From Hyphomicrobiales bacterium (GTDB lineage Bacteria; Pseudomonadota; Alphaproteobacteria; Rhizobiales; Rhizobiaceae), in the NCBI GenBank assembly GCA_900473805.1, contig UCMS01000009.1, positions 1-64,000 of the forward strand: 64,000 nt of DNA, written 5' to 3'. Made by a program: the position numbers and the translations under genes. Within the stretch, counting starts at the first letter, position 1. Every line of letters begins with the position of its first letter. Below are positions 1 through 64,000 of the stretch, piece by piece. Under the pieces are notes generated by a model. That model made no database searches and was not told the origin of the DNA. It saw only the letters and a list, made by a program, of their open reading frames with translations.

Positions 1-20
1 CAGGTCTGGAGCTGGTTTCA

Positions 21-293
21 ATGAATAAAGTCGAGATGCCAGATGGGCGGCTCTTTGTCGCGAACGAATGGCACGGTGCCTCGATCAATACGATCCCCGC
101 CCACGTCGACGCTGTCGCAATCTGCCGAAACTGCAAGGTCATTCGTGAGGTCCCGAGCCGGCTCTACCGCATTGGCGGTACGGAAGGGATGAACATCGAG
201 AAGCTCGCCCGCCGTCTGCGCTGCTCGACATGCGATGCCCGCGACGCGGACCTCTATTTCGGCTATTTCGGCGGGGAGCCACCGCCATATTGA
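21..293 (+). CDS. Small protein with two CxxC pairs, function unknown
   Basis: A 90-residue protein with two cysteine pairs, C35-x2-C38 and C68-x2-C71, the spacing of a small zinc ribbon. It has no signal peptide or hydrophobic segment, so it is probably cytosolic. A GGAG sequence lies 9 bases before the ATG at 21, which supports this start, but only 20 upstream bases are visible and a longer start outside the window cannot be excluded. It stands before a repeat-rich spacer and has no clear operon partner here. I do not recognise the family. Metal binding is inferred from the cysteine spacing only. Confidence 0.6.
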   Translation: MNKVEMPDGRLFVANEWHGASINTIPAHVDAVAICRNCKVIREVPSRLYRIGGTEGMNIEKLARRLRCSTCDARDADLYFGYFGGEPPPY

Positions 294-327
294 GCCACTT
301 GATCGACGGCGCCTTCCGGCCCCCTAC

Positions 328-461
328 TGCCATCTGATCTTGCGCGCCGCTATTCCCACCCTTGGTCGCCGACCCGTTTGAACGCCCTGTAAAACAAGGC
401 TCAAACCGTTCTTTCCCATTTATTCCCGGCTAATCCCGCCAATGCCATCTGATCTTACGCG
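328..461 (+). repeat. 19-bp direct repeat, two copies
   Basis: The sequence TGCCATCTGATCTTRCGCG occurs at 328-346 and again at 443-461 with one mismatch, starts 115 bases apart. No gene lies between the copies. It may be the end of a duplicated or mobile repeat, or chance; no inverted termini were seen. Confidence 0.4.
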
Positions 462-520
462 TTACATTTTTGACAGTCTCAATTTGTCAGGTTGCCACGC
501 GCCGAGAGTTTGCCGACACG

Positions 521-672
521 TCGGCAGATCCTCGGGACAAAGCCCGAGGATGACGATTGCGGAGAGGAAGGGTATCCTCCGTAAGCGTCGCAACACTCTG
601 AAACGCCGGCGGGGGACACTGTGCCCACCCCACGTGCCGTCATCCTCGGGCTTTGTCCCGAGGATCTGCCGA
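521..672. repeat. Perfect 34-bp inverted repeat pair, each arm itself palindromic
   Basis: The arm at 521-554 is repeated exactly, reverse-complemented, at 639-672 (34 of 34 bases), separated by 84 bases. Within each arm ATCCTCGGG and CCCGAGGAT flank a 6-base loop, so each arm can also fold alone. Similar GATCCTCGGG/CCCGAGGATG elements are, from memory, common extragenic repeats in alphaproteobacteria. The paired, head-to-head layout resembles REP-like doublets. No transposase is nearby. Confidence 0.75.
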
Positions 673-740
673 GGGTTCGTTCCGCACTTGGGTGATGGTG
701 GACACCTCAGCATGAGCCCGAGCGGAAGCCGCCGCACCCG

Positions 741-932
741 CCTCTCCCCTCGTGGGAGAGGTTACAAAATCGAGGGCTTAGCCCGATCAGGGCTAAACCT
801 CAGATTTTGTTGGTGAGGGGATCGGTGATGGTGGCACGGAGAACGGCCCCCTCACTTGCGATTTCTGATGTTTAGGCGGCTTGCGCTCGCCTAATTTATC
901 GAAATCGCTTTCTCCCACCAAGGGGGAGATGT
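741..932. repeat. RIME-like mosaic of three palindromes
   Basis: Three foldable blocks follow each other. CCTCTCCC/GGGAGAGG is at 741-761. A long imperfect hairpin at 764-810 has ends ACAAAATC and GATTTTGT and inner arms GCTTAGCCC and GGGCTAA. A third hairpin at 858-908 has GCGATTTC/GAAATCGC outside and TTAGGCG/CGCCTAA inside. This pattern of large adjacent palindromes fits Rhizobium intergenic mosaic elements (RIME). With the inverted pair at 521-672 it fills the gene-free stretch 294-946; I see no gene there. Confidence 0.55.
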
Positions 933-946
933 CATCCACACCCACC

Positions 947-1861
947 TCACACCAGAACCAGCAACAACACCCCAAGCACGATCAACCCACAGCCTGCCAC
1001 CTCCAGCCGGTTGATCCGCTCCTTGAAGAACAGGACCGAAGAAGCGAAGGTGAAGAGCATCTCGACCTGGGCGAGCGCCTTCACCACCGCCACCTGTTGC
1101 AGCGTCATGGCGATGAACCAGCCGAAGGAGGCGGTGGCGCCGACAAAGCCGACCAGGGTGCTGATCGTCCAGGCAGCACGGATGCGGGAGAGTTCCGCCC
1201 GGTCGCGCCACAGCATCCAGGCGAGCATCGTACCAGTCTGGACCACGATGACCACACAGAGCGTGTAGCCTGCCTGCATCACCGCATCGGGGGCGGGCAA
1301 GGTCGGGGCGAGCGACAGCGACGCGGCGCGGTAGGCGGTGCCGGAAAGGCCGAAGAAGAGACCCGAAGCAAGGCCAATCAGGGCCGTGCGGCTCAACACC
1401 GAAGTGACCAGAGCGGCGGGCGTCAGCGTCGTGCGGGCGACCGAGATCAGCATGACGCCGGCGATCGAGACGAGGATCGCGGCAAACGTACCGACAGTGA
1501 TCGTCTCGCCGAAGAAGATCAGCGCGATCAGCGCCGCCTGGGCCGGCTCGGTGCGCGAATAGGCGGTACCGACGGCGAAGTTGCGAAGCGAGAAGAGGTG
1601 GACCAGCAGAAAAGTCGCGGCGATCTGGGCAAGCGCGCCGACCACAGACCATCCGGCAAAGACGAGGCCGGGCACCGGCAGCGGCCGGTCGAAGCCGAGA
1701 TGGAGGATGGCAAGGTACAGAAAGGCGAAGGGCAGGCCGAAGCCGAAGCGGACGAAGGTGGCACCCGTGGTGCCCATGCGGCTCTTCAGGTGTTTTTGCA
1801 GCGCCGAGCGCATGTTCTGCAGGAAGGCGGCACCGATGGTGATGATGGCCCAGAATTCCAT
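947..1861 (-). CDS. DMT-superfamily (EamA) inner-membrane transporter
   Basis: A 304-residue hydrophobic protein with about ten predicted membrane helices, arranged as two EamA-like halves of roughly 140 residues. The second half carries the typical glutamate-containing segment (VEMLFTFASSVLFFKE) followed by a last helix rich in Leu, Ile and Val. Such proteins export or import small metabolites across the inner membrane. The substrate cannot be read from sequence. It is divergent from the HAD phosphatase gene and ends beside the RIME-like repeats, so it is probably transcribed alone. An in-frame start further upstream exists, but the ATG at 1861 gives the normal EamA N-terminus. Confidence 0.85.
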   Translation of the reverse strand: MEFWAIITIGAAFLQNMRSALQKHLKSRMGTTGATFVRFGFGLPFAFLYLAILHLGFDRPLPVPGLVFAGWSVVGALAQIAATFLLVHLFSLRNFAVGTAYSRTEPAQAALIALIFFGETITVGTFAAILVSIAGVMLISVARTTLTPAALVTSVLSRTALIGLASGLFFGLSGTAYRAASLSLAPTLPAPDAVMQAGYTLCVVIVVQTGTMLAWMLWRDRAELSRIRAAWTISTLVGFVGATASFGWFIAMTLQQVAVVKALAQVEMLFTFASSVLFFKERINRLEVAGCGLIVLGVLLLVLV

Positions 1862-2185
1862 GGGGATCGATCCGGAATGACAAACCGACGTCGTAGACGC
1901 GGCGAAAGGACGGGAGATGCGGTGAAAGATGGCCTGATGGCCTCGATCAGCAGACGCGCAGGCGGATGGTGCCGGCGGCCAGCGGATGGAAACGGCACGG
2001 CAGCCGCTTGCGATCCTGGAGGATCACACTCGCCTTGCCGGTGCGGATCAACATCATTCTGGCCATGCGCCTCTGATAGCACTTCCCGAAGCGGCAACCA
2101 ATCCTATTTCCACCGGACCTATCGACCGCGCGACAGGGCGTTTCCCGCCTGTTGCATCCTCTGAGGCATCTGCCATAAGGACCCG
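1862..2185. other. 324-bp spacer between divergent genes
   Basis: This is the divergent promoter region of the DMT transporter (minus) and the HAD nucleotidase (plus). I see no strong terminator or RNA gene. The only coding candidate is a 39-codon minus-strand frame at 1947-2066, listed separately. Confidence 0.5.
1947..2066 (-). CDS. Possible 39-residue basic small protein
   Basis: A short minus-strand frame starting at an ATG at 2066 just after an AGAGG sequence, with further in-frame ATGs 3 and 4 codons on. The product is basic, with Arg and Lys spread through its length and Cys near the end, and it has no membrane segment. I recognise no family. The case rests only on the ribosome-binding site and the absence of another feature in this spacer, so it may be noise. 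Confidence 0.2.
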   Translation of the reverse strand: MARMMLIRTGKASVILQDRKRLPCRFHPLAAGTIRLRVC

Positions 2186-2905
2186 ATGACCAAACCCGCA
2201 AAGCTCCCCTCGCCCGACGATTTCGCCCATGTGCGTGACTGGGTCTTCGACCTCGACAACACGCTCTACCCGCATCACATCAATCTCTTCGCGCAGATCG
2301 ACACCAACATGACCGCCTTCGTGGCGGAACTGTTGCAGGTCGATCCGGTCGAGGCGAAGGTGCTGCAGAAGCGCTATTACCACGAACACGGCACGACGCT
2401 CGCCGGTCTGATGCTGCATCACAAGGTCGATCCCAACGCCTTTCTCCAAAGGGCCCATGCGATCGACTATTCCGCGCTGCTGCCCGACGAGGCGCTGGGT
2501 GCCGCGATCAAGCGGCTGCCGGGGCGAAAATTCATCTTCACCAACGGCACCGTGGCGCATGCGCAGGATGCGGCCCGCGCGCTCGGCATCCTTGATCATT
2601 TCGACGACATCTTCGACATCGTCGCGGCCGATTACGTGCCAAAACCGGCGGGAGCGACATACGACAAGTTCGCGAGCCTCAACCGGATCGACACGAAGCG
2701 GGCCGCCATGTTCGAGGACCTGCCGCGCAATCTGGAAGTGCCGAAGGCATTGGGCATGAAGACCGTGCTCCTGGTCCCGCGCAATCTGGAGACGGCGCTG
2801 CTCGAAACCTGGGAGCGGGTGGAGCATATCGACGGCGACAGCGTCGACTACATGACGGATGATCTCGCCGGGTTCCTGGGCCGGATTCTGGGTGATGTCG
2901 ACTGA
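2186..2905 (+). CDS. Pyrimidine 5'-nucleotidase, HAD superfamily
   Basis: A 239-residue HAD hydrolase that should dephosphorylate pyrimidine nucleoside monophosphates (SDT1-like). HAD motif I is DLDNT with nucleophile D22 and acid/base D24; motif II is FTNGT near 118; motif IV is FEDLPRN near 175, which binds magnesium. The long helical stretch between motifs I and II is the C1-type cap. The ATG at 2186 follows AAGGA. Length matches the family (about 220-240). It stands alone between the DMT transporter and the EF-hand gene, and in rhizobia this gene commonly lies close to dapD. Exact substrate preference is inferred from family resemblance. Confidence 0.9.
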   Translation: MTKPAKLPSPDDFAHVRDWVFDLDNTLYPHHINLFAQIDTNMTAFVAELLQVDPVEAKVLQKRYYHEHGTTLAGLMLHHKVDPNAFLQRAHAIDYSALLPDEALGAAIKRLPGRKFIFTNGTVAHAQDAARALGILDHFDDIFDIVAADYVPKPAGATYDKFASLNRIDTKRAAMFEDLPRNLEVPKALGMKTVLLVPRNLETALLETWERVEHIDGDSVDYMTDDLAGFLGRILGDVD

Positions 2906-3016
2906 GTTTAGCGGAAGCTTACGAAAGTTTCATGCGCCTTACCGATCGTTAAGTAGGTCGATCAAGCACGGTGCCCTAGGGTTCTTTCATCGACACAGTC
3001 ATTGAAAGGACCACAG

Positions 3017-3724
3017 ATGAACGGCAAAACCATCACCCTGGCGACCCTTGCCGCGTCCCTCCTGATCGGCACCACAGCCGGCGGCGCTTTCGCCCAGGAT
3101 CGCGGCGACCGGCGCGGTCCGCCCCGCGGCGGCCCGGAAGTCATGTTCGTCCGCATGCTGCAGCAGTTCGACACCAACAAGGACGGCAAGATCGAAAAGG
3201 CCGAAGCGACGGCTGCAAGCGAAGCCCTGTTCACCCAGATCGATGCCGATAACGACGGCTCGATCACCCCGGGCGAGATGCGCAAGCATCGCCAGGCCAT
3301 GCGGGCCGAAATGCAGAAGGCCCGTGCCGAGATGAAGGCGGACACGCCGCCCGCTCCGGGTGACGAGGCGGCCGCGCCGCCACCGCCGCCGGGCAACGCC
3401 CCGCCGCGCGACGTGGCTGATGCCGGCCCCGACGCCATGATGCAGGACGACATGGCGGGCGGTCCTCGCCACCAGGGCAAGCATCACGACGGCAAGCGCC
3501 ATGGCTGGCACAATGAACGGGCCGAGCGCGGCGAAGGGCGCCGGGAGCACGGGATGGGCGGGCCGGCCCGCATGATGCGGGTGGCCGACAAGGACGAAAA
3601 CGGCCAGATCAGCAAGGCTGAAGCCGTGGCCATGGGCGACCGGATGTTCGAGCGCATGGACCGAAACAAGGACGGCGTGATCAGCGTCGACGATATGCCC
3701 AAGCGGCCGATCTTCTTCCGCTGA
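3017..3724 (+). CDS. Exported EF-hand calcium-binding protein
   Basis: A 235-residue protein with an N-terminal signal peptide (cleavage expected after AFAQ, about residue 27) and four EF-hand loops: residues 52-63, 76-87, 191-202 and 215-226, each with Asp at positions 1, 3 (or Asn) and a final Glu or Asp. Between the two pairs lies a Pro/Ala- and His/Arg-rich linker of about 100 residues. It probably binds calcium in the periplasm; its partner is unknown. The ATG at 3017 is chosen over one at 3002 because AAAGGA precedes it and the signal peptide begins there. A hairpin terminator follows at 3757-3776. Confidence 0.85.
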   Translation: MNGKTITLATLAASLLIGTTAGGAFAQDRGDRRGPPRGGPEVMFVRMLQQFDTNKDGKIEKAEATAASEALFTQIDADNDGSITPGEMRKHRQAMRAEMQKARAEMKADTPPAPGDEAAAPPPPPGNAPPRDVADAGPDAMMQDDMAGGPRHQGKHHDGKRHGWHNERAERGEGRREHGMGGPARMMRVADKDENGQISKAEAVAMGDRMFERMDRNKDGVISVDDMPKRPIFFR

Positions 3725-3756
3725 TCAACCGCGAACATTGCCAATCAAGATCGGAT

Positions 3757-3776
3757 GCGGCCCCTTACGGGGCCGC
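3757..3776. terminator. Bidirectional hairpin between EF-hand and LOG genes
   Basis: GCGGCCCC and GGGGCCGC form a perfect 8-bp stem with a TTAC loop. The stop codon of the LOG-family gene (minus) lies in the loop, so the hairpin overlaps its last codons. It can serve both convergent genes; no long T-run follows. Confidence 0.6.
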
Positions 3777-4643
3777 TTCTGCGTCGAGATCGTAGAAATC
3801 GGCGATGATCTGCCAGGCTTCCTCCGCCGTTTCGGCAAAATGCAGCAGTTGCAGATCCTCGGGCGCAATGGTGCCGAAGGTGGCGAGCGCCTCGAAGTTG
3901 ATGATGTCGTGCCAGAAGGCTTTCGAGAAGAGGATCAGCGGGATCGGCGCCATGCGCTTGGTCTGGATCAGCGTCACGGCTTCAAAGAACTCGTCCAGCG
4001 TGCCGAAGCCGCCGGGAAAGATGGTGATCGCCTTGGCGCGCATCAGAAAATGCATCTTGCGGATGGCGAAATAGTGGAAGTTGAAGCTGAGTTCGGGCGT
4101 GACATAGGGGTTCGGCGCCTGCTCATGCGGCAGCACGATGTTGAGGCCGATCGAGGGCGCGCCGACATCGGCGGCACCGCGATTGCCCGCTTCCATGACG
4201 CCCGGGCCACCGCCGGTGACGACGACATATTCATGGTAGTCGCTGGCTTTGGATTGGTTGGAGCAGAGCTGGGCAAAGCGGCGGGCCTGGTCGTAATAGA
4301 TCGAGGCATTCTCCAGGTTCTTCTTCTGGATATCGTTCTTCGCCGCCCAGGCGGCCTCGCCGGGGGCGGGAATGCGCGCGCCGCCGAACATGACCACCGT
4401 CGACTTGATGTTGCGCTCGGTCAGGATCATCTCGGTTTTCAGCAATTCCAGCTGCAGGCGAACCGGGCGCAGTTCCTCGCGGCAGAGGAATTCCTCGTCG
4501 ACATAGGCGAGCGTGTAGGAGGACGAGGCGGATTGCGGCGTGCGCGGGATGACCTTGGCGGTCTGGCGATCGGTCGATGAGTCCTTCAGCGGATCCCAGG
4601 ACCCGTCCTTGCGCCGATGCTTGCCGTTTTTCAGTCTCGCCAT
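3765..4643 (-). CDS. LOG-family protein (TIGR00730), nucleotide 5'-monophosphate phosphoribohydrolase-like
   Basis: A 292-residue protein of the Rossmann-fold LOG/lysine-decarboxylase-like family. The family hydrolyses nucleoside or cytokinin monophosphates to base and ribose phosphate. The diagnostic motifs are present: GGGPGVMEAGNRGA in the middle and PGGFGTLDEFFE after it, where the PGGxGTxxE glutamate is catalytic. A leading 90-residue extension rich in Lys and Arg precedes the core, longer than the compact 190-residue LOG proteins. The ATG at 4643 has AAAGGAA upstream; an ATG at 4688 without a site was rejected. It is divergent from dapD. Confidence 0.85.
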   Translation of the reverse strand: MARLKNGKHRRKDGSWDPLKDSSTDRQTAKVIPRTPQSASSSYTLAYVDEEFLCREELRPVRLQLELLKTEMILTERNIKSTVVMFGGARIPAPGEAAWAAKNDIQKKNLENASIYYDQARRFAQLCSNQSKASDYHEYVVVTGGGPGVMEAGNRGAADVGAPSIGLNIVLPHEQAPNPYVTPELSFNFHYFAIRKMHFLMRAKAITIFPGGFGTLDEFFEAVTLIQTKRMAPIPLILFSKAFWHDIINFEALATFGTIAPEDLQLLHFAETAEEAWQIIADFYDLDAEAAP

Positions 4644-4783
4644 GCTTGTTCCTTTCCGACGCGCAAGGCCGCCCGACGCTGTTTTCATGCAGCGACTTAT
4701 GCGCTAGAGCTTTGCGCGAATTTTCGATCAGGTCCTGATCGCTTCCATCCTCAAGGTTAGACAACGAAGTTTAAGGAATTCAG

Positions 4784-5641
4784 ATGAGCGCCTCCGATCT
4801 CACCCAGCTCGAACACGTCATCGAAGCGGCCTTCGACAACCGCGACACGGTGTCGACCGCCACCAAGGGCGAGATCCGCGATGCCGTGGACGCGGCCCTC
4901 GATCTGCTCGACAGCGGCAAGGCCCGCGTTGCGACCCGTGGCGAAGACGGGACCTGGACGGTGCATCAGTGGCTGAAGAAGGCCGTGCTCCTCTCCTTCC
5001 GTCTGAACGATATGGAAGTCGTCAAGGGCGGCCCTGGCGCCTCGACCTGGTGGGACAAGGTGCCGTCGAAGTTCGAAGGCTGGGGCGAGAACCAGTTCCG
5101 CGCCGCCGGCTTCCGCGCGGTGCCGAATGCCGTCGTGCGCCGCTCGGCCTATATCGCGCCGAACGCCATCCTGATGCCCTCCTTCGTCAACCTCGGCGCC
5201 TATGTCGGAGAAGGCACCATGGTCGACACCTGGGCGACCGTCGGCTCCTGCGCCCAGATCGGCAAGCATGTGCATCTCTCGGGTGGCGTGGGCATCGGCG
5301 GCGTTCTGGAGCCGATGCAGGCCGGCCCGACGATCATCGAGGACAACTGCTTCATCGGCGCCCGTTCGGAAGTCGTCGAAGGCTGCATCGTGCGGGAAGG
5401 CTCGGTGCTCGGCATGGGCGTGTTCATCGGCAAGTCGACCAAGATCGTCGACCGTGCCACGGGCGAAGTGACCTATGGCGAAGTGCCGCCCTACTCCGTC
5501 GTCGTCGCCGGTTCGATGGGCAGCGACAAGGTGATGCCGAACGGGGTTGCGGCTCCGCATCTCTACTGCGCAGTGATCGTCAAGCGCGTCGATGCGCAGA
5601 CCCGCTCGAAGACCGGCATCAACGAGCTGCTGCGCGACTGA
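4784..5641 (+). CDS. dapD: 2,3,4,5-tetrahydropyridine-2,6-dicarboxylate N-succinyltransferase
   Basis: A 285-residue enzyme of the succinyl branch of diaminopimelate/lysine synthesis. It transfers succinyl from succinyl-CoA to tetrahydrodipicolinate in the cytosol. The second half is a left-handed beta-helix built of hexapeptide repeats ([30 protein letters not shown]), and length is that of the family. The ATG at 4784 follows AAGGAA at good spacing. dapE, two steps later in the pathway, lies 155 bases downstream on the same strand with a hairpin between, so the two may be separate units. Confidence 0.97.
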
Positions 5642-5652
5642 TAACATAACGA

Positions 5653-5674
5653 GGCGCCGGGTCCGACCGGCGCC
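5653..5674 (+). terminator. Hairpin after dapD
   Basis: GGCGCCGG and CCGGCGCC form an 8-bp GC stem with a 6-base loop, 12 bases after the dapD stop. A pyrimidine-rich but not T-only tract follows, so termination may be partial. Confidence 0.5.
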
Positions 5675-5796
5675 CTCCCCTCATCGGTCCGGCTCAGCGA
5701 CCCTTTCGGCTGCGGCATCCGAGATGACACCGCCGTGCCCATCGGCTAAGTCTCGGCAAGGACCTGTTCCATTGTGATTCAGCCAGATTGACCATC

Positions 5797-6990
5797 ATGA
5801 ACGCCAGCAGCCCCGTCGAAGTTCTTCAAGCCCTGATCCGCTGCCCCTCCGTTACGCCGGCCGAAGGCGGGGCGCTCACGGTGCTGGAAAACCTGTTGAA
5901 ACCGCTCGGATTCGCCGTCGACCGGATGATCGAGCGGGATGTGGATACACCCGACATCGAGAACCTCTATGCCCGCGCCGGCACCGACGGTCCGCATCTG
6001 ATGTTCGCCGGGCACAGCGACGTGGTGCCTGTCGGCGACGAGGCCGACTGGTCGGCCGGGCCGTTTTCCGGCGAGGTGCGTGACGGCATGCTGTTTGGCC
6101 GTGGCGCCGTCGACATGAAGGGCGGCATCGCCTGCTTCATCGCGGCCTATGCGCGGCTGGTGGAGGCCGGCAAGGTGCCGAAGGGCTCGGTGTCGCTGCT
6201 GATCACCGGTGACGAAGAGGGACCGGCGGTGAATGGCACGGTGAAGCTGCTTGAATGGGCGGCTGCCCGCGGCGAGCGCTGGGACGCCTGTCTGGTGGGC
6301 GAACCGACCAATCCGGATACGTTGGGCGACATGATCAAGATCGGCCGGCGCGGCTCGGTGTCTGGCACGGTCACGGTGCGCGGTGTACAGGGCCATGCCG
6401 CCTATCCGCATCTCGCCGACAATCCGGTGCGCGCAGCACTCTCGCTGGCGAAGAGCCTGATGTTCCCGGCCTTCGACGAAGGCACGGAAAACTTCCAGCC
6501 GTCAAACCTCGAAGTCACCTCGATCGATGTCGGCAATGCAGCGACGAACGTGATCCCGGCGACGACCCGCTTCAAATTCAACATCCGCTTCAACGACCAT
6601 TGGGATGCCGACAGCGTCAAGGCGGAGATCCTGCGCCGGCTTGATGCCGCTGCCGTCGATCCCGAGCTTCGGCCGGGTCGTGCGGCGATCGCCTATGAGA
6701 TGGTGTGGTCGGAGCGGCCGAGCCATGTGTTCCTGACCCGCAGCAACAGCCTGATTTCGTCGCTGTCGGGCGCCATCGAAACCGTGACGGGGCGCACGCC
6801 CAAGCTCTCGACCACGGGCGGCACGTCGGATGCACGCTTCATCAAGGACTATTGCCCTGTCGTGGAATTCGGGCTCGTGGGCCAGACCATGCATATGGTC
6901 GATGAGCGGGTTTCCGTCGCCGACCTGGAAACGCTGACGGTGATCTACCAGACCTTCATCGAGCAGTGGTTCGTCCATGCCAACGCTTAA
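5797..6990 (+). CDS. dapE: Succinyl-diaminopimelate desuccinylase
   Basis: A 397-residue M20 metallopeptidase-family enzyme that removes succinate from N-succinyl-LL-diaminopimelate to give LL-DAP for lysine and peptidoglycan. The metal-site motif GHSDVVP and the catalytic glutamate pair in TGDEEGPAVNGT are present, followed by the dimerisation domain and a C-terminal FGLVGQTMHMVDE segment with the last metal ligand. The ATG at 5797 gives the usual N-terminus; a TTG three codons upstream (5788) is possible, and neither has a strong ribosome-binding site. The stop overlaps the start of the next gene by 14 bases, indicating coupling. Confidence 0.96.
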   Translation: MNASSPVEVLQALIRCPSVTPAEGGALTVLENLLKPLGFAVDRMIERDVDTPDIENLYARAGTDGPHLMFAGHSDVVPVGDEADWSAGPFSGEVRDGMLFGRGAVDMKGGIACFIAAYARLVEAGKVPKGSVSLLITGDEEGPAVNGTVKLLEWAAARGERWDACLVGEPTNPDTLGDMIKIGRRGSVSGTVTVRGVQGHAAYPHLADNPVRAALSLAKSLMFPAFDEGTENFQPSNLEVTSIDVGNAATNVIPATTRFKFNIRFNDHWDADSVKAEILRRLDAAAVDPELRPGRAAIAYEMVWSERPSHVFLTRSNSLISSLSGAIETVTGRTPKLSTTGGTSDARFIKDYCPVVEFGLVGQTMHMVDERVSVADLETLTVIYQTFIEQWFVHANA

Positions 6991-7573
6991 GGAAATCGAG
7001 ATCTACCTGAAGGGCCTATGGCTGCTGGTGAAGCAGGATCCGGCCGGCTTTTCTCATCTCGATCTTTCCGATCGGGGCGCCGCGCGCTCCTTCTGGTCGA
7101 TCGCCTGGGCCCTGCCGGCGATCCTTTTGTCTTTCGCCTGGTGGCGTGTGCTGTTCCTCGAAGGACAGGCCACGGGCACGGCGACCGGTCCCCTCTTCTT
7201 TTTCCGGCTGACCCTGGTGGAAGCTGCAAACTGGCTCGTGCCGGTGATCCTGCTCGGTGTCTTGTGCTGGATGGTGGGGCTCGGCGAGAAATTCGCTTCT
7301 CTTGTGGTGGTGATCAACTGGCTGGCGCTGCCGGCATCCTATGCCTATGGCGTGCTGGTGCTGATCATGATGCTCCTGCCCGGCCTCAGCGGACTGGTGG
7401 CGCTTTTGTGGTTCCTGCTGATGGTGACGCTGATCGCCATCCTCTTCCGGATCGTCCGAATGATCGTCGGCGATCACCTGCTGACCATTTCCACCATCGT
7501 GATGGTGGTGCTGGTGCCATCGATGATCCTGGCTGAACTGCTGGAACGCTATCTCGGCGTTTATCCGGGGTGA
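6977..7573 (+). CDS. Multi-span inner-membrane protein of unknown function
   Basis: A 198-residue protein with a cytosolic N-terminal stretch of about 40 residues and five or so hydrophobic segments from about residue 42 to 190, with an overall layout like Yip1-type membrane proteins. The start codon at 6977 lies inside the end of dapE (14-base overlap), so the two are translated together. Family members sit next to dapE in many rhizobia, which suggests an envelope role, but no function can be assigned. A hairpin terminator follows at 7646-7669. Confidence 0.8.
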   Translation: MPTLKEIEIYLKGLWLLVKQDPAGFSHLDLSDRGAARSFWSIAWALPAILLSFAWWRVLFLEGQATGTATGPLFFFRLTLVEAANWLVPVILLGVLCWMVGLGEKFASLVVVINWLALPASYAYGVLVLIMMLLPGLSGLVALLWFLLMVTLIAILFRIVRMIVGDHLLTISTIVMVVLVPSMILAELLERYLGVYPG

Positions 7574-7645
7574 AGCCCTTCTTTTTACTCAGTTCCAGAC
7601 GCAAAACCGCTGCGCACTTTTGCGGTGTTATATAGCAAAGTTAGA

Positions 7646-7669
7646 AGAGGCGGGCCTTAACCCGCCTCT
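7646..7669. terminator. Hairpin between membrane-protein gene and the 80-residue gene
   Basis: AGAGGCGGG and CCCGCCTCT form a 9-bp stem with loop CCTTAA. Convergent genes end on both sides (7573 plus, 7676 minus), so it can end both transcripts. Confidence 0.65.
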
Positions 7670-7675
7670 CTTTGC

Positions 7676-7918
7676 TCAATGTGACGTTGCAATAAGTTCC
7701 TTAGCCTTCGCCTTGGACCCTACGTGCTTTTCACCACGAAACACTTCGCCCAGACGATGAGTGTTGGTGCCGAGTTGTTGTGCGATGATATTGTATTTCA
7801 CCCCCTGCATGCGGAGAAGGTGCGCGGTAACTGCCTCCTCAAAGGTAAGCGCCTTCCGCTCAATGAGGATGGGGTTCATTTCAATCCCCGTCATGGGGTG
7901 CGTCAAAGTGGCCATCAT
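7676..7918 (-). CDS. Small helix-turn-helix-like protein, accessory
   Basis: An 80-residue protein. Residues 25-60 read as a short helix, turn, helix (YNIIAQQLGTNTHRLGEVF) of the kind found in small resolvase- or phage-type DNA-binding proteins. A Lys-rich tail follows. The ATG at 7918 is preceded by AAAGGG, but that site is inside a 7-bp hairpin (7920-7941). It overlaps the stop of an upstream short frame by ATGA. Local base composition is more AT-rich than the flanking core genes, and the gene sits in an insert between the dapE unit and truA. DNA binding is an inference from the helix pattern only. Confidence 0.6.
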   Translation of the reverse strand: MMATLTHPMTGIEMNPILIERKALTFEEAVTAHLLRMQGVKYNIIAQQLGTNTHRLGEVFRGEKHVGSKAKAKELIATSH

Positions 7919-8031
7919 AGCCCTTTCTTCGTAAAAAGGGCCGGCACGGTATTGACGTCTCCCACGACATGAATCATGGTGCCGTGGTGATCACAACGCA
8001 GCCCGTACCGGCTGTTTCGCTCAAGGTCCAC
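7915..8031 (-). CDS. Possible 38-residue small protein coupled to the next gene
   Basis: A minus-strand frame from a GTG at 8031 to a TGA that overlaps the next ATG (ATGA). The product reads like protein throughout, with a central RYGLRCDHHGTMIHVVGD containing one Cys and two adjacent His. The same frame stays open upstream to a stop at 8095-8097 but has no better start. The GTG lies inside the strong hairpin at 8023-8055, and a GAAAGG stands just before the hairpin, about 19 bases away in linear distance. The 4-base overlap with a downstream gene is the main support. Function unknown. Confidence 0.35.
   Translation of the reverse strand: MDLERNSRYGLRCDHHGTMIHVVGDVNTVPALFTKKGL
7920..7941 (-). 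promoter_or_regulatory. Hairpin that buries the ribosome-binding site of the 80-residue gene
   Basis: On the minus strand GCCCTTT pairs with AAAGGGC across an 8-base loop. The second arm contains the AAAGGG ribosome-binding site, and it ends 1 base before the ATG at 7918. Such a fold would hold translation back unless opened, for example by a ribosome finishing the upstream short frame, or by heat. Confidence 0.45.
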
Positions 8032-8055
8032 ACGTGTATCAGACGTGTGGACCTT
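8023..8055. repeat. Perfect 13-bp hairpin
   Basis: AAGGTCCACACGT and ACGTGTGGACCTT form a perfect 13-bp stem with a 7-base loop. On the plus strand TCTATTT follows, as after a terminator; on the minus strand it encloses the GTG of the 38-residue frame. Stem length exceeds that of most intrinsic terminators in this window. Confidence 0.6.
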
Positions 8056-8066
8056 TCTATTTGGGT

Positions 8067-8096
8067 GATTCGCAGGCGCTTTGTCGAATCTTTTTT
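8067..8096 (+). terminator. Weak plus-strand terminator-like hairpin with T-run
   Basis: GATTCG and CGAATC form a 6-bp stem with a 12-base loop, followed directly by six T. There is no plus-strand gene just upstream, so either a small RNA ends here or the fold is incidental. Confidence 0.3.
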
Positions 8097-8283
8097 AAGT
8101 ATCGGCATATTTTGATCGCTGTATACTCACGCCGCGTTTGAGCGCTGCCAGTATACTTTCCAGTGGCGACTTACCGGTGCTCATGCGAATCGCCGAGCAG
8201 AGAGAAGGCGTTAGCGCCATTCTATCGGCGGCGATGGTCTCCACCCCGTTTTCGGCTGGTACGTTTGCTACATAACACCGCAC
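8095..8283 (-). pseudogene. AraC-type helix-turn-helix remnant
   Basis: Just after the truA stop, in another frame, the translation carries VETIAADRMALTPSLCSAI followed by GKSPLESILAALKRG. This matches the first helix-turn-helix of AraC-family regulators (a segment like LAxxxxLSxxxLSRxFKxxxGxSPxxYL). The protein then stops at 8095, before the second helix-turn-helix, and no ligand domain precedes it. The frame has only a GTG (8283) as a possible start and no ribosome-binding site. It is best read as a decayed gene fragment in the accessory insert, though a one-helix small regulator is possible. Confidence 0.35.
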
Positions 8284-8299
8284 TTCGGTTGAAATTGCT

Positions 8300-9070
8300 T
8301 CAAATATCCGGCTGCGGTTCGTCGCCGGGATAATCCACCCGCATGAAATAAAGCCCTTCCGGGGGCGCCACCGGACCGCAGGCGGCGCGGTCGCGGGCTT
8401 CGAGTGCTGCGCGCACATCCGACGGCGTCATCTTGCCCTCGCCGGCCAGCTTCAGCGTTCCGGCAAAGGAACGGATCTGGTTGTGCAGGAAGCTTTGGGC
8501 GCTGGCGCGGATCTCGATGAGGTCTCCGCGACGGGTGACATCCAGGCGGTCGAGCGTGCGGACCGGGCTTGCCGCCTGGCAGTGGGCCGAGCGGAAGGTG
8601 GTGAAGTCGTGGTGGCCGACGAGCTGCTGGGCGGCCGCGTGCATGGCCTCGTGATCAAGCGGCTTCGGCACCCACCAGGCGCGGTTTGCCTCCAGCGCCA
8701 AGCGGGCGGGCCGGTTTATGATGCGGTAGAGATAATGGCGACGGAGTGCGGAGAAACGTGCGTCGAAATCATCCGGCGCGGCCTGGACGTCGATGATCGA
8801 GACCTGCTCGCCGGCCTGGGCCAGATGGGCGTTGAGCGCGTTGCGCAGCTGGTAGGGCACCCAGGCGCGTGAGAGATCGGCATGAATGACCTGTCCCATG
8901 GCATGGACGCCGGAATCGGTGCGGCCGGCGCCTCTGATGACGACAGTTTCGCCGGACAAAGAAAGGATCGCAGTCTCGAGGGCCGACTGCACGGAATGGC
9001 CATTGTCCTGGCGCTGCCAGCCGACATAGGCGGTGCCGTCATATTCGACGATCATGCGGAAGCGAGGCAT
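8300..9070 (-). CDS. truA: tRNA pseudouridine(38-40) synthase
   Basis: A 256-residue enzyme that converts uridines 38-40 of the tRNA anticodon arm to pseudouridine. The catalytic aspartate is D52 in the motif [11 protein letters not shown], and the RxxY-type segment and C-terminal [11 protein letters not shown] helix match the family. It begins at 9070, overlapping the fmt stop by 1 base, and is the last gene of def-fmt-truA. Length and start are normal. Confidence 0.97.
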
Positions 9071-10014
9071 CAGGCGATCACCGTGCCCTTGGGGAGCGGC
9101 GTGCCGCGTAGGAAATCCTGCGCGTCGAGAGGCTTACCACCGGCCTTCTGAAGGCGCACGAGGCTGACGGCACCGGTGCCGCAGGCGACGGTCATAGCAT
9201 CGTCAAGGACTGTACCGTGGGCGCCGAGATGACCATCTGCTGCGGCGAGATGCGAGGCGAGCAGCTTGACGCGTTCCGGCTTGCCGCCGAGCTCGATCTC
9301 GGTCCAGGCGCCCGGGAAAGGTGCCAGACCTCTGATATGGTCGTGGACCTCGCGTGCTGGGCGGGAGAAATCGACCCGTGTTTCTGCCTTGTCGATCTTG
9401 GCGGCGTAGAGCACACCTTCTTCCGGCTGAGGCACGGTTTCAAGCGTGCCCTTTTCGAGGTGCGCCATGGCCTCGACCATGGCCTCGGCGCCGACGAGGC
9501 TCAGGGCATCATGCAGCTCGCCGCCGGTCATGTCGGGGGCGATCGCGATCTTGCGGGTGAGCGCGACGGGGCCGGTGTCGAGGCCCTTGTCCATTTTCAT
9601 CACCATCATGCCGGTCTCCGCATCGCCGGCCATGATGGCCCGCTGGATGGGGGCGGCACCGCGCCAGCGCGGCAGCAGCGAGGCATGACCGTTGTAGCAG
9701 CCGAGCCGTGTGCCATCGAGAATGGCCTGCGGCAGAAGCAGGCCATAGGCGACGACGACGGCGACATCGGCATCCAGCGCTGTGAAGGCTTCGCGGTCGG
9801 CGGGGTCACGGAAATTCAGCGGGTGGCGAACCTCGATGCCGAGCTCTTCGGCGGCCTGATGGACCGGGGATTTCTGCAGATCGAGGCCACGGCGGCCGCC
9901 CGGGCGGGGTGGCTGCGAATAGGCGGCGATGATCCGATGACCGGCGGCGTGCAGCGCCTTGAGGGTGGCGACGGAGAAGGCCGGCGTTCCCATGAAAATG
10001 ATGCGCAATGCCAT
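9070..10014 (-). CDS. fmt: Methionyl-tRNA formyltransferase
   Basis: A 314-residue enzyme that formylates initiator Met-tRNA using 10-formyl-tetrahydrofolate. The formyl-transfer motif [11 protein letters not shown] with its preceding NGHAS segment (catalytic Asn and His) is present, as is the C-terminal tRNA-binding OB-like domain from about residue 210. It follows def by 54 bases and overlaps truA by 1 base. The pairing with peptide deformylase in one unit makes functional sense: one adds the formyl group, the other removes it. Confidence 0.97.
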
Positions 10015-10068
10015 ATCGATCTCGCCTTCAGGAGGGAGCGGGCGGTCGCGCCGAAGCGCGGCCTCGGA

Positions 10069-10581
10069 TCAGATCTTCTGCCGGGCAGCCTTTGTGAAGC
10101 GCTTGATCACCATCTCGCGCTTCAGGCGGGAGATATGGTCGATGAAGAGCACGCCGTCGAGATGGTCGATCTCGTGCTGCAGGCAGGTGGCGAGCAGGCC
10201 ATCGGCCTCCGTCGTCACTTCCTTGCCGGTGCGATCGAGCGAGGTCACGGTGATCGTGGCAGGGCGTTCGACTTCGGCGTAATAATCCGGGATCGACAGG
10301 CAGCCTTCTTCATAGGTCGAACGCTCGTCGGACGAGCGGATGATCTTCGGATTGATGAAGACGAGCGGTGTCGGCTCTTCGCCTTCCTTGGCGAGATCGA
10401 TGACGAGCAGGCGACGGGGTACGCCGACCTGGATCGCGGCAAGCCCGATGCCGGGCGCCTCGTACATGGTCTCGAGCATGTCATCGACAAGCTGGTTCAG
10501 CTCGGAATCCACGCGCTCCACGGGTTGAGACACCTGGCGCAGCAGCGGATCGGGCAGGATTATGAGTGGCTTGATGGTCAT
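10069..10581 (-). CDS. def: Peptide deformylase
   Basis: A 170-residue Fe(II)/Zn enzyme that removes the N-formyl group from new proteins. All three motifs are seen: GIGLAAIQ at 44-51, EGCLS at 92-96 with metal ligand C94, and HEIDH at 136-140 with ligands H136 and H140 and catalytic E137. The ATG at 10581 follows AAGGGAGG, an excellent ribosome-binding site, but that site can pair fully with an upstream CCTCCCTT (see 10585-10613). First gene of def-fmt-truA. Confidence 0.97.
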
Positions 10582-10584
10582 GAG

Positions 10585-10613
10585 CCTCCCTTAGCGCAAG
10601 ATCGAAAGGGAGG
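10585..10613 (-). promoter_or_regulatory. Hairpin that buries the def ribosome-binding site
   Basis: On the minus strand CCTCCCTT, 13 bases, then AAGGGAGG; the second arm is the def ribosome-binding site, 3 bases before the ATG at 10581. The 8-bp stem is perfect. Closed, it would block initiation of def and so of the coupled downstream genes. Confidence 0.5.
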
Positions 10614-10657
10614 AAATCGGAAAATTCACCGAGATCCTCCCGTTTCGCGCCACCCGG

Positions 10658-12151
10658 TCAGGCGGCCGTGCGGCGCGGCGCATGGCCGAGATTGTCGCTG
10701 CGGGTGCGGATGTGGCTCATCAGCTCGACCAGGCCGGCGACTTCGGCGCGCAGGCGGCGGGTCTCTTCCGAAGTCTGCTCGACCATGCCGCTGTTTTCGT
10801 GGGTCAGGAGATCCATGTTGCGGGTCGCCTGGTTCACCTCGTTAAGGCCGGTCGCCTGGTCTTTTGCGGCGGTGGCGATTTCCGAGACGAAGCTGTCGAT
10901 GGCATCGATGCGGGCGATGATGTCGCCGAGGACCTCCCCCGTGCCGGTGACGAGTTCGACGCCCTGCTTCACCTGATCGGAACTCTGCGAGATCAGCTGC
11001 TTGATCTCCTTGGCGGCATCGGCCGAGCGCTGGGCGAGCTGGCGGACCTCCTGAGCGACGACGGCGAAACCCTTGCCGGCATCGCCGGCGCGGGCAGCCT
11101 CGACGCCGGCATTCAGCGCTAGAAGATTGGTCTGGAAGGCGATTTCGTCGATGACGCCGATGATTTTGGAGATCTCGGTGGAGGATTTCTCGATCGCATC
11201 CATGGCGGTGACGGCGCGGTGCACGACCGTGCCCGAGGTCTTCGCCTGGTGCTGGGTCTCGTGCACGGCGGCCGAGGCGCGCTCGGCATTGGCGGCCGTC
11301 TGGCTGACGCTGACGGAGAGTTGCTGCAGAGCTGTCGAGCTCTGCTGGACGCCGGCAGCCTGGCGGGTGGTGCGGCTCGCCAACTCGCTGGAAGCATGGG
11401 CGATGGCATCGGTGCCACCGAGGATTTCTTCCGAGGCACGGCGGATGGCGGCGAAGGAGACGTTCAGCTTGTCGACCGTATCGTTGTAATAGCCGGCCAT
11501 CTCCTTGAAGTTGTCCGGAAGGTCGGTGGTCATGCGGGTCTCGAAATCGCTGCGGGCGAGCGATTCCAGGCCGCGGCGCAGATGTTCCATGGCGATGGTC
11601 TGATCGGCCTCGAAGCGGGCGCGCTCTTCCTCCAGCGCCTTGCGCTTGCTTTCCAGCTCATCGAGATAGACGGATATCGCGTAGTCCATGTCGAGCATGG
11701 CGGCCTTGACGAGCGACTTCATCTTCTCGGCGAGCGCTTCCGCGTGACGCTTGCCGAAGGGGAAGGGCCAGTGCTTGACGAGCACGCCGGCGAGCAGTTC
11801 GCCGACGAGCATGGAATAGCCACCGATATACCAGCGCGGCTCCAGGCCGATGCGGGCATGGGCCTTGCCGACGGCGGTGACGCCGCGGACGTAATTTTCA
11901 TCGAAGCTGCCGTTGGCGACCTTTTCCCAATGGCCGATCTGGGCATTTTTCGCCCCGCTCATATGGGCGCCGTCGCGGAAGAACCCTGCCGTCTTGGCGG
12001 TCTTGCCGACCTTGGCGTAGAACTTGTCGAGGGCCGGTCCGATGACATCGCGGATCGTTGGTCGAAGTTCTCCCAGGGTTTCCCGTGTTTTCTGGTCGAT
12101 TTCCAGGAGGTCGAGACGTTCCGACAGAGCTGTGTTCGATTTCTGGTTCAT
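10658..12151 (-). CDS. Globin-coupled methyl-accepting chemotaxis protein (HemAT-like)
   Basis: A 497-residue soluble chemoreceptor with no membrane helix. Residues 1-160 are a globin-coupled sensor domain, with the typical [17 protein letters not shown] segment holding the probable proximal heme histidine. A short HAMP-like linker and the coiled-coil signalling domain (tip [20 protein letters not shown]) follow. It should sense oxygen or another heme ligand and signal to CheA through CheW. No CheR-binding pentapeptide is present at the end. A paralogue lies next upstream (12267-13790); the two probably arose by duplication. An inverted repeat sits before its start (12173-12190). Confidence 0.9.
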
Positions 12152-12172
12152 GATTCCAACGCCACGTTCTGA

Positions 12173-12190
12173 GTTTGACAGTCGTCAAAC
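12173..12190. promoter_or_regulatory. Inverted repeat ahead of the first globin-coupled receptor
   Basis: GTTTGAC and GTCAAAC, 7-bp perfect arms 4 bases apart, 22 bases upstream of the ATG at 12151 on the minus strand. This could be an operator or part of the leader. The regulator is unknown, and no matching site was seen before the paralogue. Confidence 0.3.
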
Positions 12191-12266
12191 AGACCTGCCA
12201 TGGTTTCCTGAACAGAAACTAAACACGGATGATGGTTAAGCATTCCATTATCCTCGGCAGCAAGTT

Positions 12267-13790
12267 CTATCCGGCCATCCGGCGGACGGTTGCGAGACTG
12301 CTCTGGCGCTGGCTCCTGTCACCTGACCGGCCGGCATCGATTCGAAAACCCTGGAGGGCGGCGATCAGGCGTTCGGCCTCTTCACCGAGCGTTGCTGTCT
12401 GGGCGGAGGTTTCCTCGACCATGGCCGCATTGCGCTGGGTGATCTGGTCCATCGAGGCGATTGAGGTGTTGACCTCGCGCAGACCGCCGGACTGATCGGC
12501 TGCGGCAGACGCGATGGTGCCGACGATCTGGTTGATCTCGCCGATGCGCACGATGATCTGCTTCAGGGCATCGCCGGCATTGTTGACGAGGCCGACGCCG
12601 GAATTGACCTGGTTGGAGCTCTCCGAAATCAGGCTCTTGATCTCGCGGGCGGCATTGGCGCAGCGCTGGGCGAGTTCGCGCACTTCCTGGGCAACGACGG
12701 CAAAACCACGACCAGCCTCGCCGGCGCGGGCCGCCTCGACGCCAGCGTTTAGGGCAAGCAGGTTCGTCTGGAAGGCGATCTCGTCGATCACGCCGATGAT
12801 CTTGGAGATGGCCTCGGAGGATTTCTCGATCGCGCCCATGGCATCGACAGCGCGGGAGACGACCTGTTCGGAGACGCGTGCCTCATCAAGGGCGACGCCG
12901 ACCACCTGGGCGGCCTTCTGGGCGCCATCGGCGGTGAGCGTGACGTTCTGGGTGAGTTCGTGCAGGGCGGCGGTGCTTTCCTCGAGGCCGGCGGCCTGCT
13001 GTTCCGTGCGCTGGGCGAGATCGTCGGTTGCTTCGGCGATGGCCGAGGTGGACTTGAAGATCTCGTCGGCGGAACTGCGAACCGTGCCGATGGTCGCGCG
13101 CAGGGCGTCAACCGAAGCGTTGTAGTCGCGGGCCATCTCGGTGAAATTGGCCGGAAGGTCGTCGGGCAGTCGCGCTTCCAGATCCCCCGCTGCGAGCTTG
13201 GTCAGCACTGCCCTCAGGGCGGCGAGTGCGGTTGCCTGCTCTGCCTCGGCGCGCAGGCGGGTTTCCTCGGCTTGCTTTCGCTCGGCGGCGAGGATGTCGA
13301 GATAGACGGAGATGGAATAGTCCATGTCGAGCATGGCAGCCTTCATGACGACCGAGATTTCGTCGGCAAGCTGAGGCGCTTTCTGGCGGCCGAAGCGGCT
13401 TGGCCAGCGGTCGCGGGAGACCGCGTGGATCAGTTGTTCGAGGACCAGCGCGTAACCGCCGATATACCAGCGCGGCTCAAGGCCGATGCGCGCATGGGCC
13501 TTGCCGACCTTGGTGACGCCCTCGACATAGCTTTCGGTGTAATCCCCGGTTCCGACGATGCCCCAGTGTTCTTCCTGGCGGCGCTTGGCGCCGCGCATGT
13601 GGTCGTCACCATGGAAGAAGGCTGCCGTCTCCGGGACCTTCCGGATCTTGTCGTAGAAGATATCGAGGGCCGCACCGATGTTGGCCCGGATCAAGGGCCC
13701 CATATGGCGCAGGGTCTCGCGCCCCTTATCGTCCAGCCCCAGGAAACGGAGGCGATTTTTCAGATCAGCATTGTCACTCTGCGAAACCAT
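12267..13790 (-). CDS. Globin-coupled methyl-accepting chemotaxis protein, second copy
   Basis: A 507-residue soluble chemoreceptor of the same plan as its downstream neighbour: globin-coupled sensor domain in the first 160 residues with [17 protein letters not shown], linker, then the MCP signalling coiled coil. The two are clearly related along their whole length. The ATG at 13790 is chosen because it aligns with the start of the paralogue; in-frame ATGs at 13805 and 13841 would add 5 or 17 residues, and the one at 13841 has an AGG upstream, so the true start is uncertain. No CheR pentapeptide is seen. Confidence 0.88.
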   Translation of the reverse strand: MVSQSDNADLKNRLRFLGLDDKGRETLRHMGPLIRANIGAALDIFYDKIRKVPETAAFFHGDDHMRGAKRRQEEHWGIVGTGDYTESYVEGVTKVGKAHARIGLEPRWYIGGYALVLEQLIHAVSRDRWPSRFGRQKAPQLADEISVVMKAAMLDMDYSISVYLDILAAERKQAEETRLRAEAEQATALAALRAVLTKLAAGDLEARLPDDLPANFTEMARDYNASVDALRATIGTVRSSADEIFKSTSAIAEATDDLAQRTEQQAAGLEESTAALHELTQNVTLTADGAQKAAQVVGVALDEARVSEQVVSRAVDAMGAIEKSSEAISKIIGVIDEIAFQTNLLALNAGVEAARAGEAGRGFAVVAQEVRELAQRCANAAREIKSLISESSNQVNSGVGLVNNAGDALKQIIVRIGEINQIVGTIASAAADQSGGLREVNTSIASMDQITQRNAAMVEETSAQTATLGEEAERLIAALQGFRIDAGRSGDRSQRQSSLATVRRMAG

Positions 13791-14063
13791 GGTTCTACTA
13801 TCCATTGCAGGTCTTGCGGCAAAATCGCCGCCCCGTTTCATAAGGAAGACCTGAAATGGTAAATGTCAGGTTTCAAAAATCGTAGTAATTTCCACCTCCG
13901 ATATGCGAGATTGCCACGCTGGCCACTTAGGGTCCAAGTGTTTGCGTTTTATCAATTTTCATTAGCCAAAAGATTTCATCCCGCCCCCGGGACGACCGAG
14001 CCCATGACCCTTTCGTTCACTCTTTGATCTGGTTCATAAAGGCGAATCGGGTATAGTCGTCGG

Positions 14064-15287
14064 ATGAACATCCAGGATCTTCCCGCCGTCACCATCGGCT
14101 CCGTCACGCTCGAGCCCGTCTTTCTGCTGGCAATTGCGGCCGCTCTGGTCGCCCTTCCGCTTGTCTTCCTCGTTTTGGGTTCGATGCGCGCTGCGCGCCT
14201 GCGGGCCGAGATGATGGAGGAGACGTTGCGCCGAGACGCAGCGGCCGAGGCACGGCTTGCAGAACTTCTCAAGGCCCAGGCGGAGATGCAGGGGCGGCTT
14301 GCCACGATGGCGGATGTCTTCGGCAGCCGGCAGGCGGAACTCACCCAGTCGCTGAGCCAGCGGCTGGACGGCATGACGCACCGGATCGGCGCGACAATCA
14401 CCGAACAGACGAAATCGACGCACGACAATCTGCGTACGCTGCAGGAGCGGCTGGCGGTGATCGACGCGGCACAGAACAACATCCAGTCTCTGGCCAAGGA
14501 CGTGGTCGGACTGCAGGCGATCCTTTCCAACAAGCAGACGCGTGGTGCCTTCGGGCAGTCACGCATGGAGACCATCGTGGCGGATGGGCTGCCGATGGGT
14601 GCCTATGAATTCCAGACGACGCTGTCGAACGGATCGCGGCCCGATTGCACTATTCGTATGCCGAACAATTCGCCGCCGCTGGTGGTCGACGCGAAATTTC
14701 CGCTGGAGGCCTGGAACGCCATTCGCGACGGAGAAACGCCGGAGCACAAGAAGCTTGCGAGCCAGCAATTCCGCCGGGATATCGAGGTGCATATCAAGGA
14801 CATCTCGGACAAGTACCTGCTGCCGGGGGAAACACAGGACATGGCCTTCCTGTTCGTGCCATCGGAATCGATCTTCGCCGAGATCCACGAGAATTTCGAA
14901 GGCATCGTCCAGAAGGCCCATCGCCAGCGTGTGGTCATCGTCTCGCCATCGCTGCTGATGCTGTCGATCCAGGTCATCCAGGCAGTGCTGAAGGACCAGC
15001 GGATGCGCGAGCAGGCGCATCTGATCCAGGGGGAAGTCGTCCGGTTGATGGAAGATCTCGGACGCCTCGACGACCGGACGCGCAAGCTGCAGAGCCATTT
15101 TCTCGCGGCGCAGAAGGATGTGGAGATGATCATCACCTCGTCCGACAAGCTGGCCAAGCGCGGTGCGAAGATCGAGGCGATGGAATTCGAGGCGCCGGGT
15201 GGTCCTGCCGATGCCGGCGACGGCGGAGCAAGGGCGGTGGAAAGCCGCACGGGGTTGCTCAAGCTCAGGGTTGTTGACGAGGACTGA
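14064..15287 (+). CDS. rmuC: DNA recombination protein RmuC homologue
   Basis: A 407-residue protein with one N-terminal membrane helix (about residues 15-38), a long coiled coil (about 45-160) and the RmuC nuclease-like core, including PLVVDAKFPLEAW and the later MAFLFVPSE and VVIVSPSLLM strands. RmuC limits inversions at short inverted repeats and acts in DNA maintenance at the membrane. It stands at a usual rhizobial location after def and before the ribokinase gene, 50 bases upstream of rbsK, so cotranscription is likely. Length is close to the family's 400-480. Confidence 0.93.
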   Translation: MNIQDLPAVTIGSVTLEPVFLLAIAAALVALPLVFLVLGSMRAARLRAEMMEETLRRDAAAEARLAELLKAQAEMQGRLATMADVFGSRQAELTQSLSQRLDGMTHRIGATITEQTKSTHDNLRTLQERLAVIDAAQNNIQSLAKDVVGLQAILSNKQTRGAFGQSRMETIVADGLPMGAYEFQTTLSNGSRPDCTIRMPNNSPPLVVDAKFPLEAWNAIRDGETPEHKKLASQQFRRDIEVHIKDISDKYLLPGETQDMAFLFVPSESIFAEIHENFEGIVQKAHRQRVVIVSPSLLMLSIQVIQAVLKDQRMREQAHLIQGEVVRLMEDLGRLDDRTRKLQSHFLAAQKDVEMIITSSDKLAKRGAKIEAMEFEAPGGPADAGDGGARAVESRTGLLKLRVVDED

Positions 15288-15337
15288 CAGGCTGGTCCAA
15301 AAGAGCGCAACACCGCTCACGAAAGGCCCGCGCGCTC

Positions 15338-16237
15338 ATGATTACCGTCTTCGGCTCCATCAACATGGATCTGGTTGCCACCACGCCCCGCCTGCCGGTT
15401 CCCGGTGAGACGGTGGCCGGCACGGGTTTTGCCACGGCCGCCGGCGGCAAAGGTGCAAACCAGGCGCTCGCAGCGCAGCGGGCAGGCGCTGCCGTGCGGA
15501 TGGTCGGCGCTGTCGGCCGTGACGAATTCGCCGAACCGGCGATTTCCCTCCTCAAGGAAGCTGGGACCGATCTCTCCGGCGTGAAGACGGTGGACGGGGC
15601 GACAGGGACGGCCCTGATCCTGGTTGGCGGCGACGGCGAGAATATGATTGCCGTGGTTGCCGGTGCCAATGGGACCGTCGATGCCGGACAAGCGGAAGCG
15701 GCCGTTGCTGCGCTGAAGGCGGGCGACACGCTGATGCTGCAGCTGGAAGTGCCAGCCGCCGCCGTGGAAGTTGCACTCAAGGCCGCCAAGGGTGGGGGCG
15801 TGCGGACTGTCCTCAATCTTGCACCGCTGACGGCCGAAGCCGCAGCGCTGGCAACGCTCGCTGACATCGTCATCGCCAATGAAACGGAATTCGAATTGCT
15901 GGCCGGACGCCAGGGTCTGAGTGATGCGGAACGGGAAGAGGTTGCCCTCGCCATGCATCGCGAAACAGGCCAGGTGCTGATCATCACGCTGGGTGCGGCC
16001 GGCGTGATCGCTGCCGAGGGCGGCGTGCTGCACCGGGCAAAGGGCCTCAAGATCGAACCCGTCGATACGGTGGGCGCCGGCGACACCTTCTGCGGTTATC
16101 TAGCCGCGAGCCTGGATGCAGGGCTCGACTTCGATCTGGCGCTGCGGCGTGCGGCCGTTGCGGGATCGCTGGCCTGCCTGAAAGCCGGGGCGCAACCGTC
16201 GATCCCAGTTTTGGTCGACGTCGAGCAGGCAATCTAA
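15338..16237 (+). CDS. rbsK: Ribokinase (PfkB family)
   Basis: A 299-residue sugar kinase that phosphorylates ribose to ribose-5-phosphate. PfkB signature 1 lies in ATAAGGKGANQALAAQRAG and signature 2 in DTVGAGDTFCGYL, where the second Asp is the catalytic base and GAGD forms the anion hole. The N-terminal NMDL segment contacts ribose. It lies between rmuC and a membrane chemoreceptor, and a nucleoside hydrolase that frees ribose is 2.6 kb away, which supports a role in nucleoside salvage. Confidence 0.93.
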   Translation: MITVFGSINMDLVATTPRLPVPGETVAGTGFATAAGGKGANQALAAQRAGAAVRMVGAVGRDEFAEPAISLLKEAGTDLSGVKTVDGATGTALILVGGDGENMIAVVAGANGTVDAGQAEAAVAALKAGDTLMLQLEVPAAAVEVALKAAKGGGVRTVLNLAPLTAEAAALATLADIVIANETEFELLAGRQGLSDAEREEVALAMHRETGQVLIITLGAAGVIAAEGGVLHRAKGLKIEPVDTVGAGDTFCGYLAASLDAGLDFDLALRRAAVAGSLACLKAGAQPSIPVLVDVEQAI

Positions 16238-16371
16238 ACAATTTTAGCGGCCCATTAAGTTATGCCGATTTAACGTGAGGCGACGTCATGTCCGGCCGCG
16301 TCCGGGCAGGCCGCGCCATGACAGCGCGGACCGCATGCCGATGCAGAGAGACCTCCATTTCCGGAGCCATC

Positions 16372-18720
16372 ATGTTCGCCCTGTTTTCTCGATCCATCGC
16401 CGCCAAACTGCTGGTCGTCACCGGCCTGGCGATCGGCCTCGTGCTCTTTGTTTCCAATATCGTTCTCATTTCGCAGACGCGGGACCGCGTGCATTCCCTG
16501 ATCATGCAGCAGGCGGACGCGGAGGCGAAATCAATCGCCCGCGAGATCGCCGGGAATATCGGCGAACTGGCCAGTGCTGCGCGTCTGATGTCGGGCGTGA
16601 TCGGCCGTGGCCATGAAGGCAAGTCCTTCGACCGTATGGGCATCACCAATATCCTGAAGGCGAACCTCGAACAGAATCCGTTCGCATTCGGCAGCTGGAT
16701 GGCCGAGGAGCCCGGGGCGATCGATGGCCGGAAAGACGAGATCAAGGGGCAGACCGACCTGGGCGCAAATGCCGACGGCATCTATACCCCCTACTGGTCG
16801 AAGGACCGCAACGGGGCGATCCAGTACTCGACTTTTGCGGCCAAGTACGACGCCGAATGGTATGCGCTCGCCGCGAAGAGCGGCAAGGGCGCGATCACGG
16901 CGCCTTATCTCGCCGAAGGCACCGACGTGCCGACGACGATGAGTTCGATTGCCTATCCTGTGTTCTCCGGCGGCAAGATGATCGGTGTCAGCGGCGTCGA
17001 CATTTCGCTTCTTTCCCTTTCGGACAAGCTGAAGGCCCTGAAGCCCTTCGAGACCGGACGCGTGCTGCTGGTCGGACAGGGCGCGCAGTGGCTGGTCGCG
17101 CCGAAGGACGATCTTCTGATGAAGCCCTATGAGGCCGAGGGCGCCGATGCGGTGAAGGCCGCGATCAGCAGCGGCAAGGGCAGCGTGCTGAGCAACCTTG
17201 GGGGCGAAGACGGCGAAAGCTTCGATCGCCTGCTCTATCCCTTCGAAGTGCCGGGCGTGAATGCAACCTGGGCCGTGCTCGTGGACATTCCGGAATCGGC
17301 GATCAGTGCGCCGGTCAAGGCGCAGACCACGATGATGATCCTCGGCGGCGTCATCATGCTGGCCGCGGTGATGATCTCGCTCTTCCTCGCCGTGCGCTCG
17401 CTCGCACAGCGCCCTCTGCACGGTCTGGTCAGCGACGTGGAGCGGATGTCGAAAGGAAACTACGATACCGACGTATCGAACCAGGATCGCCAGGATGAGA
17501 TCGGCATGGTGGCGAAGGCGCTGGATGGTTTTCGCCATCGCCTTGCCGAAAGCCACATGCTCGCGGCGGAAGCCGAAGCGCAGCGGACTGCGGCCGATGG
17601 CGAGCGCCGGCGCAACGAGCAGGAACGCAATGCCTCGGCCGCGACGCAGCAGCACGTGGTCGCCGCCCTCGGCAACGGCCTTGCGCAGCTCTCGCAGGGC
17701 AATCTCACCTATCGCCTGCCGGACGAATTCCCAGGCGAATATGCGGCGCTGAAGCGCGACTTCAACGATGCGGTTGCAACGCTCGAACAGGCGATTGCCT
17801 CGGTGAATGCCGGTGTGGTCAACATCAATGCGGGCACCGGCGAGATTTCCGAAAGTGCGGCCGACCTCGCCAAGCGCACGGAACAGCAGGCGGCAAGCCT
17901 CGAAGAAACCGCGGCGGCGCTCAACGAGCTGACCGAACAGGTCAATTCGAGCGCGGACAATGCCGGTGTCGCGGCCAATACCGTTTCCATCGCGGTCAAA
18001 GATGCCGAGACTTCCGGAGAGGTGGTGCGCAAGGCCGTCGCCTCGATGCAGGGCATCGAGCAGTCGTCGCTGGAGATTTCGCGGATTATCGGTGTCATTG
18101 ACGAGATCGCCTTCCAGACGAACCTGCTCGCACTGAATGCGGGCGTCGAAGCCGCCCGCGCAGGCGAAGCCGGCAAGGGCTTTGCCGTGGTCGCACAGGA
18201 AGTGCGTGAACTGGCACAACGCTCCGCCACGGCCGCGAAGGAGATCAAGGCGCTGATCAACGCCTCCGGCGCACAGGTAAAGGATGGGGTGGAACTCGTG
18301 GGCCAGGCCGGCGAGACCCTGCAGAAGATCTCCGATCAGGTCATGCAGATCAACGGTCTCATCCGCCAGATCTCCGCCTCTTCGAGCGAACAGGCCATGG
18401 GTCTCAAGGAGATCAACTCCGCCGTCAACCAGATGGACCAGGTGACACAGCAGAACGCCGCGATGGTGGAAGAGACGACGGCAGCCAGCATGGCGCTGCG
18501 TGGCGAATCGAACATGTTGCGCGAGCTCGTGGCACGCTTTCAGGTGAGCGGCGGCGCGCAGCCGGGCGCGGCCCTCAGTGCAACGGCCGCGGCGATGCGC
18601 CAGCCTGCGGCCAGCCCGGCATCGACGGCATCGCGCGCACCTGCGCATCAGCCCGCACCGCGCAAAATGGCGGCGGCCGGCGGCAGGTCAGCGGGTGGCG
18701 ACAACTGGGAAGAGTTCTGA
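16372..18720 (+). CDS. Transmembrane methyl-accepting chemotaxis protein, dCache-type sensor
   Basis: A 782-residue receptor. Membrane helices at about 9-31 and 320-341 flank a periplasmic sensor that looks like a double Cache domain ([29 protein letters not shown]). HAMP follows at about 342-395, and the signalling coiled coil has the tip [20 protein letters not shown]. The protein ends in NWEEF, the pentapeptide that tethers the methyltransferase CheR, after a flexible Ala/Pro-rich tail. The ATG at 16372 is preferred to 16288: it follows CCGGAG and begins directly at the first membrane helix. The neighbours are ribokinase and nucleoside hydrolase; ligand unknown. Confidence 0.92.
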
Positions 18721-18771
18721 AGCCAGCGGCGCTGCACGATCTCCCGACGAGATCCACCCTCGCAAAAGACA

Positions 18772-18798
18772 ATGGGCCGCCGGAAACCGGCGGCCCAT
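18772..18798. terminator. Strong hairpin between chemoreceptor and nucleoside hydrolase
   Basis: ATGGGCCGCCGG and CCGGCGGCCCAT form a perfect 12-bp stem with an AAA loop between convergent genes. No T-run; bidirectional use is likely. Confidence 0.6.
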
Positions 18799-18829
18799 CT
18801 GCATTCAGGGTGTTGCGCACGCGCGCAAT

Positions 18830-19774
18830 TCAGAGGCGGGCAAAACGCTCGATGAGCAGGTCGAAGAAGCCGTCGGCATCGACGTTGCGCATGACCTGGA
18901 CATTCGGCTTGCGGCCCGAGACGCGCCACCAGTCAACGACGGTCATGCCGACCGTCAGTTCGGACTGCAGTTCGATCTCGACATTGCAGTGTCGACCGCT
19001 GAAGAGTTCCGGCTTCAGAAGGTAAGCGATGACCGTCGGATCATGCAGCGGTCCGCCGTCGGAGCCGTACTTTTCTTCGTCGAAGCGCTCGAAGAACTGC
19101 AGCCACTCGACCATGGTGTGCGCCGGCTTCGTGCCGATTTCGGCGATGCGGGCGACCCGGGCCTTGGTGGTCATCAGCTGATGGGTGACATCGAGCGGCA
19201 TCATGGTGACCGGAATGCCGGAACCGACGACGGCGGCGGCGGCATGGGGATCGACATAGATGTTGAATTCGGCGGCCGGCGTGATGTTGCCGCCTTCGAA
19301 GAAGCCGCCGCCCATCATCACCAGTTCCTTCACGCGGGGCGCGATGTCCGGTGCCTTCTGGAGAGCAAGGCCGATATTGGTCAGTGGGCCGAGCGTGCAG
19401 AGCGTGACGGAGCCTTCCGGCTCGCGGCGGATGGTATCGATGATGAAATCGACAGCGTGCTCGGGCTGCACCTTCATGGTCGGTTCCGGAAGAACCGCGC
19501 CGTCCAGGCCGGTCTTGCCGTGGACATGTTCGGCGGTGACGAGAGGGCGTACCATCGGACGGTCTGCGCCTTCATAAACGGCGCGGTCCTGCTGGCCGCA
19601 GAGTTCGCAGACGATGCGGGCATTGCGGCTCGTATAGGAGAGCGGCACATTGCCAGCCACCATGGTGATGCCCAGAAGGTTCAGTTCGTCGGGGCTTGCG
19701 AAGGCGAGCATGAGGGCCGCTGCGTCGTCCTGGCCGGGATCCGTGTCGATGATGATTTTGCGGGGGTCTGTCAT
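18830..19774 (-). CDS. Nucleoside hydrolase (IunH family)
   Basis: A 314-residue enzyme that splits nucleosides into base and ribose. The N-terminal DTDPGQDDA motif supplies the calcium-binding aspartates, and further family segments are GPLTNIGLA, VMMGGG, AEFNIYVDP and HDPTVIA with the C-terminal metal Asp. Length is that of the family (about 310). It is convergent with the chemoreceptor; the ribokinase on the far side could take the released ribose. Base preference (purine or pyrimidine) cannot be read from the sequence. Confidence 0.93.
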   Translation of the reverse strand: MTDPRKIIIDTDPGQDDAAALMLAFASPDELNLLGITMVAGNVPLSYTSRNARIVCELCGQQDRAVYEGADRPMVRPLVTAEHVHGKTGLDGAVLPEPTMKVQPEHAVDFIIDTIRREPEGSVTLCTLGPLTNIGLALQKAPDIAPRVKELVMMGGGFFEGGNITPAAEFNIYVDPHAAAAVVGSGIPVTMMPLDVTHQLMTTKARVARIAEIGTKPAHTMVEWLQFFERFDEEKYGSDGGPLHDPTVIAYLLKPELFSGRHCNVEIELQSELTVGMTVVDWWRVSGRKPNVQVMRNVDADGFFDLLIERFARL

Positions 19775-19841
19775 GGGATGTCCTGATATCGAATGGGCGA
19801 GGCTTGGCGCCGCAGGTGGCGTTTGTCAAGCATCGCGCCGC

Positions 19842-19870
19842 TTGTCCCGCGACGCGAAGATCCCCATATT
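19842..19870 (+). promoter_or_regulatory. Probable RpoH (sigma-32) promoter of hsp20
   Basis: CTTGTCC, 15 bases, then CCCATAT, the form of alphaproteobacterial heat-shock promoters (CTTG at -35, CCCATAT at -10). It ends 49 bases before the hsp20 start. The same 7-15-7 geometry occurs before grpE. Confidence 0.5.
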
Positions 19871-19919
19871 CAGTCGCTGATATGACCGGCTTCGGCTGGT
19901 TGCGCAAACAGAGGATCGC

Positions 19920-20342
19920 ATGAGCCGGAGCCGCCTTCCCGCCGAGGGATTGATCATTACCTTCAGTCTGGCCGAGGGCGTTCCGCTCCGGCGTCCGCGC
20001 GGAAGTGACGGCTATCCGCCCTATGACATCGAGCGACTGCCGGCCGACAAGGGTCAGGACCGGTTGCGAATCACCCTTGCGGTGGCAGGCTTTGCCGAAG
20101 ACGAACTGGATGTGACGATCGAGGGCGGGCAGCTGTCGATCACGGGCAAACAGGCCGAGCGGGAAGAACAGGATTTTCTCTTCCGAGGCATTGCGGCACG
20201 CCAGTTTCAAAGGGTTTTCGCTCTGGAAGAGGGCATGGAAGTGACCGGCGCCAACCTACGCAACGGTTTGCTTTCAATCGAAATCATCCGCATGCAACCG
20301 GTGCATCTGGTAAGGAAAATTAACATCTCCGCCGCACAATGA
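19920..20342 (+). CDS. Small heat-shock protein, Hsp20/alpha-crystallin family
   Basis: A 140-residue chaperone that holds unfolding proteins. The alpha-crystallin domain spans about 38-130, with LRITLAVAGFAEDELDVTIE, the LSITGK strand and a GLLSIEI segment near its end that stands for the usual GxLxxxxP. The N-terminus is short. A probable RpoH promoter lies 50 bases upstream. A DUF1150 gene follows 47 bases later on the same strand, the usual alphaproteobacterial pairing. Confidence 0.9.
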   Translation: MSRSRLPAEGLIITFSLAEGVPLRRPRGSDGYPPYDIERLPADKGQDRLRITLAVAGFAEDELDVTIEGGQLSITGKQAEREEQDFLFRGIAARQFQRVFALEEGMEVTGANLRNGLLSIEIIRMQPVHLVRKINISAAQ

Positions 20343-20389
20343 GGGTTGCGGCATGCTTTGCCGCCTCTCCCCCAATGTGGAGGCTCGGA

Positions 20390-20647
20390 ATGTTACTAAA
20401 AGAAGCTTCAGCCCGCCTGACGCAATCCGAACTGGCTCATCTCGGAGCCGGCGAAGTGGGCTATATTCGCAAGATGAAATCCGACGAGGTGTCGCGCTGC
20501 TTCCCGGAAGCGCCGGAGATCGATCCGACGCTGGACCTGTGGGCCCTGTTTGCCGCCGACGGCACGCCGATCCTGTTGACCGACAATCGCTCCAGCACCT
20601 TCTTTAAGGCGGCGGAAGACGATCTGAAGACCGTTTCGCTGCACTGA
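20390..20647 (+). CDS. DUF1150 family protein
   Basis: An 85-residue protein matching the DUF1150 family: LGAGEVGYIRKMKSDEVSRCFP, then LWALFAADGTPILLTDNRSS and a C-terminal TVSLH. The family is found next to Hsp20 genes across alphaproteobacteria, so it is probably made in the heat-shock response, but its activity is unknown. The ATG at 20390 has GAGG upstream and gives the family's normal length; a start at 20339 would add 17 residues overlapping the hsp20 end. Confidence 0.85.
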   Translation: MLLKEASARLTQSELAHLGAGEVGYIRKMKSDEVSRCFPEAPEIDPTLDLWALFAADGTPILLTDNRSSTFFKAAEDDLKTVSLH

Positions 20648-20671
20648 GCGGTATTGACGAGCCGATGACGC

Positions 20672-20689
20672 CGGCCTCCTGGGAGGCCG
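20672..20689. terminator. Hairpin between DUF1150 and trmB
   Basis: CGGCCTCC and GGAGGCCG form an 8-bp stem with a 2-base loop between convergent gene ends; on the plus strand ATTTC follows. Confidence 0.55.
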
Positions 20690-20692
20690 ATT

Positions 20693-21394
20693 TCAGCGTC
20701 GGATGAAGGTGAGATAGGCCGAGGATCGGCCTTCGCGGCGGGCCTTGGCTTCGTAGCGTGTGCCCGGCCAGCCGTCATAGGGCGTCAGCCAATCGCTGGC
20801 ATTGCGCGCCGTCCATTCGAAGCCCCCATGATCGCGGCAATGTTGCAGCGTCCAGTTGACATAGGTGTCGATATCGGAGGCGAAGCAGAAGGTGCCACCC
20901 GGTTTCAGAACCTTGTGGAAGCGTTCGAGATTGACCTGGGAGACGAAGCGGCGCTTCCAGTGGCGCTTCTTCGGCCAGGGATCGGCATAGAGCAGATCGA
21001 TCTGGTCGATTTGGCCTTCCGGCAGCCAATCCAGGAGCTGCGTCGCGTCGTCATCATAGACACGGATGTTCTTCAAGCCCTCTGCCTCGACGACGGCCAG
21101 AAGCTTCGCCATGGAATTAACGAAGGGCTCTACACCGATGAAGCCCGTCGAGGGATTGGTGCGGGCTCGGTGAACGAGGTGCTCGCCACCACCGAAGCCG
21201 ATTTCGAGGCGGATTTTGTCGACGGGCACGGGGAAGAGCGACTTCAGGTCTTCAGGCACGGCGGAGGCGAGATCGACCTTGAGTTCGGGCAGGATGGTTT
21301 CCATGCGCCCGACCTGCTGCTCGCGCAACGGCTTGCCCTTGCGTCGACCGAAGAAGGCTTCGGTCGACCTCGTCTTGCGTTCCGCGTCCGTCAT
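20693..21394 (-). CDS. trmB: tRNA (guanine-N7-)-methyltransferase
   Basis: A 233-residue SAM-dependent enzyme that makes m7G46 in tRNA. The SAM-binding loop is [11 protein letters not shown], and the catalytic/tRNA segment is [16 protein letters not shown], the signature of Trm[13 protein letters not shown] near the end is also typical. It starts 8 bases after the metK stop, so the two are one unit. In the co-directional block from tsaB it is the last gene, ending at the hairpin at 20672. Confidence 0.96.
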
Positions 21395-21401
21395 ATCACC
21401 T

Positions 21402-22640
21402 TCAAGCCTTGAGAGCGTCCTTCAGCGGCTTGACCAGATCGAGCTTCTCCCAAGAGAAGGAGCCGTCGCGGCCAGCCTTGCGGCCGAAATGGCCATAGGC
21501 GGACGTCTTAGCATAGATCGGCTTATTGAGGTCAAGATGGCGGCGGATGCCGGACGGGGACAAGTCCATGACCTTGCGGATCGCGGCCTCGACTTCGTCC
21601 TCGGTCACCTTGCCGGTGCCATGCAGGTCGACATAGATCGACAGCGGCTGGGCAATGCCAATCGCATAAGAGATCTGGATCGTGCAACGGTCGGCGAAGC
21701 CGGCGGCCACGACGTTCTTGGCGAGGTAACGGGCGGCATAGGCGGCCGAACGGTCGACCTTGGTCGTGTCCTTGCCGGAGAATGCGCCGCCACCATGGGG
21801 GGCCGCACCACCATAGGTGTCGACGATGATCTTGCGGCCGGTGAGGCCTGCGTCACCATCCGGGCCGCCGATGACGAACTTGCCGGTGGGGTTGATGTAC
21901 CAGGCGCAGTCGTCGGCGATCTTCAGGTCGCCAAGGGCTTCCTTGATGAAGGGCTCGACGACCTGACGGACCTTCTTGGAATCCCAGTTCTCGTCGAGAT
22001 GCTGGGTGGAGAGAACAATCGAGGCGACTTCCGCCGGCTTGCCGTCGACATAGCGGACGGTGACCTGGCTCTTGGCGTCGGGACCCAGCTTGCCAACGTC
22101 ACCCTCGCCCTTCTTGCGGGCGGCGGAAAGCAGCTGGAGGATCTTGTGGGAGTAATAAATCGGCGCCGGCATCAGGTCCGGCGTTTCCTTGCAGGCGTAG
22201 CCGAACATGATGCCCTGATCGCCGGCACCTTCGCTGTTGGAGCTGTCGGCAGCCTTGTCGACGCCCTGGGCGATATGGGCGGACTGGGAATGCAGGAGCA
22301 CGTCGATCTTGGCGGTCTTCCAGTGGAAGCCATCCTGCTCGTAGCCGATGTCGCGGATCGCCTTGCGGGCGGCTGACTTGAACTTCGAGGGATTGATCAC
22401 CTCGTTGCCGTTCTTGTCAGTCTTCATCAGGCTCGGCGGAAGGCGAACTTCGCCGGCGATGACGACGCGGTTCGTGGTTGCAAGGGTTTCGCAGGCGATG
22501 CGCACGGTCCAGGGATCAACGCCGGTCTTGGCCGCTTCGCGGTAGACGAGATCGACGATTTCGTCGGAGATGCGGTCACAGACCTTGTCTGGATGACCTT
22601 CGGATACGGATTCACTGGTGAAGAGATAGTTGGCGCGCAT
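21402..22640 (-). CDS. metK: S-adenosylmethionine synthetase
   Basis: A 412-residue enzyme making SAM from methionine and ATP. Family motifs are seen: [13 protein letters not shown] at the N-terminus, [12 protein letters not shown] in the middle and [19 protein letters not shown] near 275. The ATG at 22640 follows GAGGGG; an upstream in-frame ATG at 22712 adds a non-homologous leader and was rejected. A near-perfect 20-bp palindrome lies 71 bases upstream (22711-22730) and is a probable operator. trmB, a SAM user, follows directly. Confidence 0.97.
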
Positions 22641-22710
22641 CGGGATTCCCCTCAAAGTATGGATGGCGGCATCGTTACCCAGTTCAAGTTTCAAAGACAA
22701 GAACACAACC

Positions 22711-22730
22711 ACATAAATATATCTTTATGT
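22711..22730. promoter_or_regulatory. Palindromic operator candidate ahead of metK
   Basis: On the minus strand ACATAAAGATATATTTATGT, an inverted repeat with 9 of 10 positions paired. It sits in the metK leader, between the praR terminator and the metK ribosome-binding site. It resembles, from memory, the sites of ArsR-type SAH/SAM-responsive regulators (SahR, SamR) of methionine-cycle genes. No such regulator gene is in the window. Confidence 0.5.
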
Positions 22731-22753
22731 GAGTAAACTTTTCCCTACAGGGC

Positions 22754-22789
22754 AAAAAAAAGCGGCCCGGGGGGACCGCTTTTTTTTCG
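22754..22789. terminator. Intrinsic terminator between praR and metK
   Basis: A stem AGCGG/CCGCT with extra G-C pairs inside, flanked by A-runs on the left and T-runs on the right, so it works in either direction. On the minus strand it ends the praR transcript, which makes metK a separate unit. Confidence 0.8.
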
Positions 22790-22804
22790 AGGCAAGCGCG
22801 CCGA

Positions 22805-23224
22805 TCACTCGACGTCGGCATCGGCTCCCAGAGCCTTGACCAGATCGACGATTTTGCGGCGGACCTTGGGGTCGGAGATTTTGACGAAGGCGCGGTTGAG
22901 CTGCAGGCCCTCGGAGGAGGAGAGGAAATCCACGACGTAGTTGGAGCTGGAGGCTTCGGCCATGCCAGCGGACGACGAGGGGCTTTCACCCGGGGCATCC
23001 TCGAAGAAGAAAGAAACGGGAACCGTCAGAATATTGGAAATATTCTGGAGACGGCTAGCACCCACTCGATTGGTGCCCTTTTCATACTTCTGAATCTGTT
23101 GGAATGTGATGCCGAGGCTTTCACCGAGCTTCTCTTGGCTCATGCCAAGCATTGTTCGACGAAGGCGAATCCGACTACCGACATGGATGTCAATCGGGTT
23201 CGGCTTCTTCTTGTTCTCGATCAT
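22805..23224 (-). CDS. praR: XRE-family regulator, PraR/PhrR type
   Basis: A 139-residue DNA-binding protein. An HTH_3 domain covers about residues 12-68 (GSRIRLRRTMLGMSQEKLG, FQQIQKYEKGTNRVGASRL), followed by a Ser-rich linker and a conserved tail (LNRAFVKISDPKVRRKIVDL). This matches PraR (quorum sensing and attachment in rhizobia, host-linked control in Azorhizobium) and PhrR, a low-pH-induced regulator next to actA/lnt in Ensifer medicae; the same neighbour is seen here. The ATG at 23224 follows AGGACGA; a start at 23356 would add a 44-residue basic leader and was rejected. Confidence 0.85.
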   Translation of the reverse strand: MIENKKKPNPIDIHVGSRIRLRRTMLGMSQEKLGESLGITFQQIQKYEKGTNRVGASRLQNISNILTVPVSFFFEDAPGESPSSSAGMAEASSSNYVVDFLSSSEGLQLNRAFVKISDPKVRRKIVDLVKALGADADVE

Positions 23225-23372
23225 TAATGTCGTCCTGACAAATGTGTTGGCGTTTCGACCATAACCCCATGCCCGCCCAACCATTACGATACGTTGTACT
23301 CGTCGTCGATGATCTTTCAGCATACTTGCAGACTCACGGTCGGAGCCACTATGCAATTTTAGGGGTTTTTGG

Positions 23373-24968
23373 TCAATTCATCCGCCTAATAAAACCCATA
23401 CGAGAAATGCTCGCGACGAAACCAAGGGCTCCGAGGACCAACCAAAAGTTTAGGTTGTGGTCGAAATTGTTCCGTTTCGACACAGTTGACATGCCTATAG
23501 TTGCATCCAGGGCGCCCGATAGATTTAGTGCCAGACCATCGACAACCTGACCATAGGCATCGATCACAGCCGATATACCGTTGTTTGCATCGCGAATGAG
23601 CGGCACGCCCCGTTCCACGGCGCGCAAACGGGACTGCAGAAAGTGCTGATAGGGACCGGGCGTGGCTCCGAACCAGGCATCATTGGTGATGTTGAGAATG
23701 GCGCCCGCGCCGCTGAGATCAGGCGCGAGTTCGGCAGGAAAGATGGCCTCATAGCAGATCAAGGGATAGAAGGAGACGCCTGAGGGAAGGGTTAGCGGGG
23801 AGCGGCTGGCGGCCGGCGAAAAGCCGCCGGGCAGGCTTATCAGTTGCTCCACCCCAAAGCGGCGCAGCACATCCTCGAACGGCAAGTATTCCCCGAAGGG
23901 CGTCAGATGTACCTTGTCGCTTGCAGCGAGGATCTGGCCCTTATCGTCTATCATGTAGACCGAGTTGTAGTAACGCGGTGGCAGACCCGCTCCCCGTTCC
24001 TCCGCACGCACAGCGCCGGTGATCAACACCTGCCCGTCCTGCAGGACATCGCCAATGCGCACGAGCGCGTCCGGGTTCTCCGTCAGAATGAAGGGAACAG
24101 AGGTTTCCGGCCAGACGATAACATCCGGTCTCTGGTGACCGGCAGCCGGCGGCGCTGACGTCAGCGCCAGGTGCTTTTCGAAGACGCCGATGCGATCGGA
24201 GTTCTCCATCTTCTGTGCCTGGTCGATTGCCGGCTGGACGAGCCGTATGGCGATCTGGCGGGTTTCACCCATATCGGCCGGCGCGAGATAGAGCCGCCAG
24301 GCTCCATAGCCGAAATGGGCGACGAACAGGACGGCGGCAAGGAGAATACCCGGCACGGCGCCGCGACGAGTACCGAGCAAAGCAGGCGCTGCGAAAACGA
24401 AGACGCAGAGTGCCGTGACGCCGAAGAGACCGAGCACATAGCTCGATTGCATCATCAAGGGGACAGGCATGGCGGCATACCCAATGGCATTCCATGGAAA
24501 GCCAGTAGCGACGGTACTGCGTAGCCATTCGGCAAGGCCGAAGCCGAAAGCGAGCGCTGCGATGCGACCCATGCCATCCGACCAGACGAGACGGGCGAGC
24601 ATGGCGGCAAAGCCGTAAAAGATGGCAAGCAGGGCCGGCAGACCCAGCACCGCGAGCGGGATCGCCCAGGCAAAGCCGCTGGCGTCAACCAGCAGCGCAT
24701 TGCCGAGCCACCAGAGGCCGGCGACGAAGTAGCCGAGGCCGAAGAGCCAGCCGGTGACGAAGGCGGCGCGCAGATTGAGCGTGCCGCTGCGCTCGGGATT
24801 GCCGGTCAGCCCGTCGAGGAGCCAGACCAGTAGCGTAAATGAGACGAACATGGCCGCGAAGACACCGAAAGGCGGCATGGCGAGAGCCCCGATCGCGCCC
24901 GCGAGGAGAGCGAGTCCCGCGCGTCGCCATCCCCCGAGCAGCAAGATCCTGCCGGCCAATCGTTCCAT
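23373..24968 (-). CDS. lnt: Apolipoprotein N-acyltransferase
   Basis: A 531-residue inner-membrane enzyme that adds the third acyl chain to lipoproteins. An N-terminal block of about seven membrane helices is followed by a periplasmic nitrilase-like domain with the catalytic triad: Glu in WPETSVPF, Lys in DKVHLTPFGEYLP and Cys in LICYEAIFP; a last membrane helix closes it. The ATG at 24968 follows GGAGGGG; 24995 is less good. In Ensifer the homologue is actA, needed for acid tolerance. Confidence 0.95.
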   Translation of the reverse strand: MERLAGRILLLGGWRRAGLALLAGAIGALAMPPFGVFAAMFVSFTLLVWLLDGLTGNPERSGTLNLRAAFVTGWLFGLGYFVAGLWWLGNALLVDASGFAWAIPLAVLGLPALLAIFYGFAAMLARLVWSDGMGRIAALAFGFGLAEWLRSTVATGFPWNAIGYAAMPVPLMMQSSYVLGLFGVTALCVFVFAAPALLGTRRGAVPGILLAAVLFVAHFGYGAWRLYLAPADMGETRQIAIRLVQPAIDQAQKMENSDRIGVFEKHLALTSAPPAAGHQRPDVIVWPETSVPFILTENPDALVRIGDVLQDGQVLITGAVRAEERGAGLPPRYYNSVYMIDDKGQILAASDKVHLTPFGEYLPFEDVLRRFGVEQLISLPGGFSPAASRSPLTLPSGVSFYPLICYEAIFPAELAPDLSGAGAILNITNDAWFGATPGPYQHFLQSRLRAVERGVPLIRDANNGISAVIDAYGQVVDGLALNLSGALDATIGMSTVSKRNNFDHNLNFWLVLGALGFVASISRMGFIRRMN

Positions 24969-25053
24969 GCACACCCCTCCGCTACCGCGAATCAACCGCC
25001 CGGCAGTGTTTCAAACTTCCGAGCGGATGTCGCGGTCTTCGCCAGCCAGGTCG

Positions 25054-26445
25054 TTACGTGCCCGATGCGGACTTATTGCCGTCCGCAGGAGATGCGTGAC
25101 CGGCCTGCGCAGCGGGTGTCGGCGGGGTTGCGGCTGCGGGCAAGGGGACCACGTCTGCCGAAGCGGGCACGACGGGATCGGTTGCTGGGACAGGTGCTGT
25201 CGCCAGCTTGCTGCGGCGGGGTTTCGGCTCGGCCTTCGAAGCGCGCGGCTTGACCTCAGCCGCCTGGGGAGCTGGGGCCTTGGCCGGCGCGGCCGGCTTC
25301 GGCTGCGCGCGCGTCTTGGCGGCTTCGACCTCATCGCCACGCGTTTCGCTCTCGCCCTTGGTGGAGCGGCGGCGGGCGGCGGCACGCTTGCGAGTGACGC
25401 GGACGCGCTTGATGCGGCGGGGATCGGCGTCGAGAATGTGGAACTCGAAGCCCGGCAGTGCCTGGACAACTTCGCCTCGGGCCGGAATCCGTCCGAGAGC
25501 CGAGAAGATCAGCCCCCCCAGCGTATCGACGTCCTCGAGGCGATCCTGGATGTCGAAATCGGGGCCGATGGCCTCGGCGATCTCCTCGAGTTCGACGCGG
25601 GCGTCCGCCACAAGCACGTCATCGGAAATGCGGCTGAACATGACTTCTTCATCGTCGTGCTCGTCGTCGATATCGCCGATGACCATTTCGACGATGTCCT
25701 CGTGGCTGACGAGGCCGTCAGTGCCACCATATTCGTCGATGACGAGCGCCATCTGCGTGCGGGCGGCCTGCATCCGGCTCATCAGGTCGGAGGCCAGCAT
25801 CGACGGCGGCACGAAGAGAATGGAGCGGATGATGCCGGCTTCGGCGACCGTCTTCGAAAGGTCGATGCGGGAGAGATCGAAATCGATCTTCGACTTCGCC
25901 GCCTTGTCGGTCTTTTCGACCTTGTCGGCGCCATTGACGGCACCGTTTGCAGCGGCACGAGCGGGCGCGCGGCGGCGACTGCGGGCCTGCTTCGTCACAT
26001 AGGAGAGAAGGTCGCGAATGTGAACCATGCCGCGGGGATCATCGAGCGTCTCGGCATAAACCGGCATGCGCGACCGGCCGGAGACCTCGAAGATGGTCAT
26101 CAGTTCGCCGATCGTCACACTCTGGTCGACCGCCTCGATATCGACTCGCGGCACCATGATGTCTTCGACCCGGACTTCACGGAAGCGCAGGATATTGTGC
26201 AGCATCGCCCGTTCTTCGGGCGTGAAGGCTTCGCCCAGGCTCGCATCCGCTTTCAGCGCGACGGTCAAGTCCTCGCGCAGGCTCGTCGAGGACGACGGCT
26301 TCAAGATGCGGGCGAGACGCGCCCAGAAAGAGGTTGAGGTTCGGTTCGAGCTTTCCGCTCGCGAAGGACTACTGCCCTCGTCGGACGACGAACCTTCCGG
26401 TCCGTCCGTGGCCTCAGGGGCCGATTTCGTTACAAAGTCGCTCAT
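25054..26445 (-). CDS. CorC/HlyC-family protein with CBS pair
   Basis: A 463-residue protein of the CorC/TlyC group. After a Ser-rich N-terminus it has two CBS domains (VPRVDIEAVDQSVTIGEL near 98 and VPPSMLASDLMSRMQ near 215) and a CorC_HlyC transporter-associated domain (about 285-365, DTLGGLIFSALGRIP). There is no DUF21 membrane part, so it is soluble. The last about 95 residues are Ala/Pro/Lys-rich and probably disordered. A Lys/Ala-rich insert also separates the two CBS domains. The family is tied to magnesium/cobalt efflux; hemolysin activity is doubtful. It lies between ybeY and lnt, as in E. coli. Confidence 0.88.
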   Translation of the reverse strand: MSDFVTKSAPEATDGPEGSSSDEGSSPSRAESSNRTSTSFWARLARILKPSSSTSLREDLTVALKADASLGEAFTPEERAMLHNILRFREVRVEDIMVPRVDIEAVDQSVTIGELMTIFEVSGRSRMPVYAETLDDPRGMVHIRDLLSYVTKQARSRRRAPARAAANGAVNGADKVEKTDKAAKSKIDFDLSRIDLSKTVAEAGIIRSILFVPPSMLASDLMSRMQAARTQMALVIDEYGGTDGLVSHEDIVEMVIGDIDDEHDDEEVMFSRISDDVLVADARVELEEIAEAIGPDFDIQDRLEDVDTLGGLIFSALGRIPARGEVVQALPGFEFHILDADPRRIKRVRVTRKRAAARRRSTKGESETRGDEVEAAKTRAQPKPAAPAKAPAPQAAEVKPRASKAEPKPRRSKLATAPVPATDPVVPASADVVPLPAAATPPTPAAQAGHASPADGNKSASGT

Positions 26446-26457
26446 TGTTCCAGACTA

Positions 26458-26964
26458 TCAGATGGGGTCCTGCCCCGCATAGGGGTCAGATAGGCCAAGT
26501 TCCGCCAGAATGCGAGTCTCCAGCGCTTCCATTTCCTCGGCGTCTTCCGTTTCGATGTGGTCGTAGCCGAAGAGATGGAGGAATCCATGAACCATCAAGT
26601 GGGTCAGATGATCCTCGAAACTCTTCTCCAGCTCGACGGCCTCGCGCTCCACCGTCTCGCGGGCGATGATGATATCCCCGAGCATCGGGCCGGGCATCTT
26701 GCCGGGGGTTAGCGGAAAGGCGGGGAAGGACAGGACGTTGGTCGGCTTGTCCTTGTTGCGCCATTCGGCGTTGACCTCGCGGATCATCTCGTCGTCGGCG
26801 AAGACGAGCGAGACTTCCGTCGGCTGTTTCGGAAAGGGCTGACCCTCGACCTTGGCGAGAAAGGTTTCCGCCGCGCCGAGCACGCGGGAGGCCAGGGCCT
26901 CCAGCGCCGTCTCATCGGCCCAGCCATCAGCCTCGACGGCGATCTGTATATCCAGTTGCGTCAT
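26458..26964 (-). CDS. ybeY: Endoribonuclease YbeY
   Basis: A 168-residue zinc-dependent RNase needed for 16S rRNA 3'-end maturation and quality control. The diagnostic HGFLHLFGYDH motif supplies three zinc-binding histidines, preceded by NVLSFPAF and LGDIIIA. The ATG at 26964 gives the usual length; upstream in-frame starts lie inside phoH and lack homology. It overlaps the phoH stop by about 20 bases, so translation is probably coupled. The trio phoH-ybeY-corC is conserved widely. Confidence 0.95.
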   Translation of the reverse strand: MTQLDIQIAVEADGWADETALEALASRVLGAAETFLAKVEGQPFPKQPTEVSLVFADDEMIREVNAEWRNKDKPTNVLSFPAFPLTPGKMPGPMLGDIIIARETVEREAVELEKSFEDHLTHLMVHGFLHLFGYDHIETEDAEEMEALETRILAELGLSDPYAGQDPI

Positions 26965-26983
26965 ATCGAGTGGGAGCTGGCCT

Positions 26984-28039
<1,056 letters not shown>

Positions 28040-28075
28040 GCGATCAGGCTCCTGGATCAGGTTAAGGCCCTCACT

Positions 28076-29470
28076 CTAACCCTCTGCCACCTCGGCAAAC
28101 AAGCTGTTTGGGCCGGCTGCGGTGATTCGTACCTGTATAATGTCACCGATTTGCGATGACTTTGCATCAAGATTCACAGACTGCAGCCAAGGAGAGCGTC
28201 CGATCAGCTGGCCGGGCATGCGACCGGGCTTCTCAAGGAGCACGTCCATCTGCTGTCCGACCAGGGACTGCATGAAGGCCTGCTGCTGTTCGAGCAGCAA
28301 TGCCTGGAGGCGCGCCAGGCGTTCGGCCTTCACGTCCTCGTTGACCTGATCGGGCAGATCGGCGCCGGGCGTTCCGGGTCGGGTCGAGTACTTAAACGAA
28401 TAAGCCTGCGCATAGTTCACCTCGCGCACCAGATTCATCGTGTCTTCGAAATCCTGATCCGTTTCACCGGGGAAGCCGACGATGAAATCGCCCGAGAGGG
28501 CGATATCGGGGCGAACGGAGCGTATGCGCTCGATGAGGGCGACGTATTCGGTGGCCTTGTGGCGGCGGTTCATCGCTTTCAGGATCCGGTCGGAGCCCGA
28601 CTGCACCGGCAGATGCAGATAGGGCATGAGCATCCTGAGATCGCGATGCGCCTCGATCAGACGATCGTCCATGTCGCGCGGATGGCTGGTGGTGTAGCGC
28701 AGGCGGGCGAGGCCGGGAATTTCGGCCAGCCGATAGAGAAGATCGCCAAGGCCGATCGCCCTGCCCTGTTCGTCCTCGCCGTGCCAGGCATTGACGTTCT
28801 GGCCGAGCAAAGTCAGTTCGCGCACGCCTGAATCGACCAGTTTGCGCGCTTCCGTCAGAAGCTGGGAGAGCGGGCGGGAGACTTCCGAGCCACGGGTGTA
28901 GGGCACCACACAGAAGGTGCAGAACTTGTCGCAGCCTTCCTGGACGGTGAGGAAGGCGGTGACGGAGCGCGGCTTGCCGATGACCTTGGTGGGATCCGGC
29001 AGGTGTTCAAACTTGTCTTCGAGGGCATATTCCGTATCGACCACACGCTCGCCGGCACGGGCCTTCTGCAAGGCCTGCGGCAAACGGTGATAGGTCTGAG
29101 GGCCGAGCACGACATCGACGGCGGGCTCGCGGCGGGAGATTTCCTCGCCTTCGGCCTGAGCGACGCAGCCGGCGACGCCGATCATGAATTCCTTGCCTTC
29201 GGCGGCACGGGCCTTCTTGTGCTCGCGCAGGCGACCGAGGGCGGAATAGACCTTTTCGGCGGCCTTTTCGCGGATGTGACAGGTATTGAGAAGAACGAGG
29301 TCAGCCTCTTCCATGACCTCGGTCGGGGCATAACCATCCGCCGCCAGGGCATCGGCCATGCGGCCGCTGTCATAGACGTTCATCTGGCAGCCATAGGTCT
29401 TGATGAAGACCTTGCGCGTGTTGGCGCCCGGTGCGGGGATTTCGGTGAGGCTCGCGGTGTCCTGGGTCAT
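28076..29470 (-). CDS. miaB: tRNA-2-methylthio-N6-dimethylallyladenosine synthase
   Basis: A 464-residue radical-SAM methylthiotransferase that adds a methylthio group at C2 of i6A37 in tRNA. The N-terminal domain holds three cluster cysteines ([20 protein letters not shown]), the radical-SAM motif is CDKFCTFC near 170, and a TRAM domain ends the protein. It starts 57 bases after olsA and ends 37 bases before phoH on the same strand, within the long minus-strand block. Confidence 0.97.
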
Positions 29471-29526
29471 GCGGCGCTATTTAGTGGTTTTCGGTCCGCG
29501 GTTAAACCGAAAAATTGAAAGGCGGC

Positions 29527-30351
29527 TCAGCGGCCGTGGCGACCGCGCAGATGCGCGAGCAGCAGATTGCGCAGGCGGCTCTCGACATGGCTGGCGAGGC
29601 TCTTGCGGTTGTCTCCCTGGCGGAAGTCCACGGTCTCGCCGAAGGTGACGTCGACATCGAGCGCGCCGGCCCTGAGGACGCCCAGCAGATGGGGGACCAG
29701 GCCGATATCCCCGGGCCAGCCGGCGATCGGCCGATGGTAGCGGCCCATTGGCAGGCCCTGGATGCGCGTATAGGCGATGGCAACGGGCTGGACGTGGACG
29801 ACGGCGTTTTCCGCATCCTTCGGCAGGGCGGCGGCGGCGGCGCCGAAGAGCGAGGATTTGACGGAGAGCACGCGGTTGCCGTCCGACGTGGTGCCTTCGG
29901 GGAAGAGCACGACGATTTCGCCATCCGCCATGCGGGCGGCGATTTCGTTGACCTGATCACCGGTGCGGCGCTTTTCTTCACGCACCACGAAGATCGTCTT
30001 CTGCAGGCGGGCGAGCGTGCCGAAGACCGGCCAGGAGGCGACCTCCGTCTTGGCGATGAAGACGACATCGGCGAGCGACCCGAGGACGAGGATATCCTTC
30101 CAGGAGGCGTGATTGGCGGCGATCATCAGGGGACGGCGGGGATCGAGCCGGCCATGGGCATGGACGCGGATGCCGAGGCAATAGAGGGCGATGCGGTGCC
30201 AATGGCGCGGCAGGCGGCGGCGCAGGCGCCAGTCGAAACGCAGAGCCACAAGCTGCAGCGGGATCAGGACCAGCGAGACGAGCAGCAGAACAACCGCCAT
30301 CACGGCGATCCGCAGGCCGTTGACGAAGCCGAGGCCCTCACCGGATTGCAT
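29527..30351 (-). CDS. olsA: 1-acylglycerol-3-phosphate/lyso-ornithine-lipid acyltransferase
   Basis: A 274-residue PlsC-family membrane acyltransferase. It has an N-terminal helix (about 10-32), the catalytic NHASWKD (HX4D) near 93 and the FPEGTTSDG acceptor motif near 166. In Ensifer the gene next to miaB is OlsA, which acylates lyso-ornithine lipid and also has lysophosphatidate activity. The position next to miaB is the same here, and olsB is in this window too (46479-47360). Without the neighbour the sequence alone would only say PlsC-type. Confidence 0.85.
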   Translation of the reverse strand: MQSGEGLGFVNGLRIAVMAVVLLLVSLVLIPLQLVALRFDWRLRRRLPRHWHRIALYCLGIRVHAHGRLDPRRPLMIAANHASWKDILVLGSLADVVFIAKTEVASWPVFGTLARLQKTIFVVREEKRRTGDQVNEIAARMADGEIVVLFPEGTTSDGNRVLSVKSSLFGAAAAALPKDAENAVVHVQPVAIAYTRIQGLPMGRYHRPIAGWPGDIGLVPHLLGVLRAGALDVDVTFGETVDFRQGDNRKSLASHVESRLRNLLLAHLRGRHGR

Positions 30352-30354
30352 GGA

Positions 30355-30783
30355 CTATTTCTCGTCCTTCGACAGGGGGATTCCGTAAAGCTCCAAGCGA
30401 TGGCCGACGAGGCGGAAGCCGTGTTCGCGGGCGATGCGTTCCTGCAGAGCCTCGATTTCCGGCGAATGGAATTCAACGACGGTGCCGGTCTTCAGATCGA
30501 TCAGGTGGTCGTGGTGCTCTTCGGGGACCGTTTCATAGCGGGACCGGCCGTCGCGGAAATCGTGGCGCTCGATGATGCCGGCGTCTTCGAACAGCTTGAC
30601 GGTGCGATAGACGGTGGAGATTGAGATCTTCGCGTCGACCTTCGAAGAGCGGCGATAGAGCTCTTCGACATCCGGGTGATCGTCGGAATCCTCCAGGATA
30701 CGGGCGATAACGCGCCGCTGCTCGGTCATGCGCATGCCGCGTTCGGCACACAGCGCTTCCAGCGATTTCAGGGCATCGTTCAT
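30355..30783 (-). CDS. fur: Fur-family metal regulator (Fur/Mur)
   Basis: A 142-residue regulator with a winged-helix DNA-binding half (GMRMTEQRRVIARIL, SISTVYRTVKLFEDAGI) and a C-terminal metal/dimer half containing HHDHLIDLKTGTVVEF. The CxxC zinc site of E. coli Fur after the HHDH segment is replaced by LKTG, as is usual in alphaproteobacterial Fur/Mur. In rhizobia such proteins often respond to manganese (Mur), with Irr and RirA handling iron. The ATG at 30783 is used; it lacks a clear ribosome-binding site. An upstream TTG (30819) is the alternative. Confidence 0.9.
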   Translation of the reverse strand: MNDALKSLEALCAERGMRMTEQRRVIARILEDSDDHPDVEELYRRSSKVDAKISISTVYRTVKLFEDAGIIERHDFRDGRSRYETVPEEHHDHLIDLKTGTVVEFHSPEIEALQERIAREHGFRLVGHRLELYGIPLSKDEK

Positions 30784-30827
30784 AAAATCAGCATATCCGC
30801 AGATGGTCGGTTGGTGCAATCGCCGGG

Positions 30828-31325
30828 TTAGCGAAGATCGCGGCGCATGACAAGCGCGGAGGTCCGGCGCCCCTGCTCGTCCGTGTAGTAGGCGGGACGT
30901 TCGCCAGCCTTCTCGAAGCCGAGCTTGCGGTAGAGACCCAGCGCCGGTGCATTGCCGTCATCGACTTCAAGGAACATGGCCTCGCCGCCGCGGTTCTTCG
31001 CTTCGCGGATGGCCGCCTGCATCAGGCGCCATCCGAGGCCGAAGCGGCCGACCTTTTCGCCGACGGCAATGGTCAGGATCTCGGCTTCACCGGCAACTTC
31101 ACGGGCGAGCACGAAACCCGAGAGCGGCGCCTTGAAGATCAGCGTGTTGGTCTGCCACGCCGCGAAGCCGAAGGTGTTGGGCTGCAGGAGCAGGCTGAGG
31201 AATTCGCCGTCGCCCCAGGCGCGGGGAAAGCGCTGGCCGTGGAGTTCGGAGACGGCGCGGCAGTGATCCGGCACCATCGCGACGAGTTCGAATTCGGGCT
31301 GGCGGTAGAACAGGCTGTCGCGCAT
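30828..31325 (-). CDS. rimI: Ribosomal-protein-alanine N-acetyltransferase-like (GNAT)
   Basis: A 165-residue GNAT acetyltransferase of the RimI type. The acetyl-CoA loop is VGRFGLGWRLM, near residue 84, and the typical EVDDGNAPALGLYRKLGFE segment follows. The ATG at 31325 lies one base below the tsaB stop, so the two are translationally coupled. RimI acetylates the N-terminal Ala of S18; the tsaB-rimI pair is conserved across bacteria. A start at 31367 would extend into tsaB without homology. Confidence 0.92.
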   Translation of the reverse strand: MRDSLFYRQPEFELVAMVPDHCRAVSELHGQRFPRAWGDGEFLSLLLQPNTFGFAAWQTNTLIFKAPLSGFVLAREVAGEAEILTIAVGEKVGRFGLGWRLMQAAIREAKNRGGEAMFLEVDDGNAPALGLYRKLGFEKAGERPAYYTDEQGRRTSALVMRRDLR

Positions 31326-31326
31326 G

Positions 31327-31974
31327 TCAGGCTCTCGATACGGCAAAACCCGTCTGCGGTTTTGCATCGGGTCCGCGCAGATAAAGCGGCTTCGCCTTGC
31401 CCTGAGCTTTCGTCACCGCTGAAATACGGGCGACGATCTCGATCGGATAGTGGTCGGGTTCTGTCTGGGCTTCGGGATCGGCGATCAGGGCAGCTGCGGA
31501 GCCGATGACCTGGGTTCCGGGTGCAGCCGCACGCGAAAGGAAATCCTCCAGCGTGACGAGGGCTGGCTCATCGAGCGCGACGCCGTTGCGGAAGGTCTGG
31601 ACATAGACTTCGTCGCGATGGGCGTTGATGGCGGCAAGAACAGGTGCATCGCCTTCCGGCACCGTCCGGGCAAGCACTTCCAGCGTGCAGACACCGACGC
31701 AGTCGATGCCGAGCGCCAGCGCCAAGCCACGGGCGGCAGCGACGCCCACGCGGATGCCGGTGAAGGAACCAGGACCGACGGTGACGCCGATCTTTTCCAC
31801 CTTGTCCAGGCTCAGGCCTGATGTCGTCACGGCCTCCTCGATCATCGCCATCAGCCTTTCGGCATGGCCGCGGCCGATGGTTTCACTGACGCGCGCAAGC
31901 ACGGTCTCAGATGAAGAGTCAAAAACGGCGGCTGCGCAGTCCACACCCGCCGTATCGATCGCAAGGACGATCAT
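31327..31974 (-). CDS. tsaB: tRNA threonylcarbamoyladenosine biosynthesis protein TsaB
   Basis: A 215-residue ASKHA-fold protein that partners TsaD and TsaE in making t6A37. It starts with VLAIDTAGVDCAAAV and has the VTVGPGSFTGIRVGVAAARGLA hinge typical of TsaB; the metal site of TsaD is absent, as expected. It opens the minus-strand block tsaB-rimI-fur-olsA, immediately upstream of rimI with coupling. Length is normal. Confidence 0.95.
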   Translation of the reverse strand: MIVLAIDTAGVDCAAAVFDSSSETVLARVSETIGRGHAERLMAMIEEAVTTSGLSLDKVEKIGVTVGPGSFTGIRVGVAAARGLALALGIDCVGVCTLEVLARTVPEGDAPVLAAINAHRDEVYVQTFRNGVALDEPALVTLEDFLSRAAAPGTQVIGSAAALIADPEAQTEPDHYPIEIVARISAVTKAQGKAKPLYLRGPDAKPQTGFAVSRA

Positions 31975-31995
31975 CCTATCCCCAGACCGGTCTGA

Positions 31996-32559
31996 TCAGA
32001 CCGCTTCGACTTCCTGAACTTCCGGCACGAAGTGGCGCAGCAGGTTCTGCACGCCATGCTTCAGGGTGGCGGTTGACGACGGGCAACCGGCGCAGGAGCC
32101 CTTCATGTTGAGGAAGACCTTGCCGTCCTTGAAGCCGCGGAAGGTGATGTCGCCGCCATCCTGGGCCACGGCCGGGCGCACACGGGTTTCGAGCAGTTCC
32201 TTGATGGTCGCGACGATGGTCTCGTCGCCGGCCTCGAAGAATTCCTCGTCGCCGTCAACTTCCGCCGAGGTCGAGGCCGTGCCCATGACCGGGGCGCCGC
32301 TCATGAAATGCTCCATGATGGTGCCGAGGATCGCGGGCTTCAGGTGCTGCCATTCGGGGCCGTCCTTGGACACGGTGACGAAATCGTAGCCGAAAAAGAC
32401 GCCGGTGACGCCGGGAATCGCGAAGATACGGGCGGCGAGCGGTGATGCATTCGCGCTTTCGGCGTCGCGGAATTCCGCCGTGCCCGTCTGCATCACCACC
32501 TTGCCGGGCAGGAACTTCAGGGTGGCGGGGTTCGGCGTGGCTTCGGTCTGGATGAACAT
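31996..32559 (-). CDS. NifU-family Fe-S scaffold/carrier protein (Nfu)
   Basis: A 187-residue protein with an Nfu N-terminal domain (MFIQTEATPNPATLKFLPG, residues 1-90) and a NifU C-terminal domain (about 110-180) with the cluster-binding CxxC in MKGSCAGCPSST. It carries Fe-S clusters to targets in the cytosol. Downstream on the same strand, 21 bases away, is tsaB; the pairing with miaB farther down (an Fe-S enzyme) is suggestive but distant. Confidence 0.93.
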   Translation of the reverse strand: MFIQTEATPNPATLKFLPGKVVMQTGTAEFRDAESANASPLAARIFAIPGVTGVFFGYDFVTVSKDGPEWQHLKPAILGTIMEHFMSGAPVMGTASTSAEVDGDEEFFEAGDETIVATIKELLETRVRPAVAQDGGDITFRGFKDGKVFLNMKGSCAGCPSSTATLKHGVQNLLRHFVPEVQEVEAV

Positions 32560-32664
32560 GGCGGTCTCCGCGCGGTGCTCTCACCGCTCAAATTTAGAAT
32601 TCTTCAAAAGTTAAGGCTTCCGGCCCGGCAGTTCAAGACATGATCGAGCGGTCGCGGGAAAAGA

Positions 32665-33156
32665 TCAGCACAGGGCGTCGATTTCCTCATCGGTCAGCGA
32701 GTCCGGCAAGACCGTGACGGGGATCGGGAAAGCGGCGCCGCGACCGGCGATCATCGAGACGAGCGGGCCGGGACCTTCCTTGGTGGAACCGGCGGCGAGC
32801 ACCAGGATCGCAATGTCGCGGTCTTCCTCGATCAGGCTGTTGATCTCGGGATAGGCGCTTCCCTCGCGGATCACGAGTTCCGGCTCGATGCCGATCGTTT
32901 CACGCACCGTCTGGGCGGCCTTTGCCATCACGGCCTCGGCCTCTTCCCGGGCTTCCGCCCGCATGATCTCCTCGACGCCCAGCCACTGCTGGAAATCGCC
33001 GTCGGGAATCACGTAGATCAGGACAAGTCCACCGTTGGAATTCTTGGCGCGGCGGCCGGCATAATGGACGGCGCGCGAACATTCGGGGGTGTTGTCGATG
33101 ACCGCCATGAACTTGCGGCGGTGACCTTCAAGACGTGAGAGACGTGTTGAAACCAT
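32665..33156 (-). CDS. Universal stress protein (UspA family)
   Basis: A 163-residue single USP domain. Residues 15-22 FMAVIDNT form the first strand and ATP contact; LVLAAGSTKEGPGPLVSMI near 120 holds the glycine-rich nucleotide loop in altered form; IPVTVLPD is the last strand. It is likely a cytosolic stress-linked nucleotide binder. It lies 72 bases below trpS and on the same strand, as it does in Rhizobium. Confidence 0.88.
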   Translation of the reverse strand: MVSTRLSRLEGHRRKFMAVIDNTPECSRAVHYAGRRAKNSNGGLVLIYVIPDGDFQQWLGVEEIMRAEAREEAEAVMAKAAQTVRETIGIEPELVIREGSAYPEINSLIEEDRDIAILVLAAGSTKEGPGPLVSMIAGRGAAFPIPVTVLPDSLTDEEIDALC

Positions 33157-33228
33157 AGAGAACCCCGCCGGCTGAAGCTTTATCGATGTCGATTGCGGGA
33201 TCGGACCGAACCCGCAATCGAGGCGACC

Positions 33229-34293
33229 TTATCGCACGAATCCGATAATGTCGCGGACTTCGTTCATCGTCTTTTCGGCGCGGACACGGGCGCGTTCGCC
33301 ACCGTCGCGCAGGACAGCGTCGATATGGCCGGGGTCTTCCATGAGACGGCGCATCTCGGCGTTGATCGGGGCAAGAACCTCGACGGCGAGATCGACCAGC
33401 GCCGGCTTGAAGACCGAGAACTGCTGGCCGCCGAATTCGGCAAGCACGTCTGCCTTGGACGTGTCGGCAAGGGCCGCGAAGATGCCGACGAGGTTGTCGG
33501 CTTCGGGACGGCCTTTCAGGCCTTCCGTTTCGCTCGGCAGGGCATCGGGATCGGTCTTGGCCTTGCGGATCTTCTTCGAGATCGCGTCCTGGTCGTCCAT
33601 CAGGTTGATGCGCGAGAGGTCGGACGGGTCCGACTTCGACATCTTCTTGGTGCCGTCCTTGAGGCTCATGACGCGGGGCGCCGGGCCATCGATCAGCGGT
33701 TCGACCATGGGGAAATAGGCATGCACCGGCTCTTCGCCGACCTTGATGTCGACGCCGAGACCCGTCGGCACGATCTTGTCGTGGAAGTCCATGTTGAACT
33801 TCATGGCGATGTCGCGGGCGAGTTCCAGATGCTGCTTCTGGTCGTCACCGACGGGCACATGCGTGGCGCGGTAGACGAGGATATCGGCGGCCATCAGGCT
33901 CGGATAAGCGTAAAGGCCGAGCGAGGCCTGCTCGCGGTCCTTGCCGGCCTTGTCCTTGAACTGCGTCATGCGGTTCATCCAGCCAATGCGGGCGACGCAG
34001 TTGAAGATCCAGGCGAGTTCCGCATGCTGCGGCACCTGAGACTGGTTGAAGACGATATGTTTCTTCGCATCGATGCCGGCGGCGAGGAAGGCGGCGGTGA
34101 TCGAGCGGATCTGGGTGGCCATGTCCTCGTGGACCAGTTGGGCCGTCAGCGCGTGCATGTCGACGACGCAGTAGATGCAGTCGTTGTTTTCCTGCAGGGC
34201 GACGAACTTTCTGATGGCGCCGAGATAGTTGCCGAGATGGAGGTTGCCGGTCGGCTGTACGCCGGAGAAAACCAGCGGCTTGAACTCAGTCAT
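33229..34293 (-). CDS. trpS: Tryptophanyl-tRNA synthetase
   Basis: A 354-residue class I synthetase. The HIGH-type motif is TGNLHLGNY at residues 15-23 and KMSKS is [10 protein letters not shown] near 215. The ATG at 34293 follows GAGG; a TTG four codons upstream was rejected. The gene is isolated from murJ by the VOC and peptidase genes in this genome. Confidence 0.97.
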
Positions 34294-34392
34294 AATAATC
34301 CTCAACAGGCTGGTGGAGGGCCCGATCTACTGATCGTGTCGGTCTGGGCTTATGCACGGCAGGCGGGGCGCAATCAAGCGCTCACTTCGCGC

Positions 34393-34790
34393 TCAGAGCT
34401 TCGTCCGCTCGATCAGATCCCAGAGATTCCCGTAGAGATCGGCAAAGACGGCGACGGTGCCATGGGCTCGTGACGAGGCTCCTCCTGGAAGACGACGCCG
34501 GCTTTCAGGAAGCGCTGATGGTCACGGGCGAAATCATCGGTTTCGAGGAAAAAACCGACGCGGCCGCCGGTCTGGTTGCCGATCGCGGCGCGCTGGGCGT
34601 CGTCGGTCGCTTCTGCGAGCAAGAGGGCCGCACCCTCCCCGCCGCTCGGGCGGACCACCAGCCAGCGCTTGCCATCGGGCTGGACCGTATCCTCCACGCA
34701 GTCGAAATCGAGGCCATCGCGGTAGAATGTCTTGGCGCGATCATAGTCGTCGACGACGAGGGAGACGAGAAAGAGGCTGTTTCGGCTCAT
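34393..34790 (-). pseudogene. VOC-family (glyoxalase-like) protein with a one-base frameshift
   Basis: From the ATG at 34790 the frame encodes a VOC-domain protein (LVVDDYDRAKTFYRDGL, VGFFLETDDFARDHQRFL) but runs off after residue ~111 into an unrelated tail ending at 34413. Shifting by one base near 34461-34466 restores the expected VOC end, HGTVAVFADLYGNLWDLI, with a stop at 34393-34395. Losing one C from a short C-run explains it. This is a recent inactivation or a sequencing error. A final metal ligand lies in the restored part. Function of the intact gene unknown. Confidence 0.75.
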
Positions 34791-35040
34791 AATTCCGGGC
34801 TTTCGGTTCGGACTGTGACGCAGGCGCGCCTCATGTCACGCTTAGGATCTTTTTGACCCGGAATCGAGCGACTTAGAGAATGGTATCAAAGGAGACTACA
34901 CGCCGATATCGGCTCAATACGAGGTCGCCTCCGGACGAATCGAGTAAAGCGCACCAAATTTGCCACATTCCGGGGAATAAAAAACCCCCGCAAGCGATCT
35001 GGATCGCTCAAAACAACAAACTCATTCCAGAAGGTCACTC
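34791..35040. other. 250-bp spacer, no gene seen
   Basis: Between the divergent VOC gene and the M15-like gene. Short frames here lack ribosome-binding sites and protein-like composition. It presumably holds the promoters of both genes. Confidence 0.4.
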
Positions 35041-35457
35041 ATGCGCACATTGTTTCGCGTCGCGCTCGGCTGCGTGCTTTCCATCGGTTTTCTCTCCCCG
35101 GCGGAGGCGGTCGAGAAGAAGCGTCACTTCTTCATGAAGCACGACACCACAGTCGCCTATACCTTGCAGCGGGTCAGCGTCCGGGCCAGCTGTTTCCCGG
35201 ACGAGCTGAAGGGGATCCTTGCGCATATCGCCAAGAAGACCGGCAAGAAGCCGATCGTGACCTCCGGCCATCGCCCGCGCTCGGGCAAATCCCAGCACAG
35301 CCACTGTTTCGCCGCCGACATCCGGGTGCCCGGCGTGCCTGAGAAGCAGATCGTGGCTGCGGCGCGCACCGCGCCTGGGATTGGCGGCATCGGCCGCTAT
35401 TGCAACGGCATCGTGCATGTCGACATCGGGCCGAAGCGAACCTGGACCTATTGCTGA
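35041..35457 (+). CDS. Exported M15-type peptidase domain protein (DUF882/YcbK-like)
   Basis: A 138-residue protein with a signal peptide (about residues 1-23, ending AEA) and a small peptidase M15_3 core. The zinc-site pattern is SGHRPRSGKSQHSHCFAADIRV, with HxxxxxxD spacing, and the second site is HVDIGPKRTW. It probably trims or binds peptidoglycan in the periplasm. Three cysteines may form a disulfide. The end overlaps the convergent murJ stop by 10 bases. Confidence 0.85.
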   Translation: MRTLFRVALGCVLSIGFLSPAEAVEKKRHFFMKHDTTVAYTLQRVSVRASCFPDELKGILAHIAKKTGKKPIVTSGHRPRSGKSQHSHCFAADIRVPGVPEKQIVAAARTAPGIGGIGRYCNGIVHVDIGPKRTWTYC

Positions 35458-37058
35458 TCCGGGGCGCCTGTTCCTGCATCCGTCGGCCCGGCTGACTTCG
35501 GCTTGCGCTTCAAGTTGCGCCTGATCATGCCGAGATCCGCGCCACCGATGGCAAAGGCGACGCCGAAATAGACCGGCATGGCGAGCGCAACCAGACCGCC
35601 CAGGGCGAGCAGTTGGTCGAACAGGGGGCTCTGCGGCGTGAGCCAGGCGGACCAGCGGCCCGAGAGATAGACCAGCATGGCCGCCATGACGGCGGCCGCG
35701 ACGAGCAGGCGCAGCGTGCGGGTGATCAGCGATCGCTCGATAACGAGATGGCCACGCCAGAGCAGCACGGAGAGGAGCAGGATAGTGTTCGTCCAGCCGG
35801 CAGCGGCCTCTGCGATGGCGATCCCGCTTTCCGCGAAGATTGGGAAAAGCGTGACGGCAAGGCCGGTGTTGATTGCGACCGAGACCATGGTGAAGCGCAT
35901 GGGTGTCTTCGTGTCTTCGCGGGCGTAATAGGCCGGCTGCAGGGCCTTGATCAGCACGAAACCGGGCAGGCCCAGGCCATAGATCGCCAGGATCGAAGCA
36001 ACCACGGCGGTGTTCTGTTCGGAAAAGGCACCGCGCTCATAGAGCACGCGGATGATTTCATCCGAGAGAACCCAGATGCCGGCGGCGGCCGGAAGCGTCA
36101 AGAACAGCACGAATTCGATGGCGCGGTTCTGGAGATTTCCCGCTTCCTTCATATGGCCGCTTTTGAGGGCACGGGCCAGTTCCGGCAGGAGAACGACGGC
36201 GACGGCGACACCGACGACGCCGAGCGGCAGCTGGTAGATGCGATCGGCATATTGCAGGGCGGCGATGGCGCCTTCCTTGCCAGAGGCGATGGCCTGGCCG
36301 ATCAGCTGGTTGATCTGGGTGATGCCGCCGGTGACGGCAGCGGGGATCGCGAGCACCAGCAGGCGCTTCACATTGGGCGTGAAACGCGGGCGCTTGAAGG
36401 ACAAATGGATGCCGGCATGGCGCACGCCGAGATAGACGACCGCCATCTGCAGGAGGCCTGCCCCCAGCACCGACCAGGAGAGTGCCCAGGCGGTGGCGGC
36501 CGGGTCCGCGCCGGTCCAGAGCGCCCAGCCGAGTGCGCTGATCATCAGGACATTAAGGAAGACGGGAGCGATGGCGGCCGCGAAGAAATGATGCAGCGAA
36601 TTCAGCATGCCGCTCAGCATGGCCGTCAGCGACATGCACATCAGATAGGGGAACATGACGATGGCGAGCCGCACCGTCAGCCCGAACTTTTCCGGATCGT
36701 CGGCGAAGCCGGGCGCAATGATCCACTCGACGAGCAGCGGCATTGCGAGCTGCATGCCGATGGTGAGGATCATCAGGACAGAGAAGAGAACGCCAAAAAC
36801 TTCCTCGGAAAAGCGCTTGGCGCCATCGATGCCGTTCGCTTCAATCTCCTTGGCGAAGAGGGGCACGAAGGCGGCGTTGAAGGCGCCTTCGGCAAAGAGA
36901 CGGCGGAAGAGATTGGGGAAGCGGAAGGCGGCATAGAAGACGTCGGCGACCGGGCCTGTGCCGAGCGCGGCCGCCATCAGGGTTTCGCGGGCAAAACCGA
37001 AGACGCGGCTGCCGAGCGTGGCGCCCCCGACCGTCATGAATTTCTTGACGAGACTCAT
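35448..37058 (-). CDS. murJ: Lipid II flippase MurJ
   Basis: A 536-residue MOP-family membrane protein with about fourteen helices that moves lipid II across the inner membrane. It begins with FMTVGGATLGSRVFGFARE, the typical MviN/MurJ start with the essential Arg cluster, and contains PNLFRRLFAEGAFNAAFVPLF. It starts one base below glnD's stop, so the two are coupled, as in many alphaproteobacteria. Confidence 0.96.
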   Translation of the reverse strand: MSLVKKFMTVGGATLGSRVFGFARETLMAAALGTGPVADVFYAAFRFPNLFRRLFAEGAFNAAFVPLFAKEIEANGIDGAKRFSEEVFGVLFSVLMILTIGMQLAMPLLVEWIIAPGFADDPEKFGLTVRLAIVMFPYLMCMSLTAMLSGMLNSLHHFFAAAIAPVFLNVLMISALGWALWTGADPAATAWALSWSVLGAGLLQMAVVYLGVRHAGIHLSFKRPRFTPNVKRLLVLAIPAAVTGGITQINQLIGQAIASGKEGAIAALQYADRIYQLPLGVVGVAVAVVLLPELARALKSGHMKEAGNLQNRAIEFVLFLTLPAAAGIWVLSDEIIRVLYERGAFSEQNTAVVASILAIYGLGLPGFVLIKALQPAYYAREDTKTPMRFTMVSVAINTGLAVTLFPIFAESGIAIAEAAAGWTNTILLLSVLLWRGHLVIERSLITRTLRLLVAAAVMAAMLVYLSGRWSAWLTPQSPLFDQLLALGGLVALAMPVYFGVAFAIGGADLGMIRRNLKRKPKSAGPTDAGTGAPDQQ

Positions 37059-37059
37059 G

Positions 37060-39879
37060 TCAGGCGCGCGCCTTGCGGGGCGCAGGGGTGACGCGCGGCG
37101 GTGGCGCGATGATTCCGGAGGGCATGTTGTCCTTCAACTCGTCGGGCTGTTCGGTCATCACCGGCTTCAGGCGATTGGCGATGTTGGCCTGGCGGTTCTC
37201 GTTAGTCACCTTCTGGCCGACGAGGTCGGTGACATAGAAGGTGTCGATGACCTTTTCGCCGAAGGTGGTGATGCGGGCCGAATGGATGTCGAGCGAAAGA
37301 TCCGAGAGAACGGCGGTGATTTCCGCCAGAAGACCGATGCGGTCGAGGCATTCGACTTCAATGACGGTGAACTTGTTGGAGAGCGCGTTGGAGATGCGCA
37401 CGTCCGGCTGGACGGGGAAGGTCTTGTTCTTCTTCTTGCCCTTGGAGCGCGTGGCGATGACTTCCGGCAGGCGCTTGCGGCCCGAGAGTACGTCCTCAAT
37501 CATCTTGCCGATCGTCGCGGCACGGCGCATCTCGTCCTCGTCGATCGGGAATTCGCGGTTGATCAGGATCGTGTCGAGTGCGCGGCCGTCCGAGGTCGTG
37601 AATATCTGCGCGTCGGCGATGTTGGCACCGGCCGCAGCACAAGCACCGGCGATAATCGAAAGCAGGCGCGGATGGTCGGGTGAGAGCACCGTGATTTCGG
37701 TGATCGCGTGGAACTGGTGGGTGCGCACCATGGTGGCGAGCGCCTTGCCCGCCTTGTCCGATTCGCGAATGAAATGGGCGTGGCGGACCTGGTCTTCGAG
37801 ATCGACCGAGAGCAGGTAGGGTTCGTAATGCAGCTTGGTATAGGTGCGCTGGTCCTTCTGGCTCCAGCCTTCCAGCGCCTTTGAAAGCTGCTCGGCGGCG
37901 TGCTTGGCGCGCTCCTTGCGGGAGACCTGGGAGAAGCCGCCGGAGAGCAGCAGTTCGGTCTCGTAATAGAGCGTGCGCAGGAGCTGGCCCTTCCAGCCGT
38001 TCCAGACGCCGGGGCCGACGGCGCGGATATCGCAGATCGTCAGCACCAACAGCATCTTCAGCCGGTCGAGCGACTGCACCTTTTCGGCAAAGTCGGTGAT
38101 CGTCTTGCGGTCGTGCAGATCGCGCGTCTGGGCGACCATGGACATAAGAAGGTGCTGGTCGATGAGCCAGACGACCATCTCCGTCTGCTTGGGCGAGAGG
38201 CCGAGACGCGGGCAGAGCTTGCGCGCCACCTTGGCGCCGGCGACGGAGTGATCCTCCTGGCGGCCCTTGGCGATGTCGTGCAGCAGCACCGCGACATAGA
38301 GCGCCTGGCGATCCTCGATCTCCGGCATGATCTTGTTGGCGAGCGGATGGATTTCCTCCGCCTTCCCCTTGTCGATCTCGGAGAGCACCTCGACGGTGCG
38401 GATCAGATGCTCGTCGACAGTGTAGTGATGATACATGTTGAACTGCATCATCGAAACGATCTTGCCGAATTCCGGCATGAAGCGGCCGAGCACGCCGGCT
38501 TCGTTCATGCGACGCAGGATGAAGCCGGGGTCCTTGCGCGAGGTCAGGATCGACAGGAAGAGACGGTTCGCCTCGGCGCTTTCGCGAAACTCGTTGTCGA
38601 TCAACGACAGCGAGCGGGTGACGGCTTTGAGCGCATCTGGATGGAATTCGAGGCCGTTCAGATCCGCCACATGGAAGAGGCGCATGATCGACATCGGGTC
38701 TTTCTTGAAGACACCGGGATCGGCAAGCGCGATACGACCGCGATCATCGATGAATTCGCTGGCGCCGGGGATCTTGCGCGGACGGTTGGCGAAGCGGCCG
38801 AGCATGCCGCCGATGCCGGGAGCGGCCTTGGCCTGCTGGTCTTCAAGGGCTGCGGCGAAGATGCGGGTGAGGTCGCCGACATCCTTGGCCACCAGGAAGT
38901 AATGCTTCATGAAGCGTTCGACGGCGGAGAGGCCCGGACGGGCCTGATAGCCCAGGCTTTTGGCGATCTCCGGCTGGATATCGAAGTAGAGGCGCTCTTC
39001 GGGCTTACCCGTCAGGTAGTGCATGTGGCAGCGGACGGCCCAGAGGAAGTCGTCCGCTTTCTGGAACAGGCGCCACTCGGCGCGGGAGAGCACGCCGAGG
39101 CGTACTAGCTCATCGGTATCGCGGACGTGGTAATTGTATTTGGCGATCCAGAAGAGCGTCTGCAGATCGCGCAGGCCGCCCTTGCCTTCCTTGACGTTTG
39201 GTTCGACGAGATAACGGCTGTCGCCTGCCTTGCGGTGGCGTTCGTCGCGTTCGGCGAGCTTGGCGGCGATGAATTCCGGGGCGGTGCCCGTGGTCACTTC
39301 CTGGTCGAAGCGGTGCTGGAGTTCGGTCACCAGTGCCTCGTCGCCGCAGATATGGCGGGTTTCGAGGATCGCGGTACGGATGGTCATGTCCGACTTCGAG
39401 AGGCGGATGCATTCCTCGACGGTGCGGGTGGCATGGCCGACCTTGAAGCCGACATCCCAGAGCAGATAGAGCACGAACTCGACTGCCTTGTGCATGGCGG
39501 GACCCGCCTTGGCCGGCAGCAGGAAGAGCAGATCGATATCGGAGCCGGGTGCCAGCGTGCCGCGGCCGTAACCGCCAACGGCCGCGACGGAGAGGCCATT
39601 CGTATCCTTCGGATAGACATGGGTGCGGGCGAAATCGAAGATCACCGAAATCAGCTGGTCCTGGATCCAGGAGATGCGGTTGGCGCAGTTCATGCCGCTG
39701 CCATCCTCAAAGAGCTTGAGCCGCGCCTGTTCGCGCGCGTCCGCAGAGGCTTTCTTCAGGATCGGCAGGAGTTTCGAGCGGGTCTCCAGCAGGTTGCCGG
39801 AACCGGCAACCGCGTTGCAGGACGCTTTCAGGGCGTCGATGTCGAGGAGGTCGTCGAAGGCGAGGTCTGCTTTGGCCAT
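37060..39879 (-). CDS. glnD: PII uridylyltransferase/uridylyl-removing enzyme
   Basis: A 939-residue bifunctional sensor of glutamine that uridylylates PII proteins when nitrogen is short and removes UMP when it is plentiful. The nucleotidyltransferase site is GSDIDLLFL (D114, D116), the HD hydrolase motif is [11 protein letters not shown] near residue 535, and two ACT domains lie near 745 and 840. Length is typical of rhizobial GlnD. It precedes murJ by one base. Together with rpoN and ptsN downstream in the window it forms part of nitrogen control. Confidence 0.97.
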
Positions 39880-39971
39880 CTGGGCTGCATCATCTCTTGG
39901 AAACCCGGGAATCAGCCGGGATTGGTGGCGCTATAGCGCCTTTCGGGCGCGATTGACAGGCACTCTACCGG

Positions 39972-42707
39972 TCAAGGCTTGCCAAGTTGTTTCTTGAGAT
40001 CATAGAGCGCCTCGAGCGCCTGACGAGGCGTCAGATCGTCAAGATCGAGTGAGCGCAGGGCTTCCTCGACCTTGGAAGGGCCGGCCTTCTGGATTTCCTC
40101 GCGGCGCACCGCGACCTGGAAGAGGGGCAAATCGTCGATCAGCTGGGCGGCGGGGTTCTTGCGGTCGCTGTCTTCCAGGCGGGTCAGGACCTCCCGGGCA
40201 CGCGACACCACGGCTGCGGGCAGACCGGCAAGACGGGCAACCTGGATGCCATAGGAACGATCGGCAGCACCGGGGCCGACCTCATGCAGGAAGATGACGT
40301 CGCCGTCCCATTCCTTGACGCGCATGGTGACGTTCGACATGCGGGCGAGCTTTTCGGACAGCGCCGTGAGTTCGTGGAAGTGGGTGGCAAACAGCGAGCG
40401 GCAGCGGTTTGCCTCATGCAGATGCTCAACGGCAGCCCAGGCGATGGAGAGGCCGTCGAAGGTGGCCGTGCCACGGCCGATTTCATCCAGGATGACGAGC
40501 GAACGATCCGTCGCCTGGTTTAGGATGGCGGCCGTTTCGACCATCTCGACCATGAAGGTGGAGCGGCCCCGCGCCAGATCATCGGAAGCGCCGACGCGGG
40601 AGAAGAGGCGATCGACGATCCCAATATGCGCGGCACCAGCCGGCACGAAGGAGCCCATCTGGGCCATGATGGCGATCAGCGCGTTCTGGCGCAGGAAGGT
40701 CGACTTACCGCCCATGTTGGGACCGGTCAGCAGCCAGATGGCGCCGGGGCCTTTGGTGTCGTTGGGCGAGAGATCGCAGTCATTGGCGATGAAGGGGCTG
40801 GCGGCCTGGCGGCGCAGGGCCTGTTCGACCACAGGGTGGCGGCCGGCGATGATCTTGAACATCCTGCTGTCGTCAACCAGAGGGCGGCAATAGCCCTGCT
40901 CTTCGGAGAGGGCAGCAAGACCGGCGGCGACATCGATCACGGCAAGCGCCCTCGCGGCGGCCTTGATCGGCTCGGCAGCGGCAATCACCTGAGACACCAT
41001 CTGGTCGAAGGCCGCCAGTTCGAGCGAGAGCGCCTGCCCGGCGGCATTGGCGATGCGGCTTTCGAGATCGGCGAGTTCGGTCGTTGTGAAGCGCATGGCA
41101 TTGGCCATGGTCTGGCGATGGATGAAGCGGGACTTCGCCTCATCCGTGTCGGTCATCGGACCGGCATTGCCGGCGGTCACCTCGATGAAATAGCCGAGCA
41201 CATTGTTGTGCTTGATCTTCAGCGACTTGATGCCGGTTTCCTCGGCATATTGCAGCTGAAGCCCCGCGATCACCCGGCGGGACTGGTCGCGCAGTGCGCG
41301 CAGTTCATCGAGCTCCGGAATTGCACCATCGCGCAGGAAGCCGCCGTCACGCTTCAGGAGCGGAAGCTCGTCAGCCAGCATCGATGCAAGGCTGGAGCCA
41401 AGATCGGCGGGGAGCGCCGCTAGATTGGCCAAGGCCTCCGTGAGTTCCTTCGGCAGGCTCGAGGGATCGAGCAGGCGGCCGACCTCGGCGGAGGCGGCAA
41501 GGCCGGCGACGATGGAGCCGAGATCACGCGGGCTGCCGCGATCGAGCGCCAGGCGGGACAGCGCGCGCGGCATGTCGGGCACGCGCTTGAGGGCATCGCG
41601 CAGGCGGTCGACGAGCAGGCCATCTGCCAGCAGGAAGGCTATGGAATCCTGGCGCTCCGCAATCGCTTCGGGATCCGTCAGCGGCGACATCAGGCGCTCC
41701 GCCAGCAGACGCGCGCCGCCACCTGTCACGGTGCGGTCGATCGCCTTCAGGAGCGAGCCATTGCGCTCGCCCGACAGCGTCTTCACCAGCTCGAGATTGG
41801 CGCGAGTGGCCGGATCGATGAAGAGGGTCGAGGCTGCATTTTGGCGCTCGGGCAGGCCGAGCGGCGGGCGCTCGGAGATCTGAGTCTTTTCGACATAGGC
41901 GACGGCGGCGGCGGCAGCGGCGATTTCGGCGCGGGAGAAGGCGCCGAAGCCGTCCAGCGTGGTCACGCCGAAGTAGCGGGCAATGCGGCCCTCGGCGCTG
42001 GCGCTATCGAAGAGCACGGCAGGCTGCGGCACGACGACACGGCCGAGCACGTCGAAGGCGGGCTTCAGCTCTTCATCGTGGAAGAGCGTGTCGGGCACGA
42101 TCAGCTCACGCGGTTCGATGCGCAGGATATCGGCGAGCAGGCGCGTCTCCGTCGTCTCTGCAAGACGGAAGATGCCGGTGGAGATGTCGATCCAGGCGAG
42201 CGCGAGCTGTGGGGCGGAGCCGCCGCGGATGCGGGCCAGCGACATGAGATAGTTGGATTCGAAGGGCGAGAGGAGCTTGTCCTCGGTGATCGTGCCCGGC
42301 GTGACAAGGCGCACGACGTCGCGCTTCACCACCGACTTCGAGCCGCGCTTCTTCGCTTCGGCCGGGTCCTCGACCTGTTCGCAAACGGCGACGCGGAACC
42401 CAAGGCTGATCAGCTTCTGCAGGTAATCATCGGCCGCATGCACGGGCACGCCGCACATCGGGATATCCTGGCCGAGATGCTGGCCACGCCTGGTCAGCGT
42501 GATGCCGAGCGCGCGGGATGCGTCGACCGCGTCCTCGAAAAACAGCTCGTAGAAATCGCCCATGCGGTAGAAGAGCAGGCTGCCGGAATTGGCGGCCTTG
42601 ATCTCGATATACTGCTCCATCATCGGGGTCGCCGTGGCGCGGCTCTCCTCCGAGGTCAGTTCGGCGACATTCAGGACATCACTCGGGGTGGCTTGATATA
42701 GCGTCAC
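39972..42707 (-). CDS. mutS: DNA mismatch repair protein MutS
   Basis: A 911-residue mismatch sensor. The N-terminal mismatch-binding motif is [15 protein letters not shown], where the Phe intercalates. Walker A is [10 protein letters not shown] near 660 and the signature is [18 protein letters not shown]. It begins at a GTG (42707); the rhizobial N-terminus ahead of MMEQYIEIK is homologous, so this start fits better than the internal ATG at about residue 28. It is divergent from tme. Confidence 0.96.
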
Positions 42708-42821
42708 GGGCTCAATGTTTTCTTGAAAAGGAAGTCGCCTGACACTAACGACTTAAGACGAGGAAACACAACCAGGATGGGCCGGCGTTCGCCCGCTGCC
42801 CACAACAAGGTGAGGGGAAGC

Positions 42822-45107
42822 ATGGCAAGCGAGAAGACGACCGGCCGGACGAAAGTCTCGGTCACGGAACAGGAAGCGCTGGACTTCCACTCCCAGGGGC
42901 GCCCCGGCAAGCTCGAGATCACCCCAACCAAGGCCATGGCCACGCAGCGCGACCTGTCGCTCGCCTATTCCCCCGGCGTTGCTGTTCCGGTCAAGGCGAT
43001 CGCGGCCGATCCGGCCACGGCTTACGACTACACCACGCGCGGCAACATGGTCGCCGTCATTTCCAACGGTACCGCGATCCTGGGTCTCGGCAATCTCGGG
43101 GCACTCGCCTCCAAGCCGGTCATGGAAGGCAAGTCGGTTCTCTTCAAGCGGTTCGCAGATGTCGATTCGATCGACATCGAGGTCGATACCGAGAATGTCG
43201 ACGAATTCATCAACTGCGTGCGTTACCTCGGCCCCTCCTTCGGCGGCATCAATTTGGAAGACATCAAGGCACCGGACTGCTTCATCATCGAGAGCCGGTT
43301 GCGCGAACTGATGGACATCCCTGTCTTCCATGACGACCAGCACGGCACCGCGATCATCGCGGCGGCCGGCCTGATCAATGCGCTGGAACTGACGGGCCGC
43401 GACTTCAAGACGACCAAGCTCGTCTGCAACGGCGCCGGCGCTGCAGCGATTGCCTGCATCGAGCTGATCAAGGCCATGGGCTTCAACGGCGAGAACATCA
43501 TCCTCTGCGACACCAAGGGCGTGATCTTCCAGGGCCGCACCGAGGGCATGAACCAGTGGAAGTCGGCTCATGCGGTGAAGACCGACAGGCGGACGCTGAA
43601 GGAAGCCATGGTCGGCGCGGATGTGGTGTTCGGGCTGTCGCAGAAGGGCGCCTTCTCCGCCGACATGATCGCCTCGATGGCTGATAATCCGATCATCTTT
43701 GCCATGGCGAATCCGGACCCGGAAATCACGCCGGAAGAGGTCGCCGCGATCCGCGACGATGCGATCATGGCGACCGGGCGGTCCGACTATCCGAACCAGG
43801 TCAACAATGTTCTGGGCTTTCCCTACATTTTCCGGGGCGCGCTCGATGTGCGGGCAAGTCAGATCAACGACGCGATGAAAATTGCGGCTGTCAGAGCGCT
43901 AGCGAGCCTGGCGCGCGAAGACGTGCCCGACGATGTGGCGGCTGCCTATCAGGGCGAGCGTCCGCGTTTCGGGCCGCAATATATTATTCCCGTGCCTTTC
44001 GATCCGCGTCTCATCTCGGCGATCCCGGTTGCTGTGGCGAAGGCTGCCATGGAAAGCGGCGTGGCGCGCAAGGCGATCGAGGATCTCGGCGCGTATGCGC
44101 ATGAACTCTCGGCTCGCCGCGACCCGATCGCGGCTGCCACACAGCGCATCTACGAACATGTGCGGAGCCACCCCAAGCGCGTGGTCTTTGCCGAGGGCGA
44201 GGAAGAACAGGTGATGCGCGCGGCCATCTCCTTTGCCAACCAGGGTCTCGGCACAGCGATTTTGCTCGGCCGCGACGAGCCGCTGAAGGCGACCGCCGAG
44301 CGGGCCGGGATCGATCTCGATCGTCCGGGCATCGAAGTGGTCAATGCCCGCATGTCAACCCGCGTCGATGCCTATACCGAATATCTCTATGCCCGCCTGC
44401 AGAGGAAGGGCTATCTGCATCGCGATGCGCAGAGGCTGATCAATACGGACCGCAATCATTTCGCCGCTTGCATGGTGGCGCTTGGCGATGCGGACGCCAT
44501 GGTGACGGGTACGACACGCAATTATTCGACGGCGCTTGAGGACGTGCGCCGCTGCATCGACACGGCACCCGGTCACCGCGTGATCGGGGTTTCCCTGGCG
44601 CTGGCCCGTGGGCGCACGATCGTGGTGGCGGATACCGCCGTGCACGACATGCCGACGGCCGAGGAACTGGCTGACATCGCTGAAGAGGCTGCCGGTGTCG
44701 CTCATCGCCTCGGGCTTGAGCCGCGCGTGGCGCTGCTCGCCTATTCTACCTTCGGGCATCCGACCGGCGAACGCTCCGAACGGGTGCGCGAGGCGGTGAA
44801 GGTCCTCGACCGGCGCGGCGTCTCCTTCGAATATGACGGCGAGATGGGGGCGGATATCGCGCTTAACCAGCACCGCATGGAGCAGTATCCGTTCTGCCGC
44901 CTGTCGGGCACAGCGAATGTGCTGGTGATGCCGGCGATCCACTCGGCGGCGATCTCGACCAAGATGCTGCAGGAACTGGGCGGACTGACGGTGATGGGGC
45001 CGCTGTTGATCGGCCTCGAAAAGTCGGTGCAGATCGCGCAGATGGGCGCCAAGGACAGCGACATCGTCAACATGGCGGCGATTGCGGCCTATAACGCGGC
45101 GGGTTGA
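42822..45107 (+). CDS. tme: NADP-dependent malic enzyme with phosphotransacetylase-like domain
   Basis: A 761-residue fusion. Residues 1 to about 430 are the malic-enzyme part (SLAYSPGVAVPV, FHDDQHGTAIIAAAGL, CNGAGAAAIACIELI for NAD(P) binding); from about 440 on the chain resembles phosphate acetyltransferase and is thought to mediate oligomerisation or acetyl-CoA control rather than catalysis. It turns malate into pyruvate and CO2. Rhizobia have two such enzymes, dme and tme; the neighbour mutS points to tme. The ATG at 42822 follows AGGGGA; an ATG at 42723 was rejected. Confidence 0.93.
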   Translation: MASEKTTGRTKVSVTEQEALDFHSQGRPGKLEITPTKAMATQRDLSLAYSPGVAVPVKAIAADPATAYDYTTRGNMVAVISNGTAILGLGNLGALASKPVMEGKSVLFKRFADVDSIDIEVDTENVDEFINCVRYLGPSFGGINLEDIKAPDCFIIESRLRELMDIPVFHDDQHGTAIIAAAGLINALELTGRDFKTTKLVCNGAGAAAIACIELIKAMGFNGENIILCDTKGVIFQGRTEGMNQWKSAHAVKTDRRTLKEAMVGADVVFGLSQKGAFSADMIASMADNPIIFAMANPDPEITPEEVAAIRDDAIMATGRSDYPNQVNNVLGFPYIFRGALDVRASQINDAMKIAAVRALASLAREDVPDDVAAAYQGERPRFGPQYIIPVPFDPRLISAIPVAVAKAAMESGVARKAIEDLGAYAHELSARRDPIAAATQRIYEHVRSHPKRVVFAEGEEEQVMRAAISFANQGLGTAILLGRDEPLKATAERAGIDLDRPGIEVVNARMSTRVDAYTEYLYARLQRKGYLHRDAQRLINTDRNHFAACMVALGDADAMVTGTTRNYSTALEDVRRCIDTAPGHRVIGVSLALARGRTIVVADTAVHDMPTAEELADIAEEAAGVAHRLGLEPRVALLAYSTFGHPTGERSERVREAVKVLDRRGVSFEYDGEMGADIALNQHRMEQYPFCRLSGTANVLVMPAIHSAAISTKMLQELGGLTVMGPLLIGLEKSVQIAQMGAKDSDIVNMAAIAAYNAAG

Positions 45108-45123
45108 TCCGGGCCCGCGTGTC

Positions 45124-46041
45124 TCACGCGAACACCGGGGCGGCTTTCGCGAGCCGCTCCATGTCCTCTTCGATCTCGAGCCTTAGCCAGCGCTTGAATT
45201 TTTCCACCTTTTCGGATCGTTTCGTATTCTCGGGCACGACGAAGTAGTGGCCAAAGCCGGTCTTGACCGCCGGACCGAAGGGCGCGACCAGTTGGCCGTG
45301 TTGCAACTGGTGCGAGGCAAGCGTCTGCCAGGCGAGCATCACCCCCTGCCCGGCGATCGCGGCATCGAGGCAGAGCGAGGCCTCGCTGAAGGCGTGACGG
45401 GCCTTGATTTCGGCGCCGGACAGGCCAACCGCCGAGAGCCAGACATCCCAGGTGAACATGGCCCGGCTGTCGATGATTTTCGGCAGAGCCAGGATGTCGG
45501 CCGGCTGCTTCAATCGCTCCGCCATGGCCGGGGTGCAGACGGGTGCCACGCGTTGCTCCAGAATCAGCTCAGCCCTGAAGCCCGGCCAATGACCACGCCC
45601 GACCCGGATCCGGAGATCAACATCCGTCTGGCTGGCGTCTGTGAGCCGATCATTGGCGTCGATCCGCAGGCCAATCTGGGGGAAGAGCGCGGAGAAGGCA
45701 GCGATGCGGTGCACCAGCCAGCGAGCGGCGAAGACCGGGGCAACGGAAATCGTCAGCACACTGTCGTCGCTCTTCTGCGCCAGGGCCACGGCCCCCGACA
45801 ACTGACGGAACCCATCCTGCAGGCGGGCGAGGACACCCCCTGCCGTCTCCACCGGGACCATGCCGCGGCTGGTGCGCTCGAACAGCGTCCGACCCAATTG
45901 CTGCTCGGTCTTGATGACCTGCTGGCTGATGGCTCCGACCGTCACGCCCAGTTCGTCCGCGGCCGCCTGGAGCGAGCCGAGACGGGCCACAACTTCGACG
46001 GCCCGGAGGCCGTTCAAATGTACCTGGTTCAGGTTTTTCAT
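45124..46041 (-). CDS. LysR-family transcriptional regulator (GcvA-like)
   Basis: A 305-residue regulator. The N-terminal winged helix covers residues 5-65 (LNGLRAVEVVARLGSLQAAADELGVTVGAISQQV), followed by a substrate-binding domain from about 95. The pattern of the first helices is that of the GcvA/AmpR group. It has no obvious target gene next to it except the divergent small ORF at 46158; a palindrome at its own start suggests autoregulation. The ligand is unknown. Confidence 0.9.
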   Translation of the reverse strand: MKNLNQVHLNGLRAVEVVARLGSLQAAADELGVTVGAISQQVIKTEQQLGRTLFERTSRGMVPVETAGGVLARLQDGFRQLSGAVALAQKSDDSVLTISVAPVFAARWLVHRIAAFSALFPQIGLRIDANDRLTDASQTDVDLRIRVGRGHWPGFRAELILEQRVAPVCTPAMAERLKQPADILALPKIIDSRAMFTWDVWLSAVGLSGAEIKARHAFSEASLCLDAAIAGQGVMLAWQTLASHQLQHGQLVAPFGPAVKTGFGHYFVVPENTKRSEKVEKFKRWLRLEIEEDMERLAKAAPVFA

Positions 46042-46055
46042 ATAGAAAAGCTATA
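46041..46055. promoter_or_regulatory. Short palindrome at the LysR start
   Basis: TATAGAAAAGCTATA, 5-bp arms with a 5-base centre and overall T-N11-A form of LysR boxes. It abuts the start codon at 46041 and lies between the two divergent genes. Confidence 0.4.
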
Positions 46056-46157
46056 GTCGATCGGGACAAAACTCAATTGAATTCAGCATTGCGAAGGTGG
46101 AGAAACAAACATGATCGAACCGATCGCGCCTGACATTTGGCGCAGGGAGAGACTGCC

Positions 46158-46388
46158 ATGTTCAAGCTTTTCTGGAGGCGCGCACACGGCGCGCAAGACT
46201 ACAAGGAGCGGGACTGGCGGCACGATCCGTTGGGGCACCCTGTGTTACTGCCCATGAGTGCACGGGAGTTGGCGGACTTGCCGATGGTGCCGGAAGTGCC
46301 AATGAGGGTTGCAAAAGCGAAAGAGGGCGCACGCTCCGGCCAAGACGCCCGCCAAGAGCTTTCATGCCGGAGCGCTGCTTCGCGATGA
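46158..46388 (+). CDS. Small protein, divergent from LysR
   Basis: A 76-residue product. Residues 15-40 read YKERDWRHDPLGHPVLLP-MSARELADLP, a pattern I associate with short rhizobial proteins resembling DUF1127 (a conserved MSxRELADLP block near the end). The rest of the tail is less regular. The ATG at 46158 follows GGAGA; an ATG at 46137 lies just before. It sits opposite the LysR gene, whose palindrome may control both. Function unknown. Confidence 0.5.
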   Translation: MFKLFWRRAHGAQDYKERDWRHDPLGHPVLLPMSARELADLPMVPEVPMRVAKAKEGARSGQDARQELSCRSAASR

Positions 46389-46428
46389 TTGGTCAGGCCG
46401 GAGAATTGTGAGGTCTGGCTTCACCGCC

Positions 46429-46476
46429 CCTCATCCGACCCTTCGGGCCACCTTCTCCCCGCAAGCGGGGAGAAGG
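46429..46476. repeat. Common rhizobial palindromic repeat, also terminator-like
   Basis: CCTTCTCCCCGC and GCGGGGAGAAGG form a perfect 12-bp stem with an AA loop, preceded by CCGACCCTTCGGGCC. It is of the type repeated many times in rhizobial genomes. It ends just before the olsB stop (46479), so it can end both olsB (minus) and the small plus-strand gene. Confidence 0.6.
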
Positions 46477-46478
46477 AA

Positions 46479-47360
46479 TCAGCTGGCGCTGGCGAAGCGG
46501 CCGGCGTCGGCGCCGTAGTAGTTGACGTAGCGGCCGGAGATGCTGGAGATCGGCAGGATGATCAGCACATCCGTCGTGTTGAACGCCTGGTCGACGACGG
46601 CACCATTGCCGACCATGGCACCCAAGCGGAGATAACCCTTGATCAGCGGCGGCATGGCAAAGAGGGCGCGGCGGGCATTGACGGCTTCCGACGGCATCAG
46701 GTCCATCTCGCGGTAGAGATGCGGCAGGGCATCCACGGCCCATTCGCCCTTGGCGACGGCATTCTGATGCAGGAAGGATAGCGCAAGCGCATGTTCCTCC
46801 GGCTGCGTGCCGGGGAAGGAGCCGCAGCCGAACATGGCGTCGATGCGGTGCTGCAGAGCATAGGCCCAGCAGCCCTGCCAGAGCAGCTCGACGGTGCGCT
46901 TTGTGCGATATTGCGGCAGCACGCAGGAGCGGCCGAGCTCCATGAAGCGCTTGCCCGGGTGACGAGAAACGAGTGCATCGACGCCGAATTCCGAACCCGA
47001 GTAGAAACCGCCATGGCTCACCGCCACATCGTGACGCAGGAGGCGGTAGGTGCCGACGATCTGGTCTTCCGTGTCGCCTTCAATGGCGCGGTCGAGAACC
47101 AGCAGATGATCGCAAAGGCCGTCCCAGCTGTCGACATCACGGCCGCGGCGGGCGCATTCGGGATCGACCTGGGCCTTCATCTCCTCGACGAAGACGCGGT
47201 AACGCACCGCCTGGGCGGCGTCGATCTCGCGTTCGCTGCGGGCAAGACGGGTCTCGAGGCTGCCGATGCGGCCCAGGAGATCATGGGAAGGAGCAAGCCT
47301 GAGCGGCAGTGCTGCCGGGCTTTCCACAAGAAGGTCTCGTTCGATCAGTTCCACGCCCAT
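46479..47360 (-). CDS. olsB: L-ornithine N(alpha)-acyltransferase
   Basis: A 293-residue GNAT-like enzyme (Acetyltransf_5) that moves a 3-hydroxyacyl chain from acyl-ACP to ornithine, giving lyso-ornithine lipid. Segments typical of OlsB include VRYRVFVEEMKAQ, VGTYRLLRHDVA, ELGRSCVLPQYR and CGSFPGTQPEEHALALSFL. The location close to tme and lspA is that of the Ensifer olsB. OlsA for the second step lies at 29527-30351. Ornithine lipids replace phospholipids under phosphate limitation; expression is usually PhoB-controlled, but I saw no clear Pho box. Confidence 0.93.
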   Translation of the reverse strand: MGVELIERDLLVESPAALPLRLAPSHDLLGRIGSLETRLARSEREIDAAQAVRYRVFVEEMKAQVDPECARRGRDVDSWDGLCDHLLVLDRAIEGDTEDQIVGTYRLLRHDVAVSHGGFYSGSEFGVDALVSRHPGKRFMELGRSCVLPQYRTKRTVELLWQGCWAYALQHRIDAMFGCGSFPGTQPEEHALALSFLHQNAVAKGEWAVDALPHLYREMDLMPSEAVNARRALFAMPPLIKGYLRLGAMVGNGAVVDQAFNTTDVLIILPISSISGRYVNYYGADAGRFASAS

Positions 47361-47447
47361 CGGATCTATCCAGCGTTGAAGTCACGGGCCTTAAAACACG
47401 ACACTGCTACAGGAAAGTGACAAAACTTCGGAGGCTCATGCCGCGCG

Positions 47448-47939
47448 TCAGGTCTGCGGCGGCTTCGGTTTGCGGTGCTGAATGATCTCGTCGATGACGA
47501 TGCAGATCGCACCAATGGTGATGAAGCTGTCGGCCAGGTTGAAGACAGCGAAGGACCAGGTGTCGGTGTAGAACAGGACATAATCGACCACGTAACCGTA
47601 GGTGAAGCGGTCGATGAGATTCCCGAGAGCGCCTGCGATGATCATGGCGAAGCCGAGATGCGCCCAATGCTGGTGTTGACCCGTCTTGCGCCAGAGCCAG
47701 AGGACGAAGACGACGATGACGAGACGCAGCGCCACGATGAACCAGGCGTCGAGATGCGAGAGCATGGAGAAAGCGACGCCGAGATTGTGGGTGCGGTAGA
47801 GCGCCCAGAACGGCATGACGGGGATCAGCTCGTGCATCGGGAGATAGACTTCGACCGCATATTTGATCGCCTGATCAAGCAGGAGGGCGGCGATGATGAA
47901 CAGGATGACCGGCAGCGGCCGATTGAAGGCTGACAGCAT
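47448..47939 (-). CDS. lspA: Lipoprotein signal peptidase (signal peptidase II)
   Basis: A 163-residue inner-membrane aspartyl protease that cuts lipoprotein signal peptides. Four membrane helices are seen, with catalytic aspartates D119 (in GYVVDYV) and D137 (in FNLADSF). It starts three bases after the SpoU-methyltransferase stop and so forms one unit with the two RNA methyltransferases upstream. Lnt, the next step in lipoprotein maturation, is at 23373-24968. Confidence 0.96.
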
Positions 47940-47942
47940 CGG

Positions 47943-48803
47943 TCACTTGCCTCCGTCAAGCGCGAGCAAATGGCGGCGGACCTCGAAGAGCATGACGCCC
48001 GTCGCGACCGCCAGATTGAGGCTGTCGGCCATGCCGACCTGGGGAATGCGGGCGAGCTTGTCGGCGGCCTGGGCGAGATCATCTGGCAGGCCGGACTGTT
48101 CATTGCCCATCATCAGAATCACAGGCTTCGAGCGATAGTCGATGGTGCGGTAGTCCACGGCGCCGGCGAGATGAGTCGCGACCAAGCGGGCGTCGACCGT
48201 CTTCTTCCATTTGAGGAAATCGGCTGATGTCGTCTTCACCAGCGGCAAAGCGAACATCGAGCCCATGGTGGCGCGCACTGTTTCCATCGAGAACGGATCG
48301 GTGCAATCGCCGACGAGGATGACGCCGGAGGCGCCGGCCGCATCGGCGGTGCGGATGATCGTGCCGAGATTGCCGGGGTCGCGGACGCGGTCCAGCGCAA
48401 TCCAGGTTTCGGTGTCCTGCGGCCTGATATCCTTCAGCGCCGTCCAGCGCTGTTCGAAGACGGCGGCGACCATTTGCGGGTTTTCCCGCCGGGTGATCGA
48501 GGACATGACCTTTTCGCTGACTTCCAGCACAAGGCCACCTGCGGCAACGGTGCGGGCGGCGACCTTCTCGACCAGCGGCTTGCCCTTGCCGGCCTTGGCA
48601 TAGACGAGGGTGCGGATGGTCCAGCCGCGGTCGAGCGCGTCGATGACAAGCTTCAGGCCTTCGGCGAGGAAGGTGCGGCTTTCGTCGCGCGCCTTCTTCA
48701 GCGACAGGGCCTTGATGTCCTTGATGATGGGATTGGCGAGGCTGGTCACTTCCTTGACCTGACCGACGCGGCGCGGCCCCTCGTTTCGATAGTCCTCGGT
48801 CAT
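47943..48803 (-). CDS. TrmH/SpoU-type RNA 2'-O-methyltransferase
   Basis: A 286-residue SPOUT enzyme with the trefoil knot: motif 1 DRVRDPGNLGTIIRTADAAG, motif 2 LMMGNEQSGLPDDL, motif 3 IPQVGMADSLNLAVATGVMLFE. An N-terminal L30e-like substrate-binding part covers about 1-125. It should methylate rRNA or tRNA ribose, with the exact site unknown. It overlaps the upstream methyltransferase gene by 4 bases. Confidence 0.93.
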   Translation of the reverse strand: MTEDYRNEGPRRVGQVKEVTSLANPIIKDIKALSLKKARDESRTFLAEGLKLVIDALDRGWTIRTLVYAKAGKGKPLVEKVAARTVAAGGLVLEVSEKVMSSITRRENPQMVAAVFEQRWTALKDIRPQDTETWIALDRVRDPGNLGTIIRTADAAGASGVILVGDCTDPFSMETVRATMGSMFALPLVKTTSADFLKWKKTVDARLVATHLAGAVDYRTIDYRSKPVILMMGNEQSGLPDDLAQAADKLARIPQVGMADSLNLAVATGVMLFEVRRHLLALDGGK

Positions 48804-49978
48804 TTCGGTACCCAGCGGCTGAAGAGAGAGGTGGAAAGCGCGCGGCCCGGCGTCTTGCCGTCGAGGCCGGCCTCGCGGATGACGAGTTCACCCGATTCGA
48901 CCAGGCCACCCTTACCGCGCATGGTTTCGCGCATCAGTTCGTGGATCGAATAGAAGCTGGCACGGATCGAATAGGCGGTGAGCACGAGGCCGACGGCCTT
49001 GGGCGCCAGAAGCTCGCGGCAGATGTCGAGCATCAGCGGCAGATGGTCGAAGAGCTGCCAGACTTCACCATTCGGGCCGCGGCCGAATTTCGGCGGGTCG
49101 GTCAAGATGATGTCGTAACGATTGCCGCGACGCTCCTCGCGCAGGATGAACTTCATCGCATCCTCGCAGATCCAGCGGATCGGCGCCTTGTCGAGGCGGC
49201 TCAAGGACTGGTTTTCGCGGGCCCAGCCGATTGCCTTCTTCGACGCATCGACATGGGTGACTTCGGCACCGGCAGCGGCGGCGACCAGCGAGGCGACGCC
49301 GGTATAGCCGAAGAGGTTGAGGACCTTCAGCGGCCGATCGGCGGCTTCGACCTTCTCTTTCATCCAACTCCAATGGGCGATCTGCTCGGGGAAGACGCCA
49401 ACATGGCGGAAGGCGGTGAAACGACCGTGGAAATCGATGCCGAGCAAAGAGAGCGGCCAGGTTTCGCCGAGCGCCTCACGAGGAAAACGCCAGCGGCCCA
49501 TGCCGTCCTCGTCGGTATCGCCGGTGAAGACCGCGTCTGCCTTGTCCCAGACATGCGTCGGCAAGGCCTTCGGCCAGAGCGCCTGGGCTTCGGGGCGGAC
49601 GATGCGATAGGGGCCGTATTGCTCGAGCTTCAGACCGTCGCCACTGTCGATCAGGTGAAAATCGCCGGCGCCCGTGGATTCTAGGATCATCGGCACGCGT
49701 TCCGACGGACGCTCGCCGGTGCGCACGGTCAGAGGACGCGCCGGTTCCGATGCGGCTTCGACAGGGCTTGCGACCTTGCCGTCTTCCGAAGGGCTTCGAC
49801 GCTGTGGCCGCGAATTGCCGCGGTCGGGCTTGCCGGCGGCCTGACCGGACGACGGCTTCGACAGCTTGCCGGCAAAATCCGCAGACTTCGGCGGACGGGG
49901 GCGCGCGGCGTCGCCATTGGCTTTCGGCTTCGCTCCCGGGAATGGCTTGGCGCCGGGGCGACGTTCCCTGTTCTTCAC
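48800..49978 (-). CDS. Class I SAM-dependent RNA methyltransferase (RlmI/RlmK-like)
   Basis: A 392-residue protein. Residues 1 to about 95 are a basic Pro/Lys/Arg-rich, probably disordered leader. The methyltransferase core follows with NLFGYTGVASLVAAAAGAEVTHVDASKKAIGWA as SAM motif I and the catalytic-type ILTDPPKFGRGP (NPPx-like, DPPK). Without the leader the length fits RlmI-type C5-methylcytosine enzymes. The leader may bind RNA or the ribosome. It overlaps the SpoU gene by 4 bases. Confidence 0.9.
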   Translation of the reverse strand: MKNRERRPGAKPFPGAKPKANGDAARPRPPKSADFAGKLSKPSSGQAAGKPDRGNSRPQRRSPSEDGKVASPVEAASEPARPLTVRTGERPSERVPMILESTGAGDFHLIDSGDGLKLEQYGPYRIVRPEAQALWPKALPTHVWDKADAVFTGDTDEDGMGRWRFPREALGETWPLSLLGIDFHGRFTAFRHVGVFPEQIAHWSWMKEKVEAADRPLKVLNLFGYTGVASLVAAAAGAEVTHVDASKKAIGWARENQSLSRLDKAPIRWICEDAMKFILREERRGNRYDIILTDPPKFGRGPNGEVWQLFDHLPLMLDICRELLAPKAVGLVLTAYSIRASFYSIHELMRETMRGKGGLVESGELVIREAGLDGKTPGRALSTSLFSRWVPK

Positions 49979-50060
49979 GTCAATGATCCGTGGCTCGGTG
50001 CTAATCTCGGCCAGCCCTTAGCATTCCGGACAGGTCGCGGAAAGAAAATTTGCCGCGAGG

Positions 50061-50417
50061 TTATTTCGAGGCCAGCTGGGGGGCGGACGAAGGCAGGGTG
50101 GCGCCGGCGATCTGTTCGGCGCGGTTCTTCTGGCGATCGGCCTCGGCCTGCCACTGCTGGGCGGCGCGCGACTGCGTGCGGGCCTTCTTGCGATGCTTGC
50201 CCTGGGAAAACCAGGTAACGACAGCGCCGAGCAGCACGCCGAGCATGACCGCGAGGATGAGCACGACGAAGAGCGGCGCGGAAAGCGACAGCGCCTGATC
50301 GGCCGGGTTGAAGGGGTTGAGCGCGAGGCTGACGGGGTGGCGGTTGGCGACGGCCAGGACGATCAGCAGGATCGCCAGCGGCAGCAGGACCACGAGGCTC
50401 ACGATTTTCCGCACCAT
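50061..50417 (-). CDS. LapA/DUF1049 domain membrane protein
   Basis: A 118-residue protein with two membrane helices (about 8-27 and 48-70) around a NRHPVSLALNPFNP loop, typical of the LapA (DUF1049) family that takes part in LPS assembly in E. coli, and a basic, coiled C-terminal tail. The ATG at 50417 follows AGGGAG; an ATG at 50459 adds a non-homologous leader. It is 94 bases downstream of ihfB on the same strand, as in many alphaproteobacteria. Confidence 0.88.
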   Translation of the reverse strand: MVRKIVSLVVLLPLAILLIVLAVANRHPVSLALNPFNPADQALSLSAPLFVVLILAVMLGVLLGAVVTWFSQGKHRKKARTQSRAAQQWQAEADRQKNRAEQIAGATLPSSAPQLASK

Positions 50418-50511
50418 CTGCAAACTCCCTGCTGTTCCGCCTCCGATACGAGGCGGCATGCCGACAGGCCCAAGGTAAGGCCAGGCGCCGAATTTTCAAT
50501 GCGACAGGATG

Positions 50512-50814
50512 TTATTCGTCGTCCTCGTCGCCCATGCCTGGGTTCAGGCGTTCACGCAGTTCCTTGCCGGTCTTGAAGAACGGCACCCACTTTTCCTCAA
50601 CGAAGACGGTTTCGCCGGTGCGCGGGTTGCGGCCGGAGCGCGAAGGGCGATTTTTCACGGAAAAGGCGCCGAAGCCCCGCAGTTCCACACGATTGCCGGC
50701 GGCGAGCGCATCGGTGATTTCGTCGAGCACGGCGTTGACGATGTTTTCGACATCGCGGTGATAGAGATGCGGATTACGGGCCGCGACAATCTGCACCAAT
50801 TCCGACTTGATCAC
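50512..50814 (-). CDS. ihfB: Integration host factor subunit beta
   Basis: A 100-residue HU/IHF-family DNA-bending protein. It begins [18 protein letters not shown], and has the [20 protein letters not shown] beta-arm with the DNA-intercalating proline. The GTG at 50814 (after AGGGGG) matches the known start in relatives; the ATG at 50865 would add 17 residues. It ends with acidic DEDDE. IHF assists RpoN-dependent promoters, and rpoN lies 2.5 kb away. Confidence 0.93.
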
Positions 50815-51135
50815 GCCGACCCCCTGAATTTTCTGTTGTGACTTGAGCGGCGCCAACGTTGCCAAAGCGAAAAAGCACAGTCAAGGAACAACTTAACCAT
50901 AAAGTGCGCGCCTTGCGAAGCCAATGACCGATGTCACATTCTTTTGGACGGGTCCTGGTCTCACTTTCTCCGCATGGTGCACGCAAGATCCGGTCCAGTT
51001 CGATCTGCTCTTGTAGCCGCCGGCCGACAATCCATATGGGCCATATTGGCAATCGCAGAGAGACATGCGAAACGACGAAACGCCGTGGGCTGACCTTGTC
51101 CAAAGATCACCCGCCATCAGATTGGATTCCGACGA
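50815..51135. other. 321-bp spacer between ihfB and lptC
   Basis: Divergent promoter region. I saw no stable hairpin with T-run, no RNA gene and no convincing small gene. A short palindrome, ATATGG-G-CCATAT, occurs near 51030. The genes often found here in relatives (for example sppA beside ihfB) are absent. Confidence 0.5.
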
Positions 51136-51819
51136 ATGCTGCAAACGCCCTCCGAAATCAGGCAGACGAATGGAGCCGCCTCAGATGCGGCAGCCTATCG
51201 TCGCGCGGTGGGACATTCGACCCGTGTTCGCCGCCTGCGTGTTCTTCTGCCGCTCGGCGCGCTCGTCGTCTCCCTGATTTTCATCGGTGTCTCGGCCGTG
51301 CGCAGCCTGATGCCGGAAGAGTTGCACATCGAATCGGCGAAAATCGAGAACGGCAAGATCGTCATGGAGAAGCCGGCGATCGCTGGTCGCAACTCCGACG
51401 GGGTGAACTATTCCATGCGGGCGGATCGTGCCCTGCAGGACATCAAGAATCCCAACCTAATCACGCTCGAAACCATCACGGCAGCCGTGCCCGTGAACGA
51501 CAAGGTCGTTGCACGGATCGTCGCCGAGGGCGGGCTGTTCGATCGCGGCGCCAACTATCTCAATCTTGACAAGCCTTTCACGCTTAACCTGTCGAGCGGC
51601 ATAGACGCCCAATTCAACTCCGCGAGGCTCGATATTGCCGGTGGCACGATGGAGACAAAAGACCCGGTGGCCATCCAAACCAAGGGCGCCTCGATTGTTG
51701 CGAAGTCCCTCAATATGAAGGATAAGGGTCGAACAATGATATTCTCAGGCGACGTGAGGCTGAACATCGAGCCTTCGGCCCTGCGCAACAACCGTTCAGT
51801 GGAAACGATCCAGCCATGA
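51136..51819 (+). CDS. lptC: LPS export protein LptC
   Basis: A 227-residue bitopic protein. After a short cytosolic stretch there is one membrane helix (about 36-56) and a periplasmic beta-jellyroll (YRADRALQDIKNP, FDRGANYLNLDKPF) that passes LPS from LptBFG to LptA. It overlaps lptA by 4 bases (ATGA). The ATG at 51136 lacks a strong ribosome-binding site, so the start is a little uncertain. Confidence 0.92.
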   Translation: MLQTPSEIRQTNGAASDAAAYRRAVGHSTRVRRLRVLLPLGALVVSLIFIGVSAVRSLMPEELHIESAKIENGKIVMEKPAIAGRNSDGVNYSMRADRALQDIKNPNLITLETITAAVPVNDKVVARIVAEGGLFDRGANYLNLDKPFTLNLSSGIDAQFNSARLDIAGGTMETKDPVAIQTKGASIVAKSLNMKDKGRTMIFSGDVRLNIEPSALRNNRSVETIQP

Positions 51820-52370
51820 AACAACGCCGCCTTTCCTCGCTCATGATCGCTGGTTTCGCCGTCGCGACAGCCTGTGCCGCCTTTGTCGGTCCTGCGGCTC
51901 AGGCCCAGACGAAAACGAGCCAGATGGCGGGGATGAAGCTGTCGAACGATCAGCCGATCCAGATCGAAAGCGATGCTCTGGAGATCCGCGAGCAGGAGAA
52001 GAAGGCGTTTTTCACCGGCAATGTGAAGGTTGTGCAGGGAACCACCACACTGCAGGCCGGTGCGATGACGGTACTTTATCGCGGTGAGGGAACGACAGTC
52101 ACGCAGGGCAATGCCGATATCGAAAAGATCGACGTGACGGACAAGGTCTTCCTGCAGTCCGAGACCCAGCAGGCGACCGCCGACAAGGGCTATTTCGACA
52201 TGACGCAGCAGGTCTTCGTGCTCGAAGGCGACAAGGTCGTGCTGTCGGAAGGCCAGAACGTCTTCGTCGGCTGCAAGCTGACGGTCCAGATGGAAACGGG
52301 CCAGGCCAAGCTCGACAGTTGCGGTCGTCGCGTGCAGATCCAGCTCGATCCCAAATCGCAGAAGAAGTGA
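51816..52370 (+). CDS. lptA: LPS transport periplasmic protein LptA
   Basis: A 184-residue OstA-like protein with a signal peptide (residues 1-30, ending AQA) and a jellyroll domain: IQIESDALEIREQEKKAFFTGNVKVVQG, then GKL-like strands and VFLQSETQQATADKGYFDMTQQVFVLEGDKV. Such proteins bridge the periplasm between LptC and LptD. It overlaps lptC by 4 bases and lies 11 bases before lptB. Confidence 0.93.
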   Translation: MKQRRLSSLMIAGFAVATACAAFVGPAAQAQTKTSQMAGMKLSNDQPIQIESDALEIREQEKKAFFTGNVKVVQGTTTLQAGAMTVLYRGEGTTVTQGNADIEKIDVTDKVFLQSETQQATADKGYFDMTQQVFVLEGDKVVLSEGQNVFVGCKLTVQMETGQAKLDSCGRRVQIQLDPKSQKK

Positions 52371-52381
52371 CGGATCGGCTC

Positions 52382-53188
52382 GTGCAAATTCCCTTTTTCT
52401 CCAAAAGCAAGCAGGCCGGCGCGGCGACTGCCTCACCCGGCTTGCCCGGCGACAAGGCGCGCTACGAAGGCACGCTGATCGCACACGGATTGACCAAGAC
52501 CTATAATTCCCGCCGTGTGGTGAATGGCGCGTCGCTGGTGGTGCGCCGGGGCGAAGCCGTTGGCCTGCTTGGCCCGAACGGCGCCGGCAAAACCACCTGC
52601 TTCTACATGATCACCGGTCTCGTGCCCGTAGATGCCGGGACCATCTCCATCAACGGCAACGACGTTACCTCGATGCCGATGTATCGCCGCTCGCGACTCG
52701 GCGTCGGCTATCTGCCGCAGGAAGCCTCGATCTTTCGTGGCCTGAGCGTCGAAGACAATATCCGCGCCGTGCTGGAAGTGCATATTTCGGACAAGAAGCA
52801 GCGTGAGGCAAAGCTCGACGAACTGCTGCATGAGTTCCACATCGAGAAGCTGCGCAAATCGCCTTCCGTCGCGCTTTCCGGCGGCGAGCGGCGGCGCCTG
52901 GAGATTGCCCGCGCTCTGGCAACCGACCCGACCTTCATGCTGCTGGACGAGCCCTTTGCCGGCGTCGACCCGATCTCGGTCTCCGACATCCAGAACCTCG
53001 TGCGCCACTTGACGGCACGTGGAATCGGCGTGTTGATTACCGACCACAATGTGCGTGAGACGCTCGGGCTCATCGATCGGGCGTATATCATTCACGCCGG
53101 CGAAGTTCTCACCCATGGCCGGGCCAATGATGTCGTGAACAATGCGGATGTCCGCCGCCTGTATCTCGGCGACAAGTTCAGCCTCTGA
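52382..53188 (+). CDS. lptB: LPS export ABC transporter ATP-binding protein LptB
   Basis: A 268-residue ATPase. Walker A is GPNGAGKT (64-71), the signature is LSGGERRRLE, Walker B is FMLLDEPFAGVDP and the switch His is in ITDHNVRETL. It powers LPS extraction with LptF and LptG. The GTG at 52382 gives an N-terminus like that of rhizobial LptB; an in-frame ATG at 52319 lies inside lptA. rpoN follows 138 bases later, the conserved lptB-rpoN order. Confidence 0.96.
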   Translation: MQIPFFSKSKQAGAATASPGLPGDKARYEGTLIAHGLTKTYNSRRVVNGASLVVRRGEAVGLLGPNGAGKTTCFYMITGLVPVDAGTISINGNDVTSMPMYRRSRLGVGYLPQEASIFRGLSVEDNIRAVLEVHISDKKQREAKLDELLHEFHIEKLRKSPSVALSGGERRRLEIARALATDPTFMLLDEPFAGVDPISVSDIQNLVRHLTARGIGVLITDHNVRETLGLIDRAYIIHAGEVLTHGRANDVVNNADVRRLYLGDKFSL

Positions 53189-53326
53189 CTGGACAATAAA
53201 ATCCAGGCACCGCGCTCCTGTGACTTGACCAAACCAAAATAAAAAGCAATTTTTGGGCCAAGTGGAATTCACCCGTGAAAATCTGTGTTTTTTCGCGGGC
53301 GAATGCAGGGGAGTCGAGCGTCCGCC

Positions 53327-54892
53327 ATGGCCTTATCCGCGAATCTGTTCCTGAAACAGAGCCAATCGCTGGTGATGACACCGCAGTTGATGCAATCCAT
53401 CCAACTGCTGCAGATGACTCACTTCGAACTCATGCAATTCATTGCGCAGGAAGTGGAACGCAATCCACTGCTCGAATTGAATGCAGATGACGGCGATTTG
53501 GGCGGGGAGCCCAGTGAACCTGCCGACGTCCATGGCAGTGCCGTCAACACCGGGCAGTCCACCGATGAGACGATAGCCGGCCCCTCGCTCGACAGCGACT
53601 GGTATGAGGGAAGCGGCAGCGACAGTCTCAACGATCGCCTGGATACGAATTTCGACACTGCCTTTGCCGACGAGGGCTCGAGTATACGCCCCGATGCACC
53701 GGAACTGCTCGGGCAGTGGAAATCCATGCCGGGTCACTCCGGCGAAACCGGCGAAGGCTTTGACCTCGACGATTTCGTGGCTGGACAGATCAGCCTTCGC
53801 GACCATCTCAACCAGCAGATTCCCTTCGCCCTGCCCGCAGTCGGTGACCAGTTGATCGCGGCGGTGATGGTCGATCACCTGGACGAATGCGGCTATCTGC
53901 GCCTCGATCTCGGCGAGCTCGCCGAACGGCTCGGGCGGACGCGCGATCAGATCGAAACCGTGCTCCAAACCTTGCAGACCCTTGAGCCTGCGGGCGTCTT
54001 TGCCCGCTCGCTCAGCGAATGTCTGGCAATCCAGTTGCGCCAGCGTGACCGGTATGACCCGGCCATGGCGATGCTGATCGACAATCTGGAGCTTTTGGCG
54101 AAACGCGACTTTGCCACGCTAAAGCGCCTCTGTGCGGTCGATGAGGAAGATCTGCTCGACATGCTGGGCGAAATTCGCAAGCTCAACCCCAAACCCGGCG
54201 GCAGCTTCGAGCACACGGTCTCGGAATCGGTCACGCCCGATGTTGTCGTGCGGGCGGACGGACATGGCGGCTGGCAGGTGGAACTCAATCCCGACGCCCT
54301 GCCGCGCGTTCTGGTCAATCACAGCTACATGATCGCCGTTGGCCGGCAAGGCGGGGCAAAGGACGACCCCGACCAGACCTTCATGTCGGAATGCCTGCAG
54401 AACGCCAATTGGCTCACCCGCAGCCTCGATCAGAGGGCCCGGACGATCAGCAAGGTGGCGGCCGAGATCGTGCGTCAGCAATCGGCGTTTCTCGATCACG
54501 GCGTCGACCACCTGCGGCCGTTGAACCTGAAGACGGTGGCCGATGCGATCAAGATGCATGAATCGACCGTCAGCCGAGTGACGACCAACAAATACATGCT
54601 GACGCCGCGCGGATTGTTCGAACTGAAGTACTTCTTCACCGTCTCGATCGCCTCCGCCGAGGGCGGCGACAGCCATTCGGCCGAGGCAGTTCGTCACAGG
54701 ATCAGGGCGTTGATCGAGAAAGAAAGCGCCGATGCGGTTCTCTCGGACGACGACATCGTCGACACGCTGAAGGCGGGGGGCGTCGAGCTCGCCCGCCGCA
54801 CGGTCGCCAAATATCGGGAGTCGATGAACATTCCCTCGTCGGTCCAGAGACGCCGGGAAAAGCGGGCTCTGGCGAAGATTTCCGCGCATTAA
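53327..54892 (+). CDS. rpoN: RNA polymerase sigma-54 factor
   Basis: A 521-residue sigma-54. Region I is Gln/Leu-rich (MALSANLFLKQSQSLVMTPQ, then LMQSIQLLQMTHFELM), region II is acidic, the core-binding domain follows, and the helix-turn-helix and RpoN box ARRTVAKYRE lie at about 489-498. It directs nitrogen and other activator-dependent promoters. The ATG at 53327 is that of rhizobial RpoN; a GTG at 53285 and an ATG at 53303 are upstream alternatives. Confidence 0.97.
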   Translation: MALSANLFLKQSQSLVMTPQLMQSIQLLQMTHFELMQFIAQEVERNPLLELNADDGDLGGEPSEPADVHGSAVNTGQSTDETIAGPSLDSDWYEGSGSDSLNDRLDTNFDTAFADEGSSIRPDAPELLGQWKSMPGHSGETGEGFDLDDFVAGQISLRDHLNQQIPFALPAVGDQLIAAVMVDHLDECGYLRLDLGELAERLGRTRDQIETVLQTLQTLEPAGVFARSLSECLAIQLRQRDRYDPAMAMLIDNLELLAKRDFATLKRLCAVDEEDLLDMLGEIRKLNPKPGGSFEHTVSESVTPDVVVRADGHGGWQVELNPDALPRVLVNHSYMIAVGRQGGAKDDPDQTFMSECLQNANWLTRSLDQRARTISKVAAEIVRQQSAFLDHGVDHLRPLNLKTVADAIKMHESTVSRVTTNKYMLTPRGLFELKYFFTVSIASAEGGDSHSAEAVRHRIRALIEKESADAVLSDDDIVDTLKAGGVELARRTVAKYRESMNIPSSVQRRREKRALAKISAH

Positions 54893-55053
54893 AGGCGTCC
54901 CGGAAACGCGAAAATTAACCGGTCATTGACTTTTGAAAGGATGGCGGCTAGAAGCGCGCCGCAATCGACAGCGCACACTGTTGGCCCCGGAGACAATTGG
55001 CCGGATTACGCCCGACAAACGAAGGTACAGACCGCCCGCCCCTCTCGAAAAGC

Positions 55054-55082
55054 TTGGACGCGGGCGTCGCTTGGCGTAAAAT
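55054..55082 (+). promoter_or_regulatory. Probable sigma-70 promoter of hpf
   Basis: TTGGAC, 17 bases, TAAAAT, ending 33 bases before the hpf start. Another candidate, TTGACT-N16-CTAGAA, lies at 54926-54953. Both suggest hpf has a promoter apart from rpoN. Confidence 0.4.
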
Positions 55083-55115
55083 GGGCACGTAACCAATCAT
55101 AAGAAGGGAAACTCC

Positions 55116-55691
55116 ATGAGTGTGCGTGTATCCGGCAAGCAGATGGAAATCGGCGAAGCGTTCCGGCAGCGGATCGAAGACCGAATCCAGGATGCGGTTA
55201 CCAAATACTTCGACGGAGGGTATTCCGGGCAAGTGGTCGTTGCGAAGTCGCAGTCGCGATTTTCGGCCGATTGCCTGGTGCATCTCGATACCGGCGCGAA
55301 CCTGCATGCCGCAGGCGAGGCCAATGATCCGCAAGTGGCCTTCGACACAGCCTTCGAGCGCGTCGAGAAGCGCCTGCGCCGCTACAAGCGCAAGCTGAAG
55401 GATCATCACGCCGGCGAAGCGTCGAACCCGCCGATCGAGGTGGCCTACACGGTCATGGACTCCGTCGATGAGGATCATGAGGAACTGCCGGAAGACTATG
55501 CACCGACGATCGTAGCCGAAAGCACGAAGAAGCTTCGGACGATGACCGTCGCTTCGGCCGTCATGGCCCTAGACATGACCGACGAGCCCGTTCTTCTGTT
55601 CAGAAGCCCGGGAAAAGAACAATTGAATATCGTTTATCGTCGTAATGACGGTAATATCGGGTGGATCGATTCCGCCAACATCAAAGGCTGA
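55116..55691 (+). CDS. hpf: Ribosome hibernation promoting factor, long form
   Basis: A 191-residue protein with an N-terminal ribosome-binding domain (residues 1-100, MSVRVSGKQMEIGEAFRQRIED) and a C-terminal dimerisation domain (about 132-190, MTVASAVMALDMTDEPVLLFRSP). The long form joins two ribosomes tail to tail as 100S particles in starvation. It starts at 55116 after AAGGGAA. Location between rpoN and ptsN is widespread in proteobacteria. A perfect hairpin separates it from ptsN. Confidence 0.95.
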   Translation: MSVRVSGKQMEIGEAFRQRIEDRIQDAVTKYFDGGYSGQVVVAKSQSRFSADCLVHLDTGANLHAAGEANDPQVAFDTAFERVEKRLRRYKRKLKDHHAGEASNPPIEVAYTVMDSVDEDHEELPEDYAPTIVAESTKKLRTMTVASAVMALDMTDEPVLLFRSPGKEQLNIVYRRNDGNIGWIDSANIKG

Positions 55692-55701
55692 TGAGACTGG
55701 C

Positions 55702-55730
55702 GCGGGCGAATGCCATAGGCATTCGCCCGC
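55702..55730 (+). repeat. Perfect 13-bp hairpin between hpf and ptsN
   Basis: GCGGGCGAATGCC and GGCATTCGCCCGC with a 3-base loop, 11 bases after the hpf stop and 31 bases before the ptsN start. No T-run follows, so it is more likely an RNA processing or stability element than a full terminator. Confidence 0.6.
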
Positions 55731-55760
55731 CACCGGCTCAGACGCATGAAGGAAATTGAT

Positions 55761-56225
55761 ATGGCCTTGGCAGATTTGCTGCATCAGGATGCTGTCGTAC
55801 CGACACTCAGGGTGAATTCGAAGAAGCAGCTGCTTCAGGAACTTGCGGCCAAGGCTTCCAAGCTCACAAATATCCCCGAGCGCGAGATCTTCGACGTCAT
55901 CCTGCAGCGCGAGCGGCTGGGCTCCACGGGCGTCGGCAACGGCATCGCCATTCCGCATGGCAAGCTGAACAAGGTCACGCAGATCACCGGCGTCTTCGCG
56001 CGCCTGGAAACCCCTGTCGACTTCGAAGCCCTTGATGACCAGCCGGTCGACCTGGTCTTCCTGCTGCTGGCCCCCGAAGGCGCTGGCGCCGATCATCTGA
56101 AGGCGCTGTCACGCATTGCGCGCGTGCTGCGCGACCAGGATCTCGTTTCCAAGCTGCGCGCGACCGACTCCGCCTCGGCGATCTATACCTTCCTCAACGA
56201 AGAGCAGGCTTCCAACGCGGCATAA
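55761..56225 (+). CDS. ptsN: Nitrogen PTS protein EIIA(Ntr)
   Basis: A 154-residue EIIA domain of the fructose type. The phosphorylated histidine is H66 in IPHGKLN. EIIA(Ntr) takes part in nitrogen and potassium control and in rhizobia affects ABC transporters. The ATG at 55761 follows AAGGAA; an ATG at 55746 has no site. A terminator follows at 56251. Confidence 0.95.
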   Translation: MALADLLHQDAVVPTLRVNSKKQLLQELAAKASKLTNIPEREIFDVILQRERLGSTGVGNGIAIPHGKLNKVTQITGVFARLETPVDFEALDDQPVDLVFLLLAPEGAGADHLKALSRIARVLRDQDLVSKLRATDSASAIYTFLNEEQASNAA

Positions 56226-56250
56226 GCTGCGGGAGGCCGACGGCGGGCAT

Positions 56251-56279
56251 AAAAAAAGCGCCCCTCGAGGCGCTTTTTT
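56251..56279. terminator. Intrinsic terminator between ptsN and grpE
   Basis: AGCGCC and GGCGCT form a short GC stem, flanked by a 7-base A-run and a 6-base T-run. It works for ptsN (plus) and grpE (minus). Confidence 0.85.
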
Positions 56280-56300
56280 CGTATCAGATGAGAGCGTCGC

Positions 56301-56930
56301 TCAGGCCTTGGCGGCATCCTCTGCTGCGGCTTCGGCCTTCGGGCCACCCTTGGCGACACCGACCATAGCGGGACGCAGGACGCGTTCGCCGATCGCGTAA
56401 CCGGCCTGGACAACCTGAACAACGGTGTTGTTGGCGACATCGGGATTGGGAACTTCGAACATGGCCTGGTGGAAGTTCGGGTCGAACTTCTGACCGACCG
56501 GCTCGATCTTGCGGATCCCATGGCGCTCCATGGTGGCCAACATGCCGCGCTCGGTCATCTCGACACCTTCGATCAGGGCGGTGACCGCGGCGTCGGCGCC
56601 AGCACGGGCGTCTTCCGGCAGGCTCTCGATGGCGCGGCGCAGGTTGTCGGAGACCGACAGCATGTCGCGGGCAAAACCCGTCACGGCATAGGACTTCGCG
56701 TCCTTGATCTCGCGTTCGGTCCGGCGGCGCAGGTTGTCCATGTCGGCCGCCAGACGCAGGAAGCGGTCGCGCAGGTCGGCATTTTCCGCCTTCAGCGCAT
56801 CAAGGGCTTCGGTCGCGGCGCCTTCGGCTTCGGTCGTCGCTTCGGCGTTTGTCTGGTCTTCCTGAGCTTCGGTAGCGTAAGCCTCAGCGGCGTCCGCGTC
56901 AGGTCCGTTCTTGTTGGTTTCTTCGGTCAT
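56301..56930 (-). CDS. grpE: Nucleotide exchange factor GrpE
   Basis: A 209-residue DnaK co-chaperone that drives ADP release. After an acidic N-terminus there is a long coiled coil ([31 protein letters not shown]) and a beta-domain with [15 protein letters not shown] and [21 protein letters not shown], the GrpE signature. It has its own probable RpoH promoter (56982-57010), inside the gap after hrcA. Confidence 0.96.
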
Positions 56931-56981
56931 GACGTTCTCCGAATGTCTGCAATTTGAACACGAGGTTCGATTTCGTGCCCG

Positions 56982-57010
56982 ATATCAGGGTTTGGGGTGA
57001 AAAAATCAAG
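56982..57010 (-). promoter_or_regulatory. Probable RpoH (sigma-32) promoter of grpE
   Basis: On the minus strand CTTGATT, 15 bases, CTGATAT, 52 bases before the grpE ATG. The layout is the same as before hsp20 (7-15-7). The CCC of the usual -10 is partly lost. Confidence 0.45.
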
Positions 57011-57029
57011 GGTCGCTGGCCAATTCGGC

Positions 57030-58133
57030 CTAACGCCCGGAGCGCGACAGGCGCGCCATGAGTTGGGCGGTGTAATCGACCATCGGCACGATGCGGGAAT
57101 AATTGAGCCGCGTGGGCCCGATGACACCGACGGCGCCGACGATGCGGTCTTCACCATCGCGATAGGGTGCCACGATCAGCGAAGAGCCGGAGAGCGAGAA
57201 GAGCTTGTTTTCCGAACCGATGAAGATGCGGACACCCGGGCCGCTTTCGGCGAGGTCGAGGATCTCGACAAGACTTTCCTTGCGTTCCAGGTCGTCGAAG
57301 AGCAGGCGAAGGCGTTCGATGTCTTCGAGGTCGACCAGACCTTCGAGCAGATTGGCACGACCGCGCACGATGAGACGCGTCGGGTTCTTGTCGGCCCCCT
57401 CGCCCGACCAGACTGCCAGGCCGCGTTTGACGAGGTCCTGGGACAGCGTATCGAGTTCGGAGGCGACCTCCGCCTTCATGCTGTCGATCTGGCTGCGCAA
57501 TTCGCGCAAGGTCTGACCCGCCAAGTTTGCATTGAGGAAGTTGGCGGCTTCGGTGAGTTGAGACGCCGTGATCCCCGATGGCAGGTCGATGATGCGGTTT
57601 TCCACCTGGTTGTGTTCGCCGACGAGCACGGCGAGCGCCTTGGTCGGCTCCAGCCTTATGAATTCCACATGCTTGAGGACGGGATCATTCTTTGCCGAGA
57701 TGACAAGGCCCGCGCCGCGCGACAAGCCAGACAGCATGCGGCTCGCCTCGGTCAGCATGGTTTCCACCGGCTGGTCGGGGCTCGACGGGCGGATCTGGCG
57801 CTCGATCGAGTCGCGCTCGGTTTCGGAGAGATCCCCCACCTGCATGAAGGCGTCGACGAAGAAGCGCAGGCCAGCTTGCGTTGGAAGGCGGCCCGCGCTG
57901 ACATGGGGGGCGTAGATCAGGCCCAGATGCTCGAGATCGCTCATCACGTTGCGCACGGAAGCAGGCGACAGAGACATCGGCAGAAGGCGGGAGAGATTGC
58001 GCGAGCCGAGCGGATCGCCGGAGTCGAGATAGGTCTCGACGATCCGTCGAAAGACCTCCCTGGAGCGGTCGTCCAGCGATGCGGCAACATCTGCGATGGT
58101 CGTCTTGGGTGCGGCCATTGTCAGCGCAGGCAT
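57030..58133 (-). CDS. hrcA: Heat-inducible transcription repressor HrcA
   Basis: A 367-residue repressor of CIRCE-controlled heat-shock genes. The N-terminal winged helix is at about 20-85 ([43 protein letters not shown]), then a GAF-like domain (about 100-230) and a C-terminal [27 protein letters not shown] box (TTAGCACTC-N9-GAGTGCTAA) was not seen in the window; its target groESL lies elsewhere. Divergent from rph. Confidence 0.95.
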
Positions 58134-58290
58134 GATCTCATTGTTTCCATGGGCAGAATATAGTCATTCACATGCCGATGACAAAGGGCAAATTCGCCGG
58201 AAGTCCCGAGTTGCCGGGCGTTCATTCGGTTTTTTCTTTGCAAAGGACAGCCGCCCTCCTTAGAAGGCAGTGACAACCCAGGAGATTTCA

Positions 58291-59007
58291 ATGCGGCCAT
58301 CCGGCAGAAAAACAGATCAAATGCGCAAAGTCTCGTTCGAGCGCAATTTCTCCAAGCATGCCGAGGGGTCCTGCCTGGTGAAGTTCGGCGATACGCATGT
58401 GCTGTGCACCGCGAGCCTGGAAGACAAGACGCCGCCATGGCTGCGCAATTCCGGCAAGGGCTGGGTGACGGCGGAATATGGCATGCTGCCGCGCGCCACG
58501 GGTGAGCGCATGCGTCGCGAAGCCTCTTCCGGCAAGCAGAGCGGCCGCACGCAGGAAATCCAGCGGCTGATCGGCCGCTCGCTGCGGGCCGTCGTCGATC
58601 TGGAAGCGCTGGGTGAACGCCAGATCTCGATCGACTGCGACGTTATCCAGGCGGATGGCGGCACGCGCACAGCGTCGATCACCGGCGCCTGGATTGCGCT
58701 GCACGACTGCCTGAAATGGATGGAAGCGCGCAACATGGTGAAGGTGGAGAAGGTCCTCAAGGACCATATCGCCGCCATTTCCTGCGGGATCTTCGCCGAC
58801 CAGCCGGTGATCGACCTCGATTATCTGGAAGACTCGGCCGCCGAGACCGATGCGAATTTCGTCATGACCGGCTCCGGCGGCATCGTCGAGATCCAGGGCA
58901 CTGCCGAAGGCAAGCCGTTCAGCCAGGACGAATTCCTGACGCTGCTGGGTCTGGCCCGCAACGGCATCGACGAACTGGTTGCCCTGCAGAAGCAGGCGAT
59001 CGGCTGA
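58291..59007 (+). CDS. rph: Ribonuclease PH
   Basis: A 238-residue phosphorolytic 3'-5' exonuclease that trims tRNA 3' ends. Family segments are [45 protein letters not shown] and [20 protein letters not shown]. The ATG at 58291 follows AGGAG; the ATG at 58270 was rejected. It heads the unit rph-VOC-rdgB-hemW-methyltransferase. Confidence 0.97.
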
Positions 59008-59017
59008 GGACTGCCGC

Positions 59018-59425
59018 ATGATCGAAGGGGTTCTCGAAACGGCACTCTACGTGGATGATCTGGACAAGGCGGAAACCTTCTATGGGGAGGTGCTGGGGCT
59101 TCAGACGATCCGGAGAAACGGCAATCGACACATCTTCTACCGCTGCGGATCGGGCATCCTGCTGATCTTCAATAGCGTGGAAACGCTGAAACCCCTGCCG
59201 CCCGGCTCCCTGGACGTGCCGAGACACGGCACGACGGGGCCAGGCCATGCCTGTTTCCGGGTCACCGGGAACGATCTCGACGCCATGGCGGAGACGCTGA
59301 AGAAAGCCGGTGTCGCCCTGGAATCGACTGTCACCTGGCCGAACGGTGCGCGATCCATCTATTTCCGCGATCCTGCGGGAAACAGCCTGGAATGCGCCGA
59401 ACCACGGCTGTGGGATCTCGAATAG
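59018..59425 (+). CDS. VOC-family (glyoxalase-like) protein
   Basis: A 135-residue single-domain VOC protein: [32 protein letters not shown] and [20 protein letters not shown] with the usual Glu at the metal position. It might act on a small electrophile or be a resistance-type binder; the substrate is not known. The start at 59018 follows AGGA and is 11 bases after the rph stop. Its place in an RNA/nucleotide-quality unit is unexplained but, from memory, conserved in rhizobia. Confidence 0.88.
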
Positions 59426-59435
59426 GACATTCAAC

Positions 59436-60074
59436 ATGCGCAAGCTCGACACCCGCACCATCGTCGTTGCCAGCCACAATGCCGGCAAGATCGCCGAAAT
59501 TGCCGACCTGATCGGCCCCTTCGGCTTCTCGGCCAAATCGGCCAAGGACCTTGCTTTCGTCGAGCCCGACGAGACGGGCACGACGTTCGAGGAAAATGCG
59601 GCGATCAAGGCGCTGGCCTCGGCCAAGGCCTCGGGTCTGCCGGCGCTGTCTGATGACAGCGGGTTGGTGATCGATGCGCTTGATGGTGCGCCCGGCGTCT
59701 ACACCGCCAACTGGGCCGAGCGGGAAGACGGCAGCCGCGATTTTCCCTGGGCGATGGAGAAGGTCGAAAAGGCGCTTGCCGAGCGGGGCGCGACGGAGCC
59801 GGCTCAGCGGACCGCCCGCTTCGTCAGCGTGCTGTGTCTCGCCTGGCCGGACGGCCATACCGAATTCTTCCGCGGCGAGATCGAGGGCATCGTTGCGTGG
59901 CCGCCGCGCGGGACCGCCGGCTTCGGTTACGACCCGATCTTCCAACCTGAGGGGCATGAGCGGACCTTCGGCGAGATGACGGCGGACGAGAAGCACGGCT
60001 GGCAGCATTCGGCCGCTCTGTCGCACCGGGCACGGGCCTTCAAACTTTTCGTCGAAACCTGCCTGGAGGCATGA
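59436..60074 (+). CDS. rdgB: XTP/dITP pyrophosphatase (HAM1 family)
   Basis: A 212-residue house-cleaning enzyme that hydrolyses ITP, dITP and XTP. It begins [17 protein letters not shown], the family's substrate loop, and has [11 protein letters not shown] and [14 protein letters not shown] with the catalytic Asp. The ATG at 59436 follows AGGA. The stop overlaps an out-of-frame ATG just before the hemW TTG start; the two are closely coupled. Confidence 0.96.
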
Positions 60075-60078
60075 GCCT

Positions 60079-61260
60079 TTGACCGAGAGGTCCTACACGC
60101 TTTTGCCCGACACGGGGGAACCCGGTTTCGGCGTCTATGTCCATTGGCCCTTCTGCGCGGCCAAGTGTCCCTATTGTGACTTCAATAGCCATGTGCGCCA
60201 CCAGCCGGTGGACCAGGCGCGTTTCGTTCAGGCCTTCCTGACCGAAATGAAGACGATGCGGGCGCTGTCGGGGCCGAAGACGGTGACCAGCGTGTTCATG
60301 GGCGGCGGCACGCCGTCGCTGATGGAGCCCTCAACCGTCGGCGCCATTCTCGACGGCATCGCCTCCACCTGGCATGTGCCTGACGGCATCGAAATCACCA
60401 TGGAGGCCAATCCCTCGAGCGTCGAGGCGACGCGGTTTCGGGGATATCGTGCGGCGGGCGTCAACCGGGTGTCGATGGGCGTGCAGGCGCTGAACGATGC
60501 AGACCTCAAATTCCTGGGGCGGCTGCATGACGTGGCGGATGCCTTGAAGGCGATCCGTCTGGCGCGAGAAATCTTTCCGCGCATGTCTTTCGACCTGATC
60601 TATGCGCGGCCAAACCAGACGGTGGAAGCGTGGGAACGGGAACTGAAGGAGGCGATCTCCTATGCGGTCGATCATCTGTCGCTTTACCAGCTAACGATCG
60701 AGGAAGGCACGGCCTTTTACGGGCTGCACAAGGCGGGCAAGCTGATCGTGCCGGACGAGGAGCACGCGGCCACGCTCTATGAGGCGACGCAGGAGATTAC
60801 CGCGCGCGAGGGCATGCCGGCCTACGAGGTTTCCAACCATGCGCGCCCCGGTGCCGAGAGCCGGCACAATCTGACCTACTGGCGCTATGGAGACTATGCC
60901 GGCATTGGTCCCGGCGCGCATGGCCGGCTGACGCAAGGACGTACGAAAGTCGCCACGGCGGCCCAGAAGCATCCGGAAACCTGGCTTTCCGCCGTTGAGC
61001 AGGACGGTCATGGGATCGTCGATCGGGAGGATCTCGACAACGAGGCCCAAGCTGACGAATTGCTGATGATGGGACTTCGGCTGAGGGAGGGTGTCGATCT
61101 CGCCCGCTGGCAGCAGCTTTCCGGTCGAGATCCGGATCCTGACAAGGAGCAGTTCCTATTGGAACAGGGTTTTATCGAGCGACTGGGCAATTCCCGCCTG
61201 CGCTGCACCCCGGCCGGCATGCTGATCCTCAATGCCGTGGTGGCCGATCTCGCCTGCTGA
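60079..61260 (+). CDS. hemW: Heme chaperone HemW (radical SAM)
   Basis: A 393-residue radical-SAM protein that inserts heme into target enzymes. The motif is CAAKCPYCDF (C26, C30, C33), and the HemW-type HWPFC leader is present where HemN has other residues. The start is a TTG at 60079, 9 bases after GGAGG in the rdgB tail; no in-frame ATG is nearby, so a rare start is likely. It follows rdgB by 4 bases. Confidence 0.94.
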   Translation: MTERSYTLLPDTGEPGFGVYVHWPFCAAKCPYCDFNSHVRHQPVDQARFVQAFLTEMKTMRALSGPKTVTSVFMGGGTPSLMEPSTVGAILDGIASTWHVPDGIEITMEANPSSVEATRFRGYRAAGVNRVSMGVQALNDADLKFLGRLHDVADALKAIRLAREIFPRMSFDLIYARPNQTVEAWERELKEAISYAVDHLSLYQLTIEEGTAFYGLHKAGKLIVPDEEHAATLYEATQEITAREGMPAYEVSNHARPGAESRHNLTYWRYGDYAGIGPGAHGRLTQGRTKVATAAQKHPETWLSAVEQDGHGIVDREDLDNEAQADELLMMGLRLREGVDLARWQQLSGRDPDPDKEQFLLEQGFIERLGNSRLRCTPAGMLILNAVVADLAC

Positions 61261-61276
61261 ACTGAAGGAGAGTGCC

Positions 61277-62035
61277 ATGCCTGTCGATGACGCCTTCGCC
61301 CGCCATGACATGGCTGTGCTCTACGATGCCTTCAACATTCACGGGGTCGACAAGGATTTTTACCTCGGCCTCGCCTCTGAGGCCTGCCGGGTGCTCGACA
61401 TCGGCTGCGGAACCGGCTCGATTGCGTTGGCGCTGGCCGATCTCGGCCACACGGTGACGGGCCTCGACCCGGCGCCCGGCATGCTGGCGGTGGCGCGGAG
61501 CAAGGATACGGCCAACCGGGTGCGCTGGATTGAAGGGAATGTCCTCGATCCTGCGGTTTCGCTGCGGGACGCATTCGACCTGATCATCCTGACGGGACAT
61601 GTCTTCCAGGTGTTTCTCGACGATCGAGAAACGCTCACCATGCTCGATTTTGCGTGGCGTCATCTGGCTCCCGGAGGCCGCCTGGTCTTTGAGAGCCGCA
61701 ATCCGCTGAGGCGAGCCTGGGAAAACTGGACAGAGCAACGGACGCGCGAGTTTCGCGAGATCGACGGGCTCGGTCGGGTCGAGGTCTATTATCAAGTGAA
61801 GGCGGTCGAAGCGGAGCACGTGACCTTCGATGCGGTGTTCACCCTGCTCGATACCGGTGAAAAGCGGGTCAGCGAAAGCCGGCTGCGGTTTGCGAACCGG
61901 GAGACGATCGGTCGTCTTCTGACGCAAGCGGGTTTCGACAGCATCGAATGGCTGGGCGATTTCGAGGGCAGCGCCTATTCCGAGACAAGCCCCGAGATCA
62001 TTCCCATCGCCATGGCTCAGGCCACGCCCGCGTGA
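61277..62035 (+). CDS. SAM-dependent methyltransferase
   Basis: A 252-residue class I methyltransferase. Motif I is VLDIGCGTGSIALALA near 52, followed by VTGLDPAPGMLAVAR. The C-terminal half carries a beta-rich cap. The ATG at 61277 follows AAGGAGAG. The substrate is unknown. The end overlaps the convergent methyltransferase gene by 19 bases. It closes the rph unit. Confidence 0.85.
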   Translation: MPVDDAFARHDMAVLYDAFNIHGVDKDFYLGLASEACRVLDIGCGTGSIALALADLGHTVTGLDPAPGMLAVARSKDTANRVRWIEGNVLDPAVSLRDAFDLIILTGHVFQVFLDDRETLTMLDFAWRHLAPGGRLVFESRNPLRRAWENWTEQRTREFREIDGLGRVEVYYQVKAVEAEHVTFDAVFTLLDTGEKRVSESRLRFANRETIGRLLTQAGFDSIEWLGDFEGSAYSETSPEIIPIAMAQATPA

Positions 62036-62607
62036 AGATAGAGCCAGGTGGTCGGCTCGCCATCGAAAGCCCCACCCGAGACGGTCTCGATGTCGACGCC
62101 GACAAAGCCGGCAGCTTCGCAGAGTTCTGCCAGTTCGTCCCGCGTCGGTCTGTTGTAATAGCGTCCGAAGCGGTCTGTTCCTTGCGTGCCGCCTGTCTTG
62201 AAGCTGGCATAGAAGCGACCGTGGGGACGGAGGGCCTTGGCAATGCGGGCGAGCACATCCGCCAGATTGCCTTTCGGAACATGCAGCAGGCAGGCATTGG
62301 CCCAAATGCCATCGAACTCCGCCTCGTAAGCCAGTTCCTGGAACGGCAGCACGAGAACCGGTCGCCCGAGCCGGCGCTCGGCCTGCGATGCCATGGCGGC
62401 TGATCCATCCGAAGGGGTGACGTCGAAACCCAGTTGAAGCAAGGCCTCACTGTCGCCGCCTGCGCCGCAGCCGAGTTCGAGGATGCGGGCAGCCACCGGA
62501 AGCCGCTCGACGAAACGGGTCATCTGGTGTTCGGGCACGCGGCGATCGCGTGCCGCATAAAGAGCCGCGTTGCCTTCGTAGAAATGAAGAGAGGGGTCGC
62601 CGGTCAC
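62017..62607 (-). CDS. SAM-dependent methyltransferase, UbiE/COQ5-like
   Basis: A 196-residue class I methyltransferase with motif I ILELGCGAGGDSEALLQ and DGIWANACLLHVPK. It starts at a GTG (62607) after GGGGAGGA and is tail-to-tail with the previous gene, overlapping 19 bases. The substrate cannot be assigned. It lies just downstream of dnaA. Confidence 0.87.
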   Translation of the reverse strand: MTGDPSLHFYEGNAALYAARDRRVPEHQMTRFVERLPVAARILELGCGAGGDSEALLQLGFDVTPSDGSAAMASQAERRLGRPVLVLPFQELAYEAEFDGIWANACLLHVPKGNLADVLARIAKALRPHGRFYASFKTGGTQGTDRFGRYYNRPTRDELAELCEAAGFVGVDIETVSGGAFDGEPTTWLYLHAGVA

Positions 62608-62626
62608 AAGATCCTCCCCAATGAAA

Positions 62627-62648
62627 AGGCCGGCTTGGGAGCCGGCCT
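62627..62648 (-). terminator. Terminator of dnaA
   Basis: On the minus strand AGGCCGGCT, 4 bases, AGCCGGCCT, then TTTTC. The stem of 9 bp is 11 bases past the dnaA stop. Confidence 0.75.
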
Positions 62649-62659
62649 CGGTGTTCGTC

Positions 62660-64000
62660 TCATTCGTTGATCAGACGTCGCAGCAGTTCGATTTCCTGCG
62701 ACAGCTTCTGATCGGCGGAGATCAGTTCCTCGATCTTGCGGACCGCATGCAGGACCGTGGTGTGATCGCGTCCGCCGAAACGACGGCCGATCTCGGGGAA
62801 AGAGCGAGGCGTGAGCGTCTTCGACAGATACATGGCGATCTGGCGCGGCTTGACGATGACCCGGGTGCGACGGTTGGATACGAGTTCCTGGCGCGACACG
62901 TTGTAATGACGGGCGACGACACGCTGGATGTCTTCGATGCGGACGCGCTTCTGATCGCCGGCGCCAACGAGATGGGCGAGCAGTTCATCGACGCGCTCGA
63001 TCGACAGATTCGGCTCGAAGGAGCGACGGAAGAGCAACTGGTTGAAGGCGCCTTCGAGATCGCGGCCGCTGCTGGTGATGTTGCGGGCAACATGTTCGAG
63101 AATGTCGGCGGGAATGTCGAGCGACGGATCTTCCTTGCGAGCAGCGTCGAGGCGCGACTTCATCATGTCGAGGCGCATCTCGTAGTCAGGCGCTTCCATC
63201 TCGATGGCAACGCCGCCCTGGAGACGCGAACGGACGCGCGGGTCTAGCGATTCCAGCTCCCATGGCGCACGGTCAGCGGCGACCACGACCTGCTTTGCGC
63301 TGTCGAGGAGCATGTTGAGCAGATGGCAGAACTCGTGCTGGATCATCTTGCCCTGCAGGAACTGCATGTCGTCAATGATCAGGAGATCGATGTTGCGCAG
63401 CGAATCCTTCAGCGTCAGGGCATCATTGTCGCGGATGGCAGTCGCGAAGCGCCACATGAAGTACTCGGCGGTCAGATAGACGACACGGGGCGCGCGCGGA
63501 CTGTGAACGGCCGCGTTGGCGATCGCCTGCAGAAGGTGCGTCTTGCCGAGGCCGACGGAGGAATGAATGAAGAGGGGGTTGAAGCGCACGGCACCGGCGC
63601 CAGCCTCTGCGATGGTCTTGGCTGCGGCGAGCGCCACACGGTTCGACGAACCCTCGACGAAGCCGTCAAAGGTGTAGCGGCTGTCCAGCGGCGAGCCGAA
63701 AAGCGGGCTCGCCGAGCTGGCGGCACGGCCTGTGACCGACGAAGGCGCCTGCGGGGCTGCGATCTGGCCGATGCTCTGCGGACCCGGCTTGCGGCTGACC
63801 ACCTGCTGCGGGGCCGGCTCGGCACCCGGCTGGCGCTCGTCGAGCACCGGACCACGGGTGTTGCGGCTGGCGCTGCGCACCATGATCTCCACCTTGAGGA
63901 TGGACGGATCTTCCGCCTGGAAGATCGAGGTAATGAGATCGAGATAACGGTTGTTGATCCACGACTTCAGGAAGGTCGTCGGAACCGTGAGACGCACCAC
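62660..64000 (-). CDS. dnaA: Chromosomal replication initiator DnaA, N-terminus cut by the window
   Basis: The last 446 or more residues of DnaA, open to the window edge. Walker A is GLGKTHLL and Walker B is [10 protein letters not shown] in the AAA+ domain; sensor II and domain IV follow, with the DNA-binding signature [18 protein letters not shown] near the end. The first 60-70 residues (domain I) are partly outside. Domain II ([11 protein letters not shown]...) is short. A terminator follows the stop. oriC is not in the window; in Rhizobiaceae it lies elsewhere. Confidence 0.97.

Follow-up and report, generated by a model that had tools for sequence, protein, structure and literature searches.

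A putative antisense-controlled leader before a small HTH-type gene, carried by a decayed IS1595-type transposon next to truA

The window analysed here, a 64,000-nt stretch of Hyphomicrobiales DNA, contains two very small overlapping frames and three hairpins beside truA, raising the question of what this unit is and how its larger gene might be controlled. The first-pass annotation read it as a translationally coupled small-regulator switch in an insert between dapE and truA. Our analysis favours another form of control. With a probability of about 0.6, the unit combines a small HTH-type gene, a leader RNA with two alternative folds and a cis-encoded antisense RNA, which together would form a translational switch of the ctRNA kind.

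The small gene and the insert that carries it

The gene and its surroundings comprise the following features:
7616-7623, no strand: candidate left target repeat ACTTTTGC, with a right partner ACTTCGGT at 8282-8289 (from sequence)
7624-8281, no strand: decayed IS1595-type transposon remnant carrying the leader and gene (inverted ends; alignment with the L012 element)
7646-7669, minus strand: 9-bp hairpin 3' of the 80-aa gene (7646-7654 with 7661-7669), possibly its terminator (inverted repeat)
7676-7918, minus strand: gene for an 80-aa small HTH-type protein, with an alternative ATG start at 7913-7915 (relatives; AlphaFold model)
8127-8246, minus strand: residual 3' end of an IS1595-type transposase gene (DNA alignment to L004, transposase ORF 314-1288)

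Judged by its relatives, the 80-aa gene is real: proteins of 69–88% identity are encoded in six genome contigs (Rhizobium oryzicola, Shinella granuli, Pseudorhizobium tarimense, Jiella sp., Rhizobium sp. C4 and a MAG) and one of 75% in an IMG/VR contig. A distant relative (47.5%) occurs in Paracoccus phage Pben1. The protein is rare: at E ≤ 1e-8, 4 of 394 genomes from the family and 4 of 397 from the order have a match, and both counts include the window's own genome. Its AlphaFold model has five helices at a mean pLDDT of 81.5, and the HTH-type assignment rests on this model together with a sequence pattern. A PDB search with the model returned no significant fold (best match E 0.38). The best Pfam hit of the protein, DUF2774, scored 14.3 bits against a cut-off of 29.2, no Pfam model rose above its cut-off in five relatives, no NCBIfam model reached its cut-off, and PHROGs gave E 0.01 at best. 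The gene described in the first-pass annotation thus stands on its relatives, and its helix-turn-helix character on pattern and model, with no family or PDB match at cut-off.

The insert around the gene has terminal inverted repeats as in IS1595 elements, GGTGTTATATAGCAA at 7624 and an inverted copy at 8265-8279 with one mismatch in 15. Over 579 columns of a DNA alignment, window positions 7668-8240 are 77.7% identical to the L012 element (JAIBEK010000053.1, the same contig as L004), which has ends of the same kind and an intact transposase ORF upstream of the same leader and gene. An 8-bp target repeat is typical of IS1595 transposons. The L012 element is flanked by ATTTCCGC on both sides (8/8 identical, by eye), and the window pair ACTTTTGC/ACTTCGGT is degenerate, with 4 of 8 positions identical. 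Since its candidate target repeats are degenerate and little of the transposase gene is left, the copy in the window is a shortened, decayed IS1595-type transposon. The earlier claim that an accessory small-regulator unit had been inserted between core genes is therefore borne out, by a transposon remnant adjoining truA.

In a sister element, L013, the transposase matches PF12762 (E 1e-37) and carries the zinc ribbon PF12760; the window retains a remnant alone. L013 also encodes DUF6471 (5e-30) and a Clp-protease-like gene (1.4e-17). L031 has the same frame order as the L013 element (by eye), but a different HTH-type gene. Searching the window's genome with the L013 transposase gave no match, but the remnant was missed too, so this is weak evidence. 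The lineage resembles IS1595 (ISXO2-like) transposons in PF12762 and PF12760 of L013, in its inverted ends and in the 8-bp repeat of L012. It differs in carrying DUF6471, the Clp-protease-like gene and the leader-HTH cassette as passengers, and the window copy differs further in lacking most of the transposase.

Some observations concern the wider lineage (L012 5086-9564, L013 about 5809-9230, and L031). Besides the transposase, its recurring genes are a DUF6471-like gene, the leader-HTH cassette and an ERIRDRL-type gene of ~150 aa (in L031 by eye); the Clp-protease-like gene was noted in L013 alone. DUF6471 was not mentioned in the papers searched. By eye, the L012 and L013 elements both seem to interrupt a glycosyltransferase-like gene. 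In the window, the insert splits a short repeat sequence at 7579-7623, which looks like an interspersed rhizobial palindrome and of which the genome search returned one further copy (G000 C34 82431-82475, 82%). The degenerate target-repeat pair lies within this repeat sequence.

Leader helices and the 38-codon frame

Upstream of the gene, four helices can be placed:
7919-7942, minus strand: P5, the ribosome-binding-site hairpin (inverted repeat; own-partner test)
7940-8012, minus strand: P3, a long-range helix of 8003-8012 with 7940-7949 (covariation; own-partner test)
7962-7987, minus strand: P4 hairpin, CCACG/CGTGG (covariation; own-partner test)
8023-8065, plus strand: P2, a 13-bp hairpin at 8023-8055 with a 7-nt loop, followed by TCTATTTGGG and terminator-like on this strand (inverted repeat; covariation; wobble)

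The region also holds a GTG frame of 38 codons (7915-8031, minus strand), which shares an ATGA with the 80-aa ORF (7676-7918, minus strand); both frames and their overlap are present in the sequence, as first described. ATGA is found at the start codon in 19 of 40 leaders. Of the 12 leaders closest to that of the window, three (L012, L013 and L035) carry it, preceded by 24, 3 and 2 open codons, respectively, with no start codon; it is missing from L010, L014, L016, L017, L021-L023, L027 and L031. Four distant leaders do have a started frame ending at ATGA, of 29 (L067), 14 (L071), 20 (L077) and 83 codons (L073). The DNA under the 38-codon frame is conserved while the frame itself is lost, and the aligned DNA of relatives contains indels.

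We therefore reject the 38-codon frame as a gene, there being no started frame at this place in the near relatives and hence no upstream frame kept as a leader peptide would be. Homologues exist for the 80-aa protein, at the 69–88% given above, and the shorter frame is missing from the near relatives. In the coupling model, a ribosome ending the 38-codon frame would open the hairpin over the ribosome-binding site of the 80-aa gene. The ATGA overlap and this hairpin are indeed found in the window. However, with the frame absent from near relatives, indels in the aligned DNA, and base pairs changing on both sides in ways that keep the helices, coupling through this frame is unsupported, and we regard it as very improbable. 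The 80-aa gene has this DNA as its structured leader, conserved upstream of it where the frame is not.

All three hairpins of the first-pass annotation are present: a perfect 13-bp inverted repeat (8023-8035/8043-8055, the P2 stem), a 7-bp hairpin (7920-7926/7935-7941, inside P5) that holds the ribosome-binding site as proposed, and the 9-bp hairpin behind the gene (7646-7669). That hairpins here matter beyond chance is apparent from covariation, and not from a pattern scan alone. In alignment A4 (12 rows, with the structure taken from the window's row), P2, P3 and P4 together have 51 double-change cells, compared with 17.0 (sd 3.3) after shuffling (0/500). Double changes affect 16 of 28 pairs (10.0 shuffled), 89.5% of cells are paired (76.1% shuffled, 31–40% slid), and the covariation score is 0.453 (0.206 shuffled, 0.05–0.12 slid). 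One of the five measures, further pair types, was not above shuffles (30 against 28.7; 168/500). An earlier alignment, A1, had double changes in 15 of 32 predicted pairs. Column covariation of P5 in A4 was not above shuffles, and its support comes from the own-partner test instead.

In this alignment-free test, each strand was scored against its own and permuted partners in 24 diverse leaders. P3 scored 24.29 with its own partner and 15.53 with permuted ones (maximum 18.60), P5 15.40 and 11.87, and P4 13.54 and 11.31 (0/10,000 in each case), and two pairs of control regions did no better than chance (5588 and 1953 of 10,000). The 24 representatives, like the 28 used below, were chosen by eye and still include related leaders, for example those of the window, L016, L021 and L027. 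The own P3 strand was the best partner in 16 of the 24. P3 is weak, the own partner falling outside the first four of 40, in L010, L052, L053, L005, L006, L008, L064-L067, L072, L073, L075 and L081; in the window it ranks fifth of 40 because near copies pair as well. All four helices, P2 to P5, are shown by comparison of the leaders to be maintained.

The 3' strand of P3 and the 5' strand of P5 overlap by 2–9 nt in 21 of 24 leaders (the exceptions being L067, L005 and L053), so that the two helices are mutually exclusive; in the window they share 7940-7942. By inspection, the 3' strand of P5 contains or adjoins the purine-rich ribosome site. A further hairpin, P1 (GATTCG..CGAATC), was dropped because two GANTC sites explain its sequence as well.

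The predicted antisense RNA and the proposed switch

On the opposite strand and upstream of the leader, we distinguish:
7952-7980, plus strand: predicted antisense promoter, with TTGACG at 7952-7957, a 17-nt spacer and CATGGT at 7975-7980; GAATC (GANTC) at 7971-7975 (recurrence in leaders)
7987-7994, no strand: conserved palindrome GTGATCAC at the predicted antisense start, a candidate operator (recurrence in leaders)
7987-8062, plus strand: predicted antisense RNA of ~75 nt, complementary to the P3 5' strand and to P2 (from promoter-like boxes and terminator-like hairpin)
8067-8090, no strand: two GANTC sites upstream of the leader, 8067-8071 and 8086-8090 (from sequence)

Of the 40 leaders, 30 carry TTGAC on the antisense strand, 28–52 nt ahead of the start codon, and none carries it there on the sense strand. 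Among the 28 representatives, 21 have it; shuffled sets gave 0.69 on average and 5 at most. A -10-like box 16–18 nt further on scores 3.64 compared with 2.49 (0/2000 shuffles), and in 13 of the 21 its second base is A and its sixth is T (3.8 shuffled, 0/2000). Five of the ten leaders without TTGAC have TTGAA nearby and one has TTGAT. The -10 boxes of the window class are poor, and a strict consensus scan of 7600-8320 found no promoter. GUCAA could be conserved as RNA instead of as a promoter. A pattern scan of the same interval gave one terminator-like site where 0.9 were expected, which is no excess, and the hairpin at 7646-7669 is absent from its terminator-like sites. The palindrome GTGATCAC lies exactly 35 nt after the TTGAC start in 11 of 25 leaders, and L021-L023 have GTGAATTCAC. 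Following P2 on the plus strand is a T-rich tail in the window class; this tail is poor in L048-L050.

The strand on which each helix exists as RNA can be read from its wobble pairs. In 26 leaders with a visible P3, chosen by eye, with G-U and A-C scored alike, the gene strand has 28 G-U and 8 A-C pairs in P3, 15 and 13 in P5, and 1 and 25 in P2, the departures in P2 being mostly in leaders outside the window class and many of them at the stem foot. From these counts, P3 behaves as sense RNA and P2 as antisense-strand RNA. The conserved antisense -35 box, the terminator-like hairpin and the exclusion between P3 and P5 lead us to favour control by an antisense RNA.

The same leader could instead act purely in cis, P3 and P5 being governed by a ligand as in a riboswitch, by a protein, perhaps the HTH protein itself, or by temperature. 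P3, P4 and P5 are supported independently of an antisense RNA, TTGAC is missing from the antisense strand of 10 of 40 leaders, and the conserved GTGATCAC and GTCAA could be contacts. Against this stand the joint enrichment of TTGAC and -10 box with TTGAC in 0/40 on the sense strand, the antisense-strand wobble of P2, which is followed on the same strand by a T-rich tail, and the finding of no Rfam family at cut-off in the leaders searched. We consider control without antisense RNA rather unlikely.

The loop of P2 occurs as CTGAACC in L010, L012 and L023 and as the reverse complement, GGTTCAG, in L017, L021 and L031, with near forms in the window, L013, L022 and L027 and other loops in L014, L016 and L035. 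L021 and L023 share one stem with opposite loops, as if the hairpin had flipped.

These two orientations could point to a function at the DNA level, with palindrome and hairpins serving as binding or recombination sites of a mobile element and the RNA structure incidental. The unit does sit in a transposon remnant, and its palindrome GTGATCAC is not explained by the RNA fold. However, the wobble is strand-specific, and a plasmid, prophage-like regions and chromosomes also carry units with no such transposase noticed close by, which makes a function in DNA alone improbable.

For an antisense RNA, the proposed sequence of events is as follows. RNA polymerase would make ~75 nt of RNA from the antisense promoter to P2, and pairing of this RNA with the leader would occupy the 5' strand of P3. 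With P3 blocked, P5 would close over the ribosome site and the protein would be off; with the antisense RNA absent, P3 would form, P5 would be weakened and the protein would be made. More speculatively, the HTH protein may act on the palindrome at the antisense start to repress the RNA directed against it, a positive feedback.

The antisense footprint (about 7987-8062) covers the P3 5' strand (8003-8012) and not P5. Blocking the footprint in folding raised mean P5 pairing across 26 leaders from 5.2 to 8.3 bp and lowered mean SD accessibility from 0.41 to 0.35, with lower values in 14 and higher values in 6 of the 26; in the window itself, accessibility rose from 0.30 to 0.37. Mutually exclusive folds, one of them hiding the SD, are thus present by sequence in 21 of 24 leaders, and the modelled effect on the SD is small and mixed. 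As a consequence, we infer the direction of control chiefly from the P3/P5 overlap and the precedent of repABC.

The window unit may still work within its decayed transposon. Alternatively, this copy is a dead remnant and the leader works only in others, as the loss of most of the transposase and, weakly, the genome search with the L013 transposase would suggest. The 80-aa frame, P2–P5 and the -35 box are nevertheless intact here; we regard a dead copy as a genuine but somewhat unlikely prospect, and one compatible with the antisense reading.

GANTC, the CcrM site, is over-represented both upstream of P2 (-230 to -140 from the start codon) and close to the antisense -10 box (about -60): we counted 35 sites at -180 to -140 (5.4 expected; 20 of 36 leaders), 17 at -230 to -180 and 16 at -100 to -50 (6.7 expected in each), and no enrichment in the other six bins, these counts not being independent because related leaders were counted separately. 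A GANTC begins 19 nt after the TTGAC start in the window, L010, L012, L013, L014 and L017 (the window class) and in L070 and L074, and 23 nt after TTGAA in L005, L006, L008, L052 and L053, so that it lies between or over the two promoter boxes. In the leader class L005-L009, L052 and L053, which belongs to the same protein family, P3 was not found; those read (L005, L006, L008, L052 and L053) have TTGAA, and GANTC replaces the -10 box.

Spread of the leader and relation to known systems

The leader design recurs before related genes elsewhere in the order Hyphomicrobiales. The same leader precedes a different, 66-aa HTH-type gene on Rhizobium gallicum plasmid pRGM101a, the one plasmid record in which the leader DNA was found, and other HTH-type genes in L031 (66 aa) and L035 (62 aa); the leader DNA had no match in the phage collection. 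RNA model R1 matched 14 of 297 genomes at E ≤ 0.01. Beside the window's own locus (L030) it gave 16 loci, of which we read 13 (L031-L043) and left out L044-L046, L044 being the opposite strand of the window's leader. Among those read, L031, L032 (= L016) and L035 precede an HTH-type gene and ten do not; most R1 matches are lone hairpins.

Protein profiles reach further, finding small HTH-type genes with leaders of other sequence in 12 of 297 (P0001) and 45 of 347 genomes (A2). The A2 search provided a hold-out of 26 loci (L063-L088), found by protein profile alone; 16 further places were given no locus, and L059-L062 repeat earlier genomes. We judged 15 of the loci to be small HTH genes, of which 10 have TTGAC and 7 a P3 with shuffle p ≤ 0.05. 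The other 11 are longer or different proteins or frames unlike the family, with possible starts in L078, L079, L080, L082, L083 and L085; here TTGAC occurs in 4 (L078, L080, L085 and L086) and P3 at p ≤ 0.05 in 2 (L079 and L088), giving 14 and 9 for all 26. In two order-level genomes (L024, L025), the leader-HTH unit lies in prophage-like regions with a PD-(D/E)XK nuclease and an S24-type repressor. Upstream of the unit in L010 and L015 lies a frame of 407 aa whose match to phage integrase is weak (19.2 bits, cut-off 27.1).

A far broader proposal is that these loci form an unnamed class of antisense switches across Hyphomicrobiales transposons, prophages, a plasmid and chromosomes, made bistable by a protein that represses the antisense RNA at the palindrome, tied to replication through GANTC and CcrM, and kept from cross-silencing by inversion of the P2 loop as a pairing specificity. 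Taken as a whole, we consider this unlikely. If the antisense reading is true, a recurring RNA switch has been read from strand-specific covariation alone, and a tiny HTH-type family below every Pfam and NCBIfam cut-off gains a regulatory context. Antisense control, if shown, would carry ctRNA-type logic, familiar in these bacteria from the replication of repABC plasmids, over to the small regulators that transposons and phage-like elements bear. Being small, self-contained and mobile, the switch is directly testable with reporters.

The titles and abstract beginnings of the literature searched held no description of the leader-HTH unit. The window's leader and those of the loci searched had no Rfam match at a family's cut-off, and we reject membership in any such family; the Rfam ctRNA model had no match at E ≤ 5 in window positions 7500-8400, and its match to one leader (26.5 bits, cut-off 45) was dismissed as chance level. 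We likewise reject membership in repABC, since none of the adjacent frames that were read was recognised, by eye or from record annotation, as a rep gene.

In the leaders named above, the predicted antisense promoter has a GANTC between its -35 and -10 boxes, a feature shared with methylation-dependent GcrA/CcrM promoters. In Caulobacter this arrangement is associated with one cell-cycle promoter class (PMC4287350), and GcrA binding, that of the S. meliloti protein included, depends on GANTC methylation (PMC3667746). In contrast to such promoters, many leaders here have no GANTC at that place.

With the rhizobial repABC ctRNA, the unit would share an antisense RNA gene inside its target's leader and an alternative hairpin. 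A large stem-loop in the repC leader leaves the SD free when the ctRNA is absent, and an intrinsic terminator forms when it is present (PMC3155836); the hairpin here covers the ribosome site and has no U run. The target also differs, being an HTH-type gene of 62–80 aa and not repC, and the contexts are mostly transposon, phage-like and chromosomal. The predicted arrangement also resembles RNAII/CopG copy control of pMV158, which combines an antisense RNA against a leader with a DNA-binding repressor (PMC4485353). Whereas the target there is a replication initiator, the predicted target here is the small protein itself.
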